Source of the DNA: Planctomyces sp. SH-PL14
GTDB lineage: Bacteria > Planctomycetota > Planctomycetia > Planctomycetales > Planctomycetaceae
Length of the DNA stretch: 64,000 bases
Assembly (NCBI RefSeq): GCF_001610835.1
Contig: NZ_CP011270.1
Location: 6,156,001 to 6,220,000, forward strand
Direction of reading: 5' to 3'
The first letter of the stretch is position 1. The number at the start of each line of letters is the position of its first letter. Of the stretch, positions 1 through 64,000 are shown piece by piece. Under the pieces are notes generated by a model. That model had not been told where the DNA came from. It saw only the letters and a program-made list of their open reading frames with translations, and did no database searches. Made by a program: the position numbers and the translations under genes.

Positions 1-329
1 TCGGCGGAGAGCTGGTAGACGATCTCCATCGGGTGGCCGAAGTCGTCGTAGGCGTTTGCCAGGCCGATGACGCGCTCGGCGAAGAGCTTCATCGCCTGTT
101 CGGCCTGATCGGCGGAGACCTTGTCGCTGGGCCATGCCCAGATGTTTCCGACCGGCATGCTGCCGAAGCCGGTGGAGTGTTTGCGGCCCTTGGTTTCGAC
201 GGTGACGTCCACGTTGATCAACGTGGAGTTCTCCATCACGCGTCCGCCGAACTTGAGCGGAGACCGAAACCGAACCGGCTCGAAGGCGACGTTGGCCTGA
301 AGCACGCGGACGTCTGTCGACTTAGCCAT
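1..329 (-). CDS. Enolase-superfamily-like protein, N-terminal part (runs off left edge)
   Basis: An open frame starts at ATG 329 on the minus strand and stays open for 109 codons to the window edge, so the C-terminus is missing. The N-terminus (MAKSTDVRVLQANVAFEPV) is followed by a segment with FRSPLKFGG, an alternating beta-strand stretch (STLINVDVTVETKGR) and TGFGSMPVGN. This pattern resembles the N-terminal capping domain of mandelate racemase/muconate lactonizing enzymes, where a basic substrate-facing arm is followed by 'R-TP-K-GG' and 'GxGxMP'. The catalytic barrel lies outside the window, so neither substrate nor activity can be read. Moderate confidence for a real gene, lower for the family. 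Confidence 0.6.
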   Translation of the reverse strand, partial: MAKSTDVRVLQANVAFEPVRFRSPLKFGGRVMENSTLINVDVTVETKGRKHSTGFGSMPVGNIWAWPSDKVSADQAEQAMKLFAERVIGLANAYDDFGHPMEIVYQLSA

Positions 330-522
330 TGTCCTTAAATGGGCTCTAAGGAAGGGGGAGGATTTCCTGGCGCTGGGATGCGGGGATTCTAGGGAGTGAA
401 TTTCGGGGCATGCAATTGAGAGTTCGGATGAAGTTGGGAGGGAGGTGTGGATGGGGTTGCGGGGGTCGGGTGGTAGGAGCATCACGGAGGGGTATTGCGG
501 GCGCACACAACGGCGCCACCTC

Positions 523-850
523 ACCGGGGTCCAGGGGGCCACCCCTGGTGGGGGATGCAAGGGGGCAACGCCCCTCTTGCCCGCCGGAGGCCTGGCCGTC
601 GAGAGATGTCTGAAGGGGAGCGTGTCCAAACGCGGACGACGTGTCGTATGCCCCCTCACCAACCCGCGGGGATTGCAGTGCGAGCGTGGAGTCCTCAACG
701 CCGGTGACACAAAGGGGACGTCCGTTGCGTACCACGGTTCCTCATATGAAGTGCCTCCGGCGGCAAGGGGGCGTGGCCCCCTTGACCCCAGGCTGCCGTC
801 GCACGTTGGGTTTGAGCTACGGGCATCGTGCCGGCGGGAGTGCCGTCGCT
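523..850 (+). repeat. 320-bp structured repeat, copy 1
   Basis: Full-length copy. It begins ACCGGGGTCCAGG and ends near TGCCGGCGGGAGTGCCGT. The first hairpin is enlarged on both sides compared with most copies (CCAGGGG...CCCCTGG, seven pairs instead of six). It fills most of the gene-free stretch 330-909; nothing else is recognisable in 330-522. Confidence 0.9.
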
Positions 851-909
851 GGAAGTCGTGCCGCGAATGAGCCACGATTCCGGTCGCCAACTTCTTTGGG
901 AGACCCTCG

Positions 910-2136
910 ATGTCGCGCTCGCTCGATCGTCGTCAATTCCTGTCCACCTCCTCCGCGGCCGCCGCCGGACTATTGACAGCCGGCTTCACCTCCACCACGC
1001 GGGGCTTCTTCGCCAACGAGACCATGAACATCGGCTGCATCGGCACCGGCGGCCGCTGCCGGCGACTCATGCAGGACCTCCGCAACATCCCCGGCGTGAA
1101 GATCACCGCCGTCAGCGATGTCTGGGATGTCTCGATGGCCGAAGGAAAGAAGCTCGCCCAGCCGGACGCGAAGGAGTTCAAGGACTACCGCGAACTCCTC
1201 GACCAGAAGGACATCGACGCCGTCGTCATCGGCTCGCCGGACCACTGGCACGTCCCGATGACCATCGACGCCTGCGCGGCGGGCAAGGACGTCTACGTCG
1301 AAAAGCCGCTGACGCACGACCTCAGCGAAGGGGAAGCGGTCATCCGCGCCCAGAACGATCACAAGCGGATCGTCCAGGTCGGAACCCAGCAGCGGAGCAT
1401 GCCGCACATCCAGGAGGCGTACCAGATCCTGAAGTCCGGCCAGCTCGGCGAGATCCACAAGGTCCACTGCTCGTGGAACCGCAACTCGGTCCGCTGGAAA
1501 AGGACGCCGCTCGGGATCGATCCCGCCTCGGTCGACTGGAAGAAGTTCCTCGGCAACGCCAAGGCCCAGGAGTTCGACGAGTACAAGTTCCGGAACTGGC
1601 GCTGGTTCTGGGACTTTGGCGGCGGGATCTTCACCGACCTGATGGTCCACTGGATCGACGTGGCCCACTGGTTCCTCGACCTCAAGACTCCGCAGGTCGC
1701 GGCGAGCATCGGCGACCAGTTCTATTCGGAAGGGGTCTGGGAGACGCCGGACAGCGTGCAGACGATCATGCGTTACCCGGACACGCAGATGCAGATCTAC
1801 TTCGAGGGGACGTTCATCAACGCCCGCAACGCGGCGATGATCGAGTTCATGGGGAGCGCCGCGACGCTCTACATCGACCGCGGACGGTATGAGGTGATCC
1901 CCGAGCGGAAGAGCAAGACCGCCGCCTCGGAGAAGATCATCGGGGAAGGCCCCCGGGGAGCGGACTTCTACGACCAGCCGAACGGCGAGATGCTCCACCT
2001 CGTGAACTGGATCGAATGCTGCCGCTCGCGGAAGACGCCGAACTGCCCCGTGGAAGCGGGCGTCCTGGCCGCCTCCTCGGCCCACATGGCGAACCGGTCG
2101 CTACGGGAAGGGCAGATCGCGAAGCTGAAGGGGTAG
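910..2136 (+). CDS. Gfo/Idh/MocA family oxidoreductase, Tat-exported
   Basis: Putative NAD(P)-dependent sugar or polyol dehydrogenase exported by the Tat pathway. The 408-residue protein starts with a twin-arginine signal (DRRQFL at 6-11, then an Ala-rich hydrophobic stretch). The Rossmann glycine motif GCIGTGGR is at about 42-49 and the family signature EKP at 131-133 (VYVEKPLTHD). The C-terminal half has the usual GFO_IDH_MocA alpha/beta domain features, including a WDFGGGIFTDLMVHWID stretch typical of planctomycete paralogues. The substrate cannot be deduced. It follows copy 1 of the 320-bp repeat, so it is probably transcribed alone. GGGAGA precedes the ATG at suitable spacing. Confidence 0.92.
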   Translation: MSRSLDRRQFLSTSSAAAAGLLTAGFTSTTRGFFANETMNIGCIGTGGRCRRLMQDLRNIPGVKITAVSDVWDVSMAEGKKLAQPDAKEFKDYRELLDQKDIDAVVIGSPDHWHVPMTIDACAAGKDVYVEKPLTHDLSEGEAVIRAQNDHKRIVQVGTQQRSMPHIQEAYQILKSGQLGEIHKVHCSWNRNSVRWKRTPLGIDPASVDWKKFLGNAKAQEFDEYKFRNWRWFWDFGGGIFTDLMVHWIDVAHWFLDLKTPQVAASIGDQFYSEGVWETPDSVQTIMRYPDTQMQIYFEGTFINARNAAMIEFMGSAATLYIDRGRYEVIPERKSKTAASEKIIGEGPRGADFYDQPNGEMLHLVNWIECCRSRKTPNCPVEAGVLAASSAHMANRSLREGQIAKLKG

Positions 2137-2146
2137 TGCCGGTACT

Positions 2147-2229
2147 ATCCGTGTTCATCTGTGTGAATCTGTGGCTCACTCCTCTCATGCGAAGAGGTAG
2201 GCCACAGATAAACACAGATGGACACAGAT
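2147..2229. repeat. Inverted ATCTGTG repeat, copy A
   Basis: Two arms facing each other: ATCCGTGTTCATCTGTG (2147-2163, continuing to GTGGC at 2175) and GCCACAGATAAACACAGATG (2200-2219, continuing to 2229). The second copy at 21627-21699 has the same arms with a different loop. It lies just after a stop codon and could form a long hairpin in the transcript. Confidence 0.85.
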
Positions 2230-2263
2230 AAGGCGGTGAGGCGGCGGTGGCTCGAACGTTCCT

Positions 2264-2281
2264 GCCGCCTCGCGAGGCGGC
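2264..2281. repeat. Perfect 18-bp palindrome
   Basis: GCCGCCTCG followed directly by CGAGGCGGC. It lies in the gap before trxA. Function unknown; nothing else is recognisable in 2282-2422. Confidence 0.5.
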
Positions 2282-2422
2282 ACCACAACGTGAGTTTTTC
2301 TTCCGCGATTCCGCAGAAGAGCACTTTTCGAGGTGTCCCCGCGGATGGAACTAAGCGCGCTACAGATTCGTAACGACTCATTCGATAAAGGGTTGTGACG
2401 GATTCTCAACTCAGGATGCTGA

Positions 2423-2451
2423 TTGACGGCGAAATGGGGGGGGCCCATAAT
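2423..2451 (+). promoter_or_regulatory. Sigma-70-like promoter of trxA
   Basis: TTGACG (2423-2428) and CATAAT (2446-2451) are separated by 17 bp, five of six matches to each consensus hexamer. Transcription would start near 2458, about 100 bp before the trxA start codon. No experimental support is available. Confidence 0.6.
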
Positions 2452-2557
2452 TTCGCACCCCCAGGAAACCGCTGTCGGTGATTTGCCGGCTGTCGTATAC
2501 AACACCTTGTGTGGTCCGGACTTTCACGCCCGGCCGCACGCACTCCGGAGCCCTATC

Positions 2558-2884
2558 ATGGTAGGCAATGTTCTCGATGTGACCGATGCCACCTTCTCGT
2601 CGGAAGTCCTCGACAGCGCGACTCCCGTCCTCGTCGATTTCTGGGCGACCTGGTGCGGTCCGTGCCTCATGCTCGCTCCGACGGTTGACGCCCTCGCCAC
2701 CGAGTTCGCCGGCAAGGTCAAGGTCTGCAAGGTCGACGTCGACAAGAACCGCCAGTCCGCCGTGAACTACAAGATCGACGCCATCCCGGCCCTGTTCGTC
2801 TTCAAGGGGGGACAGGTTGTCGACCGGATGAAGGGGGCGGCCTCCAAGGACCAGTTGAAGTCGATGCTCAACAAGCATCTGTAG
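2558..2884 (+). CDS. trxA: Thioredoxin
   Basis: Small cytoplasmic disulfide reductase of 108 residues, the usual thioredoxin size. It has the active site WCGPC at 32-36 preceded by VDFWAT, and the cis-proline of the AIPAL motif at 77. Its electron donor could be the thioredoxin reductase at 39782-40843. The start at ATG 2558 is preferred over upstream starts because GGAG lies 7 bases ahead (2547-2550), the protein then matches family length, and a good promoter lies upstream at 2423-2451. Confidence 0.95.
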   Translation: MVGNVLDVTDATFSSEVLDSATPVLVDFWATWCGPCLMLAPTVDALATEFAGKVKVCKVDVDKNRQSAVNYKIDAIPALFVFKGGQVVDRMKGAASKDQLKSMLNKHL

Positions 2885-3043
2885 GAATGGAGTGCTGAGC
2901 GGCGAGAGTTGAGCGTCCGGAAACGGTCTGGCCGCTCAACCTGAAACGCCCGGCCCTCAACGAAGGGAGCGAGGAGCGTCGAGAACGGTCTCTGACGCTC
3001 AACGCCAAAACCTCAACGCTGGACGCCCGGGAAAGGATTCCCC

Positions 3044-4546
3044 ATGAGCGACGCCATCCACACCCCGTCCTCGGAAACGGCCAGCTTTCCGAAGCCCCGC
3101 TTTCCCGTGGAGCGTCCCGTCCGTAAGGACGAGCAGACCCTCGCCCAGGCGGGACGGGTGATGGAGCAGCTTCGCCTGCAACTGGCGGAGCTCGACCGCC
3201 GCGAAGAGACGCTCAACCAGCAGCTTGCCACGCTGGATCAGGAATCCCGCTCGCTCAAGGCGTGGAGCCAGCAGTTCACCGAAGAAGCGGACCGCCGCGA
3301 GCGCGAGCTCCGGGCCACCGAACGCCGCATCGTCGACCGCGAACAGGCCTGCGACGTACAGCACACCGCGCTCTCGGAAAAGGAACAGGACCTCAACCGC
3401 CAGCGGGACGAACTGGCCGCCGAGCGGGAGGCGATGAAGGAGAGCCTCGAGCGCGAGCTGTATCAGGAACGGGCGAAGGTCGTCGAGGCTCAGCAGCAGT
3501 TCCAGGACGAGCGGACCGCCGCGCAGGAACAGCTCGACGAGCGACGGGCCGAGATCGAGCGCCTCCGCGAAGAGCGGCTCGGGCCTCTTGATGAGCGGGA
3601 ACAGACGGTCGAGCGCCGCGAGCAGGAGCTGCATCAGCGGGAGATCGATCTCGAGAAGCGGACCCGGTTCCACGAAGACCACCTCAAGCGGCTGCGGCAG
3701 GAGATCGCCGGGCAGAAGTCCGACCTGGAGCAGGAGCGGCAGAGCCTTCGCGTCTGGAGCGTCCAGGTCGAGGAGTCGATCCACCTCCGGCTGCGTCACG
3801 TCCAGCGGTTCCGGGATCTTCTGGAAGAGCGGGAGAAGGCGTGCGACGAGGAGCGGCACCTGCTGCACCAGTCCCGCCGTTCGCTCGATGAAGAACTGAT
3901 CCGCCGCCGCGCGGAGCTGGAAGCAGAGAAGGCGGAGTTCCTGGCGGAGACCGAGAAGCGGGCCGCGGACGTTCAGGACCAGCAGAACGCCATCGCCGCC
4001 CAGCTTGAAGCGGTCGAGGATCGCCAGACGGAGCTTGACCGGCTCCAGCAGGAGATTGAGGCGACGCACCAGGAGAACCTGGAGATGCGGGCCGCGGTCG
4101 ATGAGGCCTATGCCGATCTGTGCGCCAAGGCGGACGAGGCGCTCGTGCGGGAGCGGCTGACGCAGTCGCGGGCGATGCTGCATGAGCAGTTCCGCCGGGT
4201 TCATGACGCGATCGCCGAGCAGAAGAGTGCGGTTGCCGGACTTCTCAGCGAGCTCGATGAGCAGCGGCAGGCGTATCGCGCGGAGCGGGACAGCACGGCG
4301 GCGTGGCTCCGGCAGCGGGAGGCGGATGTCGAGCAGCGACAGGCGGCGCTCGCGCGGGAGCGGGGGCAGCATCATGCGGGTGAAGGGCACTGGATTGCGG
4401 CCCGCGATCGCTGGCGGAACGAGAAGCTGGAGGCGGAGACGATTATCCGCGGTCTCGTGACGGAGCTCGAAACGCTGCTGAGCACGCGCCCGGCGCCGCC
4501 GCGGGCCGATTCCATCGCGGCGCTGCCGCTGCCGAAGGTGGCCTGA
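3044..4546 (+). CDS. Long coiled-coil protein of unknown function
   Basis: A 500-residue, highly charged protein made almost entirely of Glu/Arg/Gln/Ala/Leu-rich heptads. The coil is predicted from about residue 28 to 470, with short breaks. There is no signal peptide or membrane segment, so it should be cytoplasmic. Two regions share the pattern S-L-(K/R)-(A/V)-W-S followed by a charged coil ending in E-(Q/K)-A-C (around 70-105 and 230-270), suggesting an internal duplication. No enzymatic domain is visible; it could be a scaffold or structural filament. The gap in front (2885-3043) contains several short CTCAACG-type repeats. Confidence 0.85.
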   Translation: MSDAIHTPSSETASFPKPRFPVERPVRKDEQTLAQAGRVMEQLRLQLAELDRREETLNQQLATLDQESRSLKAWSQQFTEEADRRERELRATERRIVDREQACDVQHTALSEKEQDLNRQRDELAAEREAMKESLERELYQERAKVVEAQQQFQDERTAAQEQLDERRAEIERLREERLGPLDEREQTVERREQELHQREIDLEKRTRFHEDHLKRLRQEIAGQKSDLEQERQSLRVWSVQVEESIHLRLRHVQRFRDLLEEREKACDEERHLLHQSRRSLDEELIRRRAELEAEKAEFLAETEKRAADVQDQQNAIAAQLEAVEDRQTELDRLQQEIEATHQENLEMRAAVDEAYADLCAKADEALVRERLTQSRAMLHEQFRRVHDAIAEQKSAVAGLLSELDEQRQAYRAERDSTAAWLRQREADVEQRQAALARERGQHHAGEGHWIAARDRWRNEKLEAETIIRGLVTELETLLSTRPAPPRADSIAALPLPKVA

Positions 4547-4858
4547 CCCGTCGGCCGTGCGCCAGCCCCAGGGCCTCTGCGCAATGGACTGTCAGTGAGC
4601 GTGAGCGGCTTCGGCGCCGTGGCCATTGAGGGCCGGAATCGCGGCATTCGCGCGCTGGTCAACGAGGACAGGTTCGTACCGCGACGTTGCTGACTGCAAA
4701 GACGAAGACGGGCTCACTTCGATGGTGGCGGCGGTATCAGCTCGCACGCTCCCCCGCGATCGGCAGGCAGACCTGTCGATTTTGTCACACTTTGGCGCCC
4801 TGCAAATTGCCTAGCAGCTTTGCGTTTTGCGATCGATAAGGATTCGATGAGGACTCTG

Positions 4859-4880
4859 CGCATCAGTTGACACTGATGCG
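4859..4880. repeat. Perfect 9-bp inverted repeat before the DUF1559 gene
   Basis: CGCATCAGT, spacer TGAC, ACTGATGCG. It lies about 75 bp before the start codon at 4953 and may be an operator or an mRNA hairpin. The rest of the gene-free stretch 4547-4952 shows no recognisable gene. Confidence 0.5.
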
Positions 4881-4952
4881 AGGGGTGGGGACGATCCAAG
4901 TACCTCTTCTTCAAGTCTCGATCGACCGATCGTCTCTCTTCTGGAGGCTGAC

Positions 4953-5930
<978 letters not shown>

Positions 5931-6052
5931 TTGTCCTTGCGGCGTCTCTTTGCCGGAACCCGACGAGCGTCTGTGGCGCAGGCCTCGTCGGGGCTCGCGG
6001 GCTCCGTCAGTGTCATCCCTACAGCGTCCCGATCAGCGGCCTGGACTCATCC

Positions 6053-6505
6053 ATGACCCGAGCTTTCTCAGTTGCGCACCTTTTGACCGGGCTTGTGATC
6101 CTTGGCCTCACCGGGTGCGGAGGTGGCTCAAAACCGCCATCGACGTTGGTTCCTGTGACCGGCGTGGTGAAGATGGACGGAAAGCCGTCTCCCTTTGCCT
6201 CCGTGACCTATGTGGCGGAGGGACTGAAAGGGGGCCTGGGAGCCGTCGGATTTACGGATGAAGAGGGGAAGTATGAACTGAAGTGGCGAGGTCAGGAGCC
6301 CGGCATTCAGCCCGGCAAGTACCGGGTCGTGATTTCGAGAATCGCAATGAAGGATGGAACACCGGTGCCGCGAGACAAATCCGCCGCGGATGTCGGTGCC
6401 GTTGAGACAATGCCGCGGCGCTACAGCGACTACGACGTCTCCGAGCTGTACCTCGAAGTCCCTGCGGCCGGGATGACCAAGGATTTTGAGCTGAAATCGA
6501 AATAG
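6053..6505 (+). CDS. Small lipoprotein with carboxypeptidase-regulatory-like domain
   Basis: 150 residues. The signal peptide ends in the lipobox LTGC (lipidated Cys22), so the protein should be anchored to a membrane. The mature part begins with VTGVVKMDGKP and contains G-(F/Y)TDEEGKYEL and PGKYRVVIS, the beta-sandwich pattern of transthyretin-like/carboxypeptidase-regulatory domains. Proteins of this kind commonly follow DUF1559 genes in planctomycetes, so the two are probably co-transcribed. Function unknown. Confidence 0.88.
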   Translation: MTRAFSVAHLLTGLVILGLTGCGGGSKPPSTLVPVTGVVKMDGKPSPFASVTYVAEGLKGGLGAVGFTDEEGKYELKWRGQEPGIQPGKYRVVISRIAMKDGTPVPRDKSAADVGAVETMPRRYSDYDVSELYLEVPAAGMTKDFELKSK

Positions 6506-6641
6506 CTCGCGGTTCCGGCCCGGACGGCAAAGGATCGACGTGGTTTCCGCCGCGCGACGGCGAGTTCCGTCGGCTGTCGTTTTGATTCTCCGCGCCGAGT
6601 CTTCTGGAGTAGGCCGTCGGATTGCGCCGCACCGGACCTCG

Positions 6642-7046
6642 CTATGGAGAACCTGCCGCGTCGTCCGGGCTGACCGTGGCGGCTGCCGCAGGCTCGTGAT
6701 CGGGGACTTTGGCGAAGCCCATCGTGATCATGACGCCGGAGACGACGAGCCCCAGGCCCAGGAAGTCGCTCCACCGCGGCTTCTCCTTCATGAAGAGGAT
6801 TACGAAGGCGAGGAACACGACGATCGTGATCGCCTCCTGGATGATCTTGAGCTGCGTCGTCGACCAGCCGTACTGCTCCTTGCCGAGGCGGTTGCCGGGG
6901 ACCTGGAGGCAGTACTCGAAGAAGGCGATCCCCCAGCTGATCATGATCGCCCACTTCATGCTGAGGGTGCCGGAGTACTTGAGGTGCCCGTACCAGGCGA
7001 AGGTCATGAAGATGTTCGAGAGGAGCAGGAGGACGATCGTGAGCAT
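6642..7046 (-). CDS. DMT-superfamily membrane protein (DUF486)
   Basis: A 134-residue inner-membrane protein with four predicted helices (about 2-20, 29-47, 66-84 and 92-112), typical of DUF486. Characteristic stretches are MTFAWYGHLK, ISWGIAFFEYCLQVPGNR and WSTTQLKIIQEAIT. The start at 7046 is chosen because the upstream in-frame extension overlaps a repeat and is not membrane-like, and family members begin near MLTIVLLL. A short charged tail follows the last helix. Transport substrate unknown. Confidence 0.85.
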   Translation of the reverse strand: MLTIVLLLLSNIFMTFAWYGHLKYSGTLSMKWAIMISWGIAFFEYCLQVPGNRLGKEQYGWSTTQLKIIQEAITIVVFLAFVILFMKEKPRWSDFLGLGLVVSGVMITMGFAKVPDHEPAAAATVSPDDAAGSP

Positions 7047-7215
7047 GGCGGCGGCGTGAGGTGTTTCAGGACGCGTTCTTTGGGCGGACGCGTGACGGGC
7101 GGAACGCGGCGGGATGATAGTGAGTTGTCTTCTGCGCGAGACGGGGAATTTCGGGCTGCCGGGGGCTTTCGGGTACGGCAGACGGTGTGAAACCGGTGCG
7201 AGAACCCCCTCACGC

Positions 7216-7390
7216 CTCACCGCTCGCTTTGGGATCCCGGCGGGTTGATTTGGGGGCATCCGGCACGGCGTCCGCGCTTGGACCGCTCTCCTTCAGACAT
7301 CTCTCGACGGCCAGGCCTCCGGCGGGCAAAGGGCCAATAAAACAACACAGGCCCCTCTGCACTCCCCACCAGGGTGCCCCTGGATCCGGT
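7216..7390 (-). repeat. 320-bp structured repeat, copy 2 (truncated, altered loop)
   Basis: Only the half beginning with the GGTCCAGGGG end is present (reading on the minus strand); about 140 bp of the distal part are missing. Its G/C hairpin carries an unusual loop, CAATAAAACAACACAG (plus strand, in 7333-7356), in place of the usual three bases. A nearly identical loop occurs in copy 10. Confidence 0.85.
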
Positions 7391-7592
7391 GGAGCAGGTG
7401 CGCTGCGTTCAGCATGGCCCCGCCCGCTCAATTCCGTCGTTCCCCGGCCCACCAAGACCCCAGCCTCTGGACCTGAGTTGAAAATTTGACACGATATAAC
7501 CACGCTTCCCCAGGGTTGGGCTGACCGGGACGCAAGCCCTGCGCCACCTTTGTTCCCCTCCATCGCCCATCGTGCGTCCCGCGAGGTCGTGT

Positions 7593-8453
7593 ATGCTGCC
7601 GAGTCCGCAACCGTCTTCCTCCCGCTGGACTTCGTCCCGGCTGGCTCGGATCGCCTGGGGCGCTCTCTTCGTCGTCGTGGCCGGCACGGTCCTGTTCGCC
7701 CTCGCCGGCGATACGGCCTTCGCCCAGGAAGCCGCACCCGCAGCTCCGGCCCCCGCCGCCGCACCGGCCGCCCCCGCTCCGGGACCCGGCGGAACCACCG
7801 CCGCTCCCGCCACCGAGCAGAGCTTCCTGATGTGGGTCATCCACACCTCAGGCTGGATCGGCGGGATCATCCTCCTGCTGTCGATCTACTTCGTCATGGT
7901 CGTCGTCCGCATGTTCCTCGACCTCAAGCAGGAAGAGGCCGCCACGCAACTCGATCTCCAGGCGTGCGACAACCTCCTCAAGTCCAAGGACCTCGTCGGC
8001 CTCTACAAGCTGGTCAAGCAGGACCCCTCCTTCTTCGGGACGGTCCTCGCCGAAGGGCTGACGGAACTCCAGTACGGCCTCGAAGACGCCCGCGAGGCGG
8101 TTGACCGCGTCGGCGACGCCAAGACGGTCGAGCTGGAAAAGCGGATCAGCATGCTGGCAGTCCTTGGCTCGCTCGGCCCCATGATCGGTCTCCTCGGAAC
8201 GCTCAAGGGGATGATCGCCAGCTTCAGCGCCATCGCAATGTCCGGGACGCAGCTCAAGGCGGACCAGGTCGCGGCGGGGATTTCCGAAGCCCTCGTGCTG
8301 ACCTTCGAAGGGGTCGCCCTGTCGGTCCCGGCGATCTACTTCTTCGCCTACTTCAAGAACCGCATCTCCAACGTCACGACGGAAGCGATGCTGGCGATCC
8401 ACGAGTTCCTCCGGAAGGTCCACAACCAGATGCGGGCCGCCAAGCCGGCCTAG
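7593..8453 (+). CDS. MotA/TolQ/ExbB proton channel family protein
   Basis: Proton-channel subunit of an ExbB/TolQ-type energy transducer in the inner membrane. It has an N-terminal hydrophobic signal or membrane segment, ending near AFAQ and followed by an Ala/Pro linker, then three helices in the ExbB order (around WIGGIILLLSIYFVMVVV, LGSLGPMIGLLGTLKGMI and FEGVALSVPAIYFFAYF). The conserved GLLGT and EALVLTFEGVAL motifs are present. Start 7593 is chosen because GAGG lies 6 bases ahead; 286 residues. It heads an operon with two ExbD genes and a fourth membrane protein. Exact partner receptor unknown. Confidence 0.92.
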   Translation: MLPSPQPSSSRWTSSRLARIAWGALFVVVAGTVLFALAGDTAFAQEAAPAAPAPAAAPAAPAPGPGGTTAAPATEQSFLMWVIHTSGWIGGIILLLSIYFVMVVVRMFLDLKQEEAATQLDLQACDNLLKSKDLVGLYKLVKQDPSFFGTVLAEGLTELQYGLEDAREAVDRVGDAKTVELEKRISMLAVLGSLGPMIGLLGTLKGMIASFSAIAMSGTQLKADQVAAGISEALVLTFEGVALSVPAIYFFAYFKNRISNVTTEAMLAIHEFLRKVHNQMRAAKPA

Positions 8454-8542
8454 CGGGCAGTGGATTGTGGGCAGGGGGGCGTAAAAGCCCCGCCCAGTTC
8501 TGCGACTCGTGACCAACCACCCACTCCCCACTTCTCCTCCAT

Positions 8543-9001
8543 ATGTCCGGTTCTGTTGGTTCCGACAACGTCGAGCCCAATCTGACGCCGATCCTGGACA
8601 TGGTCTTCCAGCTGATCACGTTCTTCATGCTCGTGATCAACTTCAAGGGGGCGGCGCTCGACCTGTCGCTGCAGCTTCCCGTCCTTGGCTCCGCCCGGCC
8701 GCTCGAGACCGAGCAGGGGGAGGCGCTCCTGTACCTCAACATCAACTCGCAGGGGCAGCTGACGCTCTACAACGAGGTCAAGGACCTGCGGCAGTGGATT
8801 GCCGAGGAGGCGCGGGAAGCGATCAAGCAGGAGAAGGCGAAGGACAAGAACTTCGATGAGAAGAAGGACGGCCTGCCGACGATGGTCGTCATCCGGGCGG
8901 ACCGTTCGACGCCGTTCCGGATCCTGAACGACGTCCTCAACACCTGCCAGGGCCACGGCTACCGCCGCTTCAGCCTCAACGCCATGAACAAAGCGGAGTA
9001 G
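8543..9001 (+). CDS. ExbD/TolR family biopolymer transport protein (first)
   Basis: 152 residues with a short cytoplasmic N-terminus, one membrane helix (about 18-35) carrying the conserved Asp19 in PILDMVFQL, and a periplasmic domain with the ExbD/TolR fold pattern ending in a YRRFSLNAM strand. This Asp conducts protons in ExbD/TolR. It lies 89 bp after the ExbB-like gene and 11 bp before a second ExbD gene, so the complex probably contains two different ExbD-type subunits. Confidence 0.9.
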
Positions 9002-9012
9002 CGAGGTCAGCC

Positions 9013-9537
9013 ATGTATCGCCGCCGCGACAAGCACAAGCACGAAGAAGTCCAGCTCAGCCTGACCGCCATGCTCGATATGGCGTTCCAGCTCCTGGCGT
9101 TCTTCATCCTCACGTTCAAGCCCTCCCCGGTCGAGGGGCAGCTCTCGCTCAATCTTCCCAAGCCGGGACAGCTGGCGAAGGTGGTGAGCCAGGCGTCGAA
9201 CGCAAACGCTCCCGCCACGACGATGCCGGTCGAGACGATCGAGTCGTTCCTGGTGCAGGTGACCGCGGACGCCGCCGGGAACGTCTCCCGCCTCACCACC
9301 GCTCCTGGCGGAGACATCTTTGCCGGCGGGGCGACGCCAGCGAACCTGGAGCGCTTCAACAAGATACTGAACGACAATTTCAGCAAGACGGCGGTGTTTG
9401 AGCAGGTCCAGATCATGGTCGATCCGAACCTGCGGTACGATGAGCTGATGAAGATCCTCGACATGTGCCTGCGGCAGAAGCTCCCGGACGGGACCTCCCT
9501 GACCAAGATCAGCTTCAAGGAGCTGCAGCCGCAGTAA
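9013..9537 (+). CDS. ExbD/TolR family biopolymer transport protein (second)
   Basis: 174 residues with a basic, His/Lys-rich N-terminus (RRRDKHKH), a single membrane helix with conserved Asp22 ([14 protein letters not shown]), and a periplasmic ExbD domain. It begins 11 bp after the preceding gene, with GAGG overlapping the end of that gene, which points to translational coupling. It is clearly different from the first ExbD in sequence, so the pair is not a recent duplication. Confidence 0.9.
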
Positions 9538-9585
9538 AGGGCGAAGGTCTTCGCGGTCGGAGCGGCACCGGGGTACAATCGCGCT

Positions 9586-10644
9586 ATGGCCCGACGCAAG
9601 CATTACTGGGGACGCAGCCCCCTCCCGCACGACGGCGGCCCCCGTCTGTGGCGGATGATTCTGTTCTTGTTCATCCTGGGGATGATGTACACGCAGATGC
9701 GCCGCGCCAGCAACTGGCGATGGCTCGTCAGCGAAGCCCAGGGGCAGACGACCGCTCCCGCTGCGAATCCAGCCCCCGAGGCGGCCGATCCGAAAGCCGG
9801 CTCCGGAGGCCCGCCCGGTCCCGCGATTAAGGACACGCTCCGGGAGTCGACCACCGACCAGGAGGACTGGGAGAAGCAGGCGGTCAAGGACAGCCTCGCG
9901 GTCGTGACCGACCGGTCCGAGCTGCAGGAGGCGGAGATGCCCGCCTACTGGACGCTCATGCGCTGGACGCTGGCCCAGACTTCCCGGCAGCTCCTGGACC
10001 GGGCCGCTCCCCGTCTCAAGCTGTCGGATCTGTGGGCCACGCCTTCCGACTTCCGCGGCCGGATTTTCCAGTTCCAGCTGGAGGTTCGCCGGGTCGAGTC
10101 GTTTGAGGTCAAGAGCGAGAACTCGGCCGGTGTGAAGTCCGGCTACATGATGGTCGGCATGAACGACGCTTCGAAGGCGCAGCCCTACTGGGTGGTGGTC
10201 CCCGACCTGCCGGAAGGGTGGCCGGTGGCGGACGAGGTGTATGAGAGCGGGACCTTTGTGGGGTACTTCCTGAAGTGGCAGTGGTACCAGCCGGGGGTTG
10301 GCAAGCCGAAGTCGATGCCGATGTTCATTGGCCGGATCATTCCGAAGCCCAAGGCGGTCATCCGGACTACGGGACTGATGGACGACCCGCTGTTTCTGGG
10401 GCTGGCCGGAGTGGCGGCTCTCGGTGCGCTGGGCTTTGCCGCGTACTTGCAGTTCTCGCCTCGCCCTTCGCGGGCGGTGCTGACACCGACGCGGGATGAG
10501 GAGACTGCCGTCGAGTTCCTGAAGAATGCGCTTCCGACCGGATCGCCCGTCCCGGCAGGCCCGGCCGAGTCGACCGGGGCTCCGCCGGTTCCCGTCGAAG
10601 TGGTTGCTCCCGAGGCTGCCAAGCCTGAGGCCGGCTCTCTGTAG
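9586..10644 (+). CDS. Membrane protein of the ExbB/ExbD operon, unknown function
   Basis: 352 residues, not recognised as a named family. It has one membrane helix near the N-terminus (about 24-38), a Pro/Ala-rich linker, a central domain (about 120-245) with an FRGRIFQFQLEVRRV strand pattern that looks like an OB-fold, a second helix (about 267-288), and an Ala/Pro tail. It starts 48 bp after the second exbD gene and is likely part of the same transcript, so it may be an accessory periplasmic component of the transducer. The role is inferred only from position. Confidence 0.8.
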   Translation: MARRKHYWGRSPLPHDGGPRLWRMILFLFILGMMYTQMRRASNWRWLVSEAQGQTTAPAANPAPEAADPKAGSGGPPGPAIKDTLRESTTDQEDWEKQAVKDSLAVVTDRSELQEAEMPAYWTLMRWTLAQTSRQLLDRAAPRLKLSDLWATPSDFRGRIFQFQLEVRRVESFEVKSENSAGVKSGYMMVGMNDASKAQPYWVVVPDLPEGWPVADEVYESGTFVGYFLKWQWYQPGVGKPKSMPMFIGRIIPKPKAVIRTTGLMDDPLFLGLAGVAALGALGFAAYLQFSPRPSRAVLTPTRDEETAVEFLKNALPTGSPVPAGPAESTGAPPVPVEVVAPEAAKPEAGSL

Positions 10645-10675
10645 GCGGGCGGGGAGGTGTCTTGTCCCGCTGGCT

Positions 10676-11006
10676 CAGACGGCGTTCTTGCCGGCACGAC
10701 TCTGCTTGCTCAAACCCATTGTGCGACGGCAGCCGGGGTCAAGGGGGTCTCACCCCCTTGCCGCCGGAGGCGCTTCCATGAGGAACCATGGGACGCAACG
10801 GGCGTCCGTTTCGTGGAACCAGTTAGGAGGACTCCACCAAACCGCACCACTGGCTTTGCAATACCAGCGGGTTAGGTGAGGGGGCATCCGATACGTTCTC
10901 CTCGCTTGGACACGTGCTCCTTCAGACAACTCTCGACGGCCAGGCCTCCGGCGGGCAAAGGGGCGTTGCCCCCTTGCATCCCCCACCAGGGTGCCCCTGG
11001 ACCCGC
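10676..11006 (-). repeat. 320-bp structured repeat, copy 3
   Basis: Full-length copy on the minus strand, from the GCCGGCAAGAACG end to the GGTCCAGGGG end. It belongs to the subgroup with a slightly longer middle section, like copies 4 and 6. It lies between the ExbB operon and the amidohydrolase gene. Confidence 0.9.
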
Positions 11007-11098
11007 TTGAGGGGGGGCCTATGGAAAGTCGTTGACCGGCTGACTTCCGGCGGCCATCCTGCAAGCAGCGATTCCCGTTTCTCCTCGTCACGACCGCC

Positions 11099-11935
11099 AT
11101 GATCATCGACGCGCATCAGCACTTCTGGAAACGGGGCCTCTTCGACACCCGCTGGCTCGAAACACCCCGCCACGAGCCGATCTGCCGCGACTTCCTCCCA
11201 GCCGACCTGGAGCCGCTCCTCAAGGCCGCCGGCGTCGACTACTCCGTCTTCGTCCAGACCCAGCACGACACGGAGGAAAACCTCTGGGCTCTCCGGGAGG
11301 CGGACCTCTATCCGTTCATCGCGGGGGTCGTCGGCTGGATCGATCTGGCCAGTCCCTTGTGCGAGGACCAGCTCGTCGAATTCCGGAACTTCCCCAAGTT
11401 CGTCGGCGTGCGGCACATCACGCAGGACGAGCCGGACGACGACTTCATCATCCGCCCCGACGTGATCCGCGGACTGCACGTCCTCCAGAAGCACCGCGTC
11501 CCGTTTGACCTGCTCTTCTACGTCAAACACCTGCGGCACGCGGCGACACTGGCAAAGGAGCTCCCCGAACTGCCGATGGTGATCGACCACCTCGCCAAGC
11601 CGGAGATTCGCGCCCAGCGGACCGACAATTGGGAGACCCACTTCCGCGCCGCTGCCAAGTTCCCCAACGTCTGCTGCAAGCTCTCGGGAATGATCACCGA
11701 GGCGGATTGGGAAGGCTGGACGCCGGAGGACCTGCAGGTCTACGTCGACGTTGCGCTCGAAGCCTTCGGCCCGGACCGACTGATGTACGGCAGCGACTGG
11801 CCGGTCTGTGAGCTCGCGGGGGACTACCAGGACGTCTTCAACGCCCTCCGCGACTGCCTGACGCGCCTCAGCGATTCCGAACGGGACGCGATCTACTGCC
11901 AGACGGCGAAGAAGTTTTACGGCCTGACGGTGTAG
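11099..11935 (+). CDS. Amidohydrolase (sugar lactonase-like, COG3618 type)
   Basis: 278-residue TIM-barrel hydrolase of the amidohydrolase-2 family. The N-terminal metal motif is HQH (His6, His8 in IIDAHQHFW). Later motifs include GVRHI, VIDHLAKP, CCKLSGM and the C-terminal MYGSDWPVC with the catalytic Asp. This set is typical of L-fuconolactonase and L-rhamnono-lactonase relatives, which open sugar lactones. The next gene encodes a D-xylonate-type dehydratase, so lactone opening followed by acid dehydration is a plausible sequence. The two genes are separated by a repeat, which weakens the operon case. Confidence 0.85.
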   Translation: MIIDAHQHFWKRGLFDTRWLETPRHEPICRDFLPADLEPLLKAAGVDYSVFVQTQHDTEENLWALREADLYPFIAGVVGWIDLASPLCEDQLVEFRNFPKFVGVRHITQDEPDDDFIIRPDVIRGLHVLQKHRVPFDLLFYVKHLRHAATLAKELPELPMVIDHLAKPEIRAQRTDNWETHFRAAAKFPNVCCKLSGMITEADWEGWTPEDLQVYVDVALEAFGPDRLMYGSDWPVCELAGDYQDVFNALRDCLTRLSDSERDAIYCQTAKKFYGLTV

Positions 11936-11939
11936 TTCC

Positions 11940-12270
11940 ACCGGGTCCAGGGGCACCCTGGTGGGGAGTGCAGAGGGGCAACGCCCCTTTGCCCGCCGGA
12001 GGCCCTCTCGTCGAGAGATATCTGAAGGAGCACTTGTCCAAGCGCGGACACCGTGCCGTATGCCCCCTCACCAACCCGCGCGGAGTGCAAAGCCAGCGGT
12101 GTGATGTGAGGGAGTCCTCAATGCTGGCACCACAAGGGGGACGTCCGTTGTGTCCCACGGTTCCTCATGGAAGCGCCTCCGGCGGCAAGGGGTTGCCCCC
12201 TTGACCCCGGTTGCCGTGGCACATTGGGTTTGAGTAAACAAAGTCGTGCCGGCAAGGACGCCGTTCGAGC
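11940..12270 (+). repeat. 320-bp structured repeat, copy 4
   Basis: Full-length copy starting five bases after the stop codon of the amidohydrolase gene. The left hairpins are CCAGGG-GCA-CCCTGG and AGGGGC-AAC-GCCCCT. Longer-middle subgroup. Confidence 0.92.
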
Positions 12271-12289
12271 CAGCGGGACAAGCCTCCCG

Positions 12290-12314
12290 TCCCTCGCTCG
12301 CGCTTCGGACTGGT
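12290..12314 (+). repeat. Single arm of the CGCTCGCGCTTCGG repeat
   Basis: One arm, TCCCTCGCTCGCGCTTCGGA plus CTGGT, matching the arms of the complete palindrome at 50519-50574. It lies directly after copy 4 of the 320-bp repeat, in the leader of the xylonate dehydratase gene. Confidence 0.7.
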
Positions 12315-12384
12315 GTTGGGAACGGAAATCTCCGATCCTCGGCCGCCTGACTCGGCCTCCTCCATCCACCTCGCTCTCCGCTCC

Positions 12385-14397
<2,013 letters not shown>

Positions 14398-14406
14398 TCC
14401 GAAAGA

Positions 14407-14729
14407 ACCGGGTCCAGGGGCACCCTGGTGGGGAGTGCAGAGGGGCAACGCCCCTTTGCCCGCCGGAGGCTTGGCCTGTCTCGATCATTCTGAAGGAGCG
14501 CGTGTCCAAGCGCGGACGACGTGCCGTATGCCCCCCTTACCAACCCGCGGGGAGTCCGGGGCGAGCTGGGAGTTCTCGACGCCGGTACCACAAAGGGGGC
14601 ATCCGTTGTGTACCGCGGTTCCTCATGGAAGTGCCTCCGGCGGCAAGGGGGCGTGGCCCCCTTGACCCCGGAGGCCGTCGCACGTTGGGTTTGAGCTAAG
14701 GGAGCTGTGCCGGCGAGGACGAGGTTCGA
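14407..14729 (+). repeat. 320-bp structured repeat, copy 5
   Basis: Near-complete copy, diverged in the middle (the usual GCCGTCGAGAGATG stretch is replaced). It lies between two convergent genes, directly after the xylonate dehydratase stop codon. Confidence 0.9.
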
Positions 14730-14738
14730 TGTGACGGC

Positions 14739-15824
14739 TTAAGGTGTCGCGTCCTGGGCCTCTGTCAGCAGCGTCACATTCAGATACCGATCCGCCACGA
14801 TCGTATCGATCACCAGCTGCGATGCGTGAAACATCAACATCGGGAACACCGCAAACGGCAGCCCCGTCCGGGCCACGCTCTCCGCCACCAGAATCCCGAT
14901 CGGCAGCGTCTTCTGGCTCCCTGCAAACGCTGCCGCAATCGTGTTCTCCGCACTCATCCCCAGCCGCCGCCCACCCCAATAGCCCATCACCAGGCCCGCG
15001 ATGTGGATCGCCATCGTGCACCCCCACACCAGCAGCACGGCTCCCAGGGCCGGCACATCGCGGCCCGGAACGAGCTGCGGTCCCGCCCCATAAGCCGACC
15101 AGAAGACCGTTGTCAGGATGCAGACCTGCGCCAAGTTGCTCAGCAGCAGCTTCCGGCGGTCGGCAAACGCGGCACACGCCCGGGAGAGCCGCAGAAGCTG
15201 CCCCGTCACGATCGGCAGGAGCGCGGACACGAACAGAATCGCCATCAACTGCCGCGGCTCCAGCGAGACTCGCGAGCCGACCCCCACCTCCATCCAGAAC
15301 GGCGTGACGACGACCGCCAGCGCGTTCGTCAGGACCGTCACCAGGAGCGAGACGGCATCGTTCCCCCCCGCCCGCCGCGTCCAGACGGAGGCGGCCGCCA
15401 TCGTGCAGGGGACGCTTCCCGCGATCATGAGCCCCACGCTGAAGTCCCGCGTCCACTGCGCCCGTGAGAGGGGCCAGGTGAGGAGCGGCATCAGGACGGC
15501 GTTGACGGTCGCGGCCCACAGGACCGGCCCCGGCGTCCGGAGCGACTCGACGAGCTTCCGGGTGTCGAGCGTCACCGACATCAGGAGCAGGATCTGGAAG
15601 ACGATGACCTTCATCCCCGCCGCGAGGGCCGCTTCGAACGACGGGTTCACGGCGTTTGTCCCGCTCCCGCCGAATGTTCGTCCTAGGGCGAAGCCGAGCG
15701 GGATCAGCACTGCCAGTCCGGCCAGGAACCAGTGGCGATGAAGGCCGGCGAGGAATCGCGAGAAGGGAGTCAATGGGGGGACCAGTGGAGTTGAACCGTG
15801 AGCCGACCGGTTTAGACGAAACAC
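14739..15824 (-). CDS. Bile acid:sodium symporter family protein (SBF-like)
   Basis: Inner-membrane protein of about 361 residues with nine or ten predicted helices. The SBF-like pattern includes a first helix near WFLAGLAVLIPLGFALG, the motif GSVPCTMAAASVWTRRAGGN followed by a helix, and AGSQKTLPIGILVAE, the conserved crossover segment of PF13593. Substrate unknown. The start is uncertain: GTG at 15824 begins just after the stop codon of the upstream tsaB gene (stop 15826-15828), while an in-frame start at 15875 would overlap tsaB by 50 bases. It is probably co-transcribed with tsaB. Confidence 0.82.
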   Translation of the reverse strand: MFRLNRSAHGSTPLVPPLTPFSRFLAGLHRHWFLAGLAVLIPLGFALGRTFGGSGTNAVNPSFEAALAAGMKVIVFQILLLMSVTLDTRKLVESLRTPGPVLWAATVNAVLMPLLTWPLSRAQWTRDFSVGLMIAGSVPCTMAAASVWTRRAGGNDAVSLLVTVLTNALAVVVTPFWMEVGVGSRVSLEPRQLMAILFVSALLPIVTGQLLRLSRACAAFADRRKLLLSNLAQVCILTTVFWSAYGAGPQLVPGRDVPALGAVLLVWGCTMAIHIAGLVMGYWGGRRLGMSAENTIAAAFAGSQKTLPIGILVAESVARTGLPFAVFPMLMFHASQLVIDTIVADRYLNVTLLTEAQDATP

Positions 15825-15825
15825 G

Positions 15826-16548
15826 CTAGCGAGCGGACTCCAATGCCTTCTTCTCGGCCACCTCTTCCGCGGCACTCCGGCGGATGTAGTGCGGCACGAA
15901 CTCGAACGGGGTGACCCGGTCGCCCGTCGCCCATTGCCGCAGGCCGATTCGGGCCACGTGCTCGCCGCGGGGGAGGGCTAGGTCTCCTTCCAGGCACCGC
16001 CGCGCGGTGCGCAGGTCGTCGGGAAGGCGCTTTACTCCGGGGCCGATGACGGCGTCGGCCGGTTCGATGAGCGGGGCGAGTTCTTCGAGGGGGACGATCC
16101 GCGTGGTGCCGGTGGCGGCGAAGTGTCCCTCGGGCGTGCGGGTGTAGTGGCCGGCGAAGAGGGCGCCTCGCTGGGCGTCCTCCAGGACCCAGAGGCGGGT
16201 GACTTCGGCCGAGGCGTTTGCGGCGATGATGGCGAAGGTGTCGACGGCGACGAGGGGTGTGCCGGTGAGGTAGCCGAAGGTTTTGGCGAAGACGACTCCG
16301 ACCCGCAGGCCGGTGAAGCTTCCCGGGCCGGCGCTGACGGTGAGGAGTCCGATGTCGCGTGGGGCGACGCTATGAGATCGGAGGAGGGCCTGGACTTCGG
16401 CGACGAGGGTTCGGGCGTGACGGCGGCCGGTGGCGGCGAGCGATCGTTCTTCGAGGAGGGTGTGGCCGTGGAGGAGCGCGAGGCTGCCGGCGTGGCTGGA
16501 GGTGTCGACGCCGAGGATGGGGAATGGGGAGGGGGCGGGCGAGTTCAT
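15826..16548 (-). CDS. tsaB: tRNA threonylcarbamoyladenosine biosynthesis protein TsaB
   Basis: 240-residue ASKHA-fold protein that pairs with TsaD in making the t6A modification at position 37 of ANN-decoding tRNAs. The N-terminal ILGVDTSSHAGSLAL and the central SAGPGSFTGLRVGVVFAKTFGY are diagnostic. The start at ATG 16548 fits family length; the longer in-frame extension upstream runs into copy 6 of the 320-bp repeat. The 5' part of the gene is extremely rich in C-ending codons. Confidence 0.93.
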   Translation of the reverse strand: MNSPAPSPFPILGVDTSSHAGSLALLHGHTLLEERSLAATGRRHARTLVAEVQALLRSHSVAPRDIGLLTVSAGPGSFTGLRVGVVFAKTFGYLTGTPLVAVDTFAIIAANASAEVTRLWVLEDAQRGALFAGHYTRTPEGHFAATGTTRIVPLEELAPLIEPADAVIGPGVKRLPDDLRTARRCLEGDLALPRGEHVARIGLRQWATGDRVTPFEFVPHYIRRSAAEEVAEKKALESAR

Positions 16549-16608
16549 TGGGCCATTGTGTCGTGGTGCGAAGCAGGGAAAAAGGGACCTGAAAAACAGA
16601 CTTTCCGC

Positions 16609-16939
16609 ACCGGGTCCAGGGGTACCCTGGTGGGGGATGCAAGGGGGCAACGCCCTCTTGCCCGCCGGAGGCCTGGCCGTCGAGAGATGTCTGAAGGAGA
16701 GCGTGTCCAGACGCGGACAACGTATTGGATGCCCCCTCACCAACCCGCGGAGATTGCAAAGCCAGCGTTGTGTTTTGAGGGAGTCCTCAACGCCAGTACC
16801 ACAAAGGGGACATCCGTTGCGTCCCACGGTTCCTCACAGGAGTGCCTCCGGCGGCAAGGGGTTGCCCCCTTGACCCCAGCGGCCGTCGCACAATGGGTTT
16901 GAGGTAGCACCGCCGCGCCGGCAAGAACTCTGTCCGAGC
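16609..16939 (+). repeat. 320-bp structured repeat, copy 6
   Basis: Full-length copy between the divergent tsaB and DJ-1 genes. The first hairpin has a GTA centre. Longer-middle subgroup. Confidence 0.92.
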
Positions 16940-17085
16940 ATTCGATCTTCGCAAGGCTCGGCTTGGTCCACGCCACCCCCGCGCTTTGCGGCCCCCCGCC
17001 GCCGGGCACTATGATCCAGTCTCCTCAAAACACACCGGGGACCGCCCCGACCGTCCGCGCGCAAGGACTGACAAGGACTGACATT

Positions 17086-17652
17086 GTGAACAAAGTGCTG
17101 ATCATCGTCGGCGACGCCACCGAGACCGTCGACACCCTCTACCCCCTCTACCGACTCCAGGAAGACGGCTTCGAACCCGTCGTCGCCGGACCGGAAAAGA
17201 AGCTCTACAACATGGTGATGCACGAAGTCCGCCCCGGCTGGACAATCACCAAGGAGTGGGAGGGATACACCATCCAGGCCAACATCGCCTTCCGCGACAT
17301 CAACCCCGAAGAATACGCCGGCATCTTCTTCAGCGGCGGACGCGCCCCCGAATACACCCGGTACGACGCCGACCTCATCCGCGTCACCAAACACTTCTTC
17401 GCCGCCAACAAGCCGATCGCCTCGGTCTGCCACGGCGTCGAAATCCCCGCCTACGCCGACTGCGTCCGCGGCCGGAAAATGGCCACCGTCCCCAAGTGCA
17501 AGTTTGACCTCGAAGTCTGCGGCGGGACCTTCGTCGACGCCCCCTGCGTCATCGACGGCAACCTCGTCAGCGGCCGCACGTTCCATGACCACGGTCACTA
17601 CGTCGGTCCCTGGATGAAGCTGCTCCGGGAACAGAGGGAAAAACGGAGCTAG
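17086..17652 (+). CDS. DJ-1/PfpI family protein
   Basis: 188-residue class-I glutamine-amidotransferase-like protein. The nucleophile elbow is ASVCHGVEI with Cys115, followed by His116; IFFSGGRAPEYTRYD matches the PfpI pattern around the acidic partner residue. Family members act as proteases, glyoxalase/deglycase-type enzymes or chaperones, and the sequence does not decide between these. The start is taken at GTG 17086 because AAGGA lies 8 bases ahead and the mature fold begins at NKVLIIVGDATE; starts at 16963 or 17011 would add a disordered tail. Confidence 0.87.
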   Translation: MNKVLIIVGDATETVDTLYPLYRLQEDGFEPVVAGPEKKLYNMVMHEVRPGWTITKEWEGYTIQANIAFRDINPEEYAGIFFSGGRAPEYTRYDADLIRVTKHFFAANKPIASVCHGVEIPAYADCVRGRKMATVPKCKFDLEVCGGTFVDAPCVIDGNLVSGRTFHDHGHYVGPWMKLLREQREKRS

Positions 17653-17755
17653 GAGTCAGGATTGAGGATCCAGGGAGGGAGACCGAGCCGGACTCCCTCA
17701 AACCGCTCCCCCTCCCTCCGTCCTGGATTCCGACACCCAGATCCTGAGTCCTTCC
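17651..17755. repeat. Imperfect inverted repeat between genes
   Basis: The left arm GGAGTCAGGATTGAGGATCC and the right arm ending AGATCCTGAGTCC are imperfect reverse complements. It lies between the DJ-1 gene and the FAD oxidoreductase gene and may form a transcript hairpin. Confidence 0.5.
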
Positions 17756-17775
17756 CCCCTCAGCCCGCGGCCTAC

Positions 17776-20757
17776 GTGCAAGAACAGCAGCGCATCATCG
17801 ACGACCTCGCCGGCCTCCTCGAAGGGGAGCTGCGCGCGGACCCGTTGACCCTGGCCGCCTACGCGACCGATGCCAGCCTGTACCAGCAGCGGCCCCTCGG
17901 CGTCGCCTACCCGCGATGTCGAGAAGACGTCGTCACGGTCGTCCGCTACGCCAAGGAGCGGTCGATCCCGCTCGTTCCACGAGGGGCGGGGACCGGCGTC
18001 GCCGGCGGAGCGATCGGGCCGGGGATCGTTCTCGACTTCGCCCGGTTCATGACTTCGGTCGAGTCGATCGGGGCCGAGACCGTCCGCGTCCAGCCCGGCG
18101 TCGTGCGGGACAAGCTCAACGCCCAGCTCCGGCCCTACGGTCGGTACCTCCCCCCCGACCCCTCGACGACCCAGGTCACGACCGTCGGCGGGATGATCGG
18201 CGTCGATGCCGCTGGCTCGCACGCGGTCCGGATCGGATCGATGCGGGACTACATCCCGAGCTTGGAGACGGTCCTGTCGTCGGGCCATGTCTTCGAGTTC
18301 GAGCAGGAACTCCTCCCGCTTTCGGCCTCGCCGACCCCCTATGGCGGCGATCGGGCTCCGCTGATCGACCGCCCCTCGGGGATCCACGACTCCAAGCAGC
18401 TCCTCGTGGCCCGGCTGGCCCAGGTGCTGCGGCAGAACGAAGACCTGATCCGCCAGCACCAGCCCGCAATGGTCCGCAACTGCGCGGGCTACACCCTCCG
18501 CGGAGTCCTGACCGAGACCCACCTCGACATCCCCCGGATGCTCGTCGGCTCCGAGGGGACGCTGGCCATCACGACAGCCGCCACGCTCAACACCGCCCCG
18601 CTCCCCGCACACCGCGGCGTCGTCCTGCTCCTGTTCCGCCACCTGGAAGCGGCCCTGCGAGTCGCCAAAGGGCTCGCCGATGAACAGCCGACCGCCTGCG
18701 ATCTCCTCGACCGCCGGCTCCTGACGCTGGCCCGCGAGGACGATCCCCGCTTCGAGGCGATGATCGCCAAGTCGGCCGAGGCGGCACTCCTCGTGGAGCA
18801 GATCGGCTACAGCGAGCGGCAGCTCCTCGACCGCCTCAAGCGGATCACCGACAAGGCCCGGCACCTCGAATCGACCCTCATCATCGCCCGGCAGTCGACA
18901 CGGGAGGACGAGGTCGAGTTCCTATGGTCCCTCCCGGCGCGGGTCGTCTCGCTGCTGATCAAACTCCCCGGACCGGTCCGGCCGTTCCCGCTGTTCGAGG
19001 CGATCGCCGTCCCGCCGCAGAACCTGCACGAGTTCATCGTCCTGGCGCAGCGGGTCCTCCAGAAGTACGAGGTGACCGCCTCGCTCTTCGCCCATGCCGC
19101 CTCGGGACAGATCCACCTGCGGCCGTTCCTCCCGACTCCCCGTCCTGAGGACGCGGCGCGGCTCGAGAGCCTGGTCGGCGAGCTGTACGAGATCGTCTTC
19201 CAGTTCCACGGCACGGTGAGCGGCGAGCACGGCGATGGTCTGGCCCGGACGTCCTTCCTGCGGGCGCAGTATGGACCGTTCTACCGCGTGATGCAGCTGG
19301 TGAAGGAGATCTTCGATCCCCACACGCTGCTGAACCCCGGCAAGATCATCAGCGACGATCCGCGGACGACGATGCGGGACCTCCGCCCGCTGGAGCCGCG
19401 CGTCGGGGGAGAGCCGGTCGAACTGCAGCTCTCCTGGTCCCTGCCGGTCGCGACCGAGGCGGCCGACCGCTGCAACGGCTGCGGCCAATGCCGGACCCAG
19501 GACCCGGCCCTGCGGATGTGTCCCTTCTTCCGGCTCGATTCGCTGGAGGAGGCGGCCCCCCGCTCGAAGGCGAATGTCGTCCGCAACTTCCTCACCGGGA
19601 ACCTCGCGGCCCGGGACCTGGAGTCCGAGGAGGCGCTCAGGCTGGCGCGGCAGTGCTTCAACTGCAAGCAGTGCCAGATCGAGTGTCCCAGCCAGGTCGA
19701 CATCCCGCACCTGATGCTGGAGACGCGGGCCGCCTACGTCGAGGCGAACGGCTTCACCCGGGAAGAATGGATCCAGGCCAAGGCCCATTCGTTCGGCCCG
19801 CTCGGTTCGACCCTGGCGCCGCTCGCGAACTGGGGCCTCAACAACGGCGGCGTCCGCTGGCTGATGGAGAAGATTCTCGGCATCTCGCGGCATCGGAAGC
19901 TCCCGCCGTTTGCCCGGCGGACGTTCCTGCGGCAGGTCCGCCGGACGTACTCGCGGCGGGACCTGGCGGCGGGGACCGGCGCGAACCGGCCGGTCGTCTA
20001 CTTCGCGGACCACTTCGCCAACTACCACGACCCGGACCTCGGACGGGCGTTCATCGAGATCCTGCGGCACAACGGCCACACCGTCTATGTCCCCGGGGGG
20101 CAGACGACGACCGGCCTGGCGATGATCTCGGCCGGCGACCTCGACGGCGCCCGCGAGCTGGCGGAGGAGAACATCCGCGAGCTCGCCGAACTGGCCCGCG
20201 AAGGGCTGCCGATTGTCTGCACCGAGCCCTCGGCGGTCGTCTGCCTGACACAGGAATACCCGCTGCTGGTCGACCATCCGGACGTCAAGACGGTCGCCTC
20301 GCAGGTGATCGAAGCGGGGGCGTTCCTCCAGCAACTCCGCGCCGCCGGAAAACTCCGGACCGACTTCCAGCCGCTGCATCTCTCGGCCGCTTACCACACT
20401 CCCTGCCATCTCCGGGCGCTCGAACGGGGCACCCCGTTTGCGGACCTCCTGTCCGAGATCCCTGGCCTGACGCTGAAGCGGATTGAGGCCGGCTGCAGCG
20501 GGATGGCGGGCGCGTTCGGGCTGACGAAGGCGAACTTCAAGACATCGCTCGCGATCGGCCAGCGGCTGATCGAGCGGATGCAGCACGACGACATCCTGAT
20601 CGGCCTCACGGAGTGCGGGAGCTGCAAGGTCCAGATGGAGCAGGGGACCAGCCGGCCGACGATCCACCCCATCAAGATCCTGGCCCTCGCCTACGGCCTG
20701 ATGCCTGAGCTGCGGCGGCTGATCCGGCCGAACAAGCGGCGGCTGATGACGTCGTAG
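17776..20757 (+). CDS. FAD-linked oxidase / Fe-S oxidoreductase fusion (YdiJ / D-2-hydroxyacid dehydrogenase type)
   Basis: Large 993-residue fusion. It has an N-terminal FAD_binding_4 domain (PRGAGTG at 68-74 binds FAD; PPDPSTTQVTTVGGMIG follows), an FAD-oxidase C domain with SGEHGDGLART, a 4Fe-4S pair (CNGCGQC starting near residue 566, CFNCKQCQIECP near 627), and CCG-type Cys-rich domains (HTPCHL near 874, ECGSC near 945). This is the architecture of YdiJ-like D-2-hydroxyglutarate/D-lactate dehydrogenases that pass electrons to a membrane carrier. Which hydroxyacid is used cannot be read. GTG 17776 is preferred; an upstream TTG at 17662 would translate an inverted repeat. Confidence 0.9.
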   Translation: MQEQQRIIDDLAGLLEGELRADPLTLAAYATDASLYQQRPLGVAYPRCREDVVTVVRYAKERSIPLVPRGAGTGVAGGAIGPGIVLDFARFMTSVESIGAETVRVQPGVVRDKLNAQLRPYGRYLPPDPSTTQVTTVGGMIGVDAAGSHAVRIGSMRDYIPSLETVLSSGHVFEFEQELLPLSASPTPYGGDRAPLIDRPSGIHDSKQLLVARLAQVLRQNEDLIRQHQPAMVRNCAGYTLRGVLTETHLDIPRMLVGSEGTLAITTAATLNTAPLPAHRGVVLLLFRHLEAALRVAKGLADEQPTACDLLDRRLLTLAREDDPRFEAMIAKSAEAALLVEQIGYSERQLLDRLKRITDKARHLESTLIIARQSTREDEVEFLWSLPARVVSLLIKLPGPVRPFPLFEAIAVPPQNLHEFIVLAQRVLQKYEVTASLFAHAASGQIHLRPFLPTPRPEDAARLESLVGELYEIVFQFHGTVSGEHGDGLARTSFLRAQYGPFYRVMQLVKEIFDPHTLLNPGKIISDDPRTTMRDLRPLEPRVGGEPVELQLSWSLPVATEAADRCNGCGQCRTQDPALRMCPFFRLDSLEEAAPRSKANVVRNFLTGNLAARDLESEEALRLARQCFNCKQCQIECPSQVDIPHLMLETRAAYVEANGFTREEWIQAKAHSFGPLGSTLAPLANWGLNNGGVRWLMEKILGISRHRKLPPFARRTFLRQVRRTYSRRDLAAGTGANRPVVYFADHFANYHDPDLGRAFIEILRHNGHTVYVPGGQTTTGLAMISAGDLDGARELAEENIRELAELAREGLPIVCTEPSAVVCLTQEYPLLVDHPDVKTVASQVIEAGAFLQQLRAAGKLRTDFQPLHLSAAYHTPCHLRALERGTPFADLLSEIPGLTLKRIEAGCSGMAGAFGLTKANFKTSLAIGQRLIERMQHDDILIGLTECGSCKVQMEQGTSRPTIHPIKILALAYGLMPELRRLIRPNKRRLMTS

Positions 20758-20879
20758 GGGAGGCGGTAGGCTTAAGGCGGAAGGCTGAAGGTAGAGGGGA
20801 TGAGCCCTATCGGCGCTCCGTCGACCGTGTCGCCTGAACTGATACTTGATACCTGGCACCTGATACTTCTTCCGTCTCC

Positions 20880-21125
20880 ATGCCCTCGACCCTTCTGTTC
20901 TTCGCCCGCGCTCGTGACCTCGCCGGGACGGATCGCGCTCGACTGGAGGGCCCGCCTCCGGCGACGGTTGGCGAGCTGCGGCGGGTGTTGCTCGACCGCT
21001 ATCCGGCCCTGGCGCCGATCGCGCCGCATCTGCTGATCGCGGTCAATCAGGCGTACGCCCAGGACCCGGATTCGATTCCCGACGGGGCGGAGATCGCGGT
21101 CTTTCCTCCGGTGAGCGGAGGCTGA
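20880..21125 (+). CDS. moaD: Molybdopterin synthase sulfur carrier subunit MoaD
   Basis: 81-residue ubiquitin-fold protein ending in the diagnostic PPVSGG, whose C-terminal diglycine carries the thiocarboxylate used to make the molybdopterin dithiolene. FFARARDLAG at the N-terminus is typical. No other moa gene is in the window. The next gene starts two bases after its stop. The preceding gap (20758-20879) holds short CTGATACTTGATACC-like repeats and no gene. Confidence 0.9.
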   Translation: MPSTLLFFARARDLAGTDRARLEGPPPATVGELRRVLLDRYPALAPIAPHLLIAVNQAYAQDPDSIPDGAEIAVFPPVSGG

Positions 21126-21127
21126 TC

Positions 21128-21616
21128 ATGCTCGTCGGGATTCTCTCCGACAGCCACGGTCACGTAGAACGCACGCAGGCCGCGGTGCAGGTCCTGACCG
21201 CCGCGGGGGCGGAGGTCCTGATCCACTGCGGAGACTTGGCCGATCCCGAGATCGTCCGGGTTTGCGGCGTCCGGCCGCTGTACTACGTCCTCGGGAACCA
21301 TGACTCCGATCTCGTGCCATCGCTGGAAGAAGCGGCTCGCGGCGTTGGAGGCCAGTCGCTGGGGCTGGGAGGAGTCATTGAACTGGGAGGCAAGCGGATC
21401 GGCGTCACGCACGGCCACCTGACGCGGGAGCGGAAGCAGGTCGAAGCGCTGCGGCCCGACTACCTTCTCTCGGGGCACACGCACGCGGCGATCGACCTCG
21501 TCGTCGACGGCATCCGCCGCATCAACCCCGGCGCCCTCTTTCGCGCCAGTGAGTTCACCGTGGCCACGCTCGACCTCGACGAGGACCGCGTCCAGTTCCA
21601 CAGCGTCGCGCGGTAG
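21128..21616 (+). CDS. YfcE/MJ0936-type metallophosphoesterase
   Basis: 162-residue calcineurin-like phosphodiesterase with all dimetal-site motifs: ILSDSHGH (5-12), IHCGDLAD, LGNHDSD, THGHLTRE and SGHTHAA. The family hydrolyses phosphodiesters with Mn or Ni; the natural substrate is unknown. It begins two bases after moaD, so the two are co-transcribed, although no functional link is obvious. Confidence 0.92.
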   Translation: MLVGILSDSHGHVERTQAAVQVLTAAGAEVLIHCGDLADPEIVRVCGVRPLYYVLGNHDSDLVPSLEEAARGVGGQSLGLGGVIELGGKRIGVTHGHLTRERKQVEALRPDYLLSGHTHAAIDLVVDGIRRINPGALFRASEFTVATLDLDEDRVQFHSVAR

Positions 21617-21626
21617 CGCCTCTCCC

Positions 21627-21699
21627 ATCTGTGTTCATCCGTGTTCATCTGTGGCGAAAGAATCTGATCAGCCACAGATCAACACAGATTCACACAGAT
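21627..21699. repeat. Inverted ATCTGTG repeat, copy B
   Basis: The left arm ATCTGTGTTCATCCGTG continues to GTGGC (21627-21654) and the right arm GCCACAGATCAACACAGATT continues to 21699. Same family as 2147-2229. It lies between two convergent genes. Confidence 0.85.
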
Positions 21700-21720
21700 G
21701 AAGGCAGCCGTGGTGCGAGT

Positions 21721-23421
21721 TCATTCCTCGTACCCGAGGTCGAGCCATCGTTCCCGGACGACTTTCCATTCGCCGTTCTCGAGGTGCATCTGGAATCCCC
21801 AGGTTGAGGAGTAGCCCGCGCCGCCGGGGCCGGTGAGCGTGACGGTCGCGTCGGAGCCCCGGACGAAGGCGGCGACGAGCTCCGGGTCGACCGGGCGGGA
21901 GTTGTGCCAGAGGGGCCAGTCGACGTCCTCGAACTTCGCCGGACGGTCCGACGACGAGGCCCGCTTGAGCCCGGCCGCGTCCGCTTTGTGAATGAGCAGC
22001 ACATAGTTCCGCGCCGCCTGGACCGCCGGGTGCGCGAGGTCGATGCGGGTTCCGGTCGCGGCCCGGACTTCTTCATCGATCGCACCGGCGCTCCGCAGAT
22101 ACTCCGCTGCCTCCTTCGCATGGCCGTCGACTGCGCGGACGAGGGCCGTCGTTCCGTAGGCCCGCGACTTTGTGTTCAGGTCCGCTCCCGCCTCGACGAG
22201 AATTTTGAGGATGTCGACGCGGTTCTCCCGGGCCTGCTCCATCAGAGGGGTGGAACCATCCTCGTCGGTCGCATTGGGATCGGCCCCGTGGGCGAGCATC
22301 AGCCGGGCGACCGCCGCCGACTTGGCCTGCGAGAGAGGAGGCTTGTCTCTCGTCCCGAACGCCTTGTCCAGTTTCAGGCCCCGGTCGAGCAGCCGCTCAG
22401 CCGCCGCGATGTCGTCCGCCTTGAGGGCCTCATCGAACTGTTTCGCCCACTTCCGCTGGGCCTCGGAACTGTTCCGGTAGGCGGTCAACATCCCCCAGGC
22501 GACGAGCTGGGTAGCGACGAGAAAGAAGAGGCTGCCGAAGATGTGACTCCGCACCGAACCGCGGAGGCTTTTCTCGGCGTCTTCGGCCTTCCCGCTCACG
22601 ATCTGGATCCGCTCCAGGTTCCGGGCGCTCTTCGTCACGAGTCCCTGGACCTCGGCCGAGTAGGGGCCGATCGCCACCACCTCGTGCCCGGCCGTCACGC
22701 ACTTCTCCGCCAGGACCGGGACGTAGGTCTCGGGATCGGCCTCGCCGGGGGTGAGCCAGGCGCAGTCCTTGGGGGAGATCATCCGCCAGTCGTGCCGACG
22801 GGAATCGTCGGATGATGAGAGGGCCTGCATCATCCGGCCAAAGCCGCTGAGGGCCTTGAAGCCCGAGCAGTCCTCCCACGCGGTCTGCTCGACGAGCCGC
22901 TTCGCGCGTCCGCGGACCCCCGGGCCGCCATTGCGGACGTCGTCATAGGAGAGGCTCGTCAGGTCGGGGAAGCCGAAGAGGGCGATCTCGCCGTTGTCGT
23001 CCTGGACGAACGCCTGCGTCACGCCGATGCCGGCGAAGTCGACCACCTTCGAGGTCGAGGTCGATCCGCTCTTAGAGCTCTTCTGCGTCACCATCCGGTA
23101 GATTTCGTACTCGTAGAACGCGCACTCCTTTCCGGTGAGCGGGGCCAGGATCGGCTCGCCGTGGAGGGCGATCCGGCCCGCGGCGGCTTCAAGCTGGCCG
23201 TCCATCGGCGCGAGGCCGTCGAGATGCCGGCGGATCGCCGCGGCGGACTTCCGGATGGACCAGGCGTTCTGCAGCGCCCCGATGCACAGCCAGATCACGA
23301 GGGCGGCGACGAAGCTGGCCACCCACACCCAGGGGGGATCGACTGTCTGCTGGAACCACTGGTGATAGAGGGCCGTGAGCCCGCTCAGGAGGGCGAGACT
23401 GAGAAAACAACCGGGCTTCAT
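21721..23421 (-). CDS. Membrane protein with GIDE-like domain and ankyrin repeats
   Basis: 566 residues. Two N-terminal membrane helices (about 5-20 and 31-50) are followed by a GIDE-like domain (about 85-290; PILAPLTGKECAFYEYEIYR and a later beta-rich part), the architecture of bacterial relatives of the mitochondrial E3 ligase MULAN/GIDE. A third helix (about 300-323) precedes three ankyrin repeats (LMLAHGADPNATDEDGSTPL, LVEAGADLNTKS and neighbours). A C-terminal 100-residue domain ends in NGEWKVVRERWLDLG. No RING finger is present, so ligase activity is not expected. Role unknown; protein-protein interaction is likely through the ankyrin part. Confidence 0.8.
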   Translation of the reverse strand: MKPGCFLSLALLSGLTALYHQWFQQTVDPPWVWVASFVAALVIWLCIGALQNAWSIRKSAAAIRRHLDGLAPMDGQLEAAAGRIALHGEPILAPLTGKECAFYEYEIYRMVTQKSSKSGSTSTSKVVDFAGIGVTQAFVQDDNGEIALFGFPDLTSLSYDDVRNGGPGVRGRAKRLVEQTAWEDCSGFKALSGFGRMMQALSSSDDSRRHDWRMISPKDCAWLTPGEADPETYVPVLAEKCVTAGHEVVAIGPYSAEVQGLVTKSARNLERIQIVSGKAEDAEKSLRGSVRSHIFGSLFFLVATQLVAWGMLTAYRNSSEAQRKWAKQFDEALKADDIAAAERLLDRGLKLDKAFGTRDKPPLSQAKSAAVARLMLAHGADPNATDEDGSTPLMEQARENRVDILKILVEAGADLNTKSRAYGTTALVRAVDGHAKEAAEYLRSAGAIDEEVRAATGTRIDLAHPAVQAARNYVLLIHKADAAGLKRASSSDRPAKFEDVDWPLWHNSRPVDPELVAAFVRGSDATVTLTGPGGAGYSSTWGFQMHLENGEWKVVRERWLDLGYEE

Positions 23422-23555
23422 GACCGATCCGCTGCCGAGAGAGAAACGCCGGCGTAACGTATCACGAACCCGCGCAGCCGACGATATGTCCTGCTTTCGA
23501 CCGAAACCGTTCCTCTTCCAATACTCAACCTCGCTGCCCCCTCACGATCCCGACC

Positions 23556-23918
23556 ATGTCCGAATCGTCCCTCGCCTCAACGCCCGAGCCTCCCTACTTC
23601 GCGGTGATCTTCACCTCAATCCGCGCTGCGGGGGAGGACGACGGGTACGCGCAAACCGCCGAACGGATGGTGGAGTTGGCGCGGACCATCCCGGGCTTCC
23701 TGGGGATCGAAAGTGTCCGGGACACGAGGGGCGTCGGGATCACGGTCTCCTACTGGAAGTCCGAGGAGGCGATCCGCCAGTGGCAGCAGCACGCGGAGCA
23801 CCGGGAGGCGCAGCGGCTGGGGCGGGAGCGGTGGTACGAGCGATACGAGCTGCGGGTCTGCCGTGTCGAGCGGGCGTACGGACTGCGTTCCGGGACCGCG
23901 GAGTCCGCGCCGGGCTGA
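23556..23918 (+). CDS. Antibiotic biosynthesis monooxygenase (ABM) family protein
   Basis: 120-residue ferredoxin-like dimeric alpha/beta barrel. The family pattern is FAVIFTSIR at the start, MVELARTIPGFLGIES in the centre and ISYWKSEEAIRQW-like (here VSYWKSEEAIRQWQQHAEHR) before the last strand. Members include small monooxygenases and heme-degrading or signalling enzymes; the exact activity cannot be assigned. It is divergent from the GIDE-ankyrin gene and convergent with the cytochrome gene. Confidence 0.85.
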   Translation: MSESSLASTPEPPYFAVIFTSIRAAGEDDGYAQTAERMVELARTIPGFLGIESVRDTRGVGITVSYWKSEEAIRQWQQHAEHREAQRLGRERWYERYELRVCRVERAYGLRSGTAESAPG

Positions 23919-23927
23919 GTCGTTTCG

Positions 23928-26903
23928 TCACTCGACGAACAGGAACTCGTTCAGGTTCAGGAGGACCCGGCAGGCGTTGGCGAGGCCGTGGGTCCGGGCG
24001 TAGTCCGCCAGGAGCGACAGTTCGTCCGCCGCGGGAGCGGTGCCTGTTGTCAGCCGGAAGCCGGTCTCGAGTTGGCCCTCGAGCGTCGGGGACTGCCCTT
24101 CGAGCCGCTTCGCAAAGTGCTCCGCCATGACGAGCATCAGGTCGTTGTTGAGCAGCGCGAGGGCCTGCAGCGGGGAGAGGCTTTCGTTTCGGCGGTCGAC
24201 CTGCATCGACGGGTCGGCGCAGTCGAGGGTCGTCATGAACGGCTGCGGTTGCGAGCGGACGATGAACCGGTAGACGGATCGGCGGTGCCCGGCCGGGTTT
24301 TCCGGATCGAAGAGGTGGTACTCGTAGTGCGGCGAGTGGGCCGGCTTGTCGATCACGAAGTCCTGGAAGCTCGCGCCGTAGAGGTCGGGACGGAGCTTTC
24401 CGGCGATGGCGAGGACGCTGTCCCGGACCGACTCGGCATCGAGCCGCCGCCGGTTCATCCGCCACAGGAAGCGGTTGTCGGCGTCCGCGACGGCATTGTC
24501 GGGCCGGTCGAGCGAGACCTGCCGGTACGTCCGGCTGGTGACGATCAGCCGGTGCAGGTGCTTGATCGAGCCGTCGCTCTGCCGGAACTCCCGCGCGAGC
24601 CAGTCGAGGAGGAGCGGGTGCGATGGCGGGGTGCCGTTGCGGCCGAAGTCGTTGGCGGTCTCGACGAGGCCGCGACCGAAGTGGTAGTGCCAGACGCGGT
24701 TCACGATCGACCGCCACGTCAGCCGATGGTCCGGATGGGCGATCCACTCTGCGAGCGCCACCCGCCGGGCTCCTTCGCCCGCCTCGGCCGGAAGGGCAAA
24801 GCGTCCGCCGCCGGGGAGGGCCGACAGGAACGAGATTGCTCCCGGTCCGACTTCCTCAGCCGGCGCGAGGACGCTGCCGCGGAGGAGGCGGTGGATCGGC
24901 CGGGGCTGGCCGCCGCCCGCTCCGGTTCCGCGGAAAGTCCCGGTGCCGGTGTGGATCGCGGCAACGTAGGCGGTCTGCTGCGGCGGCAGGAGGGCGATTC
25001 CGCTGGCGATCGATGCCAGGTCCCGCGTCGTCCGGTCGAGCGTCTGGCGGTCTTCGGCCGTCAGGCTGGCCGCCTTCAGCTGGTCCCGTTCCCGCTTCAG
25101 TTCTTCCAGCGGCTGACCGACATCGACCACCCCCGGGTAATAACCATCGACGAGGTTCGTCTGTCGCCACCGCGGAGCGGCCTCGATCGAATCGAGCGAC
25201 GTGACCTTGGCCGTCGCGGCGATACTCCGGCCCGCGGCGTCCAGGATCTCGACTTCGCTGAGGGCAAAGATGAAATCGTTGAGCCGCGGAGCGAGACGCG
25301 TGGCGGTGATGCGGACCACACGGGCCCGGCCGGGAGCGTCGATCCGCTCCGCTCGGAGGCCCGGGTTGGGGACATCGGCACCGGTCTGGTCGAGGACCGG
25401 GCGGACCGCTTCTGTGAAGGCCGTGTCGCCGGCGACCTCAACCTTGTACCGGACCGGGAAGCCGAAGCCGTCGCCGATGTTGTTGAAATCATCATGGCAG
25501 GGATGCAGGACGATCGCGGCGATCTCCTGCTCTTCGGGGAGCTCGATCTGGACCCATTTCGGCGTCGCCTGCTCGGAGGCGATGCCGCTGTGGTAGCCGA
25601 ACTGCGCCGCCAGCGGATGAGCTCCGGCCGAGTCCTTCTCCCGCGCCGCGATCAGCCGCTGCAGCTCGTTCCACCGCGGTCCGGCCCGTTCGGCGGTTCG
25701 CTCGTCGATCTGCTTTTGGACCTCCGCCAGTTCCTGCCGGCGACCTTCGAGCTCACGCCGCTGCCGGGCGACCTGCGGGTCGATGTCGTACTTCCGGTTT
25801 GTCCGGTCGAGGGCGGCGAAGACCGCCTGCAGGGCGTAGTAGTCCTCCTGCAGAATTGGGTCGAACTTGTGGTCGTGGCACTGGGCACACTGGACCGTCA
25901 GGCTGGTGAAGGTCTGGATCGTGTTCGTGATCATGTCGTCCCGGTCGAGGTGCCGGGCGATCTTGCCGTCGGTCTTCTCCTCGGGGACTTCGGCGTGGCC
26001 GATCAGGTCCCACGGCCCGGCGGCGATGAACCCCGGCCCTTCGAGCCCGTCCCGCTCCTCGGGATAGAGGACGTCCCCGGCCAGCTGCTCACGCAGGAAC
26101 CGGCCGTAGGGGCGGTCCTCGTTGAAGGCCCGGATGACGTAGTCGCGGTAGGGCCAGGCGTTGGTCCGCGGCTGGTCCTTGTCGTAGCCGTGGGTCTCCC
26201 CGAAGTGGACGACGTCGAGCCAGTGCCGCGCCCACCGCTCGCCGTAGTGGGGCGAGGCGAGGAGCCGGTCGACCAGCCGCTCATAGGCGAGCGGATCGGG
26301 ATCGTTCACGAACTGGTCGATTTCCTCCGGTGCAGGGGGGAGGCCGAGGAGGTCGTAGGAGAGCCGGCGGATGAGCGTCCGGCGGTCCGCTTCCGGAGAC
26401 GGCGTCAGTTCCTTCTCGACGAGCGTCGCCAGGACGAACCGGTCGATCGGATTGCGGACCTCGGCGGCGAGCGGCCCTGCAACCGCGGGTGGGGTGACCG
26501 GCCTCAGGGGCTGGAACGACCACCACGTTGACGGGTCGAACCGGCGGTCGCGGAGGACTGCGTCCTTCGGCCAGGCGGCGCCCGCGGCGAGCCACGTTCG
26601 GATTGCCTCGACCTCCGCCTTTGAGAGGGGAGGGCGGTCTTTGGGCATCAGGGGCTCGGGGCCGGTGACCTGGGCGAGCAGTTCATTTGCGGCGAGGTCG
26701 GAGGTCAGGAGCGGGCTTTCCGATTCGCCGCCGCGGCGGGCGGCGGCCTCGGTCGAGAGCGACAGCTTTCCTTTGAGCTCGTTGTCGTTGTGGCAGGAGA
26801 GGCAGTGCTTCTCGAAGATCGCCCGGACGGCGTCGAACGGCTCGGCGGCGCGGACTGGCGGCGCGGCGAGACAGACGGCCAGGACGAGCAGGGCGGATCT
26901 CAT
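23928..26903 (-). CDS. DUF1549/DUF1553 planctomycete cytochrome-type protein
   Basis: 991-residue exported protein with an N-terminal signal peptide (cleaved near VRAAEP), a heme-binding motif CLSCH (34-38) in a PSCyt1-like domain, then DUF1549 (about 150-350), a coiled region, a discoidin-like central domain (about 430-560), and DUF1553 (about 680-950; LTWRSIVNRVWHYHFGRG). These proteins are abundant and almost confined to planctomycetes and relatives; roles in extracellular polysaccharide degradation with sulfatases have been suggested but not proven. Usual partners are DUF1501 proteins; none is adjacent here. Confidence 0.92.
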   Translation of the reverse strand: MRSALLVLAVCLAAPPVRAAEPFDAVRAIFEKHCLSCHNDNELKGKLSLSTEAAARRGGESESPLLTSDLAANELLAQVTGPEPLMPKDRPPLSKAEVEAIRTWLAAGAAWPKDAVLRDRRFDPSTWWSFQPLRPVTPPAVAGPLAAEVRNPIDRFVLATLVEKELTPSPEADRRTLIRRLSYDLLGLPPAPEEIDQFVNDPDPLAYERLVDRLLASPHYGERWARHWLDVVHFGETHGYDKDQPRTNAWPYRDYVIRAFNEDRPYGRFLREQLAGDVLYPEERDGLEGPGFIAAGPWDLIGHAEVPEEKTDGKIARHLDRDDMITNTIQTFTSLTVQCAQCHDHKFDPILQEDYYALQAVFAALDRTNRKYDIDPQVARQRRELEGRRQELAEVQKQIDERTAERAGPRWNELQRLIAAREKDSAGAHPLAAQFGYHSGIASEQATPKWVQIELPEEQEIAAIVLHPCHDDFNNIGDGFGFPVRYKVEVAGDTAFTEAVRPVLDQTGADVPNPGLRAERIDAPGRARVVRITATRLAPRLNDFIFALSEVEILDAAGRSIAATAKVTSLDSIEAAPRWRQTNLVDGYYPGVVDVGQPLEELKRERDQLKAASLTAEDRQTLDRTTRDLASIASGIALLPPQQTAYVAAIHTGTGTFRGTGAGGGQPRPIHRLLRGSVLAPAEEVGPGAISFLSALPGGGRFALPAEAGEGARRVALAEWIAHPDHRLTWRSIVNRVWHYHFGRGLVETANDFGRNGTPPSHPLLLDWLAREFRQSDGSIKHLHRLIVTSRTYRQVSLDRPDNAVADADNRFLWRMNRRRLDAESVRDSVLAIAGKLRPDLYGASFQDFVIDKPAHSPHYEYHLFDPENPAGHRRSVYRFIVRSQPQPFMTTLDCADPSMQVDRRNESLSPLQALALLNNDLMLVMAEHFAKRLEGQSPTLEGQLETGFRLTTGTAPAADELSLLADYARTHGLANACRVLLNLNEFLFVE

Positions 26904-26980
26904 TCAGCATCTCCGATGGATGCCTGATGATACTGGAAACGGTCAGCGGCGCGTCCAGCGTCTTTTGAGCATCCGGCCGT

Positions 26981-27131
26981 CCGGGAGGGCGAGGCTCCAG
27001 TCGAGCCGCGGCGTTGGAGTCGGCGCTCGATGCCAGGGTGGCGGGGGGAGGACGCGGACCATGGGGCGAGACGACGGGTCGGATGCGGTGCGGAACCTCC
27101 GCGGCTCAGCAGGAGCTTCGCCCTCCCGCGG
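26981..27131. repeat. GGGAGGGCGAGGCTCC inverted repeat, copy A
   Basis: The left arm CGGGAGGGCGAGGCTCC (within 26981-27019) and the right arm GGCTCAGCAGGAGCTTCGCC (within 27092-27131) are near reverse complements with a 70-bp loop. A tighter copy is at 47891-47976. It lies in the gap before copy 7 of the 320-bp repeat. Confidence 0.8.
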
Positions 27132-27163
27132 GGAGCGGTGGGAGGGAATGGCTTGTCTGGTTT

Positions 27164-27448
27164 GCTTGAAGGGCGTCCTGGCCGGCGCGACGTTACTACG
27201 TCAAACCCATCGTTCGACGGCAGCCGGGGTCAAGGGGGCAACCCCTTGCCGCCGGAGGCACTTCTATGAGGAACCGTGGTAAGCAACGGACGTCCGCTTT
27301 GTGGAGCCGGCGCTGCGGACTGACCGCTCGCTTTGCAATCCCCGCGGGTTAGGTGAGGGGGCATACGGCACGGTGTCCGCGCTTGGACACGTGATCCTTC
27401 AGACAACTCTCGACGGCCAGGCCTCCGGCGGGCAAGGGGGTGTGACCC
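27164..27448 (-). repeat. 320-bp structured repeat, copy 7, main part
   Basis: Minus-strand copy interrupted by an IS4-family element. The distal end and middle are here; the remaining 47 bp continue at 28916-28962. The break falls exactly at the centre of the G/C hairpin. Confidence 0.92.
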
Positions 27449-28915
27449 AACGCCGTTCGCGACTCTGTCTCGGAACTGGCGTTAACTGTGGGATTGCAAA
27501 AGACTTCGAGCCTCGTCATCGGTTGTGTTGTTCTACGACACAGGCCCGATGCACGGAGGCTCGAAGATGGCTTGGAAGCCACAGCGGCGATCGTATCGTC
27601 ACGAATTCATTGAGGCGATCGCCACGGTCTTTCCCCCACAGTGGTTCAGCCGGTTCTCTTCGCACGGCAACACCGGCTGGACCCCGCTGAAGATCTTCTG
27701 GGTCTCCACCATCATGAGCTGGCAGCCCCAGGTGACCCTCCGCGAGCAGTTCGATGCCGCCTGCGACATCCTCCGCGAAGTCTTTCCCGCCTGGACCATC
27801 GGCGACTCGCTCTCCGGGTTCCTGGCCGCCCGCGTTCGTGGTCTCCCCCGGATGCGAGATCCGATCCTCCTGCGCCTGCGACAGTTCGTCGCCGAGCATC
27901 TGGACGACTGGCGAGTCCGGGGATGGGCGGTCTTCGGCGTCGATGGCTCCCGCTTCGAAGCCCCTCGCACGACGCCCAACGAACAGGCCTTGGGCTGCGC
28001 CGGCAAGGAGGGGACCACGCCGCAGGTCTTCCAGACGACACTCCTGCACATCGGAACCGGCTTGCCATGGGACTTCCGTCTGGGGCCGGGGACACAGAGC
28101 GAGCGGCGACAGCTGGACGACATGCGGGACAACCTGCCGCCCCGCTCCCTGCTGACCGCCGACGCCGGCTTCATCAGTTTTGAGCTGTGCCGCTGGCTCA
28201 CCCGGAACCGGCACGACTTCGTCCTGCGGGTGGGAGGAAACATCCGGCTCCTGACCGGCCTGGACGGTCCTGACTTGGATTGGGCGGTCGAGACCGAAGG
28301 CCAGACGGTCTCGCTGTGGCCCACCCGCTGCCGCGACCAGCCGCCCGTCGTGTTGCGACTGATCGTCGTTCGCGACGATCAGAAACGACCGGTCTCGCTG
28401 GTCACGAACATCCACGACGAGAGGGCGCTGTCCGACGAGGACGCCGCCGAGATCTACCGGCTCCGCTGGGGCCTGGAGCTGCACTATCGCTCGCTCAAGC
28501 AGACGCTCTGCCATCAGACGCTGCGGAGCCGCACGCCGGAGGGCGCGCTGGCGGAGCAGACCTGGCATGTCCTGGCGAGTTGGCTACTGCAACTGCTGAC
28601 GGCTCGGGAACTGATCGCCTCGGGATCGCATCCGGCGAACTGGTCTGCCGCCAAAGCTCGGGACGCCGTCCGCCGTCTGCTTCGTCGAGTCGTCCACGGC
28701 CGCCCCGTCCGCCGCATGCCGTCCTTGCGGGACCAGCTTTGTCAGGCCGTGGTGGACAGGGACGGTCGAGTCGGCCCGAAACAGATCCGCCGGTGGCCGA
28801 GACCGAAGCAGGACAGGCCGCCCGGCCCCCCGAAAATCCAACCGGCCACCCGAGAAGATCTCCAACAACTCCAACGACTTCGGACCACGTTACAAGCCCG
28901 ATCATGAACAGCATT
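27449..28915 (+). mobile_element. IS4-family insertion sequence, apparently complete
   Basis: 1467 bp. The terminal inverted repeats are imperfect: the left end is AACGCCGTTCGCGA and the right end, read inward, is AATGCTGTTCATGA (10 of 14 identical). The flanks carry an 11-bp direct repeat GGGTGTGACCC (27438-27448 and 28916-28926), a target duplication of the size usual for IS4. It contains one transposase gene whose stop codon lies 8 bp from the right end. The intact ends, intact frame and exact duplication suggest recent insertion. Confidence 0.9.
27567..28907 (+). CDS. IS4-family transposase
   Basis: 446-residue DDE transposase. The catalytic triad is visible as Asp126 (FGVDGSR), Asp199 (LTADAGF) and Glu304, with the IS4 signature Y-x2-R-x3-E-x6-K fully kept in YRLRWGLELHYRSLK (Tyr297, Arg300, Glu304, Lys311). 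Start 27567 is chosen because GGAGG lies 7 bases ahead; an ATG at 27549 and a GTG at 27525 are in frame upstream. It appears intact and so possibly active. Confidence 0.92.
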   Translation: MAWKPQRRSYRHEFIEAIATVFPPQWFSRFSSHGNTGWTPLKIFWVSTIMSWQPQVTLREQFDAACDILREVFPAWTIGDSLSGFLAARVRGLPRMRDPILLRLRQFVAEHLDDWRVRGWAVFGVDGSRFEAPRTTPNEQALGCAGKEGTTPQVFQTTLLHIGTGLPWDFRLGPGTQSERRQLDDMRDNLPPRSLLTADAGFISFELCRWLTRNRHDFVLRVGGNIRLLTGLDGPDLDWAVETEGQTVSLWPTRCRDQPPVVLRLIVVRDDQKRPVSLVTNIHDERALSDEDAAEIYRLRWGLELHYRSLKQTLCHQTLRSRTPEGALAEQTWHVLASWLLQLLTARELIASGSHPANWSAAKARDAVRRLLRRVVHGRPVRRMPSLRDQLCQAVVDRDGRVGPKQIRRWPRPKQDRPPGPPKIQPATREDLQQLQRLRTTLQARS

Positions 28916-28962
28916 GGGTGTGACCCCCTTGCATCCCCCACCAGGGTGCCCCTGGACCCGGT
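28916..28962 (-). repeat. 320-bp structured repeat, copy 7, remaining end
   Basis: The 47 bp with the GGTCCAGGGG end of copy 7, beginning with the duplicated target GGGTGTGACCC. Joining it to the main part restores a normal copy with a perfect AAGGGGGT-GTG-ACCCCCTT hairpin. Confidence 0.92.
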
Positions 28963-28983
28963 TGGGGCTGTGTGCTTCGTCGT

Positions 28984-29781
28984 TCAACCTCCCTTTCGGG
29001 ATTCGATCTCTTCGAGGACAGAGGGAAGGTCTGACACCGACTCGATCACGAAGTGGGCACCGTGCCGCCGGAAGTCCTCGCCGATCGTCGCCAGGCGGCG
29101 GTGGAGCTCCGTCTTGTCCAGCGCGGCGACCTCCTGCTCGCTGAGACCGAGCGCGTTCCCCGTCCGCGACACCGCCACCGCCCACATCCCCCCATTGCGG
29201 GCCGCCTCAATCCCGACCGGCGTGTCGTCGACTGCCACGATCCGCCGGAAGTCGATGACCCCCAGCGCCTCGGCCGCGCGGACATTCATCCACGGAGCGG
29301 GACGCCCCCGCGGGACGTCGTTCGTCGTCAGGACGACATCCGGCGCGTAACCCTGTCGCTTCGCGAGAGGCTCGACGATGTCCATCAGCTCGCGGGTGTA
29401 ACCGGTCGTCGAGCCGATCCCGATCCCCTGGCCGCGGAGCGCGGCAATCGTCTCCACCACCCCCGGAATGACGTCCGCATGCTGAGCGAGGACGGACTTC
29501 TGCAGCGGCAGGAACTCCTCGTACATCGAATCAACATCCGCCGCTACCGGGGCGCGGCCGTGAACGCGGGTCCATTCAGCCGTCACCCGCGGCAGCGACA
29601 GCACCTGGTCGATGTGGTCCCGCTTCGCCCGGCCCATCGGACCGCGGGCTTCATCGACGGTGACCGCGACCTCCCGCCGGCGAAAGATCTCCAGAAACAC
29701 GGCCGCCGGGCCGCGGGACCCGAAGTCGACGGTGGTCCCCGCCCAGTCGAGAAGGACGGCTTGAATGCGAGACGACGACAT
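28984..29781 (-). CDS. phnX: Phosphonoacetaldehyde hydrolase (phosphonatase)
   Basis: 265-residue HAD-superfamily enzyme that splits phosphonoacetaldehyde into acetaldehyde and phosphate. The nucleophile Asp12 is in LLDWAGTTVDFG and the Schiff-base Lys53 in GRAKRDHI, the same numbers as in the Bacillus cereus enzyme. GSTTGYTRELM and VAVDDTPVGIEAARNGG give the remaining HAD motifs. The start at 29781 has AGGAA just ahead. It lies downstream of a phosphonoacetaldehyde-reductase-like gene on the same strand, with a 191-bp hairpin-rich gap between them. No PhnW aminotransferase gene is nearby. Confidence 0.95.
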   Translation of the reverse strand: MSSSRIQAVLLDWAGTTVDFGSRGPAAVFLEIFRRREVAVTVDEARGPMGRAKRDHIDQVLSLPRVTAEWTRVHGRAPVAADVDSMYEEFLPLQKSVLAQHADVIPGVVETIAALRGQGIGIGSTTGYTRELMDIVEPLAKRQGYAPDVVLTTNDVPRGRPAPWMNVRAAEALGVIDFRRIVAVDDTPVGIEAARNGGMWAVAVSRTGNALGLSEQEVAALDKTELHRRLATIGEDFRRHGAHFVIESVSDLPSVLEEIESRKGG

Positions 29782-29821
29782 GGAGTTCCTGGGAGGGGGA
29801 ATACCGGTAGACGGGGGCAAA

Positions 29822-29904
29822 GTCCCGTCAGGGACGAAAGGGAATAGCCCCCCGTTTCAACGGGGGGATTACTTCATCGTGGCGTTCGAACTCGGTTCGA
29901 ACGC
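29822..29904. promoter_or_regulatory. Three hairpins between the Fe-ADH and phnX genes
   Basis: GTCCC-GTCA-GGGAC (29822-29835), CCCCCCGTT-TC-AACGGGGGG (29848-29867) and GCGTTCGAAC-TCG-GTTCGAACGC (29882-29904) are perfect stems in an 83-bp stretch upstream of phnX. They may act as an attenuator, a processing site or a partial terminator separating the two genes. Confidence 0.6.
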
Positions 29905-29972
29905 TTGTCGGAGACATGATCTCGCGAATGGCTGGTAAACGGCTCTCGCAGTTCTCCCCAAACCGGCCGGGA

Positions 29973-31235
29973 TCAACGGATGGACTGAAGCAAAGCGGAG
30001 AGCTGGTCCGCGGTGAGGCGGCGGGGGTTGTTGCCCAGCCGTTCGCTGTTGACCTTCCCGACGATCGACGCGATCTGCTCCGGCTCGGTGATCCCGACGG
30101 CGCCGAGCCGCGTCTCACCGCCGACCGCTTTCACGAACGACTCGATCGCCTCCCGACCCTCTTCGGGAGTCCGGCAGCCGAGCAGGTCGAGGATCCGGCC
30201 GATCCGCTGCCGGACGTGCTGCGGTCCGCGGGGGTCGTTCGAGTCGTCCGCCGTGATGCCGGCGTTATGGACCAGCATCGGGCCGAGCGTCAGCGCCACC
30301 GCCTGACCGTGCGGCACGCCGTGGTCCGAAGTGAGGGCGTAGGAGATCGCGTGCGGGGCGGTCGTCCGGGTCCGGTTGATCGCCCGCCCCGCCAGGTGCG
30401 ACGCGCGGAGCATCGCAGCCCGCGCGGCCGGGGTCGGGGCGTGGACCGCCGCTTTGAGGTGGTTCAGTGCCAGCTGCGCCGCTTCGGACGCGTCCTGCAG
30501 CGAGGCGTCGGTGCAGCGGACGCTCCACATCGATTCGACCGCCTGCGAGAAGGCGTCGAGACCGCACTGCATCGTGATGCTCGCGGGAAGCCGGGCGGTG
30601 AGGCTCGCATCCAGGACGCAACAGGCCGGCAGGAGGCTCGGATGGTCGACCGAATGTTTGACGCCGTCGACGTAGAGGACGGCGAACTGAGTCGCCTCGC
30701 TCCCGCTGCCGGAGGTGGTCGGTGCAACGATCAACGGGCAGGCGGGACGCAGCGACGCGGCTGACTGGTTGCGAACCGCCGCCGCGGGGCCGGAGGGCTG
30801 GTCCGAGAGGACGACGATCAGCTTCGCGATGTCGATCGCCGTTCCGCCGCCGACCGCCAGGACCACGTCGGCCCCGGATCGCCGGAACTGCTCGATCCCC
30901 CGCTCGACGTCCCGCAGCTTGGGATTCGGCTCGAACCCCGTGAACAGCGTCGTGGAGTACCGGGCAGTGACGGGCGCGAGCTTGGCCCGCGCTCCGGAGA
31001 ACTCGTAGGCGGTCTCGTCCGCCACCAGGAACAGCGAACGGGCTTCCAGCCGCCGCAGCAGGTCATCGACGTCCGCGAGGTCCGTCAGGCAGCGATCGTC
31101 CGTCATGGCCGCCGCTGCCGTTGTCTCGACCGATGCCTCCGGCGGACGGACAAGAGTCCGTCCCGGCTGGGAGACGGGGAATGTCAGCGGGGAGTAGACC
31201 CCGGAACTCTCGGCGGTCGTCGAAGGGTCATCCAT
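29973..31235 (-). CDS. Iron-containing alcohol dehydrogenase, phosphonoacetaldehyde-reductase-like
   Basis: About 420 residues. The nucleotide site is DVVLAVGGGTAIDIAK, and APTTSGSGSEATQFAVLYVDG followed by KHSVDHPSLLP closely resembles PhpC/FomC-type phosphonoacetaldehyde reductases. The metal region reads GLDAFSQAVES, so the usual second metal-ligand His is Gln; PHAISYAL and HGVPHGQ keep the other two histidines. With phnX downstream, it may oxidise 2-hydroxyethylphosphonate to phosphonoacetaldehyde. The N-terminal 35-45 residues are poorly conserved and the start (31235) is uncertain; 31106 is an alternative. Confidence 0.8.
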   Translation of the reverse strand: MDDPSTTAESSGVYSPLTFPVSQPGRTLVRPPEASVETTAAAAMTDDRCLTDLADVDDLLRRLEARSLFLVADETAYEFSGARAKLAPVTARYSTTLFTGFEPNPKLRDVERGIEQFRRSGADVVLAVGGGTAIDIAKLIVVLSDQPSGPAAAVRNQSAASLRPACPLIVAPTTSGSGSEATQFAVLYVDGVKHSVDHPSLLPACCVLDASLTARLPASITMQCGLDAFSQAVESMWSVRCTDASLQDASEAAQLALNHLKAAVHAPTPAARAAMLRASHLAGRAINRTRTTAPHAISYALTSDHGVPHGQAVALTLGPMLVHNAGITADDSNDPRGPQHVRQRIGRILDLLGCRTPEEGREAIESFVKAVGGETRLGAVGITEPEQIASIVGKVNSERLGNNPRRLTADQLSALLQSIR

Positions 31236-31318
31236 TCGAGGCTCGATTCTCCACTTCACGTGGCCCCGGTCGGCCCCTCGCGGTGCGGAGGGGGACGCCG
31301 AAGTACCACTGCTCTTAA

Positions 31319-31338
31319 TGTGACTGATAGTCAATCAC
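31319..31338. promoter_or_regulatory. Operator-like site 1 in the divergent phosphonate promoter region
   Basis: TGTGACT-GAT-AGTCA followed by ATCAC. This is a slightly degenerate version of the perfect dyad at 31463-31479. Both lie in the AT-rich gap between the divergent dehydrogenase and transporter genes. Confidence 0.6.
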
Positions 31339-31462
31339 TTTGCATTCGTGTCACCGAAGAAGTTCGTGTTAAGTTCGCTCCAAATTCGACTGTGGTGCTG
31401 TTTTTTGTTGAATTTCTGTGGCTTCTTCCAAGAATCGGCGGCCCGGCCTCTTTTTTACCTGT

Positions 31463-31479
31463 TGTGACTGTAAGTCACA
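31463..31479. promoter_or_regulatory. Operator-like site 2 (perfect dyad)
   Basis: TGTGACT-GTA-AGTCACA, a perfect 7-bp inverted repeat with a 3-bp centre, 20 bp before the transporter start codon. The adjacent XRE-cupin gene is the natural candidate for the binding protein. Confidence 0.68.
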
Positions 31480-31499
31480 TTCGAGAGGGTTTTGCCCAG

Positions 31500-32954
31500 A
31501 TGACGCAAGTCGATGTCTCCTTCGAGCCGCACGGTGCGACCGCGCGCGAGCCCCTTGAGCGGGGAGGAGGGGAGCTGGCGCCGCGGGAGGACGTGGGGGC
31601 AGGGGAGAGAGCGGGGGCAGGGGCGGGGGCGGTCGATTCCGTTCCCGTCGCCGACGAGGCCTCCGAGGCGCGGCGCTTCCGCCGGGCGCAGTGGCGGATC
31701 CTCCTCGCCACGATGTTCTGCTACCTCTTCTACTATACCGGGCGGCAGTCCTTCGGCTTCGCCATCCCGGGGCTGGAGCAGGAACTCGGGATCGGCAAGA
31801 CCTGGCTCGGCTGGATCAGCACGTCGATGCTCTGGTCGTATGCCCTGGGGCAGGCGGTCAACGGCCAGCTCGGGGACCGTTTTGGCGGACGGGCCATGAT
31901 GAGCCTGGGGGCGTGGCTGTCGTGCGGGCTGAACTGGCTGGTCAGCTTCGGCCAGGGGCCATGGTCGATCGCCGTTCCCTGGAGCGCCAACGGCTTCGCG
32001 CAGTCGATGGGCTGGGCCCCCGGTAGCCGGGTCCTGGCGAACTGGTGGAGCGCCGAAGAGCGGGGCCGGGTGTATGGGGCGTACGTCTTCGCCGCCGGCT
32101 CCGCGTCCGTGCTGACGTATGTGACCTCGACCCTGATCCTCACCTGGGACCTCAACTGGCGGTGGATCTTCCGGCTGCCGGTCCTGTTCCTGCTCCTTGG
32201 CGGGACGGTCTACTACTTTCTCGTCCGGAGCACCCCGGAGGAGCTCGGCTTCCCGTCGCCGCACGAGGACGATTCGGCCGGCGAAGACGCGGCCGGCCGC
32301 GATGCCGCCGGAGCGGCCGATCAGGAGCTGTCTGAACCGCCAGCGAAGCGGGGCGGATTGCGGGAGGTCGTGGGGCGGACCCTCGAGGTCCTGGCGAACC
32401 CGAGGTTCTGCATCGCCAGCGTGGCGATCGGGTTTCAGAGCATGGCCCGGTACGGCCTCCTGATCTGGGTCCCGGTCCATTTCCTGGGGACGAACTGGAA
32501 GTCGAATCCGTCGGGGGCGTGGATCAGCGTCGCTCTCCCGATCGGCATGGCGCTCGGGGCCCTGGCCAGCGGCTGGATGTCGGACCGGCTGTTCCATTCG
32601 AACCGCTCGCGGCCGATCGTCCTGTTCATGGGGCTGGCGGCCCTCTGTTCCGTGGCGATGTATTACCAGGCCCCCGGCTCGTTCCTGAGCATTCCCCTGC
32701 TGTTCCTCTGCGGCTTCTTTGCCTACGGGCCGCAGTCCGCGTTCTGGGCCCTGTGTCCCGACCTGCTGGGGACCCGGCGGGCCGGGACCGGCACGGGGGT
32801 CATGAACACGTTCGCCTACGGCTTTGCGGGGGTGGGGGAGCCGCTGATCGGCTGGCTCATCGAGTCCCGCGGGAATCAGACCGGTCTGGTGTTCGCGAGC
32901 GTGGCCGCCGCCTGCGTGGCGAGCGCGGTCTGCGCCCTGTTCATCCGCCGCTGA
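31500..32954 (+). CDS. MFS transporter, OPA (organophosphate:phosphate antiporter)-like
   Basis: 484 residues with 12 predicted membrane helices. The cytoplasmic N-terminus of about 60 residues is acidic and low in complexity (Gly/Ala/Glu-rich), followed by FCYLFYYTGRQSFGFAIP, the typical first helix of the OPA/GlpT-type family, and GQAVNGQLGDRFGGRAMM between helices 2 and 3. The central loop (about 255-300) is acidic. It is divergent from the dehydrogenase-phnX genes, so import of a phosphonate is likely; the substrate is an inference. The start at ATG 31500 is the first after the operator-like region. Confidence 0.87.
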   Translation: MTQVDVSFEPHGATAREPLERGGGELAPREDVGAGERAGAGAGAVDSVPVADEASEARRFRRAQWRILLATMFCYLFYYTGRQSFGFAIPGLEQELGIGKTWLGWISTSMLWSYALGQAVNGQLGDRFGGRAMMSLGAWLSCGLNWLVSFGQGPWSIAVPWSANGFAQSMGWAPGSRVLANWWSAEERGRVYGAYVFAAGSASVLTYVTSTLILTWDLNWRWIFRLPVLFLLLGGTVYYFLVRSTPEELGFPSPHEDDSAGEDAAGRDAAGAADQELSEPPAKRGGLREVVGRTLEVLANPRFCIASVAIGFQSMARYGLLIWVPVHFLGTNWKSNPSGAWISVALPIGMALGALASGWMSDRLFHSNRSRPIVLFMGLAALCSVAMYYQAPGSFLSIPLLFLCGFFAYGPQSAFWALCPDLLGTRRAGTGTGVMNTFAYGFAGVGEPLIGWLIESRGNQTGLVFASVAAACVASAVCALFIRR

Positions 32955-32964
32955 CGGTTTGCGG

Positions 32965-33039
32965 GAGGCCCCTGGACGCTGCCGGAGCTCGTGAACCCTC
33001 CTCAGGGCGAGCCGCCTTGTGAGTGTTCCAGGGGCCTCC
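32965..33039. repeat. 13-bp inverted repeat after the transporter gene
   Basis: GGAGGCCCCTGGA (32965-32977) and TCCAGGGGCCTCC (33027-33039), perfect arms with a 49-base loop. It lies between the transporter and regulator genes and may reduce read-through. Confidence 0.65.
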
Positions 33040-33155
33040 TAGAGTTTCTGCCGGGAGAGGCCGCCGTTCCGCTCAAGGGAGCGGGCGTGGCCGCCTCCTC
33101 TGGTCCCGAGTGGGCGCGGGATCGGACTTCGGGCAGTGGGATACGGTCTTCAACT

Positions 33156-33725
33156 ATGAACCTTGTGGAACTCGCGCAGCGGATTCGCCAGCTCCGGCTC
33201 GACCGCCGGATGACGCTGGAGCAGGTCGCCTCCAAGACCGGCCTGACGCGGAGCTGGCTGTCGAAGGTCGAGAACTTTCGAGTCACGCCGTCGCTCTCGG
33301 CGCTGGGTGAGATCGCGGTGGCGTTGGGGGTGCCGGTCTCGCAGCTGGTTGAAGGGCTGGACGCCAAGCCGCAGATGGTGGTGATCCGGAAGAACGAGCG
33401 GCTTCTGGTGGAGCGGGACGGCGACCGGTCGAACATCCTTTACGAGTCGTTGGCGCACAAGCGGGCCAGCCGGGCGATGGACCCATTCCTGCTGACGGTT
33501 CAGGCGGGGGATACGAGTCGCGAGCCGCTGTCGCACGAAGGGGAAGAGTTCCTGATGGCGATTTCCGGCCGGGTCGACCTGAAGTTCGGAGACGAGACTT
33601 ACGCCCTGGAGCAGGGGGATTGCCTGTACTTCGACGGCGGGACGAAGCACTGCCTTGTGAACCCTTACGGTGCGGCGGCGCAGGTGTTGTGCGTCTTCTA
33701 CGCCCGCCAGTTCAACGGCGACTAG
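33156..33725 (+). CDS. XRE-family regulator with cupin domain
   Basis: 189 residues. An N-terminal helix-turn-helix of the HTH_3 type (about 7-62; [20 protein letters not shown]) is followed by a C-terminal cupin_2 barrel (about 110-185; [36 protein letters not shown]). Such proteins sense a small ligand and repress neighbouring metabolic genes. Its position after the transporter makes it the likely local regulator acting at the TGTGACT dyads near 31319 and 31463. Confidence 0.9.
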
Positions 33726-34042
33726 AAGCGTCCCGGCCGGCACGGCGCGATAGCTCAAACCCAATGTGCCACGGCCGCTGGGGTCAAGGGGGTCTCACCC
33801 CCTTGCCGCCGGAGGCCTCTTCCACGAGGAACCGTGGTAAGCAACGGGCGACCCCTTTGTGGAACCCGCGTTGAGGACTCACCGCCCGCTCTGGACTCCT
33901 TGCGGGTTGGTGAGGGGGCATCCGGCACGCTGTCCGCGTCTGGACACGCTCTCCTTCAGACATCTCTCGACGGCCAGGCCTCCGGCGGGCAAAGGGGCGT
34001 TGCCCCTCTGCACTCCCCACCAGGGGGCCCCTGGACCCGGTT
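33726..34042 (-). repeat. 320-bp structured repeat, copy 8
   Basis: Full-length copy on the minus strand, starting immediately after the stop codon of the XRE-cupin gene and ending 28 bp before the stop codon of glgA. It fills the whole gap between these convergent genes. Confidence 0.92.
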
Positions 34043-34069
34043 CTTGGCCCGTGCATTTGGGGACGCTGG

Positions 34070-35542
34070 CTATGTCTTCGCCAGCTGAATCGCCCGCTGG
34101 TACGCCTGCACAAACTCCGTCGCGCCCCGCTTCCACGACCAGTCCCGGCGCATCCCGTTCTCGACCAGCTTCTTCCAGCCCATCCGGTCGTGCAGGTAAC
34201 ACCCCACGCAACGCCACACCGCACTGATGAACTGCTCCGGCGTGTACGTCGAGAACTTGAAGCCCGTCGCCGTCCCGTTCATAAGCGTCTCCGGTGTCGT
34301 GTCGACCACCGAATCGGCCAGCCCCCCAACGCTCATCACCACCGGCGGCGTGCCGTACAGCGAACTGTACTGCTGGTTCAGCCCGCACGGCTCGAACCGG
34401 CTCGGCATCAGGTACGCATCCGCCCCCGCCTCGATCCGGTGAGCCAGCCCTTCGTCGAAGCCGATCCGGACCGCCACCTTCTGCGGGAAACGATGGGCCA
34501 GCTCCGTGATCGCGTTCTCGGTCCGGATATCGCCCGTCCCCAGGAACACCATCTGGATGTCCGCCTTGAGCAGGTCCTCCGCCTTGGCCAGGATCAGGTC
34601 CAGCCCCTTCTGGTCCGTGAGACGGGAGATCATTCCAAAGAGGAGCGGCTCCGCCCGCTGCGGCAGCCCCATCTCCTGCTGGAGCTCCCGCTTGTTGGTC
34701 GCTTTCCCCTCCTGGAAGCTGTCCGCCGTGTACTTGGTGTTGAGGTACTTGTCGGTCGCCGGGTTCCACTCCTCGGTGTCGACGCCGTTCAGGATCCCGA
34801 TCAGCCGCGGACCGCGAAGGGCCAGCGCGGTGTCGAGGCCGTAGCCATACTCAGGACGGCAGATCTCGCGGGCGTACGTGGGGCTGACGGTCGTCGTGAC
34901 GTCCGAGAAGACGATCCCGGTCTTCATCAGGTTGAGGTCGCCGTAGTACTCCATCTGCTGATAGGTAAAGTACTCCCAGCTCATGCCGGTGAGCCGCATG
35001 TCCCACCAGGGGAACTTCCCCTGGAACGCCATGTTGTGGATCGTGAAGACTGCCCCGGTCGTCTCACATCCCGCCTGCCGCCGCCACTCCGTCTTGACGA
35101 GCGCCGGGACAATCCCCGTCTGCCAGTCGTTCGAATGAAAGACGTCCGGCTGGAGGTTCAGGAAGCGGGCCGCGTCGAGGACGGCGCGGCTGAAGAAGAC
35201 GTACCGCTCGCAGTTGTCGTGGTAGTCGTGCCCCTTCTCCGTGTAGAGGGCGGCCCGGTCGAAGTAGTCCGGCTTGTCGACCAGGACGACGCGCACGGAG
35301 CTGCCCGGCATGTTGCCGCGGAGCAGGTGCGCCTCCGCCTGCTTCTCGCCGATCTTGACGTTGATCGCCCCGAGCGGCTCGCCAACGAGATGCGGTGGGG
35401 TCAGCCGCCGATAATGCGGCAGGATGAGGGTGACATCGTGACCGTCCTGATGCAGCGCTTTGGCCAATCCGCTCGCCACGTCCGCGAGGCCTCCCGTTTT
35501 GGAAAACGGGATGGCCTCTGAACTCGCGATGACGATCTTCAT
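34070..35542 (-). CDS. glgA: Glycogen synthase (ADP-glucose type)
   Basis: 490-residue GT5 glycosyltransferase that extends alpha-1,4-glucan from ADP-glucose. Diagnostic motifs are the N-terminal KTGGLADV (starting at Lys15), FHSNDWQTGIVPAL, TVSPTYAREI, GILNGVD, ISRLTDQKGLDL and the C-terminal PSRFEPCGLNQ with the catalytic Glu. Start 35542 matches the family N-terminus (MKIVIASSEA), with AAGGG 9 bases ahead; a longer in-frame extension is not conserved. No other glycogen gene is in the window. Confidence 0.95.
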   Translation of the reverse strand: MKIVIASSEAIPFSKTGGLADVASGLAKALHQDGHDVTLILPHYRRLTPPHLVGEPLGAINVKIGEKQAEAHLLRGNMPGSSVRVVLVDKPDYFDRAALYTEKGHDYHDNCERYVFFSRAVLDAARFLNLQPDVFHSNDWQTGIVPALVKTEWRRQAGCETTGAVFTIHNMAFQGKFPWWDMRLTGMSWEYFTYQQMEYYGDLNLMKTGIVFSDVTTTVSPTYAREICRPEYGYGLDTALALRGPRLIGILNGVDTEEWNPATDKYLNTKYTADSFQEGKATNKRELQQEMGLPQRAEPLLFGMISRLTDQKGLDLILAKAEDLLKADIQMVFLGTGDIRTENAITELAHRFPQKVAVRIGFDEGLAHRIEAGADAYLMPSRFEPCGLNQQYSSLYGTPPVVMSVGGLADSVVDTTPETLMNGTATGFKFSTYTPEQFISAVWRCVGCYLHDRMGWKKLVENGMRRDWSWKRGATEFVQAYQRAIQLAKT

Positions 35543-36087
35543 GAACGCAAACCCTTGAGCCGCAAGTGGTCGGGAGACGTCGCAAGTGGCCTGCTGGTCT
35601 TCCGTTTCGCGTCTTTGCGAAATCCCCACAGAGGCTATCGCAACCCCCGACCCGTTGCCACCGTGCGTTTTTGCGGCCCGGGGCCATGATTCCCCTTCGC
35701 ATCGTGTTGCCGGAACGAAGCATTCGATGCGATTTCGCAGCAGTTGTCCGTTCGCAACGTCTTGAAATTGCATCGTTTCCGACGATCCCTCCGGGTTGCT
35801 CCGAATTGCGGGAGATCGCGTTTGACGCCCTCCGGAACGTGACCTACGGTCGCATGCGGCTTCCTTCTGCTGCGGCTTCGCGGCAACCGATGTTGATGAC
35901 CCGGTGCGGCGGTCTGCGCCGGGGCAGAAGACCGCGGGTGGAGCGGTCATTCGCTCCCCCTCCTGTTTCCTTCCCCGTTCCCCCGACGGGGAGATCCCCG
36001 GTCCTGGTTTCCCGCCGATCCCTCCTGAACTGGCTAGGTTCGCGAGGAGGTCACGGTGGCGGAAACGTGTCTCGAAGGGACATGCGC
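35543..36087. other. Gene-free divergent region between glgA and the Tad-related cluster
   Basis: 545 bp without a convincing gene on either strand. It should contain the promoters of glgA and of the gene at 36088. Short G/C dyads are present, but no strong promoter or known repeat was recognised. Confidence 0.5.
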
Positions 36088-36705
36088 ATGTCTGTCCGAT
36101 GGATGGCTCTGGTCGTGCTGTTTCTGGGTCTGGGGGGATCGCAGCTCGACGCCGTGTTCTCGACGGTGGTCCGCGTGGAAGAGGACTGGGAAGTCCAGGT
36201 CGCCAGCCCGGACGCGCTCCTGGACCTCCCGCAGATCGTCACGGTCTTCGGCCCGGACAATCCCGAAACGGGAGTCCACGCCCTGTTCGAGCTGAACCAC
36301 GGGACGCTGCCGACTTTCGGCGAAGGGGGGATGCAGCTTCAGTACTGGGACGGCGAGTCCCTTCGCGGCTACAAGCGGCAGAAGGCCCCGACCGAGTTCT
36401 CGACCGCGGGGGAAGTGGTCAAGTTCACCACCGTCACCGAGATCGACAAGGGGGACCTGGTGCTCTCCGTGACGCAGGGGACTTCGACGACCTTCGGAAC
36501 CTTCGGAGACGAGTCGTCGCTCCGGATCCGGGTGAATTCGTCGCTCTGGAATCTCAATTACATGGACCTGGAGAGCTCGATCCGCCACTCCCGCGTCACC
36601 TACGGCGCGAACCACGTCTCCCGCTTCCGGCGGAACACCGTCCGGATGTACGACTCCGGCGGAGACCTCGTGGCGACGGACAGCACCGTCCGCGACGTCC
36701 GCTGA
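36088..36705 (+). CDS. Hypothetical secreted protein upstream of Tad genes
   Basis: 205 residues, family not recognised. It begins with a hydrophobic segment (WMALVVLFLGLGGSQLDAVF) that may be a signal peptide or membrane anchor. The rest is beta-rich with many Thr/Ser/Val and no cysteines. ATG 36088 is preferred over 36082 because AAGGGA lies at proper spacing. It is followed by TadG- and TadE-like genes on the same strand, so it may be part of the pilus or secretion operon. Confidence 0.72.
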   Translation: MSVRWMALVVLFLGLGGSQLDAVFSTVVRVEEDWEVQVASPDALLDLPQIVTVFGPDNPETGVHALFELNHGTLPTFGEGGMQLQYWDGESLRGYKRQKAPTEFSTAGEVVKFTTVTEIDKGDLVLSVTQGTSTTFGTFGDESSLRIRVNSSLWNLNYMDLESSIRHSRVTYGANHVSRFRRNTVRMYDSGGDLVATDSTVRDVR

Positions 36706-36807
36706 TCCGCGGTTCGCGCGGGCCGTTCTCCGGCCCCGCCCGCGGGTCGCTCGCTGCCCGCTCCCGGTCCGCCGCCTTTCGCCTCCCGTCCGCCCAAGGC
36801 ATTCGCC

Positions 36808-37980
36808 ATGCACCTCCATCGTCGAGTCCCCGCTTCCGTCCGGAACCGCCGGGGAAGCGTCCTGGTTCTCTCCGCGCTGGTCCTGTTCGTGGCCCTGGCC
36901 TTCACCGCCCTGGTGGTGGACCTGAGCTACATCTCGCTCACCCGGACCGAGCTTCAGAACGCCGCCGACGCCGCCTCGATGGGGGGCGCGCTCGAGCTGG
37001 GACTGGCGACGAGCCCGTCCGCCGCCAGCAGCGCCCTGGCCAAGCAGGCCGCCTTCCAGGCTGCGGTCGACGTGGCGGCCGCCAACCGCGGCGGGGGACG
37101 GTCCTCGATCTATGTCGACCCCACGAAGGACATCCGGGTCGGGCAGTACCGCTATGACCTCGCCACAGGGACGTACAAGACGGAATGGAACGTCGCCCCC
37201 TACAACCTGGTCGAGGTCGTGGCCCGGCGGGACACCGCGGGAAGCACCTCGGGTGACGGTCCGCTCGACCTGTTCTTCGCCCCCGTGCTGGGGCGCGACA
37301 CCACGACCACGCGCGTCGCCTCGCGGGCCGCGCTGCAGCCGGGGGCCGGCTTCTACCTGGAGCCGGGGAGCGCCGGGAGCATCGGGATCCTGCCGATCGC
37401 GCTCGACAATCCGACCTGGGCCGCCCTCATCAACGGCACCGGCCTGGACCAGTACACCGTGAACGCCAACGGGACCGTGAGCTTGGGGCCGGACGGCGTC
37501 CGCGAGGTAAACCTGTATCCGAACGGGACCGCCGATCTCCCTCCCGGCAACCGGGGGACGGTCGACATCGGCAGCCCGAACAACAGCACCGCGGACCTTG
37601 TGCGGCAGATCCGGTACGGCCTCAACGACTTCGACATGTCGTTCTTCCCGAATCGGGAGATTCGCTTCGACAAGGGGCCGATCACGCTCAACGGGGACAC
37701 CGGCCTCAGCGCCGGGATCAAGGACGACCTGGAGGCGATCAAGGGGCAGCCCCGCGCCATCCCGATCTTCACCGCGGTCAGCGGGCCGGGGAACAACGCC
37801 AACTACACGATCAGCAAGTTCGTGGGGGTCCGGATCGTCTTCGTCAACCTCACGGGAAAACCGACGTCCAAGGCGGTGATCGTGCAGCCGACTCCTTACA
37901 GCGCGCCCCAGGTCATCGTGGCGCCGAACAAGGTCATCACCACGGACACCATCTGGGGGCCGCCGGGAATCGTGCAGTGA
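36808..37980 (+). CDS. TadG-like protein (putative Flp pilus-assembly TadG, N-terminal domain)
   Basis: 390 residues. The N-terminus RRGSVLVLSALVLFVALAF is the hydrophobic helix of PF13400-type proteins, followed by VDLSYISLTRTELQNAADAASMGGA, the classic TadG/TadE helical linker. The large extracytoplasmic remainder is beta-rich. It should sit in the inner membrane with its C-terminus outside and take part in assembly or sorting of Flp-type pili. The next gene is a TadE-like minor pseudopilin. Confidence 0.87.
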   Translation: MHLHRRVPASVRNRRGSVLVLSALVLFVALAFTALVVDLSYISLTRTELQNAADAASMGGALELGLATSPSAASSALAKQAAFQAAVDVAAANRGGGRSSIYVDPTKDIRVGQYRYDLATGTYKTEWNVAPYNLVEVVARRDTAGSTSGDGPLDLFFAPVLGRDTTTTRVASRAALQPGAGFYLEPGSAGSIGILPIALDNPTWAALINGTGLDQYTVNANGTVSLGPDGVREVNLYPNGTADLPPGNRGTVDIGSPNNSTADLVRQIRYGLNDFDMSFFPNREIRFDKGPITLNGDTGLSAGIKDDLEAIKGQPRAIPIFTAVSGPGNNANYTISKFVGVRIVFVNLTGKPTSKAVIVQPTPYSAPQVIVAPNKVITTDTIWGPPGIVQ

Positions 37981-38064
37981 CGCCCGCTTGAGGCGCCTCC
38001 GCCCTCCCTTCTCTGAGTTCCCGTCCCCGGTCTCGCGTCTCGTCCGTTCACCTCCGGTTCCACC

Positions 38065-38577
38065 ATGCGTTCCGCACGTTGCTCACGCGGTTCCCAATCG
38101 GCCTTCCTGCAGCGCTTCGCGCCCCGCCGGTGGTTCGGCCCTGTCATCTCCCACGGCGAGCCGCGCCGCGGGGCGGCCCTGGTCGAGACGGCCCTGGTCC
38201 TGCCGATCTTCATGATGATCATGGTCGGGATCGTGGAGTTCGGCCGGGCCTTCATGGTGGCCAACATGCTGGCGGAGTCGGCGCGCCACGGCGCGCGGAT
38301 CGCGATCGTCCCTGGGGCGACGAACACCTCCGTCGAGAGCGAGGTCAAGACGCGGGTCAGCGAGCTGGCGCATGTCCGCGCGGCCGACGTGACGGTCGCG
38401 ATCACGATCGCGCCGGACCCGCGGAACTCGAATCCGAATGGTGTCCTCAGCGTGTCGCAGAAGCGCGACCTGGTGACGGTGGCGATCCAGGTGCCGTTCA
38501 GCAAGGTGAACCTGGTGCCGATCGAATGGCTGAGCGGCGTGAATCTGAGCGCGCGGTGCTCAATGCGTCACGAGTAG
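38065..38577 (+). CDS. TadE-family minor pseudopilin
   Basis: 170 residues. After a basic 40-residue N-terminus comes RRGAALVETALVLPIFMMIM, the TadE signature with the Glu five residues into the hydrophobic helix, then VEFGRAFMVANMLAESARHGAR. The C-terminus is a small beta domain. It is 84 bp downstream of the TadG-like gene and in the same operon. The rest of the Tad machinery (TadA, TadB, TadC, RcpA) is not in the window. Confidence 0.87.
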   Translation: MRSARCSRGSQSAFLQRFAPRRWFGPVISHGEPRRGAALVETALVLPIFMMIMVGIVEFGRAFMVANMLAESARHGARIAIVPGATNTSVESEVKTRVSELAHVRAADVTVAITIAPDPRNSNPNGVLSVSQKRDLVTVAIQVPFSKVNLVPIEWLSGVNLSARCSMRHE

Positions 38578-38710
38578 GGCGGGCCGGCCCGGCGCTGACG
38601 TGGGCGGCTGAGCTGCGACGGGCGTGAGGGCGTTCTCGACGCGGGCGTGCGATTGGAGAACGGCGGATTACCCCGGTTCGGTGCGGCTGGCCTCGCCTCC
38701 GCAGGAAAGG

Positions 38711-38852
38711 GCCTCCGGCGGCCACACAGTCCGTCATGCTTTGCGACGGGATCTGGACACCGATGGACGTCGAACGACGGGCTTGAACACCCGGTGGCCT
38801 TGGAAGGACGGGCTTGAGCAAACGAGCCGTGCCGGCAGAGGAGCACGGTTCA
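38711..38852 (+). repeat. Decayed remnant of the 320-bp repeat
   Basis: Starts with GGCCTCCGGCGGCC and ends with GCCGTGCCGGCAGAGGAGCA and GGTTCA, matching the right arm and tail of the family; the middle has diverged. It occupies most of the 38578-38892 gap. Confidence 0.6.
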
Positions 38853-38892
38853 GGCGGATGGGGCAGCCGGGCGTCGAGAGCCGAGGGCTCGA

Positions 38893-39399
38893 TCAGACCG
38901 TGGTCCGGGCGACCTTCGGACGATTCGTCGAGGCCGGGTTTGCGGCGTCGGTCGAGTCTCCCTGGCGCTGGGCATAGAACTCCAGGAACTCGTTCATCGT
39001 CAGCTCGAAGCTCCGGAGCAGGTCCCCTCGGCGCAGGCGGATCGGAGCGGGCGTTGCCCCTCCCATAAGGGCCTTGAGCGTCGCCTGGAACCGGTACAGC
39101 GGGCCGGCGATGCGGTGGCTTTGCCGCAGCGTCTCCCACACGATCGCCGGGAGGAGCAGGGCCGCCGCCACGAGCAGGGCCTGCGAGTCGCGGAGGGCCG
39201 ACACGTACTGGTCCGAGAACGACGGAACCTCCATGCCGGAAAGCCCCTGGAGCCGGTGCTGGACGTAGCGGACCAGGAACACCGCATGCCACAGGGCCGC
39301 GTGATAGACCCCCCAGTACGCGACGACACGGAGGATCAGCCGGCCCTGGAGGTGGCGGTCGACCAGTAGCTTGCGTCGCAGTTCAGACCAGCGCGGCAC
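38893..39399 (-). CDS. Two-helix membrane protein with HAMP-like segment
   Basis: 168 residues, with two predicted membrane helices (about 21-45 and 75-93). After the second comes SHRIAGPLYRFQATLKAL, the start pattern of a HAMP-like linker, and then a short cytoplasmic helix. No kinase or receptor domain follows, so it could be a free signalling adaptor. Start GTG 39399 has GAGG at suitable distance. Family not recognised by name. Confidence 0.72.
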   Translation of the reverse strand: MPRWSELRRKLLVDRHLQGRLILRVVAYWGVYHAALWHAVFLVRYVQHRLQGLSGMEVPSFSDQYVSALRDSQALLVAAALLLPAIVWETLRQSHRIAGPLYRFQATLKALMGGATPAPIRLRRGDLLRSFELTMNEFLEFYAQRQGDSTDAANPASTNRPKVARTTV

Positions 39400-39781
39400 G
39401 GGACACCTCAGACTCTGTCCGGACCTGCGGCGCCAGATCGGATCGGGCGCGCGGGGCGCCGCGACAACAGAAATGCGCGACGTCCCCCGTCCCGGACAGC
39501 CACATCGGACGGGACCATTCCAACCCTAGCACGCGGAGGAACGGGAGCGGCCCAAACAAGGGGATTTCGCCAAAGAGTTTTCGCTCCGGAACCGGCTCCC
39601 GGCCTCCGCCGAAGGTGTCGAGAGACGGCGAAACGCGGGCCGGATCGCCGAACCCCGGCGGGGGAGGCCCCGCGGCGGCCGATCGGTTTGCCGGTTTCGG
39701 GACGCTCTCCTATTCTTCCTGTCCCTTGGTTTTCGCGGCGGCGACGTCGGTGGAGACCTCCGTCCCTTTCAGGAGAGTGTT
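39400..39781. other. Gene-free region upstream of trxB
   Basis: 382 bp without a recognisable gene, repeat family or RNA. It should hold the promoters of trxB and the divergent membrane-protein gene. AGGAGAG precedes the trxB start. Confidence 0.5.
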
Positions 39782-40843
39782 GTGGCTGGCCAGCAGGAGC
39801 ATGTCGTCATTATCGGATCGGGTCCGGCCGGCTGGACCGCCGCCATCTACGCAGCCCGCGCCAACCTCAAGCCGCTGGTCTTCGAAGGGGCGATCTCGAT
39901 GGAAAACCAGGCCAAGGGGACGCTTCCCCTCGGCCAGCTCAACCTGACGACGGAAGTCGAGAACTTCCCCGGCTGGCCCGCCGGCAACCTCTCGAGCTAC
40001 CTCGACGACGCGATTGACGAAGAGAAGCGTCGTTACATGCCTCCGCACCGCGGCCACGGCGTCAGCGGTCCCGAGCTGATGGAGCTGATGCGGCAGCAGG
40101 CCAAGAACTTCGGCACGCGGATCGTCACCGACGACGTCGTCGACATCGATCTCTCGAAGCATCCTTTCAAGATCAAGACGCTGGAGGGGATGGAAGTGAC
40201 CGCGCTGTCGGTCATTATCGCCACCGGGGCCCGGGCGAACTACCTGGGGCTGCCGTCGGAAGACAAGTTCAAGAACCAGGGTGTCTCGGCCTGCGCCGTG
40301 TGCGACGGGGCGCTTCCCCGCTTCCGCGAGCGGCCGCTGATCGTGGTCGGCGGCGGCGATAGCGCGATGGAAGAAGCGAACTATCTCACCAAGTTCGCCT
40401 CGAAGGTCTACATCATTCACCGCCGCGGCGAGTTCCGGGCGAGCAAGATCATGGCGGACCGGGCCCTGGCCAACCCGAAGATCGAAGTGAAGTGGAACTC
40501 GGTCGTCGACGAAGTCCTCGGCGACGAGGAGAACGGCGTCACGGGCGTGCGGATCAGCCACATCGACGACAAGACGAAGACCGAGACGATCGACGCGACC
40601 GGTTACTTCGCGGCGATCGGCCACACGCCGAACACCGACTTCCTGAAGGGGCAGCTCAAGCTGACCTCGAAGGGCTACGTCGTCTGGACGACGCCGCAGC
40701 GGACGTACACGAGCGTCGAAGGGGTCTTCGCGGCGGGGGACGTGGCGGACGATTACTACCGCCAGGCGATAACCGCCGCCGGCACCGGCTGCCAGGCGGC
40801 TCTCGATGCCGAACGCTGGCTGGGGGCGAAGGGCCTCGATTGA
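39782..40843 (+). CDS. trxB: Thioredoxin reductase
   Basis: 353-residue flavoprotein that reduces thioredoxin with NADPH. The FAD site is GSGPAG (12-17), the redox-active disulfide CAVC (Cys171, Cys174, in [11 protein letters not shown]), the NADPH site [10 protein letters not shown], and the C-terminal FAD contact VFAAGDVAD. Compared with E. coli TrxB there is an extra charged segment of about 25 residues between EVENFPGWP and GVSGPELME (about 68-91). The start is GTG, with a strong AGGAGAG ahead. The likely partner is the thioredoxin at 2558. Confidence 0.95.
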
Positions 40844-41166
40844 GATCAAACCGCGTCCTCGCCGGCGCGGCTCGATAGCTCAAACCCAACGTGCGACGGC
40901 CACTGGGGTCAAGGGGGTCTCACCCCCTTGCCGCCGGAGGCACTTCCATGAGGAACCGTTGTAGACAACGGGCATCCCCTTTGTGGGAGCGGCGTTGAAG
41001 ATTCTTCGCTCGCTCTGTAATCCCCGCGGGTTGGTGAAGGGGGCATACGGCATGGTGTCCGCGCTTGGACACGCCCTCCTTCAGACATCTCTCGACGGTC
41101 AGGCCTCCGGCGGGCAAAGGGGCGTTGCCCCTCTGCACTCCCCACCAGGGTGCCCCTGGACCCGGT
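40844..41166 (-). repeat. 320-bp structured repeat, copy 9
   Basis: Full-length copy on the minus strand, starting on the base after the trxB stop codon. It leaves about 100 bp before the kinase start codon. Confidence 0.92.
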
Positions 41167-41269
41167 GAGGCGGTGCTCCTCTGTCGTCTGGCAACGACGG
41201 ATGGTAAGATCCAGCCACGAATCGGGCTTCTCGCGCTCAGCGGAGCCCGTTCCAGCCGGGCGCTCTTTC

Positions 41270-43465
41270 ATGCCGATGTCCTTGGATGAGTTCTGTGCTC
41301 ACCTCGACGAGACCGGTCTCGTTTCGTCTTCGCAATCGTCCAAGGTCTGGGAAAAGTCCGGCGCCATGGACGCCCGCGAGATGGCGACCGCCCTCGTCAA
41401 AGCCCAGCTCCTCTCCGCCTTCCAGGCCGAACAGGCCTACAAAGGACGCGGCAAGTCCCTCTTCATGGGGAACTACTTCATCCTCGACAAGCTCGGCGAA
41501 GGGGGCATGGGACTCGTCCTCAAGGCCCGCCACCGCCGCATGGACCGCCTCGTCGCCCTCAAGGTCCTCTCTCCCAAAGTCATCAAGTCCAAGGAACTGC
41601 TCGGCCGGTTCCAGCGGGAAGTCCGGGCCGCCGCCCGGCTCGAACATCCCAACATCGTCGCCGCCTACGACGCCGACGAAGCCAACGGCAGCCACTTCCT
41701 GGTCATGCAGTACGTCGACGGCGACGACCTCCAGTCGCGCGTCAAACAGCACGGCCCCCTCTCGGTCGAGGAAGCGGTGAACTGCGTCCTCCAGGCGGCG
41801 CGAGGCCTGGAATACGCCCACCAGCGCGGGGTTATCCACCGGGACATCAAGCCGGCCAACCTCCTCCTCGATCGCGGCGGGACCGTCAAGATCCTCGACA
41901 TGGGACTGGCCCGCCTGGAAGGAGCCGGCGAGATCGGGAAGCAGGCGGAGCTGACCTCGACCGGCGCCGTCATGGGGACCGTCGACTACATGGCCCCCGA
42001 ACAGGCGCTCAGCACCAGGAACGCCGACGCCCGCAGCGACATCTACTCGCTCGGCGTCACGCTCTGGTACCTGCTGATGAAGCGCTCGCTCTACACCGGC
42101 GAGTCGCTGATGGCCCGGATGCTGGCCCACCGCGAGTCACCCATCCCGCTTCTCGGCGAGGGGCGAAACGACGTCCCCGCGGCGCTCGACGCCGTGTTCC
42201 GGAAGATGGTCTCCAAGCGGCCCGAGCACCGCTTCCAGACGATGGGCGAAGTCGCCGCCGCGCTCGAAGCCTGCCGCCGTCCAGGAGCGAGCTCAGGGCT
42301 CTTCGAACTGTCGGAACGGATGGTCCGCGCCAGCGAGAATCAGGAGCTCGACGCCTTCGTCGGACTCTTCGACGATTCGTCCCCCTCCTCGACCGCGTCT
42401 CCCTCGGGAACCGGAAGCGGTGTCAGTGGGAGTGGCAGTGGCAGTGGCAGTGGCAGTGGCAGTGGCAGCGGCAGCGGTCCGGGACGATCCCAGGCATCGC
42501 CCCCGACGACGCCGATGCACAGCCCGTTTGAATCCACCGCGCTCTCCGGCGGAGGACTGGAGAGCGACACCGACGGCACGATCCTGTCGCGGATCTCCCG
42601 TTCCCGGACCATGCGGGCCCAGCGCCCCGTGGTGTGGTGGCTCGACTGGCGGCTTCACGCCGCGGTCGGAGCGGCGGTGCTCCTGATCGCCTTTATCGTC
42701 TTCTGGTTCCGGGGGAACGCACCGGCCGCGAATGGCGCCGGAAAGAACGCTCCCGACGCGCCCCCGTCCGGCGTGCCGGTCCCGAGCGGTCCCCGGGTGA
42801 ACCACGCCCTGGCGTTCGACGGCCACTTCTCCTACGTCACGGTTCCGACGCTGCGGTTCAAGGAGGACCGCCCGTGGACGCTCGAGCTCCGCTGCCGCAA
42901 GCTGCTCCCGCTCGGGATCAGCGCCGTGGCGACGCTGCGGAACGGGACGCACTGGCTGGGACAGTACACCGAGGCGGGCCGGAGCCTGGGGGGCTTCGGC
43001 GGGCCGACGCACGGAATGACCCAGTACGCCTACCGGACCGTTCCCGAGACCCATCCGGCGGAGGAGTGGATCCATGTCGCCGTCACCTGGGACGGGATGA
43101 ACGTCGGCACGTTCGTGAACGGCGAGGTTCCGGAGGGCTCCTTCGGGGAGCCGATCGACGCGCGATGGGGGGCGGAGATGCGCCCCTGGGTGATCGGGCA
43201 GCCGGAGTTCGTTCTCGGAGCGGCCCCCACCGCCCAGCCGGGGCGGTTCCTCAACCACTTCATCGGGGAGCTCGACGAAATCCGGCTCTCGTCGGTGAAT
43301 CGCTACCGCGGCCCGTTCAAGGTTCCGGAGGCGATCCATCCGGACGAATACACCGTCGCTCTCTACCACTGCGACGAGGGGACCGGCACCGTGCTCAAGG
43401 ACTCGACCGCCAACGGCCACGATGGGGTGATTTCGGGCGCGACGTGGGTTCCGGCGGGGCCGTGA
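41270..43465 (+). CDS. Ser/Thr protein kinase with membrane helix and LamG-like lectin domain
   Basis: 731 residues. A cytoplasmic N-terminal helical domain is followed by a Hanks-type kinase ([13 protein letters not shown] glycine loop, LVALKVL lysine, [13 protein letters not shown] catalytic loop, ILDMGLARL with DMG in place of DFG, and MAPEQAL), then a Ser/Gly linker, one membrane helix (about 465-483), and an extracytoplasmic LamG/concanavalin-like domain (about 500-725; [48 protein letters not shown]). This resembles a receptor kinase sensing a carbohydrate or protein outside. The linker is coded by a hexanucleotide tandem repeat. Confidence 0.93.
42425..42478 (+). repeat. AGTGGC tandem hexanucleotide repeat inside the kinase gene
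   Basis: Nine units: one AGTGGG, six exact AGTGGC, then AGCGGC and AGCGGT. It codes for an alternating Ser-Gly linker between the kinase domain and the membrane helix. Because the unit is six bases, length changes would keep the frame. Confidence 0.92.
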
Positions 43466-43501
43466 TCCCGCGATGTCGCTTCGGCGGCCCCGGATGCCGC
43501 C

Positions 43502-43708
43502 TCAGACCGACGACACGATCTGAGCGGCGATCGAGAGGGCTGTCCACGAGCTGAGGAGGAGCAGCACTCCCGTTCCCAGGACGACCGGCCAGGACCAGGG
43601 GACGCTTCCGACCGCTTTGAGGGCCAGGAGCAGAAGCGTCAGCGACGGGCCGAGCACGGCCCAGAACAGCAGCAGGTTCGTCGCCTCCAGCGCATAAAGC
43701 GGGCTCAT
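43502..43708 (-). CDS. Small two-helix membrane protein
   Basis: 68 residues, mostly hydrophobic with two predicted helices (about 9-30 and 40-63) and little else. It lies 40 bp downstream of the esterase gene on the same strand and could be co-transcribed. No family recognised; a real but unassigned small gene is the best reading. Confidence 0.55.
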   Translation of the reverse strand: MSPLYALEATNLLLFWAVLGPSLTLLLLALKAVGSVPWSWPVVLGTGVLLLLSSWTALSIAAQIVSSV

Positions 43709-43748
43709 CGTCCCCTCAAGGCGGTCCGGACACGTCCAGTATCTGGCT

Positions 43749-44654
43749 TCACTTCATCTCGAAGAACGCGGTCACGGTCGGCTCGCCGGACAGGTAGCCG
43801 AGCGATGTCAGGAAGCGGTCCATCGACTCCGTCGTCTTGAGGAAGTCGGCGCTCCCCTTCCGGCCGTAGTTGAAGAAGCCGTGCTCGCGGTCCTCGTAGA
43901 GGTCGAGATCGCAGCGGTTTCCCGCGGCTTTCATTCGCTCGACGAACTGGCGGTTCCCGGCGATGAGGAAGTCCTTCGTGCCGATCAGGACGAGAGCCGG
44001 CGGCAGCCCCGGCTGGACGTGATGTGCGGGGGAGAGTTTTTCCGGCTCGACTCCCATTCGCTCCGACAGGCCGGCTGCGCGGCGATCGTCTCCGGCGAGG
44101 GCGGGATCGAACGAGACCGCGGGGTTGAAGAGGACCATCGCGTTCGGGCGGGACGAGACCGACGGGTCTTCTTTCGCGTCGTCGAACTCGGAGATCACCC
44201 CGGCACAGGCCGCGAGGTGTCCGCCGGCCGAGCCTCCGCCGGCGGCGAGGCGCTGGGGATCGATGCCGAGTTCCTTGGCGTGGCTGCGGACCCAGCGGAT
44301 GGCGGACTTGGCGTCGCGGACGCATTCGACCGCTTTGACGCCCTGGCGGCTCGCCACGCGGTAGTCTGCCGTGATGGCGACCATGCCTCGCGAGGCGAGG
44401 TAGCGGCACTGTTGTTCGAACTGGGTGGGGGAGCCGTTCTTCCAGCCGCCGCCGAAGAAGAAGACGATGGCGGGGCGGGAGTCGGTCGGCTGGTGATCCT
44501 TTGGGGTGAAGACCCAGAGGGACAGCTCGGTCCCTTCGACGGTCTTGTAGACGTGGGACTTGGCTTCGTTGAGAACGGGGGGGTAGGTCCGCTGCGCGGC
44601 GGCCGGGGAGGCGAGGACCGCGACGAGGGCGGCGGCGAAAAGGAGGCGAGCCAT
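43749..44654 (-). CDS. Secreted alpha/beta-hydrolase (acetyl-esterase/BD-FAE-like)
   Basis: 301 residues with a clear signal peptide ending at AAAQ. The oxyanion region is FFFGGGWKNG, the nucleophile motif is GGGSAGGH (Ser in GxSAG), and the C-terminal part keeps the catalytic Asp (GTKDFL) and His (DREHGFFNYG). This is the HSL/acetyl-esterase type often found in planctomycete polysaccharide degradation. Start 44654 is supported by GGAGAAC just upstream; an ATG at 44669 is in frame. Confidence 0.88.
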   Translation of the reverse strand: MARLLFAAALVAVLASPAAAQRTYPPVLNEAKSHVYKTVEGTELSLWVFTPKDHQPTDSRPAIVFFFGGGWKNGSPTQFEQQCRYLASRGMVAITADYRVASRQGVKAVECVRDAKSAIRWVRSHAKELGIDPQRLAAGGGSAGGHLAACAGVISEFDDAKEDPSVSSRPNAMVLFNPAVSFDPALAGDDRRAAGLSERMGVEPEKLSPAHHVQPGLPPALVLIGTKDFLIAGNRQFVERMKAAGNRCDLDLYEDREHGFFNYGRKGSADFLKTTESMDRFLTSLGYLSGEPTVTAFFEMK

Positions 44655-44746
44655 GCGTTCTCCAAGCATTTGGCAGAGCGTTCGATGAGTCCAGGCGGCG
44701 CAGTCACTTTACCGCAGTCGAGCTTCATCGAAGAGGGAAGCCCCTA

Positions 44747-45080
44747 ACCGGGTCCAGGGGCACCCTGGTGGGGAGTGCAGAGGGGCAACGCCCCTTTGCC
44801 CGCCGGAGGCCTGGCCGTCGAGAGATGTCTGAAGGAGCGCGTGCCCAGACGCGGACACCGTGTCGTATGCCCCCTCACCAACCCGCGCGGATTCCAAAGC
44901 GAGCGGTGAGTTCTCAACGCCGGTTCCACAAAGGGGACGTCTGTTGTTTCCCACGGTTCCTCATGGAAGTGCCTCCCGCGGCAAGGGGGCCAAGAAACAA
45001 CACAGGCCCCCTTGACCCCGGCTGCCGTGGCATATTGGGTTTGACGTAGCAACGCCGCGCCGGCAAGGACGCTGTTGGGC
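44747..45080 (+). repeat. 320-bp structured repeat, copy 10 (altered loop)
   Basis: Full-length copy whose right-hand G/C hairpin carries the loop CAAGAAACAACACAG (near 44990-45012) instead of a few bases. The same loop, with one extra base, occurs in the left-hand hairpin of copy 2. Confidence 0.92.
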
Positions 45081-45133
45081 AAAAGAACTTTTGCGGAAAT
45101 GTGTTGACCCTCCGTCGCCCGACCGATACGGTT

Positions 45134-45166
45134 TATATCGTCACGCGATATATCGCATGGCGATAT
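45134..45166. promoter_or_regulatory. Two overlapping palindromes, PadR operator candidate
   Basis: TATATCG-TCACG-CGATATA (45134-45152) overlaps ATATCGC-ATG-GCGATAT (45150-45166); both are perfect 7-bp dyads. A TTGACC at 45104 could be a -35 box just upstream. The AT-rich dyad lies 55 bp before the padR start codon and fits PadR autoregulation. Confidence 0.72.
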
Positions 45167-45220
45167 GTCGGTCCGCGGAAGACGGGGTGTTTCGAAGAGG
45201 GCGGTGGAGGGAGTCCCGGA

Positions 45221-45586
45221 ATGGCCATCGATTCGGAGCTGCTGCGGGGAAGTCTCGACCTGCTCGTGTTGTCGGTCCTCTCCGGCGACCCGCAGTACGG
45301 CTACCTCATCCAGCAGAAACTCAAGGAGTCGACCGGGGACCGGGTCGACCTCTCGGCCAGCACCCTCTATCCGTTGCTCCACCGGCTGGAGTCGGAGAAG
45401 CTCGTCAAGGCGGCCTGGGACGACCAGACCGGCCGCAAACGGAAGTGGTACTCCCTCACCCCCGCGGGACGCCGGGCCCTCACGCAGCGGGCCCGGCAAT
45501 GGCAGGACTATGCCGATTGCCTGCGGCAGGTCCTGGCCCCCATCCTCGATGGCGGTCCCAAGCGGATTGCGGAAGGTCCGTGTTGA
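45221..45586 (+). CDS. PadR-family transcriptional regulator
   Basis: 121 residues, the size of the short PadR-s2 type. An N-terminal winged helix (LLRGSLDLLVLSVLSG, QYGYLIQQKLKESTGDRVDLSASTLYPLLHRLE) is followed by a beta wing (WYSLTPAGRRAL) and a C-terminal dimerisation helix. PadR proteins of this kind usually repress the next gene, which encodes a HAAS-domain protein, and their own gene. The start is ATG 45221, just downstream of overlapping palindromes likely bound by the protein. Confidence 0.93.
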   Translation: MAIDSELLRGSLDLLVLSVLSGDPQYGYLIQQKLKESTGDRVDLSASTLYPLLHRLESEKLVKAAWDDQTGRKRKWYSLTPAGRRALTQRARQWQDYADCLRQVLAPILDGGPKRIAEGPC

Positions 45587-45604
45587 TGGTGAGTTGCCGG
45601 TTTT

Positions 45605-45665
45605 CAGTCGTCAGTTCTCAGTCAGAGAAGCGACGTCCGGACTGGCAACTGAGAACTGATGACTG
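45605..45665. repeat. 18-bp inverted repeat between padR and its partner
   Basis: CAGTCGTCAGTTCTCAGT (45605-45622) and ACTGAGAACTGATGACTG (45648-45665) pair with one mismatch, leaving a 25-base loop. It could modulate expression between padR and the HAAS gene. Confidence 0.75.
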
Positions 45666-45716
45666 ACAACGCCCCCCTATCCTGAGCGTTCTGCTCGCGC
45701 GCTTTCGGAGTTCATC

Positions 45717-47858
45717 ATGTCCGAACAGGAATTCGATCTCTATCTGCGGCTGATGTCGCGGCTTCTTCGGCTCAGCAAGGACCAGGAGGCGGCGATCGCG
45801 GATGAGCTCCGCGACCACATGGAGGAGCGGTTCACGGAACTGCTCCGCGCCGGACTGACGCGGGAACAGGCGATCGAACGGGCCCTCGGCGAATTCGGCG
45901 ACGCCGCTGGACTCGCCCGCGAGTTTTCCTCGCTCGCCTGGCGGAAGCGGCGGCGGTTCTGGACGCGGGTCTCGCTCGCATCGGCCGTCACGGCGGCTGG
46001 CGTGGCGATCGGCCTCGTCAGCTTCTGGCCCCGCCCGGGCTTTGTCCCGCTCATCGCCAATCCGCTCCTGGCGGACAACGACGCCGAGAAGATCACGAAG
46101 CCGGCCGCCGAGTCGCCGGCGGAAGAGAACTCCGCTCCGTCGGAGGCCTCCGGGCTCGTGATCCACTCCAGCGCGAAGGCCGGCCTGCCGCGGGAACTCA
46201 CGATGCCGGTCAGCCTCGAGCTGGTGGACGTGACGCTCAAGGAACTGACCGACCACCTGAGCCAGACGACCGCGCTTCCGATCAAGTTCGACGCCGCAGT
46301 CACCGAGGCCGGAGTCAATCCCGAAGAGGCCCGGACGAAGCTGATCACCAGCGGTCCGCTGTTCGAAGTCCTCGACCGATTGTTCGATGACACCATCGAG
46401 GGGAACCTTCTCAGCTGGACCTATCGTGACGGACTGATCCACATCACGACCGAGGACGATATGGTCGGCCGGCTGTTCGTCCGCTCGTACGACGTTTCCC
46501 CGCTCGTCGCGCACGGGATTGCCGTGGAAGCGGTCGCCGGCCTGATTCCCGGCGCGACCTCCGGTTCGTGGGACATCGAGGAGCCGGGGACGTCGACCAT
46601 CAATCCCCTGGGGCGGCGGCTCGTCATCAAGGCGGACTTCCGGCAGCATCGGAAGATCGCCGGACTCCTGGCGGGCCTGCAGTCGATCTTCGGCAGCAAG
46701 ACCGACGTGATCCTGACGGACGAACCGGAGTCGACGCTGCAGATTCCGGAGATGCTCCGCAAGCCGGGCAGCTTCGAGTTTCCCGACAACCCTCTGGCGG
46801 AAGTGGGCCAGTGGATCCTGGAGACGCAGCGTGTTCCGATCCGGTTCCACTCCAGCGTCGTCGAGGCGGGAGTGAATCCCGATGAGGCCAGGATCAACCT
46901 CACCCTGCTGAATAAGCCCCTGTCGGTCGTGCTGGGGCTGATGCTGGAGAATGTCCAGGGAACAGAACTGGAAGCGGTCCCGCACCTCGGGGAGCTTTCG
47001 GTGATGACGGCGGACACGGCGTACGGGCTTTACGCGACCGGTGTCTACCGCATCCGGGCCTTCGAGGAGGCGGATGTCACGACGGAGCTGATTGCCGCGA
47101 TCTACGCCACGACCGGCCCGTGGGACCGGGACGAACCCGGCACCGGAACGCTCCAGCAGCCGCATCCCGGCGTCCTTGTCATTCGCCACACCGCCCGCGT
47201 TCACGCCGAGATCCAGCGGCTGATCGCCGAGCACCAGAAGACGCTCGTCGCCGTGACTCCCGAGGAACGGGCGGAGCGCGACCGGCACTTTGAGATCCGG
47301 CTCTACCGCCTCAAGGGGGAGTCCGAGGACGATATCGTCCAGATCATCCAGACGACGGTCGAGCCCGAAAGCTGGAACAGCATCACCCCGGGCGGCGAAG
47401 CCTCCTGGACCCGGATGGTCCACATCAACCGGCCTTCGGACCTCATCGGCGCCGGACTCGGCGGCGGCGGCTTCGGCGGCGGTATGGGGGGAGGCTTCTT
47501 CCAGATCGGCGGTGCCCCGGTCGTTACGCCCCCTGGAGGGCCCGGCGCACCAGCCGCCGCTCCGACGAACGGTCCCGGGACTTCCTCCGCTCCGATGACC
47601 GGCGGGGGCGGCATGGGGGGAGGCGGCATGGGAGGCGTGGGGGGGGCCGGCGGCATGGAGTCCAAGAAAGAGGCGGCCTTCGAGCCGACGACGGTGCTCC
47701 TCGTCCGCAACACGCACGGCGTCCATCGCAAGATCGACGCGCTCCTGCATTCGATCCGTCGCAAGGCGCTCATGCCGTTCGACTCCCCGAGCGCTCCATC
47801 GCTGGAACCGATTCCCGAGTACGGCACCGTCTTCAAGCTCCCCGGCAGCGGCGGCTGA
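45717..47858 (+). CDS. HAAS-anchored protein with two STN/secretin-N-like units
   Basis: 713 residues, apparently a novel arrangement. Residues 1-75 form a helical domain (LSKDQEAAIADELRDHMEER, then a GLTREQAIERALGEFGD pattern) of the HAAS or permease-prefix type found beside PadR regulators. One membrane helix follows (about 85-104). Outside are two similar units (about 150-325 and 335-510), each with an STN-like part and a secretin-N-like part; compare FDAAVTEAGVNPEEARTKL (191-209) with FHSSVVEAGVNPDEARINL (377-395). A Gly/Met-rich stretch near 580-655 and a third secretin-N-like end follow. CGGAG precedes ATG 45717. No pore-forming secretin domain is present. Confidence 0.82.
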   Translation: MSEQEFDLYLRLMSRLLRLSKDQEAAIADELRDHMEERFTELLRAGLTREQAIERALGEFGDAAGLAREFSSLAWRKRRRFWTRVSLASAVTAAGVAIGLVSFWPRPGFVPLIANPLLADNDAEKITKPAAESPAEENSAPSEASGLVIHSSAKAGLPRELTMPVSLELVDVTLKELTDHLSQTTALPIKFDAAVTEAGVNPEEARTKLITSGPLFEVLDRLFDDTIEGNLLSWTYRDGLIHITTEDDMVGRLFVRSYDVSPLVAHGIAVEAVAGLIPGATSGSWDIEEPGTSTINPLGRRLVIKADFRQHRKIAGLLAGLQSIFGSKTDVILTDEPESTLQIPEMLRKPGSFEFPDNPLAEVGQWILETQRVPIRFHSSVVEAGVNPDEARINLTLLNKPLSVVLGLMLENVQGTELEAVPHLGELSVMTADTAYGLYATGVYRIRAFEEADVTTELIAAIYATTGPWDRDEPGTGTLQQPHPGVLVIRHTARVHAEIQRLIAEHQKTLVAVTPEERAERDRHFEIRLYRLKGESEDDIVQIIQTTVEPESWNSITPGGEASWTRMVHINRPSDLIGAGLGGGGFGGGMGGGFFQIGGAPVVTPPGGPGAPAAAPTNGPGTSSAPMTGGGGMGGGGMGGVGGAGGMESKKEAAFEPTTVLLVRNTHGVHRKIDALLHSIRRKALMPFDSPSAPSLEPIPEYGTVFKLPGSGG

Positions 47859-47890
47859 GGTGAATCGGGGAGAGGTCCGGACGCCGCATC

Positions 47891-47976
47891 GCGGGAGGGC
47901 GAGGCTCCCGCCGAGCCGCAACGCTGTCGAACGCCGTTGGAACCTGCGCGGCTCAGCAGGAGCTTCGCCCTGCCGA
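47891..47976. repeat. GGGAGGGCGAGGCTCC inverted repeat, copy B
   Basis: The left arm CGGGAGGGCGAGGCTCC plus CGCCGAGCCGC and the right arm GCGGCTCAGCAGGAGCTTCG plus CCCTGCCG form a 28-bp stem with about five mismatches or wobble pairs. Same family as 26981-27131. Confidence 0.85.
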
Positions 47977-48109
47977 TTGGCGATGATCATTCGCAGGTCC
48001 GCGCCCGGGAATGGTTGTTGCGTCCGCCTCCTTCGGCACGGGCCTCCGGGCGTCTCCGTGAGCGGCCTTCGTGCCGTTCAGACTGTCTGATTCAGATAAG
48101 GAGCCTGTC

Positions 48110-48427
48110 ATGCCTCGGGGAGACAAGTCGGCATACACCGACAAGCAGAAACGCAAAGCGGAACACATCGAAGAGTCCTACAAGGACCAGGGCGTGTCCG
48201 ACAAAGAGGCCGAACGCCGGGCCTGGGCGACGGTGAACGCCACCGATCACGGCGGGAAGAAGAGTGGTTCCGGACGGGGCAAGGAATCGAATCCGGAACC
48301 GTCCCGCAAGGGAGGTCGGAAAGGAGGGGCGGCGTCCGCCCATCGGACCGCCGCCGAACGCTCCGCCTCGGCTCGTAAAGGGGCCGCCACCCGCAAGAGG
48401 AACGCGGCCGCTGCGGCTCGCTCGTAG
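48110..48427 (+). CDS. Small basic 'plasmid stabilization'-type protein with KGG motif
   Basis: 105 residues, highly charged. The N-terminal half (GDKSAYTDKQKRKAEHIEES, AERRAWATVN) matches a widespread small family often annotated as plasmid stabilization protein. The C-terminal half contains KGGRKGGAASAHRTAAERSA and an Ala/Arg/Lys tail like histone H1 or KGG stress proteins, suggesting nucleic-acid binding. AAGGAG lies 7 bases ahead. No partner toxin gene is adjacent, so the annotation as plasmid maintenance should be taken loosely. Confidence 0.85.
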   Translation: MPRGDKSAYTDKQKRKAEHIEESYKDQGVSDKEAERRAWATVNATDHGGKKSGSGRGKESNPEPSRKGGRKGGAASAHRTAAERSASARKGAATRKRNAAAAARS

Positions 48428-48465
48428 TCATCGTCTTCGTTCTTTCCAGAACACCCTTCCAATGA

Positions 48466-48499
48466 AAAACGCCGTGATGAATGTTCATCACGGCGTTTT
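48466..48499. terminator. Bidirectional terminator
   Basis: AAAACGCCGTGATGAA (48466-48481), loop TG, TTCATCACGGCGTTTT (48484-48499): a perfect 16-bp stem with T or A runs on both sides, placed between two convergent genes. Confidence 0.9.
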
Positions 48500-48568
48500 C
48501 GTCCGGAGGAGGCCGGACAGTCTTCTGAGGCGACTACCGGGATTCGCCCTGGGGCGATGCCGGGGGTT

Positions 48569-49489
48569 CTACTCGTTCTTCTTGTCGGCGTTGTTGCGGT
48601 TCTGCCGTTCTTCGCGGCGGGCCGAGCGATCTTCCTTGTCGGCGTGCTTGTCCAGCTTTTCCATGACGTCGATCGCGTGCTTCATGTGCTTCTCGGCGGT
48701 CTCGCGGCCTTCCGACAGGACCTGGGCCAGGTCGCCCGAGGCATGCCGTTCCAGGACCGTCAGCTTGTCTTTCATCGCCGCGTGCTTGGCGATCTGCATC
48801 CCGATGAAGCACTGATCGACCTCATGATCCTTCTTGTCGTTCAGCATTTCCTTCGACGAAGCCAGGCACTGCTGAGCGATCTCGCGATGGACCTGCATGA
48901 AGTCGAGTCCGGCCGCATCGCCGCGGAAGCCGGTGGTCCGCTGGACGGGGGTGGCGGCGTTCGGGTTGGCCGCCACGTTCCGGTCCTGGTTGTTCCGATC
49001 GCGCTGCGTCGTGCTCTTGTCCTCGCGATCCGTTGAGTTCAAGAAGCCATTATCCGTGGATGCGTTCGGTGCAAAGCGGTCGAGCTTGGCGAGGAACGCC
49101 GAATGGTCCTTCACCATCATGTCGGCGAACTCTTTCGCCTCGTCGCTATGCAGTTTGTCCTTCGCGAACTTCGAGAGCGCGATCTCGCCCTGGTTGTCGA
49201 TCGCAACGCACTGGGCGATCGTCTGTTCCTTGTTCTGCCACTGTGCGTTGCCAGCGGCCTGTTCACCTGTTCGCTGAACGTTCTGGGGTTGTGCCTGAAC
49301 CCGTTGCCCTGGCTGGACCTGGACGCCCGGCTGACGCTGACCCGGCTGGACCTGTCCAGCTTCGCGGGCCCGGTTGGCCGGATTCGCATCTTCTGCCGCA
49401 GCTTTGCCGGGCGGCGTCTGTTGCGCCATGGTGACACCTGTCACGCACAGCCCCAAGGCGGCCGCCATCACTCCCTTTGCAAGCTTCAT
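48569..49489 (-). CDS. DUF4142 exported protein
   Basis: 306 residues with a signal peptide ending near VTMAQQ. A Gln/Pro/Val-rich low-complexity stretch follows (about 45-75; repeated QPGQR/VQPGQ). The two-part DUF4142 domain (EIALSKFAKDKLHSDEAKEFADMMVKDHSAF near 105-135 and LDFMQVHREIAQQC near 200) is interrupted by a 45-residue Asn/Asp/Arg-rich linker. It should be a ferritin-like helical bundle in the periplasm; function unknown. GGGAGAG lies just ahead of ATG 49489. Confidence 0.88.
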   Translation of the reverse strand: MKLAKGVMAAALGLCVTGVTMAQQTPPGKAAAEDANPANRAREAGQVQPGQRQPGVQVQPGQRVQAQPQNVQRTGEQAAGNAQWQNKEQTIAQCVAIDNQGEIALSKFAKDKLHSDEAKEFADMMVKDHSAFLAKLDRFAPNASTDNGFLNSTDREDKSTTQRDRNNQDRNVAANPNAATPVQRTTGFRGDAAGLDFMQVHREIAQQCLASSKEMLNDKKDHEVDQCFIGMQIAKHAAMKDKLTVLERHASGDLAQVLSEGRETAEKHMKHAIDVMEKLDKHADKEDRSARREERQNRNNADKKNE

Positions 49490-49715
49490 GATTCTCTCCC
49501 CTCGCGTGTCTTGTCGGCTGGGCACGCTCTCAACCTGTCGAACTCCTCGCCCGGCCGTCGTGCCCATCGAAGGTGGTCGCAAACCCAATGCCCGCGCCAG
49601 CCAGCCAGCCAGCGTCCCGCTGGACCGGGTGGCCGTGGAGCGATGGGATTGAGGTGGCGGGGGTCGTGCCGGCGAGCGCGCGGTTTGGGCAGGGGGAGCA
49701 GGTCGCTGACCAAGA

Positions 49716-50037
49716 ACCGGGTCCAGGGGCACCCTGGTGGGGGATGCAAGGGGGCAACGCCCTCTTGCCCGCCGGAGGCCTGGCCGTCGAGAGATGTCTG
49801 AAGGAGTGCGTGTCCAAACGCGGACACCGTGCCGGATGTCCCCTCACCAACCCGCTGGGATTGCAAAGCGAGTGGTGAGTCTTCAGCGCCGGTCCCACAA
49901 AGGGGACGTCCGTTGTGTCCCACGGTTCCTCATGGAAGTGCCTCCGGCGGCAAGGGGTCGAAACCCCTTGACCCCAGCGGCCGTCGCACGTTGGGTTTGA
50001 GCTGACAACGCTGTGCCGGCGAGGACGTTGTTCAAGC
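49716..50037 (+). repeat. 320-bp structured repeat, copy 11
   Basis: Full-length copy between the divergent DUF4142 and cupin genes. The rest of the gap, 49490-49715, contains no recognised gene. Confidence 0.92.
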
Positions 50038-50121
50038 GAGACGGACGCGGGCTTGAGTTCCTCCACGCACCGGCGGAACAATCGCAACACAGGATCCCGA
50101 TTCCTCGCACAATCGCCCGCC

Positions 50122-50496
50122 ATGCAAACCGGCTTCATCGACCTCGCCCGCCTGACCCCCATCTCGCCCGTCCCCGGCTGCCGGATGCGGACGCCGTTCG
50201 GGCAGAACCTCATGCTCTCCTACTTGGAGATGGACAACGGCGCCGAAGTCCCCCTCCACCACCACCCGCATGAGCAGGGAGGCATCCTCATCCGCGGCCG
50301 CCTCCAGCTCACGATCGGCGACGAGACCCGCGTCGTTGAAGCCGGATCGCTCTTCCTGATCCCCTCCAACGTCCCGCACCGCGCCGTGGCGATCGACGGC
50401 CCCGCCACGGTCCTCGATGTCTTCAGCCCCGTCCGCGAAGACTACGCCGAGCTCACGAACCGCTACATCCCGCCGCTCGAAGCCCCCGCCGGTTAG
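50122..50496 (+). CDS. Cupin-domain protein
   Basis: 124-residue single-domain cupin. The metal motif is PLHHHPHEQGGILIRGRLQLTIG and the second is LIPSNVPHRAVAIDG, giving the usual His/His/Glu-type/His site. Small cupins of this kind act as sugar epimerase-like, dioxygenase-like or binding proteins; the sequence does not decide. ATG 50122 has no clear ribosome binding site. Confidence 0.88.
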   Translation: MQTGFIDLARLTPISPVPGCRMRTPFGQNLMLSYLEMDNGAEVPLHHHPHEQGGILIRGRLQLTIGDETRVVEAGSLFLIPSNVPHRAVAIDGPATVLDVFSPVREDYAELTNRYIPPLEAPAG

Positions 50497-50518
50497 GCTC
50501 TGCTCGGAAACGTATACC

Positions 50519-50574
50519 AGCCCGAAGCGCGAGCGAGGGACGGCGTCTGAATTCCCTCGCTCGCGCTTCGGGCT
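50519..50574. repeat. 22-bp perfect palindrome (REP-like)
   Basis: AGCCCGAAGCGCGAGCGAGG plus GA (50519-50540), a 12-base loop, and the exact reverse complement TCCCTCGCTCGCGCTTCGGG plus CT (50553-50574). It lies between convergent genes. A single arm also occurs at 12290-12314. Confidence 0.92.
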
Positions 50575-50633
50575 AGTGTGGACTGGACGCTCTCCACGTC
50601 GATTGCAAACAGACGCTGATGGGCTGGCCCGCC

Positions 50634-51971
<1,338 letters not shown>

Positions 51972-52068
51972 GGGGCTCTCCTGTCGCGGAACGTGCCAGC
52001 GGGAAACGGAACGGTCGGTCTCATATCACCGGCGAGCGAAGGAGCGTCGCCGGGCCACAGGAGCAGCG

Positions 52069-55053
52069 CTACTTCTCCAGAAACATCGGACTGTGGACAA
52101 CATACCGCAGTAGATCGCGCATCCGATACCCCTCTCGGCGGAGCCGCACGGCGTCCTGCTTGAGCGTGGCGAGTTCGGCGTAGGACAACGTCCGGCCGTT
52201 GGCGTAGGTCTGCAGGTGCTTCAGGAGGCTGAAGGCGACCTGGTCGAGCCGGGCGTGGGCGAGATGGGTCCGCAGGTCGTCGAAGCCGGCCACCTTCGCG
52301 CCGTCCGGCAGCGTCGAGCGGGCGTCGACCGCTTCGGTTTTCCGGCGGCCCCCGGCGTCGAACTCTTCCAGCGGCAGGCCCCACGGGTCGATCTTGGTGT
52401 GGCACTGGACGCAGCCGGTCTGGTTGCGGTGGACTTCCAGCCGCTCCCGGAGCGAAAGCTTCGGGTCTTCCTTCACCATCGGGACGTTCGGCGGCGGGTC
52501 GTCGGGAGGCTCGGCCACGAGCCGGCGGGCGATCCAGGCCCCGCGCTTGATCGGGTTTGCCTCGCGTCCGTCGGAGAGGCCCGCAAGGATTGCCGGCTGG
52601 GTCAGCAGGCCGCCCAGGTCCCTCCGACCGTGAGGGATCGCCGCGAACTCGAAGCCGCTTTCGCTCCGGTCTCCCAAGTCGTAATAGCTGGCGACCACTT
52701 CATTGGCGACCACAAACTCGGAGGCGATCAGATTCCGCGCCGGGAGGTTCTCCCGGAACAGGTGCCTCAGGAATTCCACGGGCTCCCGCCGCAGCTGAGT
52801 CCGGGCGTCGCGCGTCAGCTTCGGGAATCGCTTCCGGTCCGGTTCCAGGACGGCGAACTTGTCGAGCGCGAGCCACTGGGAGCCGAATTCCTCGACGAAG
52901 CGGTCGAACCGCGGATCGGCGATCAGGCGGTCCATCTCGGAGTCGAGCGACTCCCGCAGCCCGCCGAATGCCCCGAGTTCAACGGTCTGAACGTCGGGCG
53001 GCCCGTTCCAGAGGAAGTACGACAGCTTGGAAGCAAGCTCCTGACCGTCCAGGGGCTCCGGCTCGGGGCCCTGGCTGTTCTCGACGAGCATCAGGAACTT
53101 CGGGGACGTCAGCCCCACAAGGAGCGCGTCGCGCACGTTGTCTCGGAACTTTCCTCCCGCGTTGACGTAGACCTTGAAGAGAGGATTGACGTCTTCCTGC
53201 TGTGCTGCCCGGCGAAACGCTCTTGAGGCGAAGTCGTGAAGGATTCGCCAGGCCGCCGCGTTGTCCTCTTCGAGCGGGCCGCCTGGGTACGGAGCCGCCG
53301 AACCGAAGATCCTCATGTGCGACGGCGGCGGCCAGGTGTCGTAGTACGGGCCTTCGAACTCGACGGAGCGGATGAGGAGCCGCGGCATGTCGCGGCCGTC
53401 GGTGTACTCGCTCCGGACGCCGATCTCGCGGATACCGGCGAGATAGTTGACGTTGTCCTTCTCGACGTCCGGGCTCGGGAAGTTGCGGATCGCTCCCTCG
53501 AAGACGAACGTCGCCAGTTCGGTTCCCGGCACCGTCACGGGCTCGCCGACCGGCGCAAGCGTGCTGCCGCAGTCCCGCCGCAGGCCGAGGTGGACTCCCA
53601 ACTGCGGCAGACGCTTCTCGAACTGGACGAACCTCCCCGCGACTTCGTCCTCCGCGGGGAGAGGCGTGAGGACGATCCGCTCCAGCGCCGCCTTCCCGGC
53701 CGAGACAGCGGTGACCGGTAGCGGGCCTGCCGGCAGCCGGGCCACGAGGAACGCCGGCTGGCTCAGCAGTCCGGAGAAGTGCCGGTTCCCCAGCGTGAGC
53801 GTCAGGTCGTGCGGCTTCTCGGGCTCTTCGTCGGCGCCGGGAGCCGCCTTGTGGACGTCCACCTGGTAGATCCCGGCGGCGGGAATTTTCGCTTCGACCG
53901 GCCCGTTGGGCTGCGGGACGAGGACCTGGCCCGCCGTCGGTGCGCCGTCGTCTGCCAGTGGCCGCAGCGAGGCGCCGGCATCGAGGATCAGGCCGTCGTC
54001 GTACTTTGCGGCGGTGACCGTCACGCGAAAGCGTCCGTCGTCGGGGAGCTCCCGCAGCGAGATCTTGAAGTTCGCCCGCGGGCCATAGGTGCTTTCGACG
54101 CCGAAGATCTCGCCGCTCGGAATCGCCGGCCGGAGGAGCAGTCCCTCGGGAACGGTCTCGTAGGCACGCCCCTTGGGATAGCCGTGCGTTCCCCGCATGC
54201 AGGCGAAGACCGCGTGGTAGATGCTGTCGTACTCCCGCCAGCCGCGGACTGTGTCGTTTCCCTGGTAGCCCTCGATGAACCGGAACTTCGTCTGCATCGC
54301 GAAGGGAGCGAACGGGAATGGCTTTTTGATGGCAGGCTCGGTGACGACGAAATCCGCGTTGTCGAGGAGCAGGCTGTCGGCGCCCAGGATCAGCTTGTCC
54401 GGGCACGGGGCCGGGTTGATCGTCCGTCCGAGTTCGACCTTGAACCTCTGGATCGTGGGCCGGGATGCGGGATCGACGATGCAGCGGTCGAGGGCCCGTT
54501 CGGCGATTTCGAGGTAGGCCTCGATGAGGAGAGGGGAGAGGGCGAGGGTTTCCTGGTTGTTGACGAAGCCGTCCTTGGAGACCGCGTCCGGGGGGAGGAT
54601 GTCGGTCAGTTCGTCGTCGAGGAGCAGGAGCTCTCGGAGTGTGTTGCGGTATTGGGCAACGGTCAGCCGGCGGGCGCCGCCGTTCTTGGGTGTGGGCCGC
54701 GAGCGGGCGATGTCGAGGCCTTGTTCGATCCAGTTGAGGAACGCTGTCCGTTCGGCGTCGGTGGGTTGAGGTTCGTCTTCGGGGGGCATGGCCCGGCTGG
54801 CGACCTGGCGGCGGATGCCTTCCCAGAGTTTGAGCTGTTGGTCGGCGAGGGTGGTGTCGAGGTGATCGACGCGGATGCCGGACATCATTTCGTCGACGCT
54901 GTGGCAGCGGATGCAGTTCTGCTTGAGGAACGGTCCGACGTGTTCGTCGAAGCTGCGAGCGAGCGCGGCCGCATCCTCCGCCCGACTAGCGACGGGAGCT
55001 GCGAGCGCTATCAGAAGAAACAGCGGCAGGAGCCGAAGGGGAGGGGAGGTCAT
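52069..55053 (-). CDS. DUF1592-type planctomycete cytochrome protein
   Basis: 994-residue exported protein with a signal peptide ending near ASRAED and two heme-binding motifs: CIRCH near the N-terminus (about 47-51) and CVQCH near residue 890. Between them lie DUF1587 ([16 protein letters not shown]), a central beta domain, DUF1595/DUF1592 ([26 protein letters not shown]), DUF1588 ([20 protein letters not shown]) and DUF1585 at the end ([12 protein letters not shown]). It is the first gene of a pair with the DUF1552 gene. A respiratory or oxidative role at the cell surface is assumed from the hemes only. Confidence 0.93.
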
Positions 55054-55161
55054 TGGGGGGGGCCGGCAGGGCAGGGTCGAGCGGGAGGTCTATTATCAGC
55101 TGACCCATCAATGAACTTCAATGGTTTCGTCGGGAGCGATCGCTTGAGCGACGTACCATGA

Positions 55162-55487
55162 ACCGGGTCCAGGGGGACCCTGGTGGGGGGATGCAAGGGG
55201 GGCAACGCCCCCTTTGCCCGCCGGAGGCCTGGCCGTCGAGAGATGTCTGAAGGAGCGCGTGTCCAAGCGCGGACACCGTGTCGTATGCCCCCTCACCAAC
55301 CCGCGGGGATCGCAAAGCGAGCGGTGAGTCCTCAACGCCGGTACCACAGAGGGGACGTCCGTCGCTGACCACGGTTCCTCATGGAAGCGCCTCCGGCGGC
55401 AAGGGGGCGTGGCCCCCTTGACCCCAGCGGCCGTAGCACGTTGGGTTTGAGCAATGTGAGCTGCGCCGGCAGGGACATGGTTCGAGC
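55162..55487 (+). repeat. 320-bp structured repeat, copy 12
   Basis: Full-length copy in the gap between the divergent DUF1592 and kinase genes. The left hairpin is lengthened on both arms, GGGGGGC-AAC-GCCCCC. Confidence 0.92.
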
Positions 55488-55594
55488 ACTACGGATCGCT
55501 CCCTTTCGCGGACCGCGGCGGTAGAATTCAGAACTCACGTCCCCCTTCATTGCGCCGGCTTCCCAACCACGTCCCCTCTGCCGAAAACCGCCGC

Positions 55595-56470
55595 ATGCTT
55601 CAGTTCCTCAAGAACCTGTTTCAAAGCAAACCCAAAGTCCAGAAGCTCGACATCCGCCGGCGGTTCGAGCTCATCGGACGGATCGGGCAGGGGAGCATGT
55701 CCAAGGTCTGGCGGGCCAAGGACTCGCTGACCGGCAAGGTCGTCGCCCTCAAAGTCCTCGACGGACCGAAGACCGCCCGCCTCGAACAGAAGTTCGCCCA
55801 GATGGGGGTCCAACGACCCACGGAGGGCGAGATCTCCCTCACGCTACGCCACCCCAACATTGTCCACACTTACGAGCACGGGGTCACGACCGAGAACGAA
55901 CAGTTCCTCGTCATGGAGTTCATCGATGGCGTCAGCCTCAGCTACCTCGTCGACGTCCAGAACGCCCGGATGAAGGACCACTGCCTCTCCTACTGCATCC
56001 AGCTCGGCACCGCCCTCGAGTACCTCCACAAACAACTCTGGATCCACCGCGACCTCTGCCCGCGGAACGTCGTCGTCACGCCGGACGACGTCGTGAAGCT
56101 GATCGACTTCGGCCTGATGGTCCCCAACACGGAAGAGTTCCGCCGCCCCGGCAACCGGACGGGGACCGCCATGTACATGGCCCCCGAACTCATCAAGCGG
56201 CAGACGACCGACGAGCGGATCGACGTGTTCTCCTACGCGGTCACCTGCTTCGAGATGTTCACCAAGCAGCTCCCGTGGCGCGCGGGAGACACCCTCGAAT
56301 CGGTCCTGCAGCACATCAACAGCCCGCCCAAGGACCTCAAGAAGCTTCGCCCCGACCTGACCGACGGAGTGGTCCACGCGATCATGAAGGGCCTGGAACG
56401 CGACCCCCGCGACCGCTGGCCGTCGATGAAGGCGATGGTGGATGAGTTGAGGAAAGAGGCTGAAGGCTGA
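55595..56470 (+). CDS. Ser/Thr protein kinase, single domain
   Basis: 291 residues, essentially one Hanks-type kinase domain: GRIGQGSMSKVWRAK (glycine loop), VVALKVL (lysine), WIHRDLCPRNVVV (catalytic loop, with CPRN where bacterial kinases usually have KPAN), LIDFGLM (DFG), GTAMYMAPELI, and a C-lobe ending in RDPRDRWPSM. No membrane helix or sensor domain is present, so it should be cytoplasmic. Start ATG 55595 gives the usual short N-terminus. Confidence 0.92.
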   Translation: MLQFLKNLFQSKPKVQKLDIRRRFELIGRIGQGSMSKVWRAKDSLTGKVVALKVLDGPKTARLEQKFAQMGVQRPTEGEISLTLRHPNIVHTYEHGVTTENEQFLVMEFIDGVSLSYLVDVQNARMKDHCLSYCIQLGTALEYLHKQLWIHRDLCPRNVVVTPDDVVKLIDFGLMVPNTEEFRRPGNRTGTAMYMAPELIKRQTTDERIDVFSYAVTCFEMFTKQLPWRAGDTLESVLQHINSPPKDLKKLRPDLTDGVVHAIMKGLERDPRDRWPSMKAMVDELRKEAEG

Positions 56471-56578
56471 AAGGGGCGGGAGATCGGCGGATCGGCATAC
56501 CAGCCTGACGCGCGAGCGGAACGCGGCAACCGGGCTTGCCTGGGCGAGCAACACCTACCCCAAGGGGGTTACGCCCGA

Positions 56579-56770
56579 CAGCCCAGGGTTGCCGCGGAGC
56601 GGCTACCCTGGGTTTTGAGAATCCGATGATTGAACCCCGACGGGGTTCTGCCAAGTCATCGTTGTTCTGACGCAACCCCGATGGGGTTGGTGGGGCGTCG
56701 ACCTCGTAACCCAGGGTAGCCTGCGTTGCAGGCAACCCTGGGCTGTATGACGAAACCCCGTCGGGGTAGA
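56579..56770. repeat. Array of five hairpins with ACCC/GGGT arms
   Basis: Five stems in 190 bp: two large ones with CCCAGGGT/ACCCTGGG arms (56582-56612 and 56710-56742) and three small ones, GAACCCC-GAC-GGGGTTC (56632-56648), CAACCCC-GAT-GGGGTTG (56673-56689) and ACCCCGTCGGGGT (56755-56767). No coding potential. It forms part of the gap 56471-56961. Confidence 0.85.
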
Positions 56771-56854
56771 TCGAACCTCGCGTGGCGTCGCCAGCGGACA
56801 CGACTCGTCTGCGGTGTGGTCCGACTTCGATTCTCGTGCCATGCCAAATAAAAA

Positions 56855-56878
56855 AAGCCCGGTCCGAAGACCGGGCTT
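56855..56878 (-). terminator. Rho-independent terminator of the DUF1571 gene
   Basis: AAGCCCGGTC, loop of four, GACCGGGCTT; on the minus strand the stem is followed by seven T. It lies about 85 bp downstream of the gene at 56962-57990. Confidence 0.9.
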
Positions 56879-56961
56879 CTTGAGCAGGAGGCTGAAGTCT
56901 GCCGCGTCCGGCGAACCGTCCGCGTCAGGTGAACGCAACCTGCTACTTAAATTGTTGGCGA

Positions 56962-57990
56962 CTACTTGAGTCGCATGTAGTACTTCTTGTTCTTGGGGTC
57001 GAAGTCCGTCGGGCTCATCGCGTCGCTGACTTCAATTTCGGTATACGAGTAGTGTTCGATGAGGGAATTTTCGTCGGTGAGCGGTTTTCCTTTTTCTCCC
57101 CATCCGAAGTTCTTCACCATCACCGGCAGGGACATTTCTCGGTCCACGAGCATCTCGGACTTGCGATAAATTTCGCTGTGTGCCGGGTTCACGTACTCGC
57201 AGACGCAGCGGAAGCAGGGACGGTCTTCGAACGTCGCGTCTTCCGTGAACTGGCACAGCGTGGGGATCGATTCCTGCAGGTTGCGGACCTGGGCGTCGAT
57301 GATCTTGCGGGCCAGTCCCACGATGCCGACCTGTGTGATCGGGTGGCGGTTCTCAGCCATGACGAGGTCGCTGTTGATCGCCATCCGGAGGGTGCCGGAG
57401 AGGCGGCCCGCGATGCCGCCGGGCTGGCACAGAAGGCAGTTCTCATTCTGGCCATCGACGTAGATGACCTGCCGGCCTTTGTCGCCCGAACGCCACTTCA
57501 TGTAGACGCTGAAGGGGGCGTGACCCATCTTGAGGTCGATGTCCTGTCCTTCGAGGAGCGAGCCGCCGACGACTTCCTGCTTGAAGAACTTGCACTTGTA
57601 GTAGGGAGCCGCGGCGAACTTCTCGATCCCGCGCTGCAGGATCATGACGTTCATCTGCAGGCCCCACTTGCCCGTCAGCGTCTTCGCGTCGGGCTCGGGG
57701 ACGGGAACCAGCGTGCCGGGAGCGGCGACGCCGAGTCCGCCGGGGACGGGGAGGTCGACTGCCGCCGCGACGCGGATCGGTTCCGCAATGGGCATCTGAG
57801 CCAGGCTGGCGGAGGCCATGGACGGCAGGATGGGGAGCGTGAAGGCGGCTGCCGTCTTGCGCTCGATCGGGTCGGCCCCGACCGGGACGGGATCATCGAG
57901 GAGTCCCATCAGGCCGAACGCCGCGGCGAGCAGCAGGGAGGCCGTCACATTGGCCAGCCGGTTTTCCGAGCGCCAGAACCGTTTCCACAT
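56962..57990 (-). CDS. DUF1571 family exported protein
   Basis: 342 residues, with an N-terminal hydrophobic segment (about 13-32) acting as signal or anchor. A Pro/Val-rich linker precedes the DUF1571 domain (about 115-335), recognised by APYYKCKFFKQEVVGGSL, MKWRSGDKGRQVIYVDG, MAENRHPITQVGIVGLARKI and a YRKSEMLVDREMSLPVMVKNFGW stretch. The fold is thought to be related to lipoprotein-carrier (LolA-like) barrels. Two Cys pairs (CLLC, CVCEY region) may form disulfides. A strong terminator follows. Function unknown. Confidence 0.88.
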   Translation of the reverse strand: MWKRFWRSENRLANVTASLLLAAAFGLMGLLDDPVPVGADPIERKTAAAFTLPILPSMASASLAQMPIAEPIRVAAAVDLPVPGGLGVAAPGTLVPVPEPDAKTLTGKWGLQMNVMILQRGIEKFAAAPYYKCKFFKQEVVGGSLLEGQDIDLKMGHAPFSVYMKWRSGDKGRQVIYVDGQNENCLLCQPGGIAGRLSGTLRMAINSDLVMAENRHPITQVGIVGLARKIIDAQVRNLQESIPTLCQFTEDATFEDRPCFRCVCEYVNPAHSEIYRKSEMLVDREMSLPVMVKNFGWGEKGKPLTDENSLIEHYSYTEIEVSDAMSPTDFDPKNKKYYMRLK

Positions 57991-58172
57991 GCGGCCACCG
58001 GAGAGGCGGAGATGACGAGTGAAGGGACTTTTTTAGGTTGTCGGGTGGCAAACACTGCCGGCCGGATGTTTTCGGGATCGGCAGGAATGATCAGTCGAAC
58101 GGTCGAATGGGGACTCACCGTCAGGGTTTGCCTGGGTGTTCGGGTTTCGCTGATCGGATTGTTTTCGCGCGA

Positions 58173-58490
58173 GGTGAGCGTTCTTGCCGGACGGATGCTG
58201 ATAGCTCAAACCCGACGAGCCACGGCAACCGGGGTCAAGGGGGCAACCCCTTGCCGCCGGAGGCACTCCTGTGAGGAACCGTGGTAAGCAACGGACGCCC
58301 GTTTTGTGGTACCGGCGTCGAGGACTCACCGCTCGCCCCGGAATCCCCGCGGGTTGGTGAGGGGGCATCCGGCACATTCTCCGCGTTTGGACTCTCGCTC
58401 CTTCAGATGGTGCGAGAAGGGCGGGCCTCCGGCGGGCAAGAGGGCTTCGCCCCCTTGCATCCCCCACCAGGGGTACCCCCTGGACCCCGG
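58173..58490 (-). repeat. 320-bp structured repeat, copy 13
   Basis: Near-complete copy on the minus strand between the divergent DUF1571 and sulfatase genes. The first hairpin is enlarged to CCAGGGG-GTA-CCCCTGG. The segment usually reading CATCTCTCGACGGCCAG is diverged. Confidence 0.9.
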
Positions 58491-58577
58491 TCATCTCTCC
58501 AGTTCGCCCACTCCACGCCGGTCGACCCGTCCCGTAAAGTACTCTCACTCCCGTCCATCGAGACAAAGTGAGTCCCC

Positions 58578-60443
58578 ATGCATCGACGCCTCTATCTCTG
58601 CGTTCCGATCCTGGCCGCCCTCGTCCTCGCCCTCGGCCCGGCCACCTACGCCGCCGACCGCCCCAACATCCTCTGGATCTCCAGCGAAGACAACGGCCCA
58701 CACCTCGGCTGCTACGGCGACCCGGACGCCCGGACGCCAAACCTCGACGCCCTCGCCCAGCGCAGCGCCCTCTACCTCAACTGCTGGTCCAACGCCCCCG
58801 TCTGCGCCCCCGCCCGCACCGCCATCATCACCGGCATGTACCCCCCCTCCCTCGGAGCGGAACACATGCGGAGCCTCGTCAAAGTCCCCGCCGATCTGAA
58901 GCTCTGGCCGCAGCTTCTTCGCGAGGCCGGCTACTACTGTTCGAATAACGTCAAAGAGGACTACAACGTCGAAAAGCCCGGACAGGTCTGGAGCGACTCC
59001 AGCAAGACGGCCCACTGGAAGAAGCGCAACCCCGGCCAGCCCTTCTTTGCCGTCTTCAACTTCACGACGACGCACGAAAGCCAGGTCCGCCTTCGGCCTC
59101 ACAACTTCGTCCACGACCCCAAGACGGTCCAGATCCCCGGCTACCATCCCGACCTCCCCGAAACCCGCGAGGCCTGGGCTCAGTACCACGATCAGATGAC
59201 GCTGATGGACGAGCAGGCGGGGAAGATCCTCGACGAGCTCCGCGCCGACGGTCTGGAAGAAGACACCATCGTCTTCTACTGGGGAGACCACGGCCCGGGC
59301 CTGCCGCGCTGCAAACGCTCGGCCTGCAACTCAGGCCTCCGCGTCCCGCTCATCGTCCACATCCCGGAGAAGTTCCGCGGCCTCGCCCCCAAAGGCTATG
59401 AGGCCGGGGCAAAGCTCGACCGGCTCGTCGAGTTCGTCGACTTCGGTCCCACGGTCCTCAACCTCGCCGGCATCTCCGCCCCGGCCACGTGCCAGGGGCG
59501 GCCGTTCCTCGGTCAATACTCGTCGAACGAACGGGACTACCTCCACGGCTTCCGCGGCCGGATGGACGAGCGGTACGACCTCGTCCGCTCGGTGCGGGAC
59601 AAGCGGTACGTCTACGTCCACAACTTCCATCCGGAACTGCCGGCGGGCCAGCACAACGCCTACATGTTCGAAACGCCGATGACGATCGCATGGCGAAAGG
59701 CGTTCGATGCCAAGACGCTCGCGCCGGAGCACGCCCGGTTCTTCGAGCCGCGTGAAACCGAGGAGTTGTACGACCTCGAGTCCGACCCCTGGGAGCTCAA
59801 GAACCTGGCGGCCGATCGGGCCCACGCCGCCACGCTGACCCGGCTGCGGGCGGCGTGCCTGATGTGGATGGGCCAGATCAAGGACGTGGGCCTCGTCCCG
59901 GAGGCGGACCTCGTTCTGCGGGCCGGCCCGAAGTCCTATTACGAGTTCGGCCACGACGAGTCCTATCCGTCGGCCGAAGTCATCAAGGCGGCGGACGTGG
60001 CGACCCGCGGAACCGACGCGGCGACGCTGCGAGGATTGCTGAACTCCCCCGACAGCACGGTCCGGTACTGGGGGATGATGGGAGTGCTGATCCACGTCCG
60101 GAACCCGAACGGCGAGATCCTGCGCGAGGTCGAGCAGCGGCTCACCGACAAGTCGCCCAGCGTGCGGATCGTCGCGGCGGAGACGTTGCTCCGCCGGGGC
60201 CCCAGGGTGACGCACGACGGGGCGCTCCTGATGCTGATCAAGCAGGCGGACGCGGGGCAGAACGGACTGTTCTCCTCGGTCGCGGCCCTGAACGCGATCG
60301 ACAACCTCGGCCCGCTGGCGGCGGGGACACACCGGGAGATCGCAAAGCTCCCGCGGGTCGCCCCCGGCGCGAGTCCGCGGATGAAGGACTACATCGACCG
60401 TTTGCTGCGGCACATCCTGGGAGAGAAGCCGCTGCCGGGGTAG
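58578..60443 (+). CDS. Secreted sulfatase with HEAT-like C-terminal tail
   Basis: 621 residues with a signal peptide ending near TYAAD. The formylglycine site is C-A-P-A-R (Cys76-Arg80) in NAPVCAPARTAIITGMYP, and the N-terminal metal motif is SSEDNG (Glu/Asp in place of the common Asp-Asp). VFYWGDHGPGLPR supplies the second metal cluster. After the sulfatase domain (to about 455) come two or three HEAT-like helical repeats (DAATLRGLLNSPDSTVRYWG, LTDKSPSVRIVAAETLL). It should desulfate extracellular polysaccharides after activation by a formylglycine-generating enzyme. Substrate unknown. Confidence 0.92.
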   Translation: MHRRLYLCVPILAALVLALGPATYAADRPNILWISSEDNGPHLGCYGDPDARTPNLDALAQRSALYLNCWSNAPVCAPARTAIITGMYPPSLGAEHMRSLVKVPADLKLWPQLLREAGYYCSNNVKEDYNVEKPGQVWSDSSKTAHWKKRNPGQPFFAVFNFTTTHESQVRLRPHNFVHDPKTVQIPGYHPDLPETREAWAQYHDQMTLMDEQAGKILDELRADGLEEDTIVFYWGDHGPGLPRCKRSACNSGLRVPLIVHIPEKFRGLAPKGYEAGAKLDRLVEFVDFGPTVLNLAGISAPATCQGRPFLGQYSSNERDYLHGFRGRMDERYDLVRSVRDKRYVYVHNFHPELPAGQHNAYMFETPMTIAWRKAFDAKTLAPEHARFFEPRETEELYDLESDPWELKNLAADRAHAATLTRLRAACLMWMGQIKDVGLVPEADLVLRAGPKSYYEFGHDESYPSAEVIKAADVATRGTDAATLRGLLNSPDSTVRYWGMMGVLIHVRNPNGEILREVEQRLTDKSPSVRIVAAETLLRRGPRVTHDGALLMLIKQADAGQNGLFSSVAALNAIDNLGPLAAGTHREIAKLPRVAPGASPRMKDYIDRLLRHILGEKPLPG

Positions 60444-60533
60444 GGGAGAGAGTCCGCACAGGGAGTGAGGCGTTCGCTGCCTTCATTCGCAGGAACGCGA
60501 GCCGTTCACTCAGGGCCAAGGAGAACGAGAGAC

Positions 60534-60818
60534 ATGTCGCAGATCGCGGGAAGCATCCTGATCGTCGGCGCCGCCCTGGTTCACGTGCTGGAGGAAGGCT
60601 CTCGACGGGAAGCAGAATCGCTGATGCACTTGAACACCGGAATGCGACTGGCCGCCCAGACGGTGGCCCGCATCAACGGCGGGCCGATCGCGACCGTCGG
60701 GACGGCCTCCTCTCCGGTGACGCGGTACTTCGTCTTCGGACTGCTGGCGGCCGGGATCGTCCTGCTCGTTCTCGGCGTCATCATGGACTTCCGCCGTCCC
60801 AAGACTCCTGCCGCGTGA
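60534..60818 (+). CDS. Small membrane protein
   Basis: 94 residues with a hydrophobic N-terminal helix (about 4-20), a short loop, and a strong second helix (about 67-86) followed by a basic end (DFRRPKTP). AAGGAG lies ahead of the start. It lies 90 bp after the sulfatase and 34 bp before another small membrane protein. Family not recognised. Confidence 0.68.
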   Translation: MSQIAGSILIVGAALVHVLEEGSRREAESLMHLNTGMRLAAQTVARINGGPIATVGTASSPVTRYFVFGLLAAGIVLLVLGVIMDFRRPKTPAA

Positions 60819-60852
60819 TGCGGTCCTGGCAGCCAGTTCCGGGGGAGGCTCT

Positions 60853-61041
60853 ATGACGACCTGGCTCCCCGCCGTCAGCCTGCTGGTCGCGATGGTCACG
60901 GTCGAAGCCGTCGTCCAGTGGCTCCGTCACCGCCCGCACCGGCTGATGCAGCCAACGCAGCACATTGTGTTCGCCGGGCTGGTCGTCCAGTGCGTCTTGA
61001 TCGCGGTCTGGATTGTCGTCTTCCTGCGGCCCCACTTCTGA
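60853..61041 (+). CDS. Very small two-helix membrane protein
   Basis: 62 residues with two predicted helices (about 4-22 and 39-58) joined by a basic loop with several His (WLRHRPHRLMQ). A strong GGGGGAGG precedes the ATG, which supports it as a real gene. It is probably co-transcribed with the small membrane protein just upstream. Confidence 0.68.
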   Translation: MTTWLPAVSLLVAMVTVEAVVQWLRHRPHRLMQPTQHIVFAGLVVQCVLIAVWIVVFLRPHF

Positions 61042-61201
61042 TCGGAGTTCGCGCCAGTCTCGGAAGCCTTTGAGCTCCACGAGATTCCGGGAACTGCCGG
61101 GGCTACTTCAGCGTCTCGCATTGGGCAGCCGAAGGAGCTGCCTCATTTCCGCCCCGACGAGCATCGCCAGCCCGTCGTCCTCCACCGCCGCGAGGATTCC
61201 C

Positions 61202-61924
61202 ATGAACCGCACGCTGCTCATCGTGATGGTCCTGCTCGTCTGCTCCGGAGTCCATTCCCAGGAGCGCAAGGCACCGACATGGTCGCTTCAGGAAACCGTT
61301 GGTTCACTCTTCGGACGAAGACCACCGAAACAGGAAATCGAGGTACCGGTCAGGTCGTTCCGGGACCACGTCCGCCGGCAGTTGGGCACGAAACCGGGGC
61401 CGGACCGCCCCGTTGAGCCCGTCCGATTCCGTGAGCAGCCGTTTTTTGAGGGGTCTCGCGGGGCGGAACTCTCCACGCTCGTGACGGTCTCCGTGGCGGA
61501 TGCCGAACTCGGCGACGACTGCATTCGCGTTCTGTTTGAACGAATCGGGGACCACAAGTTCCCGATTTGCATTCGATTTCAACCGCTGCTCGCGGGCGTG
61601 CCGCTCTACGACGGTGCCGAATCGGTCGTGTTCGGCGGACCGACGTCGACGTTCCTCTGTAAGGTTCCAGTGGCTCGACTCCATCTCAGCAACGAGATTC
61701 GACGGTCCGTGGAAGTGACGAAGGCTTCCCTCAAGGAGGCTGGTTCCGACCCCAGCGGCTTATCTCTGGGATTGGAAACCCTGATAGATCAATCCGAACG
61801 CCACGCCCCCGTCTCCGTCGATATCATCGACTTCACTGACCTAACTGAACAGATCGAAGCCGCGTTGGGCTTGGACCGTTTGCCACGGCGGGCCTCCGGC
61901 GGCAAAGGGGCTCCGCCCCCGTGA
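61202..61924 (+). CDS. Hypothetical secreted protein with repeat-derived C-terminus
   Basis: 240 residues with a signal peptide of about 19 residues (LLIVMVLLVCSGVHSQ). The mature part is a mixed alpha/beta domain with no family recognised. The last residues, reading PRRASGGKGAPPP, are encoded by a fragment of the 320-bp repeat (61891-61930), so the native stop codon was probably lost or replaced when that fragment arrived. Confidence 0.7.
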   Translation: MNRTLLIVMVLLVCSGVHSQERKAPTWSLQETVGSLFGRRPPKQEIEVPVRSFRDHVRRQLGTKPGPDRPVEPVRFREQPFFEGSRGAELSTLVTVSVADAELGDDCIRVLFERIGDHKFPICIRFQPLLAGVPLYDGAESVVFGGPTSTFLCKVPVARLHLSNEIRRSVEVTKASLKEAGSDPSGLSLGLETLIDQSERHAPVSVDIIDFTDLTEQIEAALGLDRLPRRASGGKGAPPP

Positions 61925-61930
61925 CCCCCG
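61891..61930 (+). repeat. Fragment of the 320-bp repeat at a gene end
   Basis: GGCCTCCGGCGGCAAAGGGG followed by CTCCGCCCCCGTGACCCC matches the right-arm hairpin of the family. It overlaps the end of the upstream coding sequence. Confidence 0.75.
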
Positions 61931-61946
61931 ACTTTTACTATCTCCC

Positions 61947-62474
61947 ATGAAGAACACCGTGGCCTTTCTGTCCATCGTCCTCATGTCGATCTTCGCCGCC
62001 ATTCTCTACGGCATCCTCCACGACCAGATCACCGCCCGTATCTGCGTGGAATACTTCACCATCGGGCACCCGCCGATCTTCGGCACCGACGATCCGACGC
62101 TCCTCGCCTTCGGCTGGGGCATCGTCGCCACCTGGTGGGCCGGCCTCATCGTCGGGATTCCGCTGGCCATCGCCGCCCGCGCCGGTTCCCGCCCCAGACG
62201 CTCCCCTGCTTCGCTGATCGCTCCCCTCGGCAGGCTCTTCCTCATTATGGGAGCGTCCGCTGTTCTCGCCGGGGCGATCGGCGGCCTCCTCGCCAGCCGC
62301 GGCGCGGTCGTGCTCGTCGGGCGACTCGCAAGGGCAGTCCCCGCCGAACGCCACGTCCCGTTCCTGATCGATCTCTGGGCTCACTCCGCCAGCTACCTTG
62401 TTGGATTTGTCGGCGGCTGGATCCTGACCGTGCTCGTCTGGTTTTCCCGCCGCAAACTCGCTGTGGCCCAGTGA
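61947..62474 (+). CDS. Four-helix membrane protein of unknown function
   Basis: 175 residues with four predicted helices (about 5-24, 52-75, 92-113 and 143-165). The loop after helix 1 reads TARICVEYFTIGHPPIFG, and the second helix segment WGIVATWWAGLIVGIPLAIAAR is characteristic of a conserved bacterial membrane family without assigned function. It begins 23 bp after the preceding gene. Confidence 0.82.
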   Translation: MKNTVAFLSIVLMSIFAAILYGILHDQITARICVEYFTIGHPPIFGTDDPTLLAFGWGIVATWWAGLIVGIPLAIAARAGSRPRRSPASLIAPLGRLFLIMGASAVLAGAIGGLLASRGAVVLVGRLARAVPAERHVPFLIDLWAHSASYLVGFVGGWILTVLVWFSRRKLAVAQ

Positions 62475-62593
62475 CATCGGGCCGCGGCGGGTACCGTCGC
62501 AGGCCCGCCGCACGCGCTTCGCCAACACGAATTGTCGCGCCGGCACCTTTCGGCGTATCGTGTTCCTGTTCTCGCGACCCAGGAGCCCTTGTC

Positions 62594-64000
62594 ATGTCGC
62601 CGTCACGGATTCGACTGCTGTCTCTCGCCTGCACCCTTCTCTTCTCGTTCGCTTCCGCCGCCCAGGCCGCGCTTCCGACCGGGGAAGAAATCCTGCGGAT
62701 CAACGAAGCCAATCGCAGACCGTTCGCGCACGTCCACCTCCGATCCCTCTACACGCTCGAAGCCACCGACGCCGACGCGCGGAAGTGGAACAAACAGGAC
62801 GAGGAGAAGGAGCAGCTCACCAAACAGATCCTCGCCATGAAAAAGGAGGATCTCAAAATCGAATTCGACGGCCGGACCCTCGTCGGTGAGGAAGCGATCG
62901 CCTTCCTCCAGCAGGCCGAGGTTATCGACGGCCCCCGCAAAAGCCGAACGATGCCCGCTGGCCAGGCCAAGGCGTTCCAGCACTTCACCCTGCTCGAACT
63001 CTTCCGCAACGGCGACGCCTACCAGTTCCGCTCTCCCCGCAGCCAGATCAAGACCCAGGAAGCGGCCGGCGCCTGGACCTTCAGCGAGGCGCCGCTGACC
63101 ACCGAATCGCTCCGGTCAACGTACGCCGGCTACGAAATCTTCTCCCGGGCCCCGGAAACGACACCCGCCTCGCGCTGGTGGACGCACGGCTCGGACAGAC
63201 ACGCCTACATCATGAACAAGCACTTCCGGCAGGTGCACCATGTTGAGCTTCCGCCGTATGTCGACTTCATGTCCCGCGACCCCTGGGAGCTCCATCCGTT
63301 CGACGCCTTCTTCTCCCAGCCCGCGGACAAGTACCGCGTCGTCCGGCAGGAGGATCTCGACGGCCGGACCGTGACCGTCGTCGACGTCATGGTCCCTCTC
63401 GCCGAAGGGGCGAACACCAAGCTCGGCTACCGCGCGTGGCTCGACCTCGCCCGCGGCGCGATCCCGCTCAAGCTCGCGCACACGCAGTTCGTCCTCGAAG
63501 CGCCGGTCGACAGCTTCGACCGCGCCGAGCCCAGCCAGGTGACAACGACCCGCGAGGTCCGCGAACTCGCCGGCGGCGTGTTCTATCCCGTGAAGACGGT
63601 CCGCGAAGACTTCGGCCGCGACCCCGCGGCGCCGGAACCGAAGTCCGCCGACGATCCGCGGCCGCCGCTCGTCGTCCATCGCCGCCACACCTGGGAATGC
63701 TCGACCGTCGAGTTCCGCAGCGACTGGCCCGCCGGCTTCTTCGTCCTCCCCTTCGCGGCGGACCAGAAGCTGTTCGATCATGACGCCGGCAAGATGCTCG
63801 GTGCGCTTGAGCCGCAGCCGCTCGTCAAAGTCGGCCAGGAGGCCCCGCCGCTGACGATTGCCCGGTGGCTCGATGGGAAGCCGCGGACCCTGGCGGACCT
63901 CAAGGGGCAGGTCGTCGTTCTCGATTTCTGGGGCCTGTGGTGCGGCGCCTGCCGTGAGTCCGTCCCGCATCTCAACGAGCTTCGAAAGCCGTTCGAAGGG
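62594..64000 (+). CDS. Exported TlpA-like redoxin protein, 5' part (runs off right edge)
   Basis: 469 codons are visible and the gene continues past the window. A signal peptide ends near AAQAALP. A long N-terminal region (about 25-400) resembles lipoprotein-carrier-like domains (FDAFFSQPADKYRVVRQEDL, GYRAWLDLARGAIPLKL). A thioredoxin-fold redoxin domain then begins near residue 415 (VKVGQEAPPLTIARWLDGKP) and shows the active site WCGAC in VVVLDFWGLWCGACRESVPHL. It should act in the periplasm. GGAG lies 8 bases ahead of ATG 62594. Confidence 0.88.
   Translation, partial: MSPSRIRLLSLACTLLFSFASAAQAALPTGEEILRINEANRRPFAHVHLRSLYTLEATDADARKWNKQDEEKEQLTKQILAMKKEDLKIEFDGRTLVGEEAIAFLQQAEVIDGPRKSRTMPAGQAKAFQHFTLLELFRNGDAYQFRSPRSQIKTQEAAGAWTFSEAPLTTESLRSTYAGYEIFSRAPETTPASRWWTHGSDRHAYIMNKHFRQVHHVELPPYVDFMSRDPWELHPFDAFFSQPADKYRVVRQEDLDGRTVTVVDVMVPLAEGANTKLGYRAWLDLARGAIPLKLAHTQFVLEAPVDSFDRAEPSQVTTTREVRELAGGVFYPVKTVREDFGRDPAAPEPKSADDPRPPLVVHRRHTWECSTVEFRSDWPAGFFVLPFAADQKLFDHDAGKMLGALEPQPLVKVGQEAPPLTIARWLDGKPRTLADLKGQVVVLDFWGLWCGACRESVPHLNELRKPFEG

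What the first reader, a model, noticed from the sequence alone, without database searches (positions are those of the whole stretch)
45717..47858. PadR-linked HAAS membrane protein with duplicated STN/secretin-N-like units
A HAAS-like N-terminal domain usually precedes a permease or signalling domain. Here one membrane helix is followed by two similar units, each with an STN-like and a secretin-N-like half, marked by FDAAVTEAGVNPEEARTKL and FHSSVVEAGVNPDEARINL and by the paired (E/D)EPGT...(R/G)xLVI segments. STN domains normally receive signals from outer-membrane receptors or belong to secretins. Without a pore domain, this may be a new sensor or docking protein under PadR control.
Basis: partly seen in the sequence, partly recalled or inferred. 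Interest (0 to 1): 0.7.

Follow-up and report, generated by a model that had tools for sequence, protein, structure and literature searches.

The report
Self-regulating PadR membrane sensor with secretin domains
Planctomycete bacteria carry a compact two-gene switch in which a DNA-binding repressor sits next to a membrane protein whose outer part is built from duplicated docking modules of secretion pores; it may be a new way to link the cell envelope to gene control.

Summary
The 713-aa gene (45717-47858, +) follows padR. It encodes a HAAS-like helical domain, one membrane helix, two duplicated N0(STN)-N1(secretin_N) units and a third, split N1-like half. The units are 33% identical over 160 aa. 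The secretin-type fold is supported by a profile match to PilQ N0, by matches to N0 and N1 of a pore-bearing secretin in the same genome, and by structure models.

New here: padR lies upstream on the same strand in 26 of 29 relatives; the other three have under 420 bp of upstream sequence. Three CNATATATNG boxes 15 bp apart precede padR in 26 of 27 upstreams. A model of them puts its best site before this operon in 17 of 17 genomes, 7 of them not used to build it. The switch looks self-regulated and nearly self-contained.

The plan (cytoplasmic regulator-binding domain, membrane helix, periplasmic STN) parallels PupR/FecR sigma regulators, with PadR replacing the sigma factor. No TonB-receptor plug was found in this genome. 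It is not a secretin (no pore). It is a variant HAAS-PadR dyad: GxP reads GD(A/V). HAAS-PadR contact, partner and signal are inferred.

The parts
45131..45170 (+). Triple operator: three 10-bp boxes (consensus CNATATATNG) at exact 15-bp spacing, 45131-45140, 45146-45155 and 45161-45170, ending 50 bp before the padR ATG
   Evidence: Conserved in 26 of 27 padR upstreams; best site in this genome with model R1
45221..45586 (+). padR: stand-alone PadR-family winged-helix regulator, 121 aa
   Evidence: Pfam PF03551 E 1.8e-22; start codon chosen from alignment of relatives
45717..47858 (+). HAAS-TM-(N0-N1)2-N1' membrane protein, 713 aa (whole gene)
45717..45941 (+). HAAS-like (perm_prefix_1) helical domain, residues 1-75, predicted cytoplasmic
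   Evidence: NCBIfam NF038403 E 1.9e-11; three helices in the model, pLDDT about 65-85 over residues 1-60, lower after 65
45969..46025 (+). Single transmembrane helix, about residues 85-103
   Evidence: Hydropathy and K/R count before/after 6/1
46194..46466 (+). N0 (STN) domain of unit 1, residues 160-250
   Evidence: Profile match to PilQ N0 4ar0 E 8.4e-5; fold matches PupR 6ovk Z 8.5, FpvA 2o5p Z 8.3
46473..46697 (+). N1 (secretin_N) domain of unit 1, residues 253-327
   Evidence: Model pLDDT 92.8; the top 11 VIA rows are secretins, Z 7.1-7.7
46758..47024 (+). N0 (STN) domain of unit 2, residues 348-436
   Evidence: Fold matches a FecR-like anti-sigma factor 4m0h Z 9.8, rmsd 1.7, 73 aa; PilQ N0 4ar0 Z 8.7
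47028..47255 (+). N1 (secretin_N) domain of unit 2, residues 438-513
   Evidence: Duplicate of unit 1; aligned in A4
47286..47771 (+). Third N1-like half, residues 524-685, split by a low-confidence Gly-rich stretch (about 574-654) that holds GGGFF
   Evidence: hhalign with N1b E 2.5e-8 over 28 columns; strands and helices at 525-573 and 655-683 in the model

Best explanation
This is a self-regulated two-gene signalling module. PadR represses its own operon from a triple operator. The second gene makes an inner-membrane protein whose HAAS-like domain faces the cytoplasm and whose periplasmic part is a string of secretin-type N0-N1 docking domains. The most likely working is that the N0-N1 string binds a periplasmic partner (a secretin, another N0-N1 protein, or itself). 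The bound or free state passes through the single membrane helix to the HAAS-like domain, which captures or releases PadR and so sets how much of the membrane protein is made. Shown by computation: the fold, the homology to secretin N0 and N1, the conserved gene pair, the operator and its near-uniqueness per genome. Inferred: topology, HAAS-PadR contact, the partner, and the direction of the signal.
For: N0: family profile A1 hits PilQ N0 (4ar0, E 8.4e-5), profile A2 hits PilQ 6w6m E 2.3e-5, models match FecR-like and PupR STN domains and secretins. N1: the top 11 of 50 VIA rows are secretins, Z 7.1-7.7. The family N0 and N1 profiles both hit a 1475-aa protein of the same genome (57.1 and 34.0 bits) that has the Secretin pore (E 3.3e-21). 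padR upstream on the same strand in 26 of 29 relatives; in another set in 17 of 20 HAAS-bearing loci and 0 of 17 HAAS-less paralogue loci. Operator in 26 of 27 upstreams; in 17 of 17 genomes the best-scoring site lies before this operon, 7 of 7 outside the training set, with padR behind it in each of those 7. In this genome 4 of 6 PadR genes above the cut-off sit next to a HAAS match, with different attached parts. The published model of HAAS-PadR dyads (PMC11237479, passages) predicts this sort of coupling.
Against: No contact between HAAS and PadR was tested. The GxP motif proposed as the PadR-contact groove reads GD(A/V) here in all 32 aligned rows that have a residue. The HAAS part of the model is only moderately confident, and residues 65-82 are under pLDDT 50. 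No partner gene is linked to the operon in this window. If PadR controls only its own operon, the system has no separate output gene, which suits a dosage-controlled docking protein as well as a sensor. One of 27 upstreams (L063) lacks the operator; G044 and G003 gave no operator match. One L038 relative has a 755-bp gap between padR and the gene.
Confidence: 0.6

Rival explanations
1. It is a structural docking or assembly protein. The N0-N1 string scaffolds a secretin or pilus-like machine from the inner membrane; PadR only sets its dose and the HAAS-like domain is a feedback tag, not a signal receiver.
For: N0-N1 are docking and ring-forming domains of secretins (recalled; PDB titles). The genome has 11 Secretin-domain matches. 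The operator model finds no second strong site in most genomes, so no other target genes are evident. In Listeria the PadR repressors LstR and LltR mainly regulate their own operons (PMC6624303, abstract and passages).
Against: Paralogues with the same N0-N1 units but without HAAS have no padR nearby (0 of 17 loci within the fetched flanks), so PadR tracks HAAS, not the docking units. Other HAAS proteins beside PadR in this genome carry quite different attached parts.
Confidence: 0.3
2. Classical cell-surface signalling: the STN domain receives a signal from a TonB-dependent outer-membrane receptor.
For: The closest folds include STN domains of PupR, PupA, FpvA and a FecR-like protein.
Against: No Plug domain (PF07715) at E up to 0.01 in this genome, while the same search rang in 3 of 14 control genomes. 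The regulator gene is padR, not a sigma factor.
Confidence: 0.03
3. It is a decayed secretin that has lost its pore domain.
For: N0-N1 order as in secretins and no Secretin domain.
Against: The reading frame is intact and the same architecture recurs in many genomes, with a HAAS-TM front end that the matched secretin lacks.
Confidence: 0.02

Closest known systems
HAAS-PadR dyads (Ravi et al. 2024, PMC11237479; passages seen)
   Same: Stand-alone PadR gene next to a membrane protein with an N-terminal three-helix HAAS-type domain, fused to a module in the sensor position.
   Different: Sensor module is tandem secretin N0-N1, not among those in the passages seen (Toastrack, PspC, LiaI-LiaF-TM, FtsX-like, FtsW/RodA, VanZ, pentapeptide; no 'stn' or 'planctomycet' in that text). 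GxP reads GD(A/V). A triple operator is described here.
FecR/PupR-type sigma regulators (PMC7186176; abstract and passages seen)
   Same: Same plan: N-terminal cytoplasmic regulator-binding domain (PupR 1-82; here 1-75), one TM helix (PupR 86-104; here about 85-103), periplasmic part with an STN domain.
   Different: PadR instead of a sigma factor; two N0-N1 units instead of CJM plus one STN; no TonB-receptor plug found in the genome. Works like it at most; not a member.
Secretins (PilQ, GspD and the same-genome protein L139:2107-6534)
   Same: Homologous N0 and N1 domains in the same order.
   Different: No pore domain; HAAS and TM helix at the front; N0-N1 unit duplicated.
HAAS-less planctomycete N0-N1 repeat proteins (L002, L003, L004 in this genome)
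   Same: Same N0-N1-N0-N1-N1' order; these are the closest sequence relatives in this genome.
   Different: No HAAS, no padR found nearby; N-termini look like signal peptides (by eye).

Membership tests
HAAS-PadR dyad | HAAS-superfamily domain recognised by a curated model | tested here: met
   NCBIfam perm_prefix_1 above cut-off (43.6 vs 30 bits); Pfam HAAS below cut-off (20.6 vs 27 bits)
HAAS-PadR dyad | Three-helix core | tested here: met
   Helices 3-17, 21-44 and 49-102 in the model, moderate confidence; residues 65-82 under pLDDT 50
HAAS-PadR dyad | Conserved GxP motif in helix 3 | tested here: not met
   GD(A/V): position 63 is A in 26 and V in 6 of 32 rows with a residue, never P. So it is called a variant, not a canonical member
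HAAS-PadR dyad | Neighbouring stand-alone PadR gene | tested here: met
   Window and 26 of 29 relatives
HAAS-PadR dyad | HAAS transmits a signal to PadR | not testable with these tools
   Needs binding and reporter assays
Secretin | N0 (STN) domain | tested here: met
Secretin | N1 (secretin_N) domain | tested here: met
   Foldseek alone gave no match at E <= 0.001 for the N1 model
Secretin | C-terminal pore domain PF00263 | tested here: not met
   No Pfam match at E up to 5
FecR/PupR sigma regulator | N-terminal cytoplasmic domain, one TM helix, periplasmic STN | tested here: met
   architecture of PupR from PMC7186176. Topology here is predicted
FecR/PupR sigma regulator | Cognate ECF sigma factor gene next to it | tested here: not met
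   The upstream neighbour is padR; no sigma factor among the ORFs assigned between 41150 and 48427
FecR/PupR sigma regulator | TonB-dependent transducer partner | tested here: not met
   No Plug domain at E <= 0.01 in the genome

The most novel reading that the evidence does not exclude
A PadR-based counterpart of cell-surface signalling: a membrane-held repressor system, built independently of sigma regulators, in which secretin-type N0-N1 repeats serve as the periplasmic receptor and report the state or assembly of an outer-membrane secretin or N0-N1 partner to a self-contained promoter.
Probability: 0.3. Interest if true: 0.78.

Novelty: new variant of a known kind. Interest (0 to 1): 0.6.

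Why it matters
If right, it gives planctomycetes, which have few described envelope-sensing routes, a defined two-gene system with a known operator that can be moved to a test host. It would extend HAAS-PadR signalling to secretin-type receptor domains. It would also show that the plan 'regulator-binding domain, one membrane helix, STN' arose with a repressor as well as with sigma factors. The proposed partners (secretins and N0-N1 repeat proteins) are directly testable.

Tried and rejected
The single-protein scan of genome contigs found no relative; the second scan with alignment A1 gave 29 loci. Pfam names none of the periplasmic part. A TonB-receptor partner was looked for and not found. 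A wider PadR regulon was looked for: in this genome only two further sites, both with 2 mismatches, matched the two-box pattern. In 25 genomes 4 isolated 3-mismatch sites lay elsewhere. With model R1 nine weaker places in 6 of 17 genomes had E 0.15 to 2.4; all were treated as chance and not examined. Only 150 candidates per genome were scored. The control (pattern read backwards) gave 13 matches against 65 real ones; its places are not listed and some may be the operator itself, as the pattern is nearly symmetrical. The five other PadR genes of this genome above the cut-off do not show the triple box well (6 to 10 mismatches of 18 against 2). Foldseek alone gave no match at E <= 0.001 for the N1 model, and ribosomal proteins and KH-like folds follow the secretins closely in VIA (Z 7.0 against 7.1-7.7), so the N1 fold rests also on sequence. 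Rfam found nothing at 44600-50300. Papers: searches for 'HAAS domain' with 'STN domain' gave 0 papers, 'permease prefix domain' 0, 'DUF1700' with 'PadR' 2; (PadR, secretin, membrane, HAAS; 3 of 4 terms) listed 10 of 432, in which I saw only titles and abstract beginnings. The library holds open-licence papers only. Rows dropped: L063 was left out of the motif counts because it lacks the operator; the register of some sites was moved by one 15-bp box so that the boxes follow TTGA.

Full report
What is there. The ORF at 45717-47858 (+) is intact and encodes 713 aa. Its first 75 residues match NCBIfam perm_prefix_1 above the cut-off and Pfam HAAS below it. A hydrophobic helix follows near residue 85 with 6 K/R before and 1 after, so the HAAS-like part is probably cytoplasmic and the rest periplasmic. 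padR, 121 aa, lies upstream at 45221-45586.

The duplication is real. Residues 160-340 and 341-515 align at 33% identity over 160 aa, E 2e-22; family profiles of the two units align at E 6e-42; a third N1-like half follows, split by a Gly-rich stretch.

The fold. With an 18-sequence alignment the whole-protein model reaches pLDDT 75-91 in most of residues 170-510, with a dip near 63-75 around residues 200-230, but only 67.6 on average; the Gly-rich part and linkers are low. VIA places residues 352-433 on a FecR-like anti-sigma factor (4m0h, Z 9.8, rmsd 1.7, 73 aa) and on PilQ, and residues 162-251 on PupR, FpvA and PupA (Z 8.1-8.5). Some phage and T4SS proteins score as well (Z 7.9-8.6), so fold alone is not decisive. 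Sequence helps: profile A1 hits PilQ N0 (4ar0, E 8.4e-5). The N1 domain alone models at pLDDT 92.8, and the top 11 of 50 VIA rows are secretins (Z 7.1-7.7; the next row, a ribosomal protein, Z 7.0). Foldseek gave no N1 match at E <= 0.001.

A bridge to real secretins. Family N0 and N1 profiles hit one protein of the same genome, L139:2107-6534 (-), 1475 aa, with 57.1 and 34.0 bits (a small database of ORFs from 21 loci). It has the Secretin pore (E 3.3e-21) and sub-threshold STN (E 6.1e-4) and Secretin_N (E 0.033) matches. Of the other secretin loci given to that search, none gave both matches; their flanks are only 1500 bp.

The gene pair. In 29 relatives found by one scan, padR lies upstream on the same strand in 26; gaps are 28-225 bp in 25 and 755 bp in one. 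The three without it (L046, L049, L056) have 160, 182 and 419 bp of upstream sequence. In a second, partly overlapping set from one family, padR was found in 17 of 20 HAAS-bearing loci and in 0 of 17 HAAS-less paralogue loci, within 1500 bp at most; some of those loci overlap or are cut by contig ends. Relatives have one or two N0-N1 units; some loci carry a second HAAS gene in tandem. Record titles name Planctomycetaceae, Schlesneria, Pirellula, Rhodopirellula and Phycisphaeraceae bacteria, among others.

Spread. In the window's family 80 of 170 genomes match the whole protein at E <= 1e-10 (at most 6 candidates scored per genome). In the phylum 295 of 392 genomes match profile A1 at E <= 1e-8, mostly through N0-N1 alone (the match list is cut). 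Matches that start at the HAAS end and reach into N0 occur in other families too, for example G466, G237 and G361.

The operator. Upstream of padR, three boxes CNATATATNG stand exactly 15 bp apart. Among periods 8-23, 15 fits best (mean 3.37 mismatches of 18; next 5.3 at 17). Against 200 dinucleotide shuffles per locus, 23 of 27 upstreams were never reached, 3 were reached twice, and L063 is chance-like. Four columns are invariant in 26 sites. The loci are related, so counts are not independent, but the boxes vary while the spacing does not. Many sites follow a TTGAC, so box 2 would overlap the -10 region (inference). Published PadR operators are ATGT/ACAT inverted repeats with 8-10 bp between (PMC3506622, passages); these boxes are similar but not the same.

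The regulon. In this genome the two-box pattern with up to 2 mismatches hits this place three times and two other places with 2 mismatches; the reversed control gives 0. In 25 genomes, 23 have a match with up to 3 mismatches; in 22 the site precedes the family gene and in G084 it precedes padR on another contig; every one of the 30 operator loci fetched has padR beside it. Model R1, built from 26 sites, puts its best site before this operon in 17 of 17 genomes (150 candidates scored in each). Seven of these share no near-identical locus with the training set and all seven have padR behind the site; the other ten were in the training set. Nine weaker places in 6 genomes have E 0.15 or more. So PadR most likely controls mainly its own operon; weaker targets are not excluded.

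Modularity. Of 6 PadR genes above the cut-off in this genome, 4 have a HAAS match next to them: this one; one with a carboxypeptidase-regulatory-like domain below the Pfam cut-off; one apparently multi-helix protein (by eye); and one with two adjacent HAAS proteins with Ig-like parts. Two of the four rest on HAAS matches below the cut-off.

How it may work. The plan equals that of PupR (anti-sigma domain 1-82, TM 86-104, periplasmic STN; PMC7186176, passages), with HAAS and PadR in place of anti-sigma domain and sigma factor. Published work proposes that HAAS passes a sensor's state to PadR (PMC11237479, passages). The partner here is more likely a secretin or N0-N1 repeat protein than a TonB receptor. 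HAAS-PadR contact, partner and direction of signal are inferred, and the missing GxP proline counts against a simple transfer of the published contact model.

Noticed in passing
window 44746-44993, 49715-49962 and about 11 more places in the window: A dispersed repeat of about 245 bp. It matches 29 places in 174 kb of this genome (14 in the window, one only 40 bp), at 75-93% identity apart from the query itself; 40 copies at 87-94% were scored genome-wide of 1125 first-look candidates. No Rfam match at 44600-50300. At that density it would be a sizeable part of the genome.
   Followed up: partly
C-termini of two-unit relatives (e.g. L039, L041, L042, L045, L046); internal in the window protein near residues 585-590: Many two-unit proteins end in a Gly-rich tail closing with GGGFF or a close variant; the window protein carries GGGFF inside its Gly-rich stretch. 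Unexplained; may be a sorting or protease signal.
   Followed up: no
L090:6920-9571 (same genome): A von Willebrand factor A protein (VWA_3 E 5.2e-15) carries a related N0 domain and ends in a Gly-rich GGFF stretch.
   Followed up: no
L088:9217-12830 (same genome): Two adjacent HAAS-less proteins, each with two N0-N1 units and a third N1-like half; tandem copies also occur in other genomes, e.g. G069.
   Followed up: partly
window 41150-43465: Serine/threonine kinase (E 1e-50) with a weak C-terminal lectin-like match and a Ser-Gly repeat linker.
   Followed up: no
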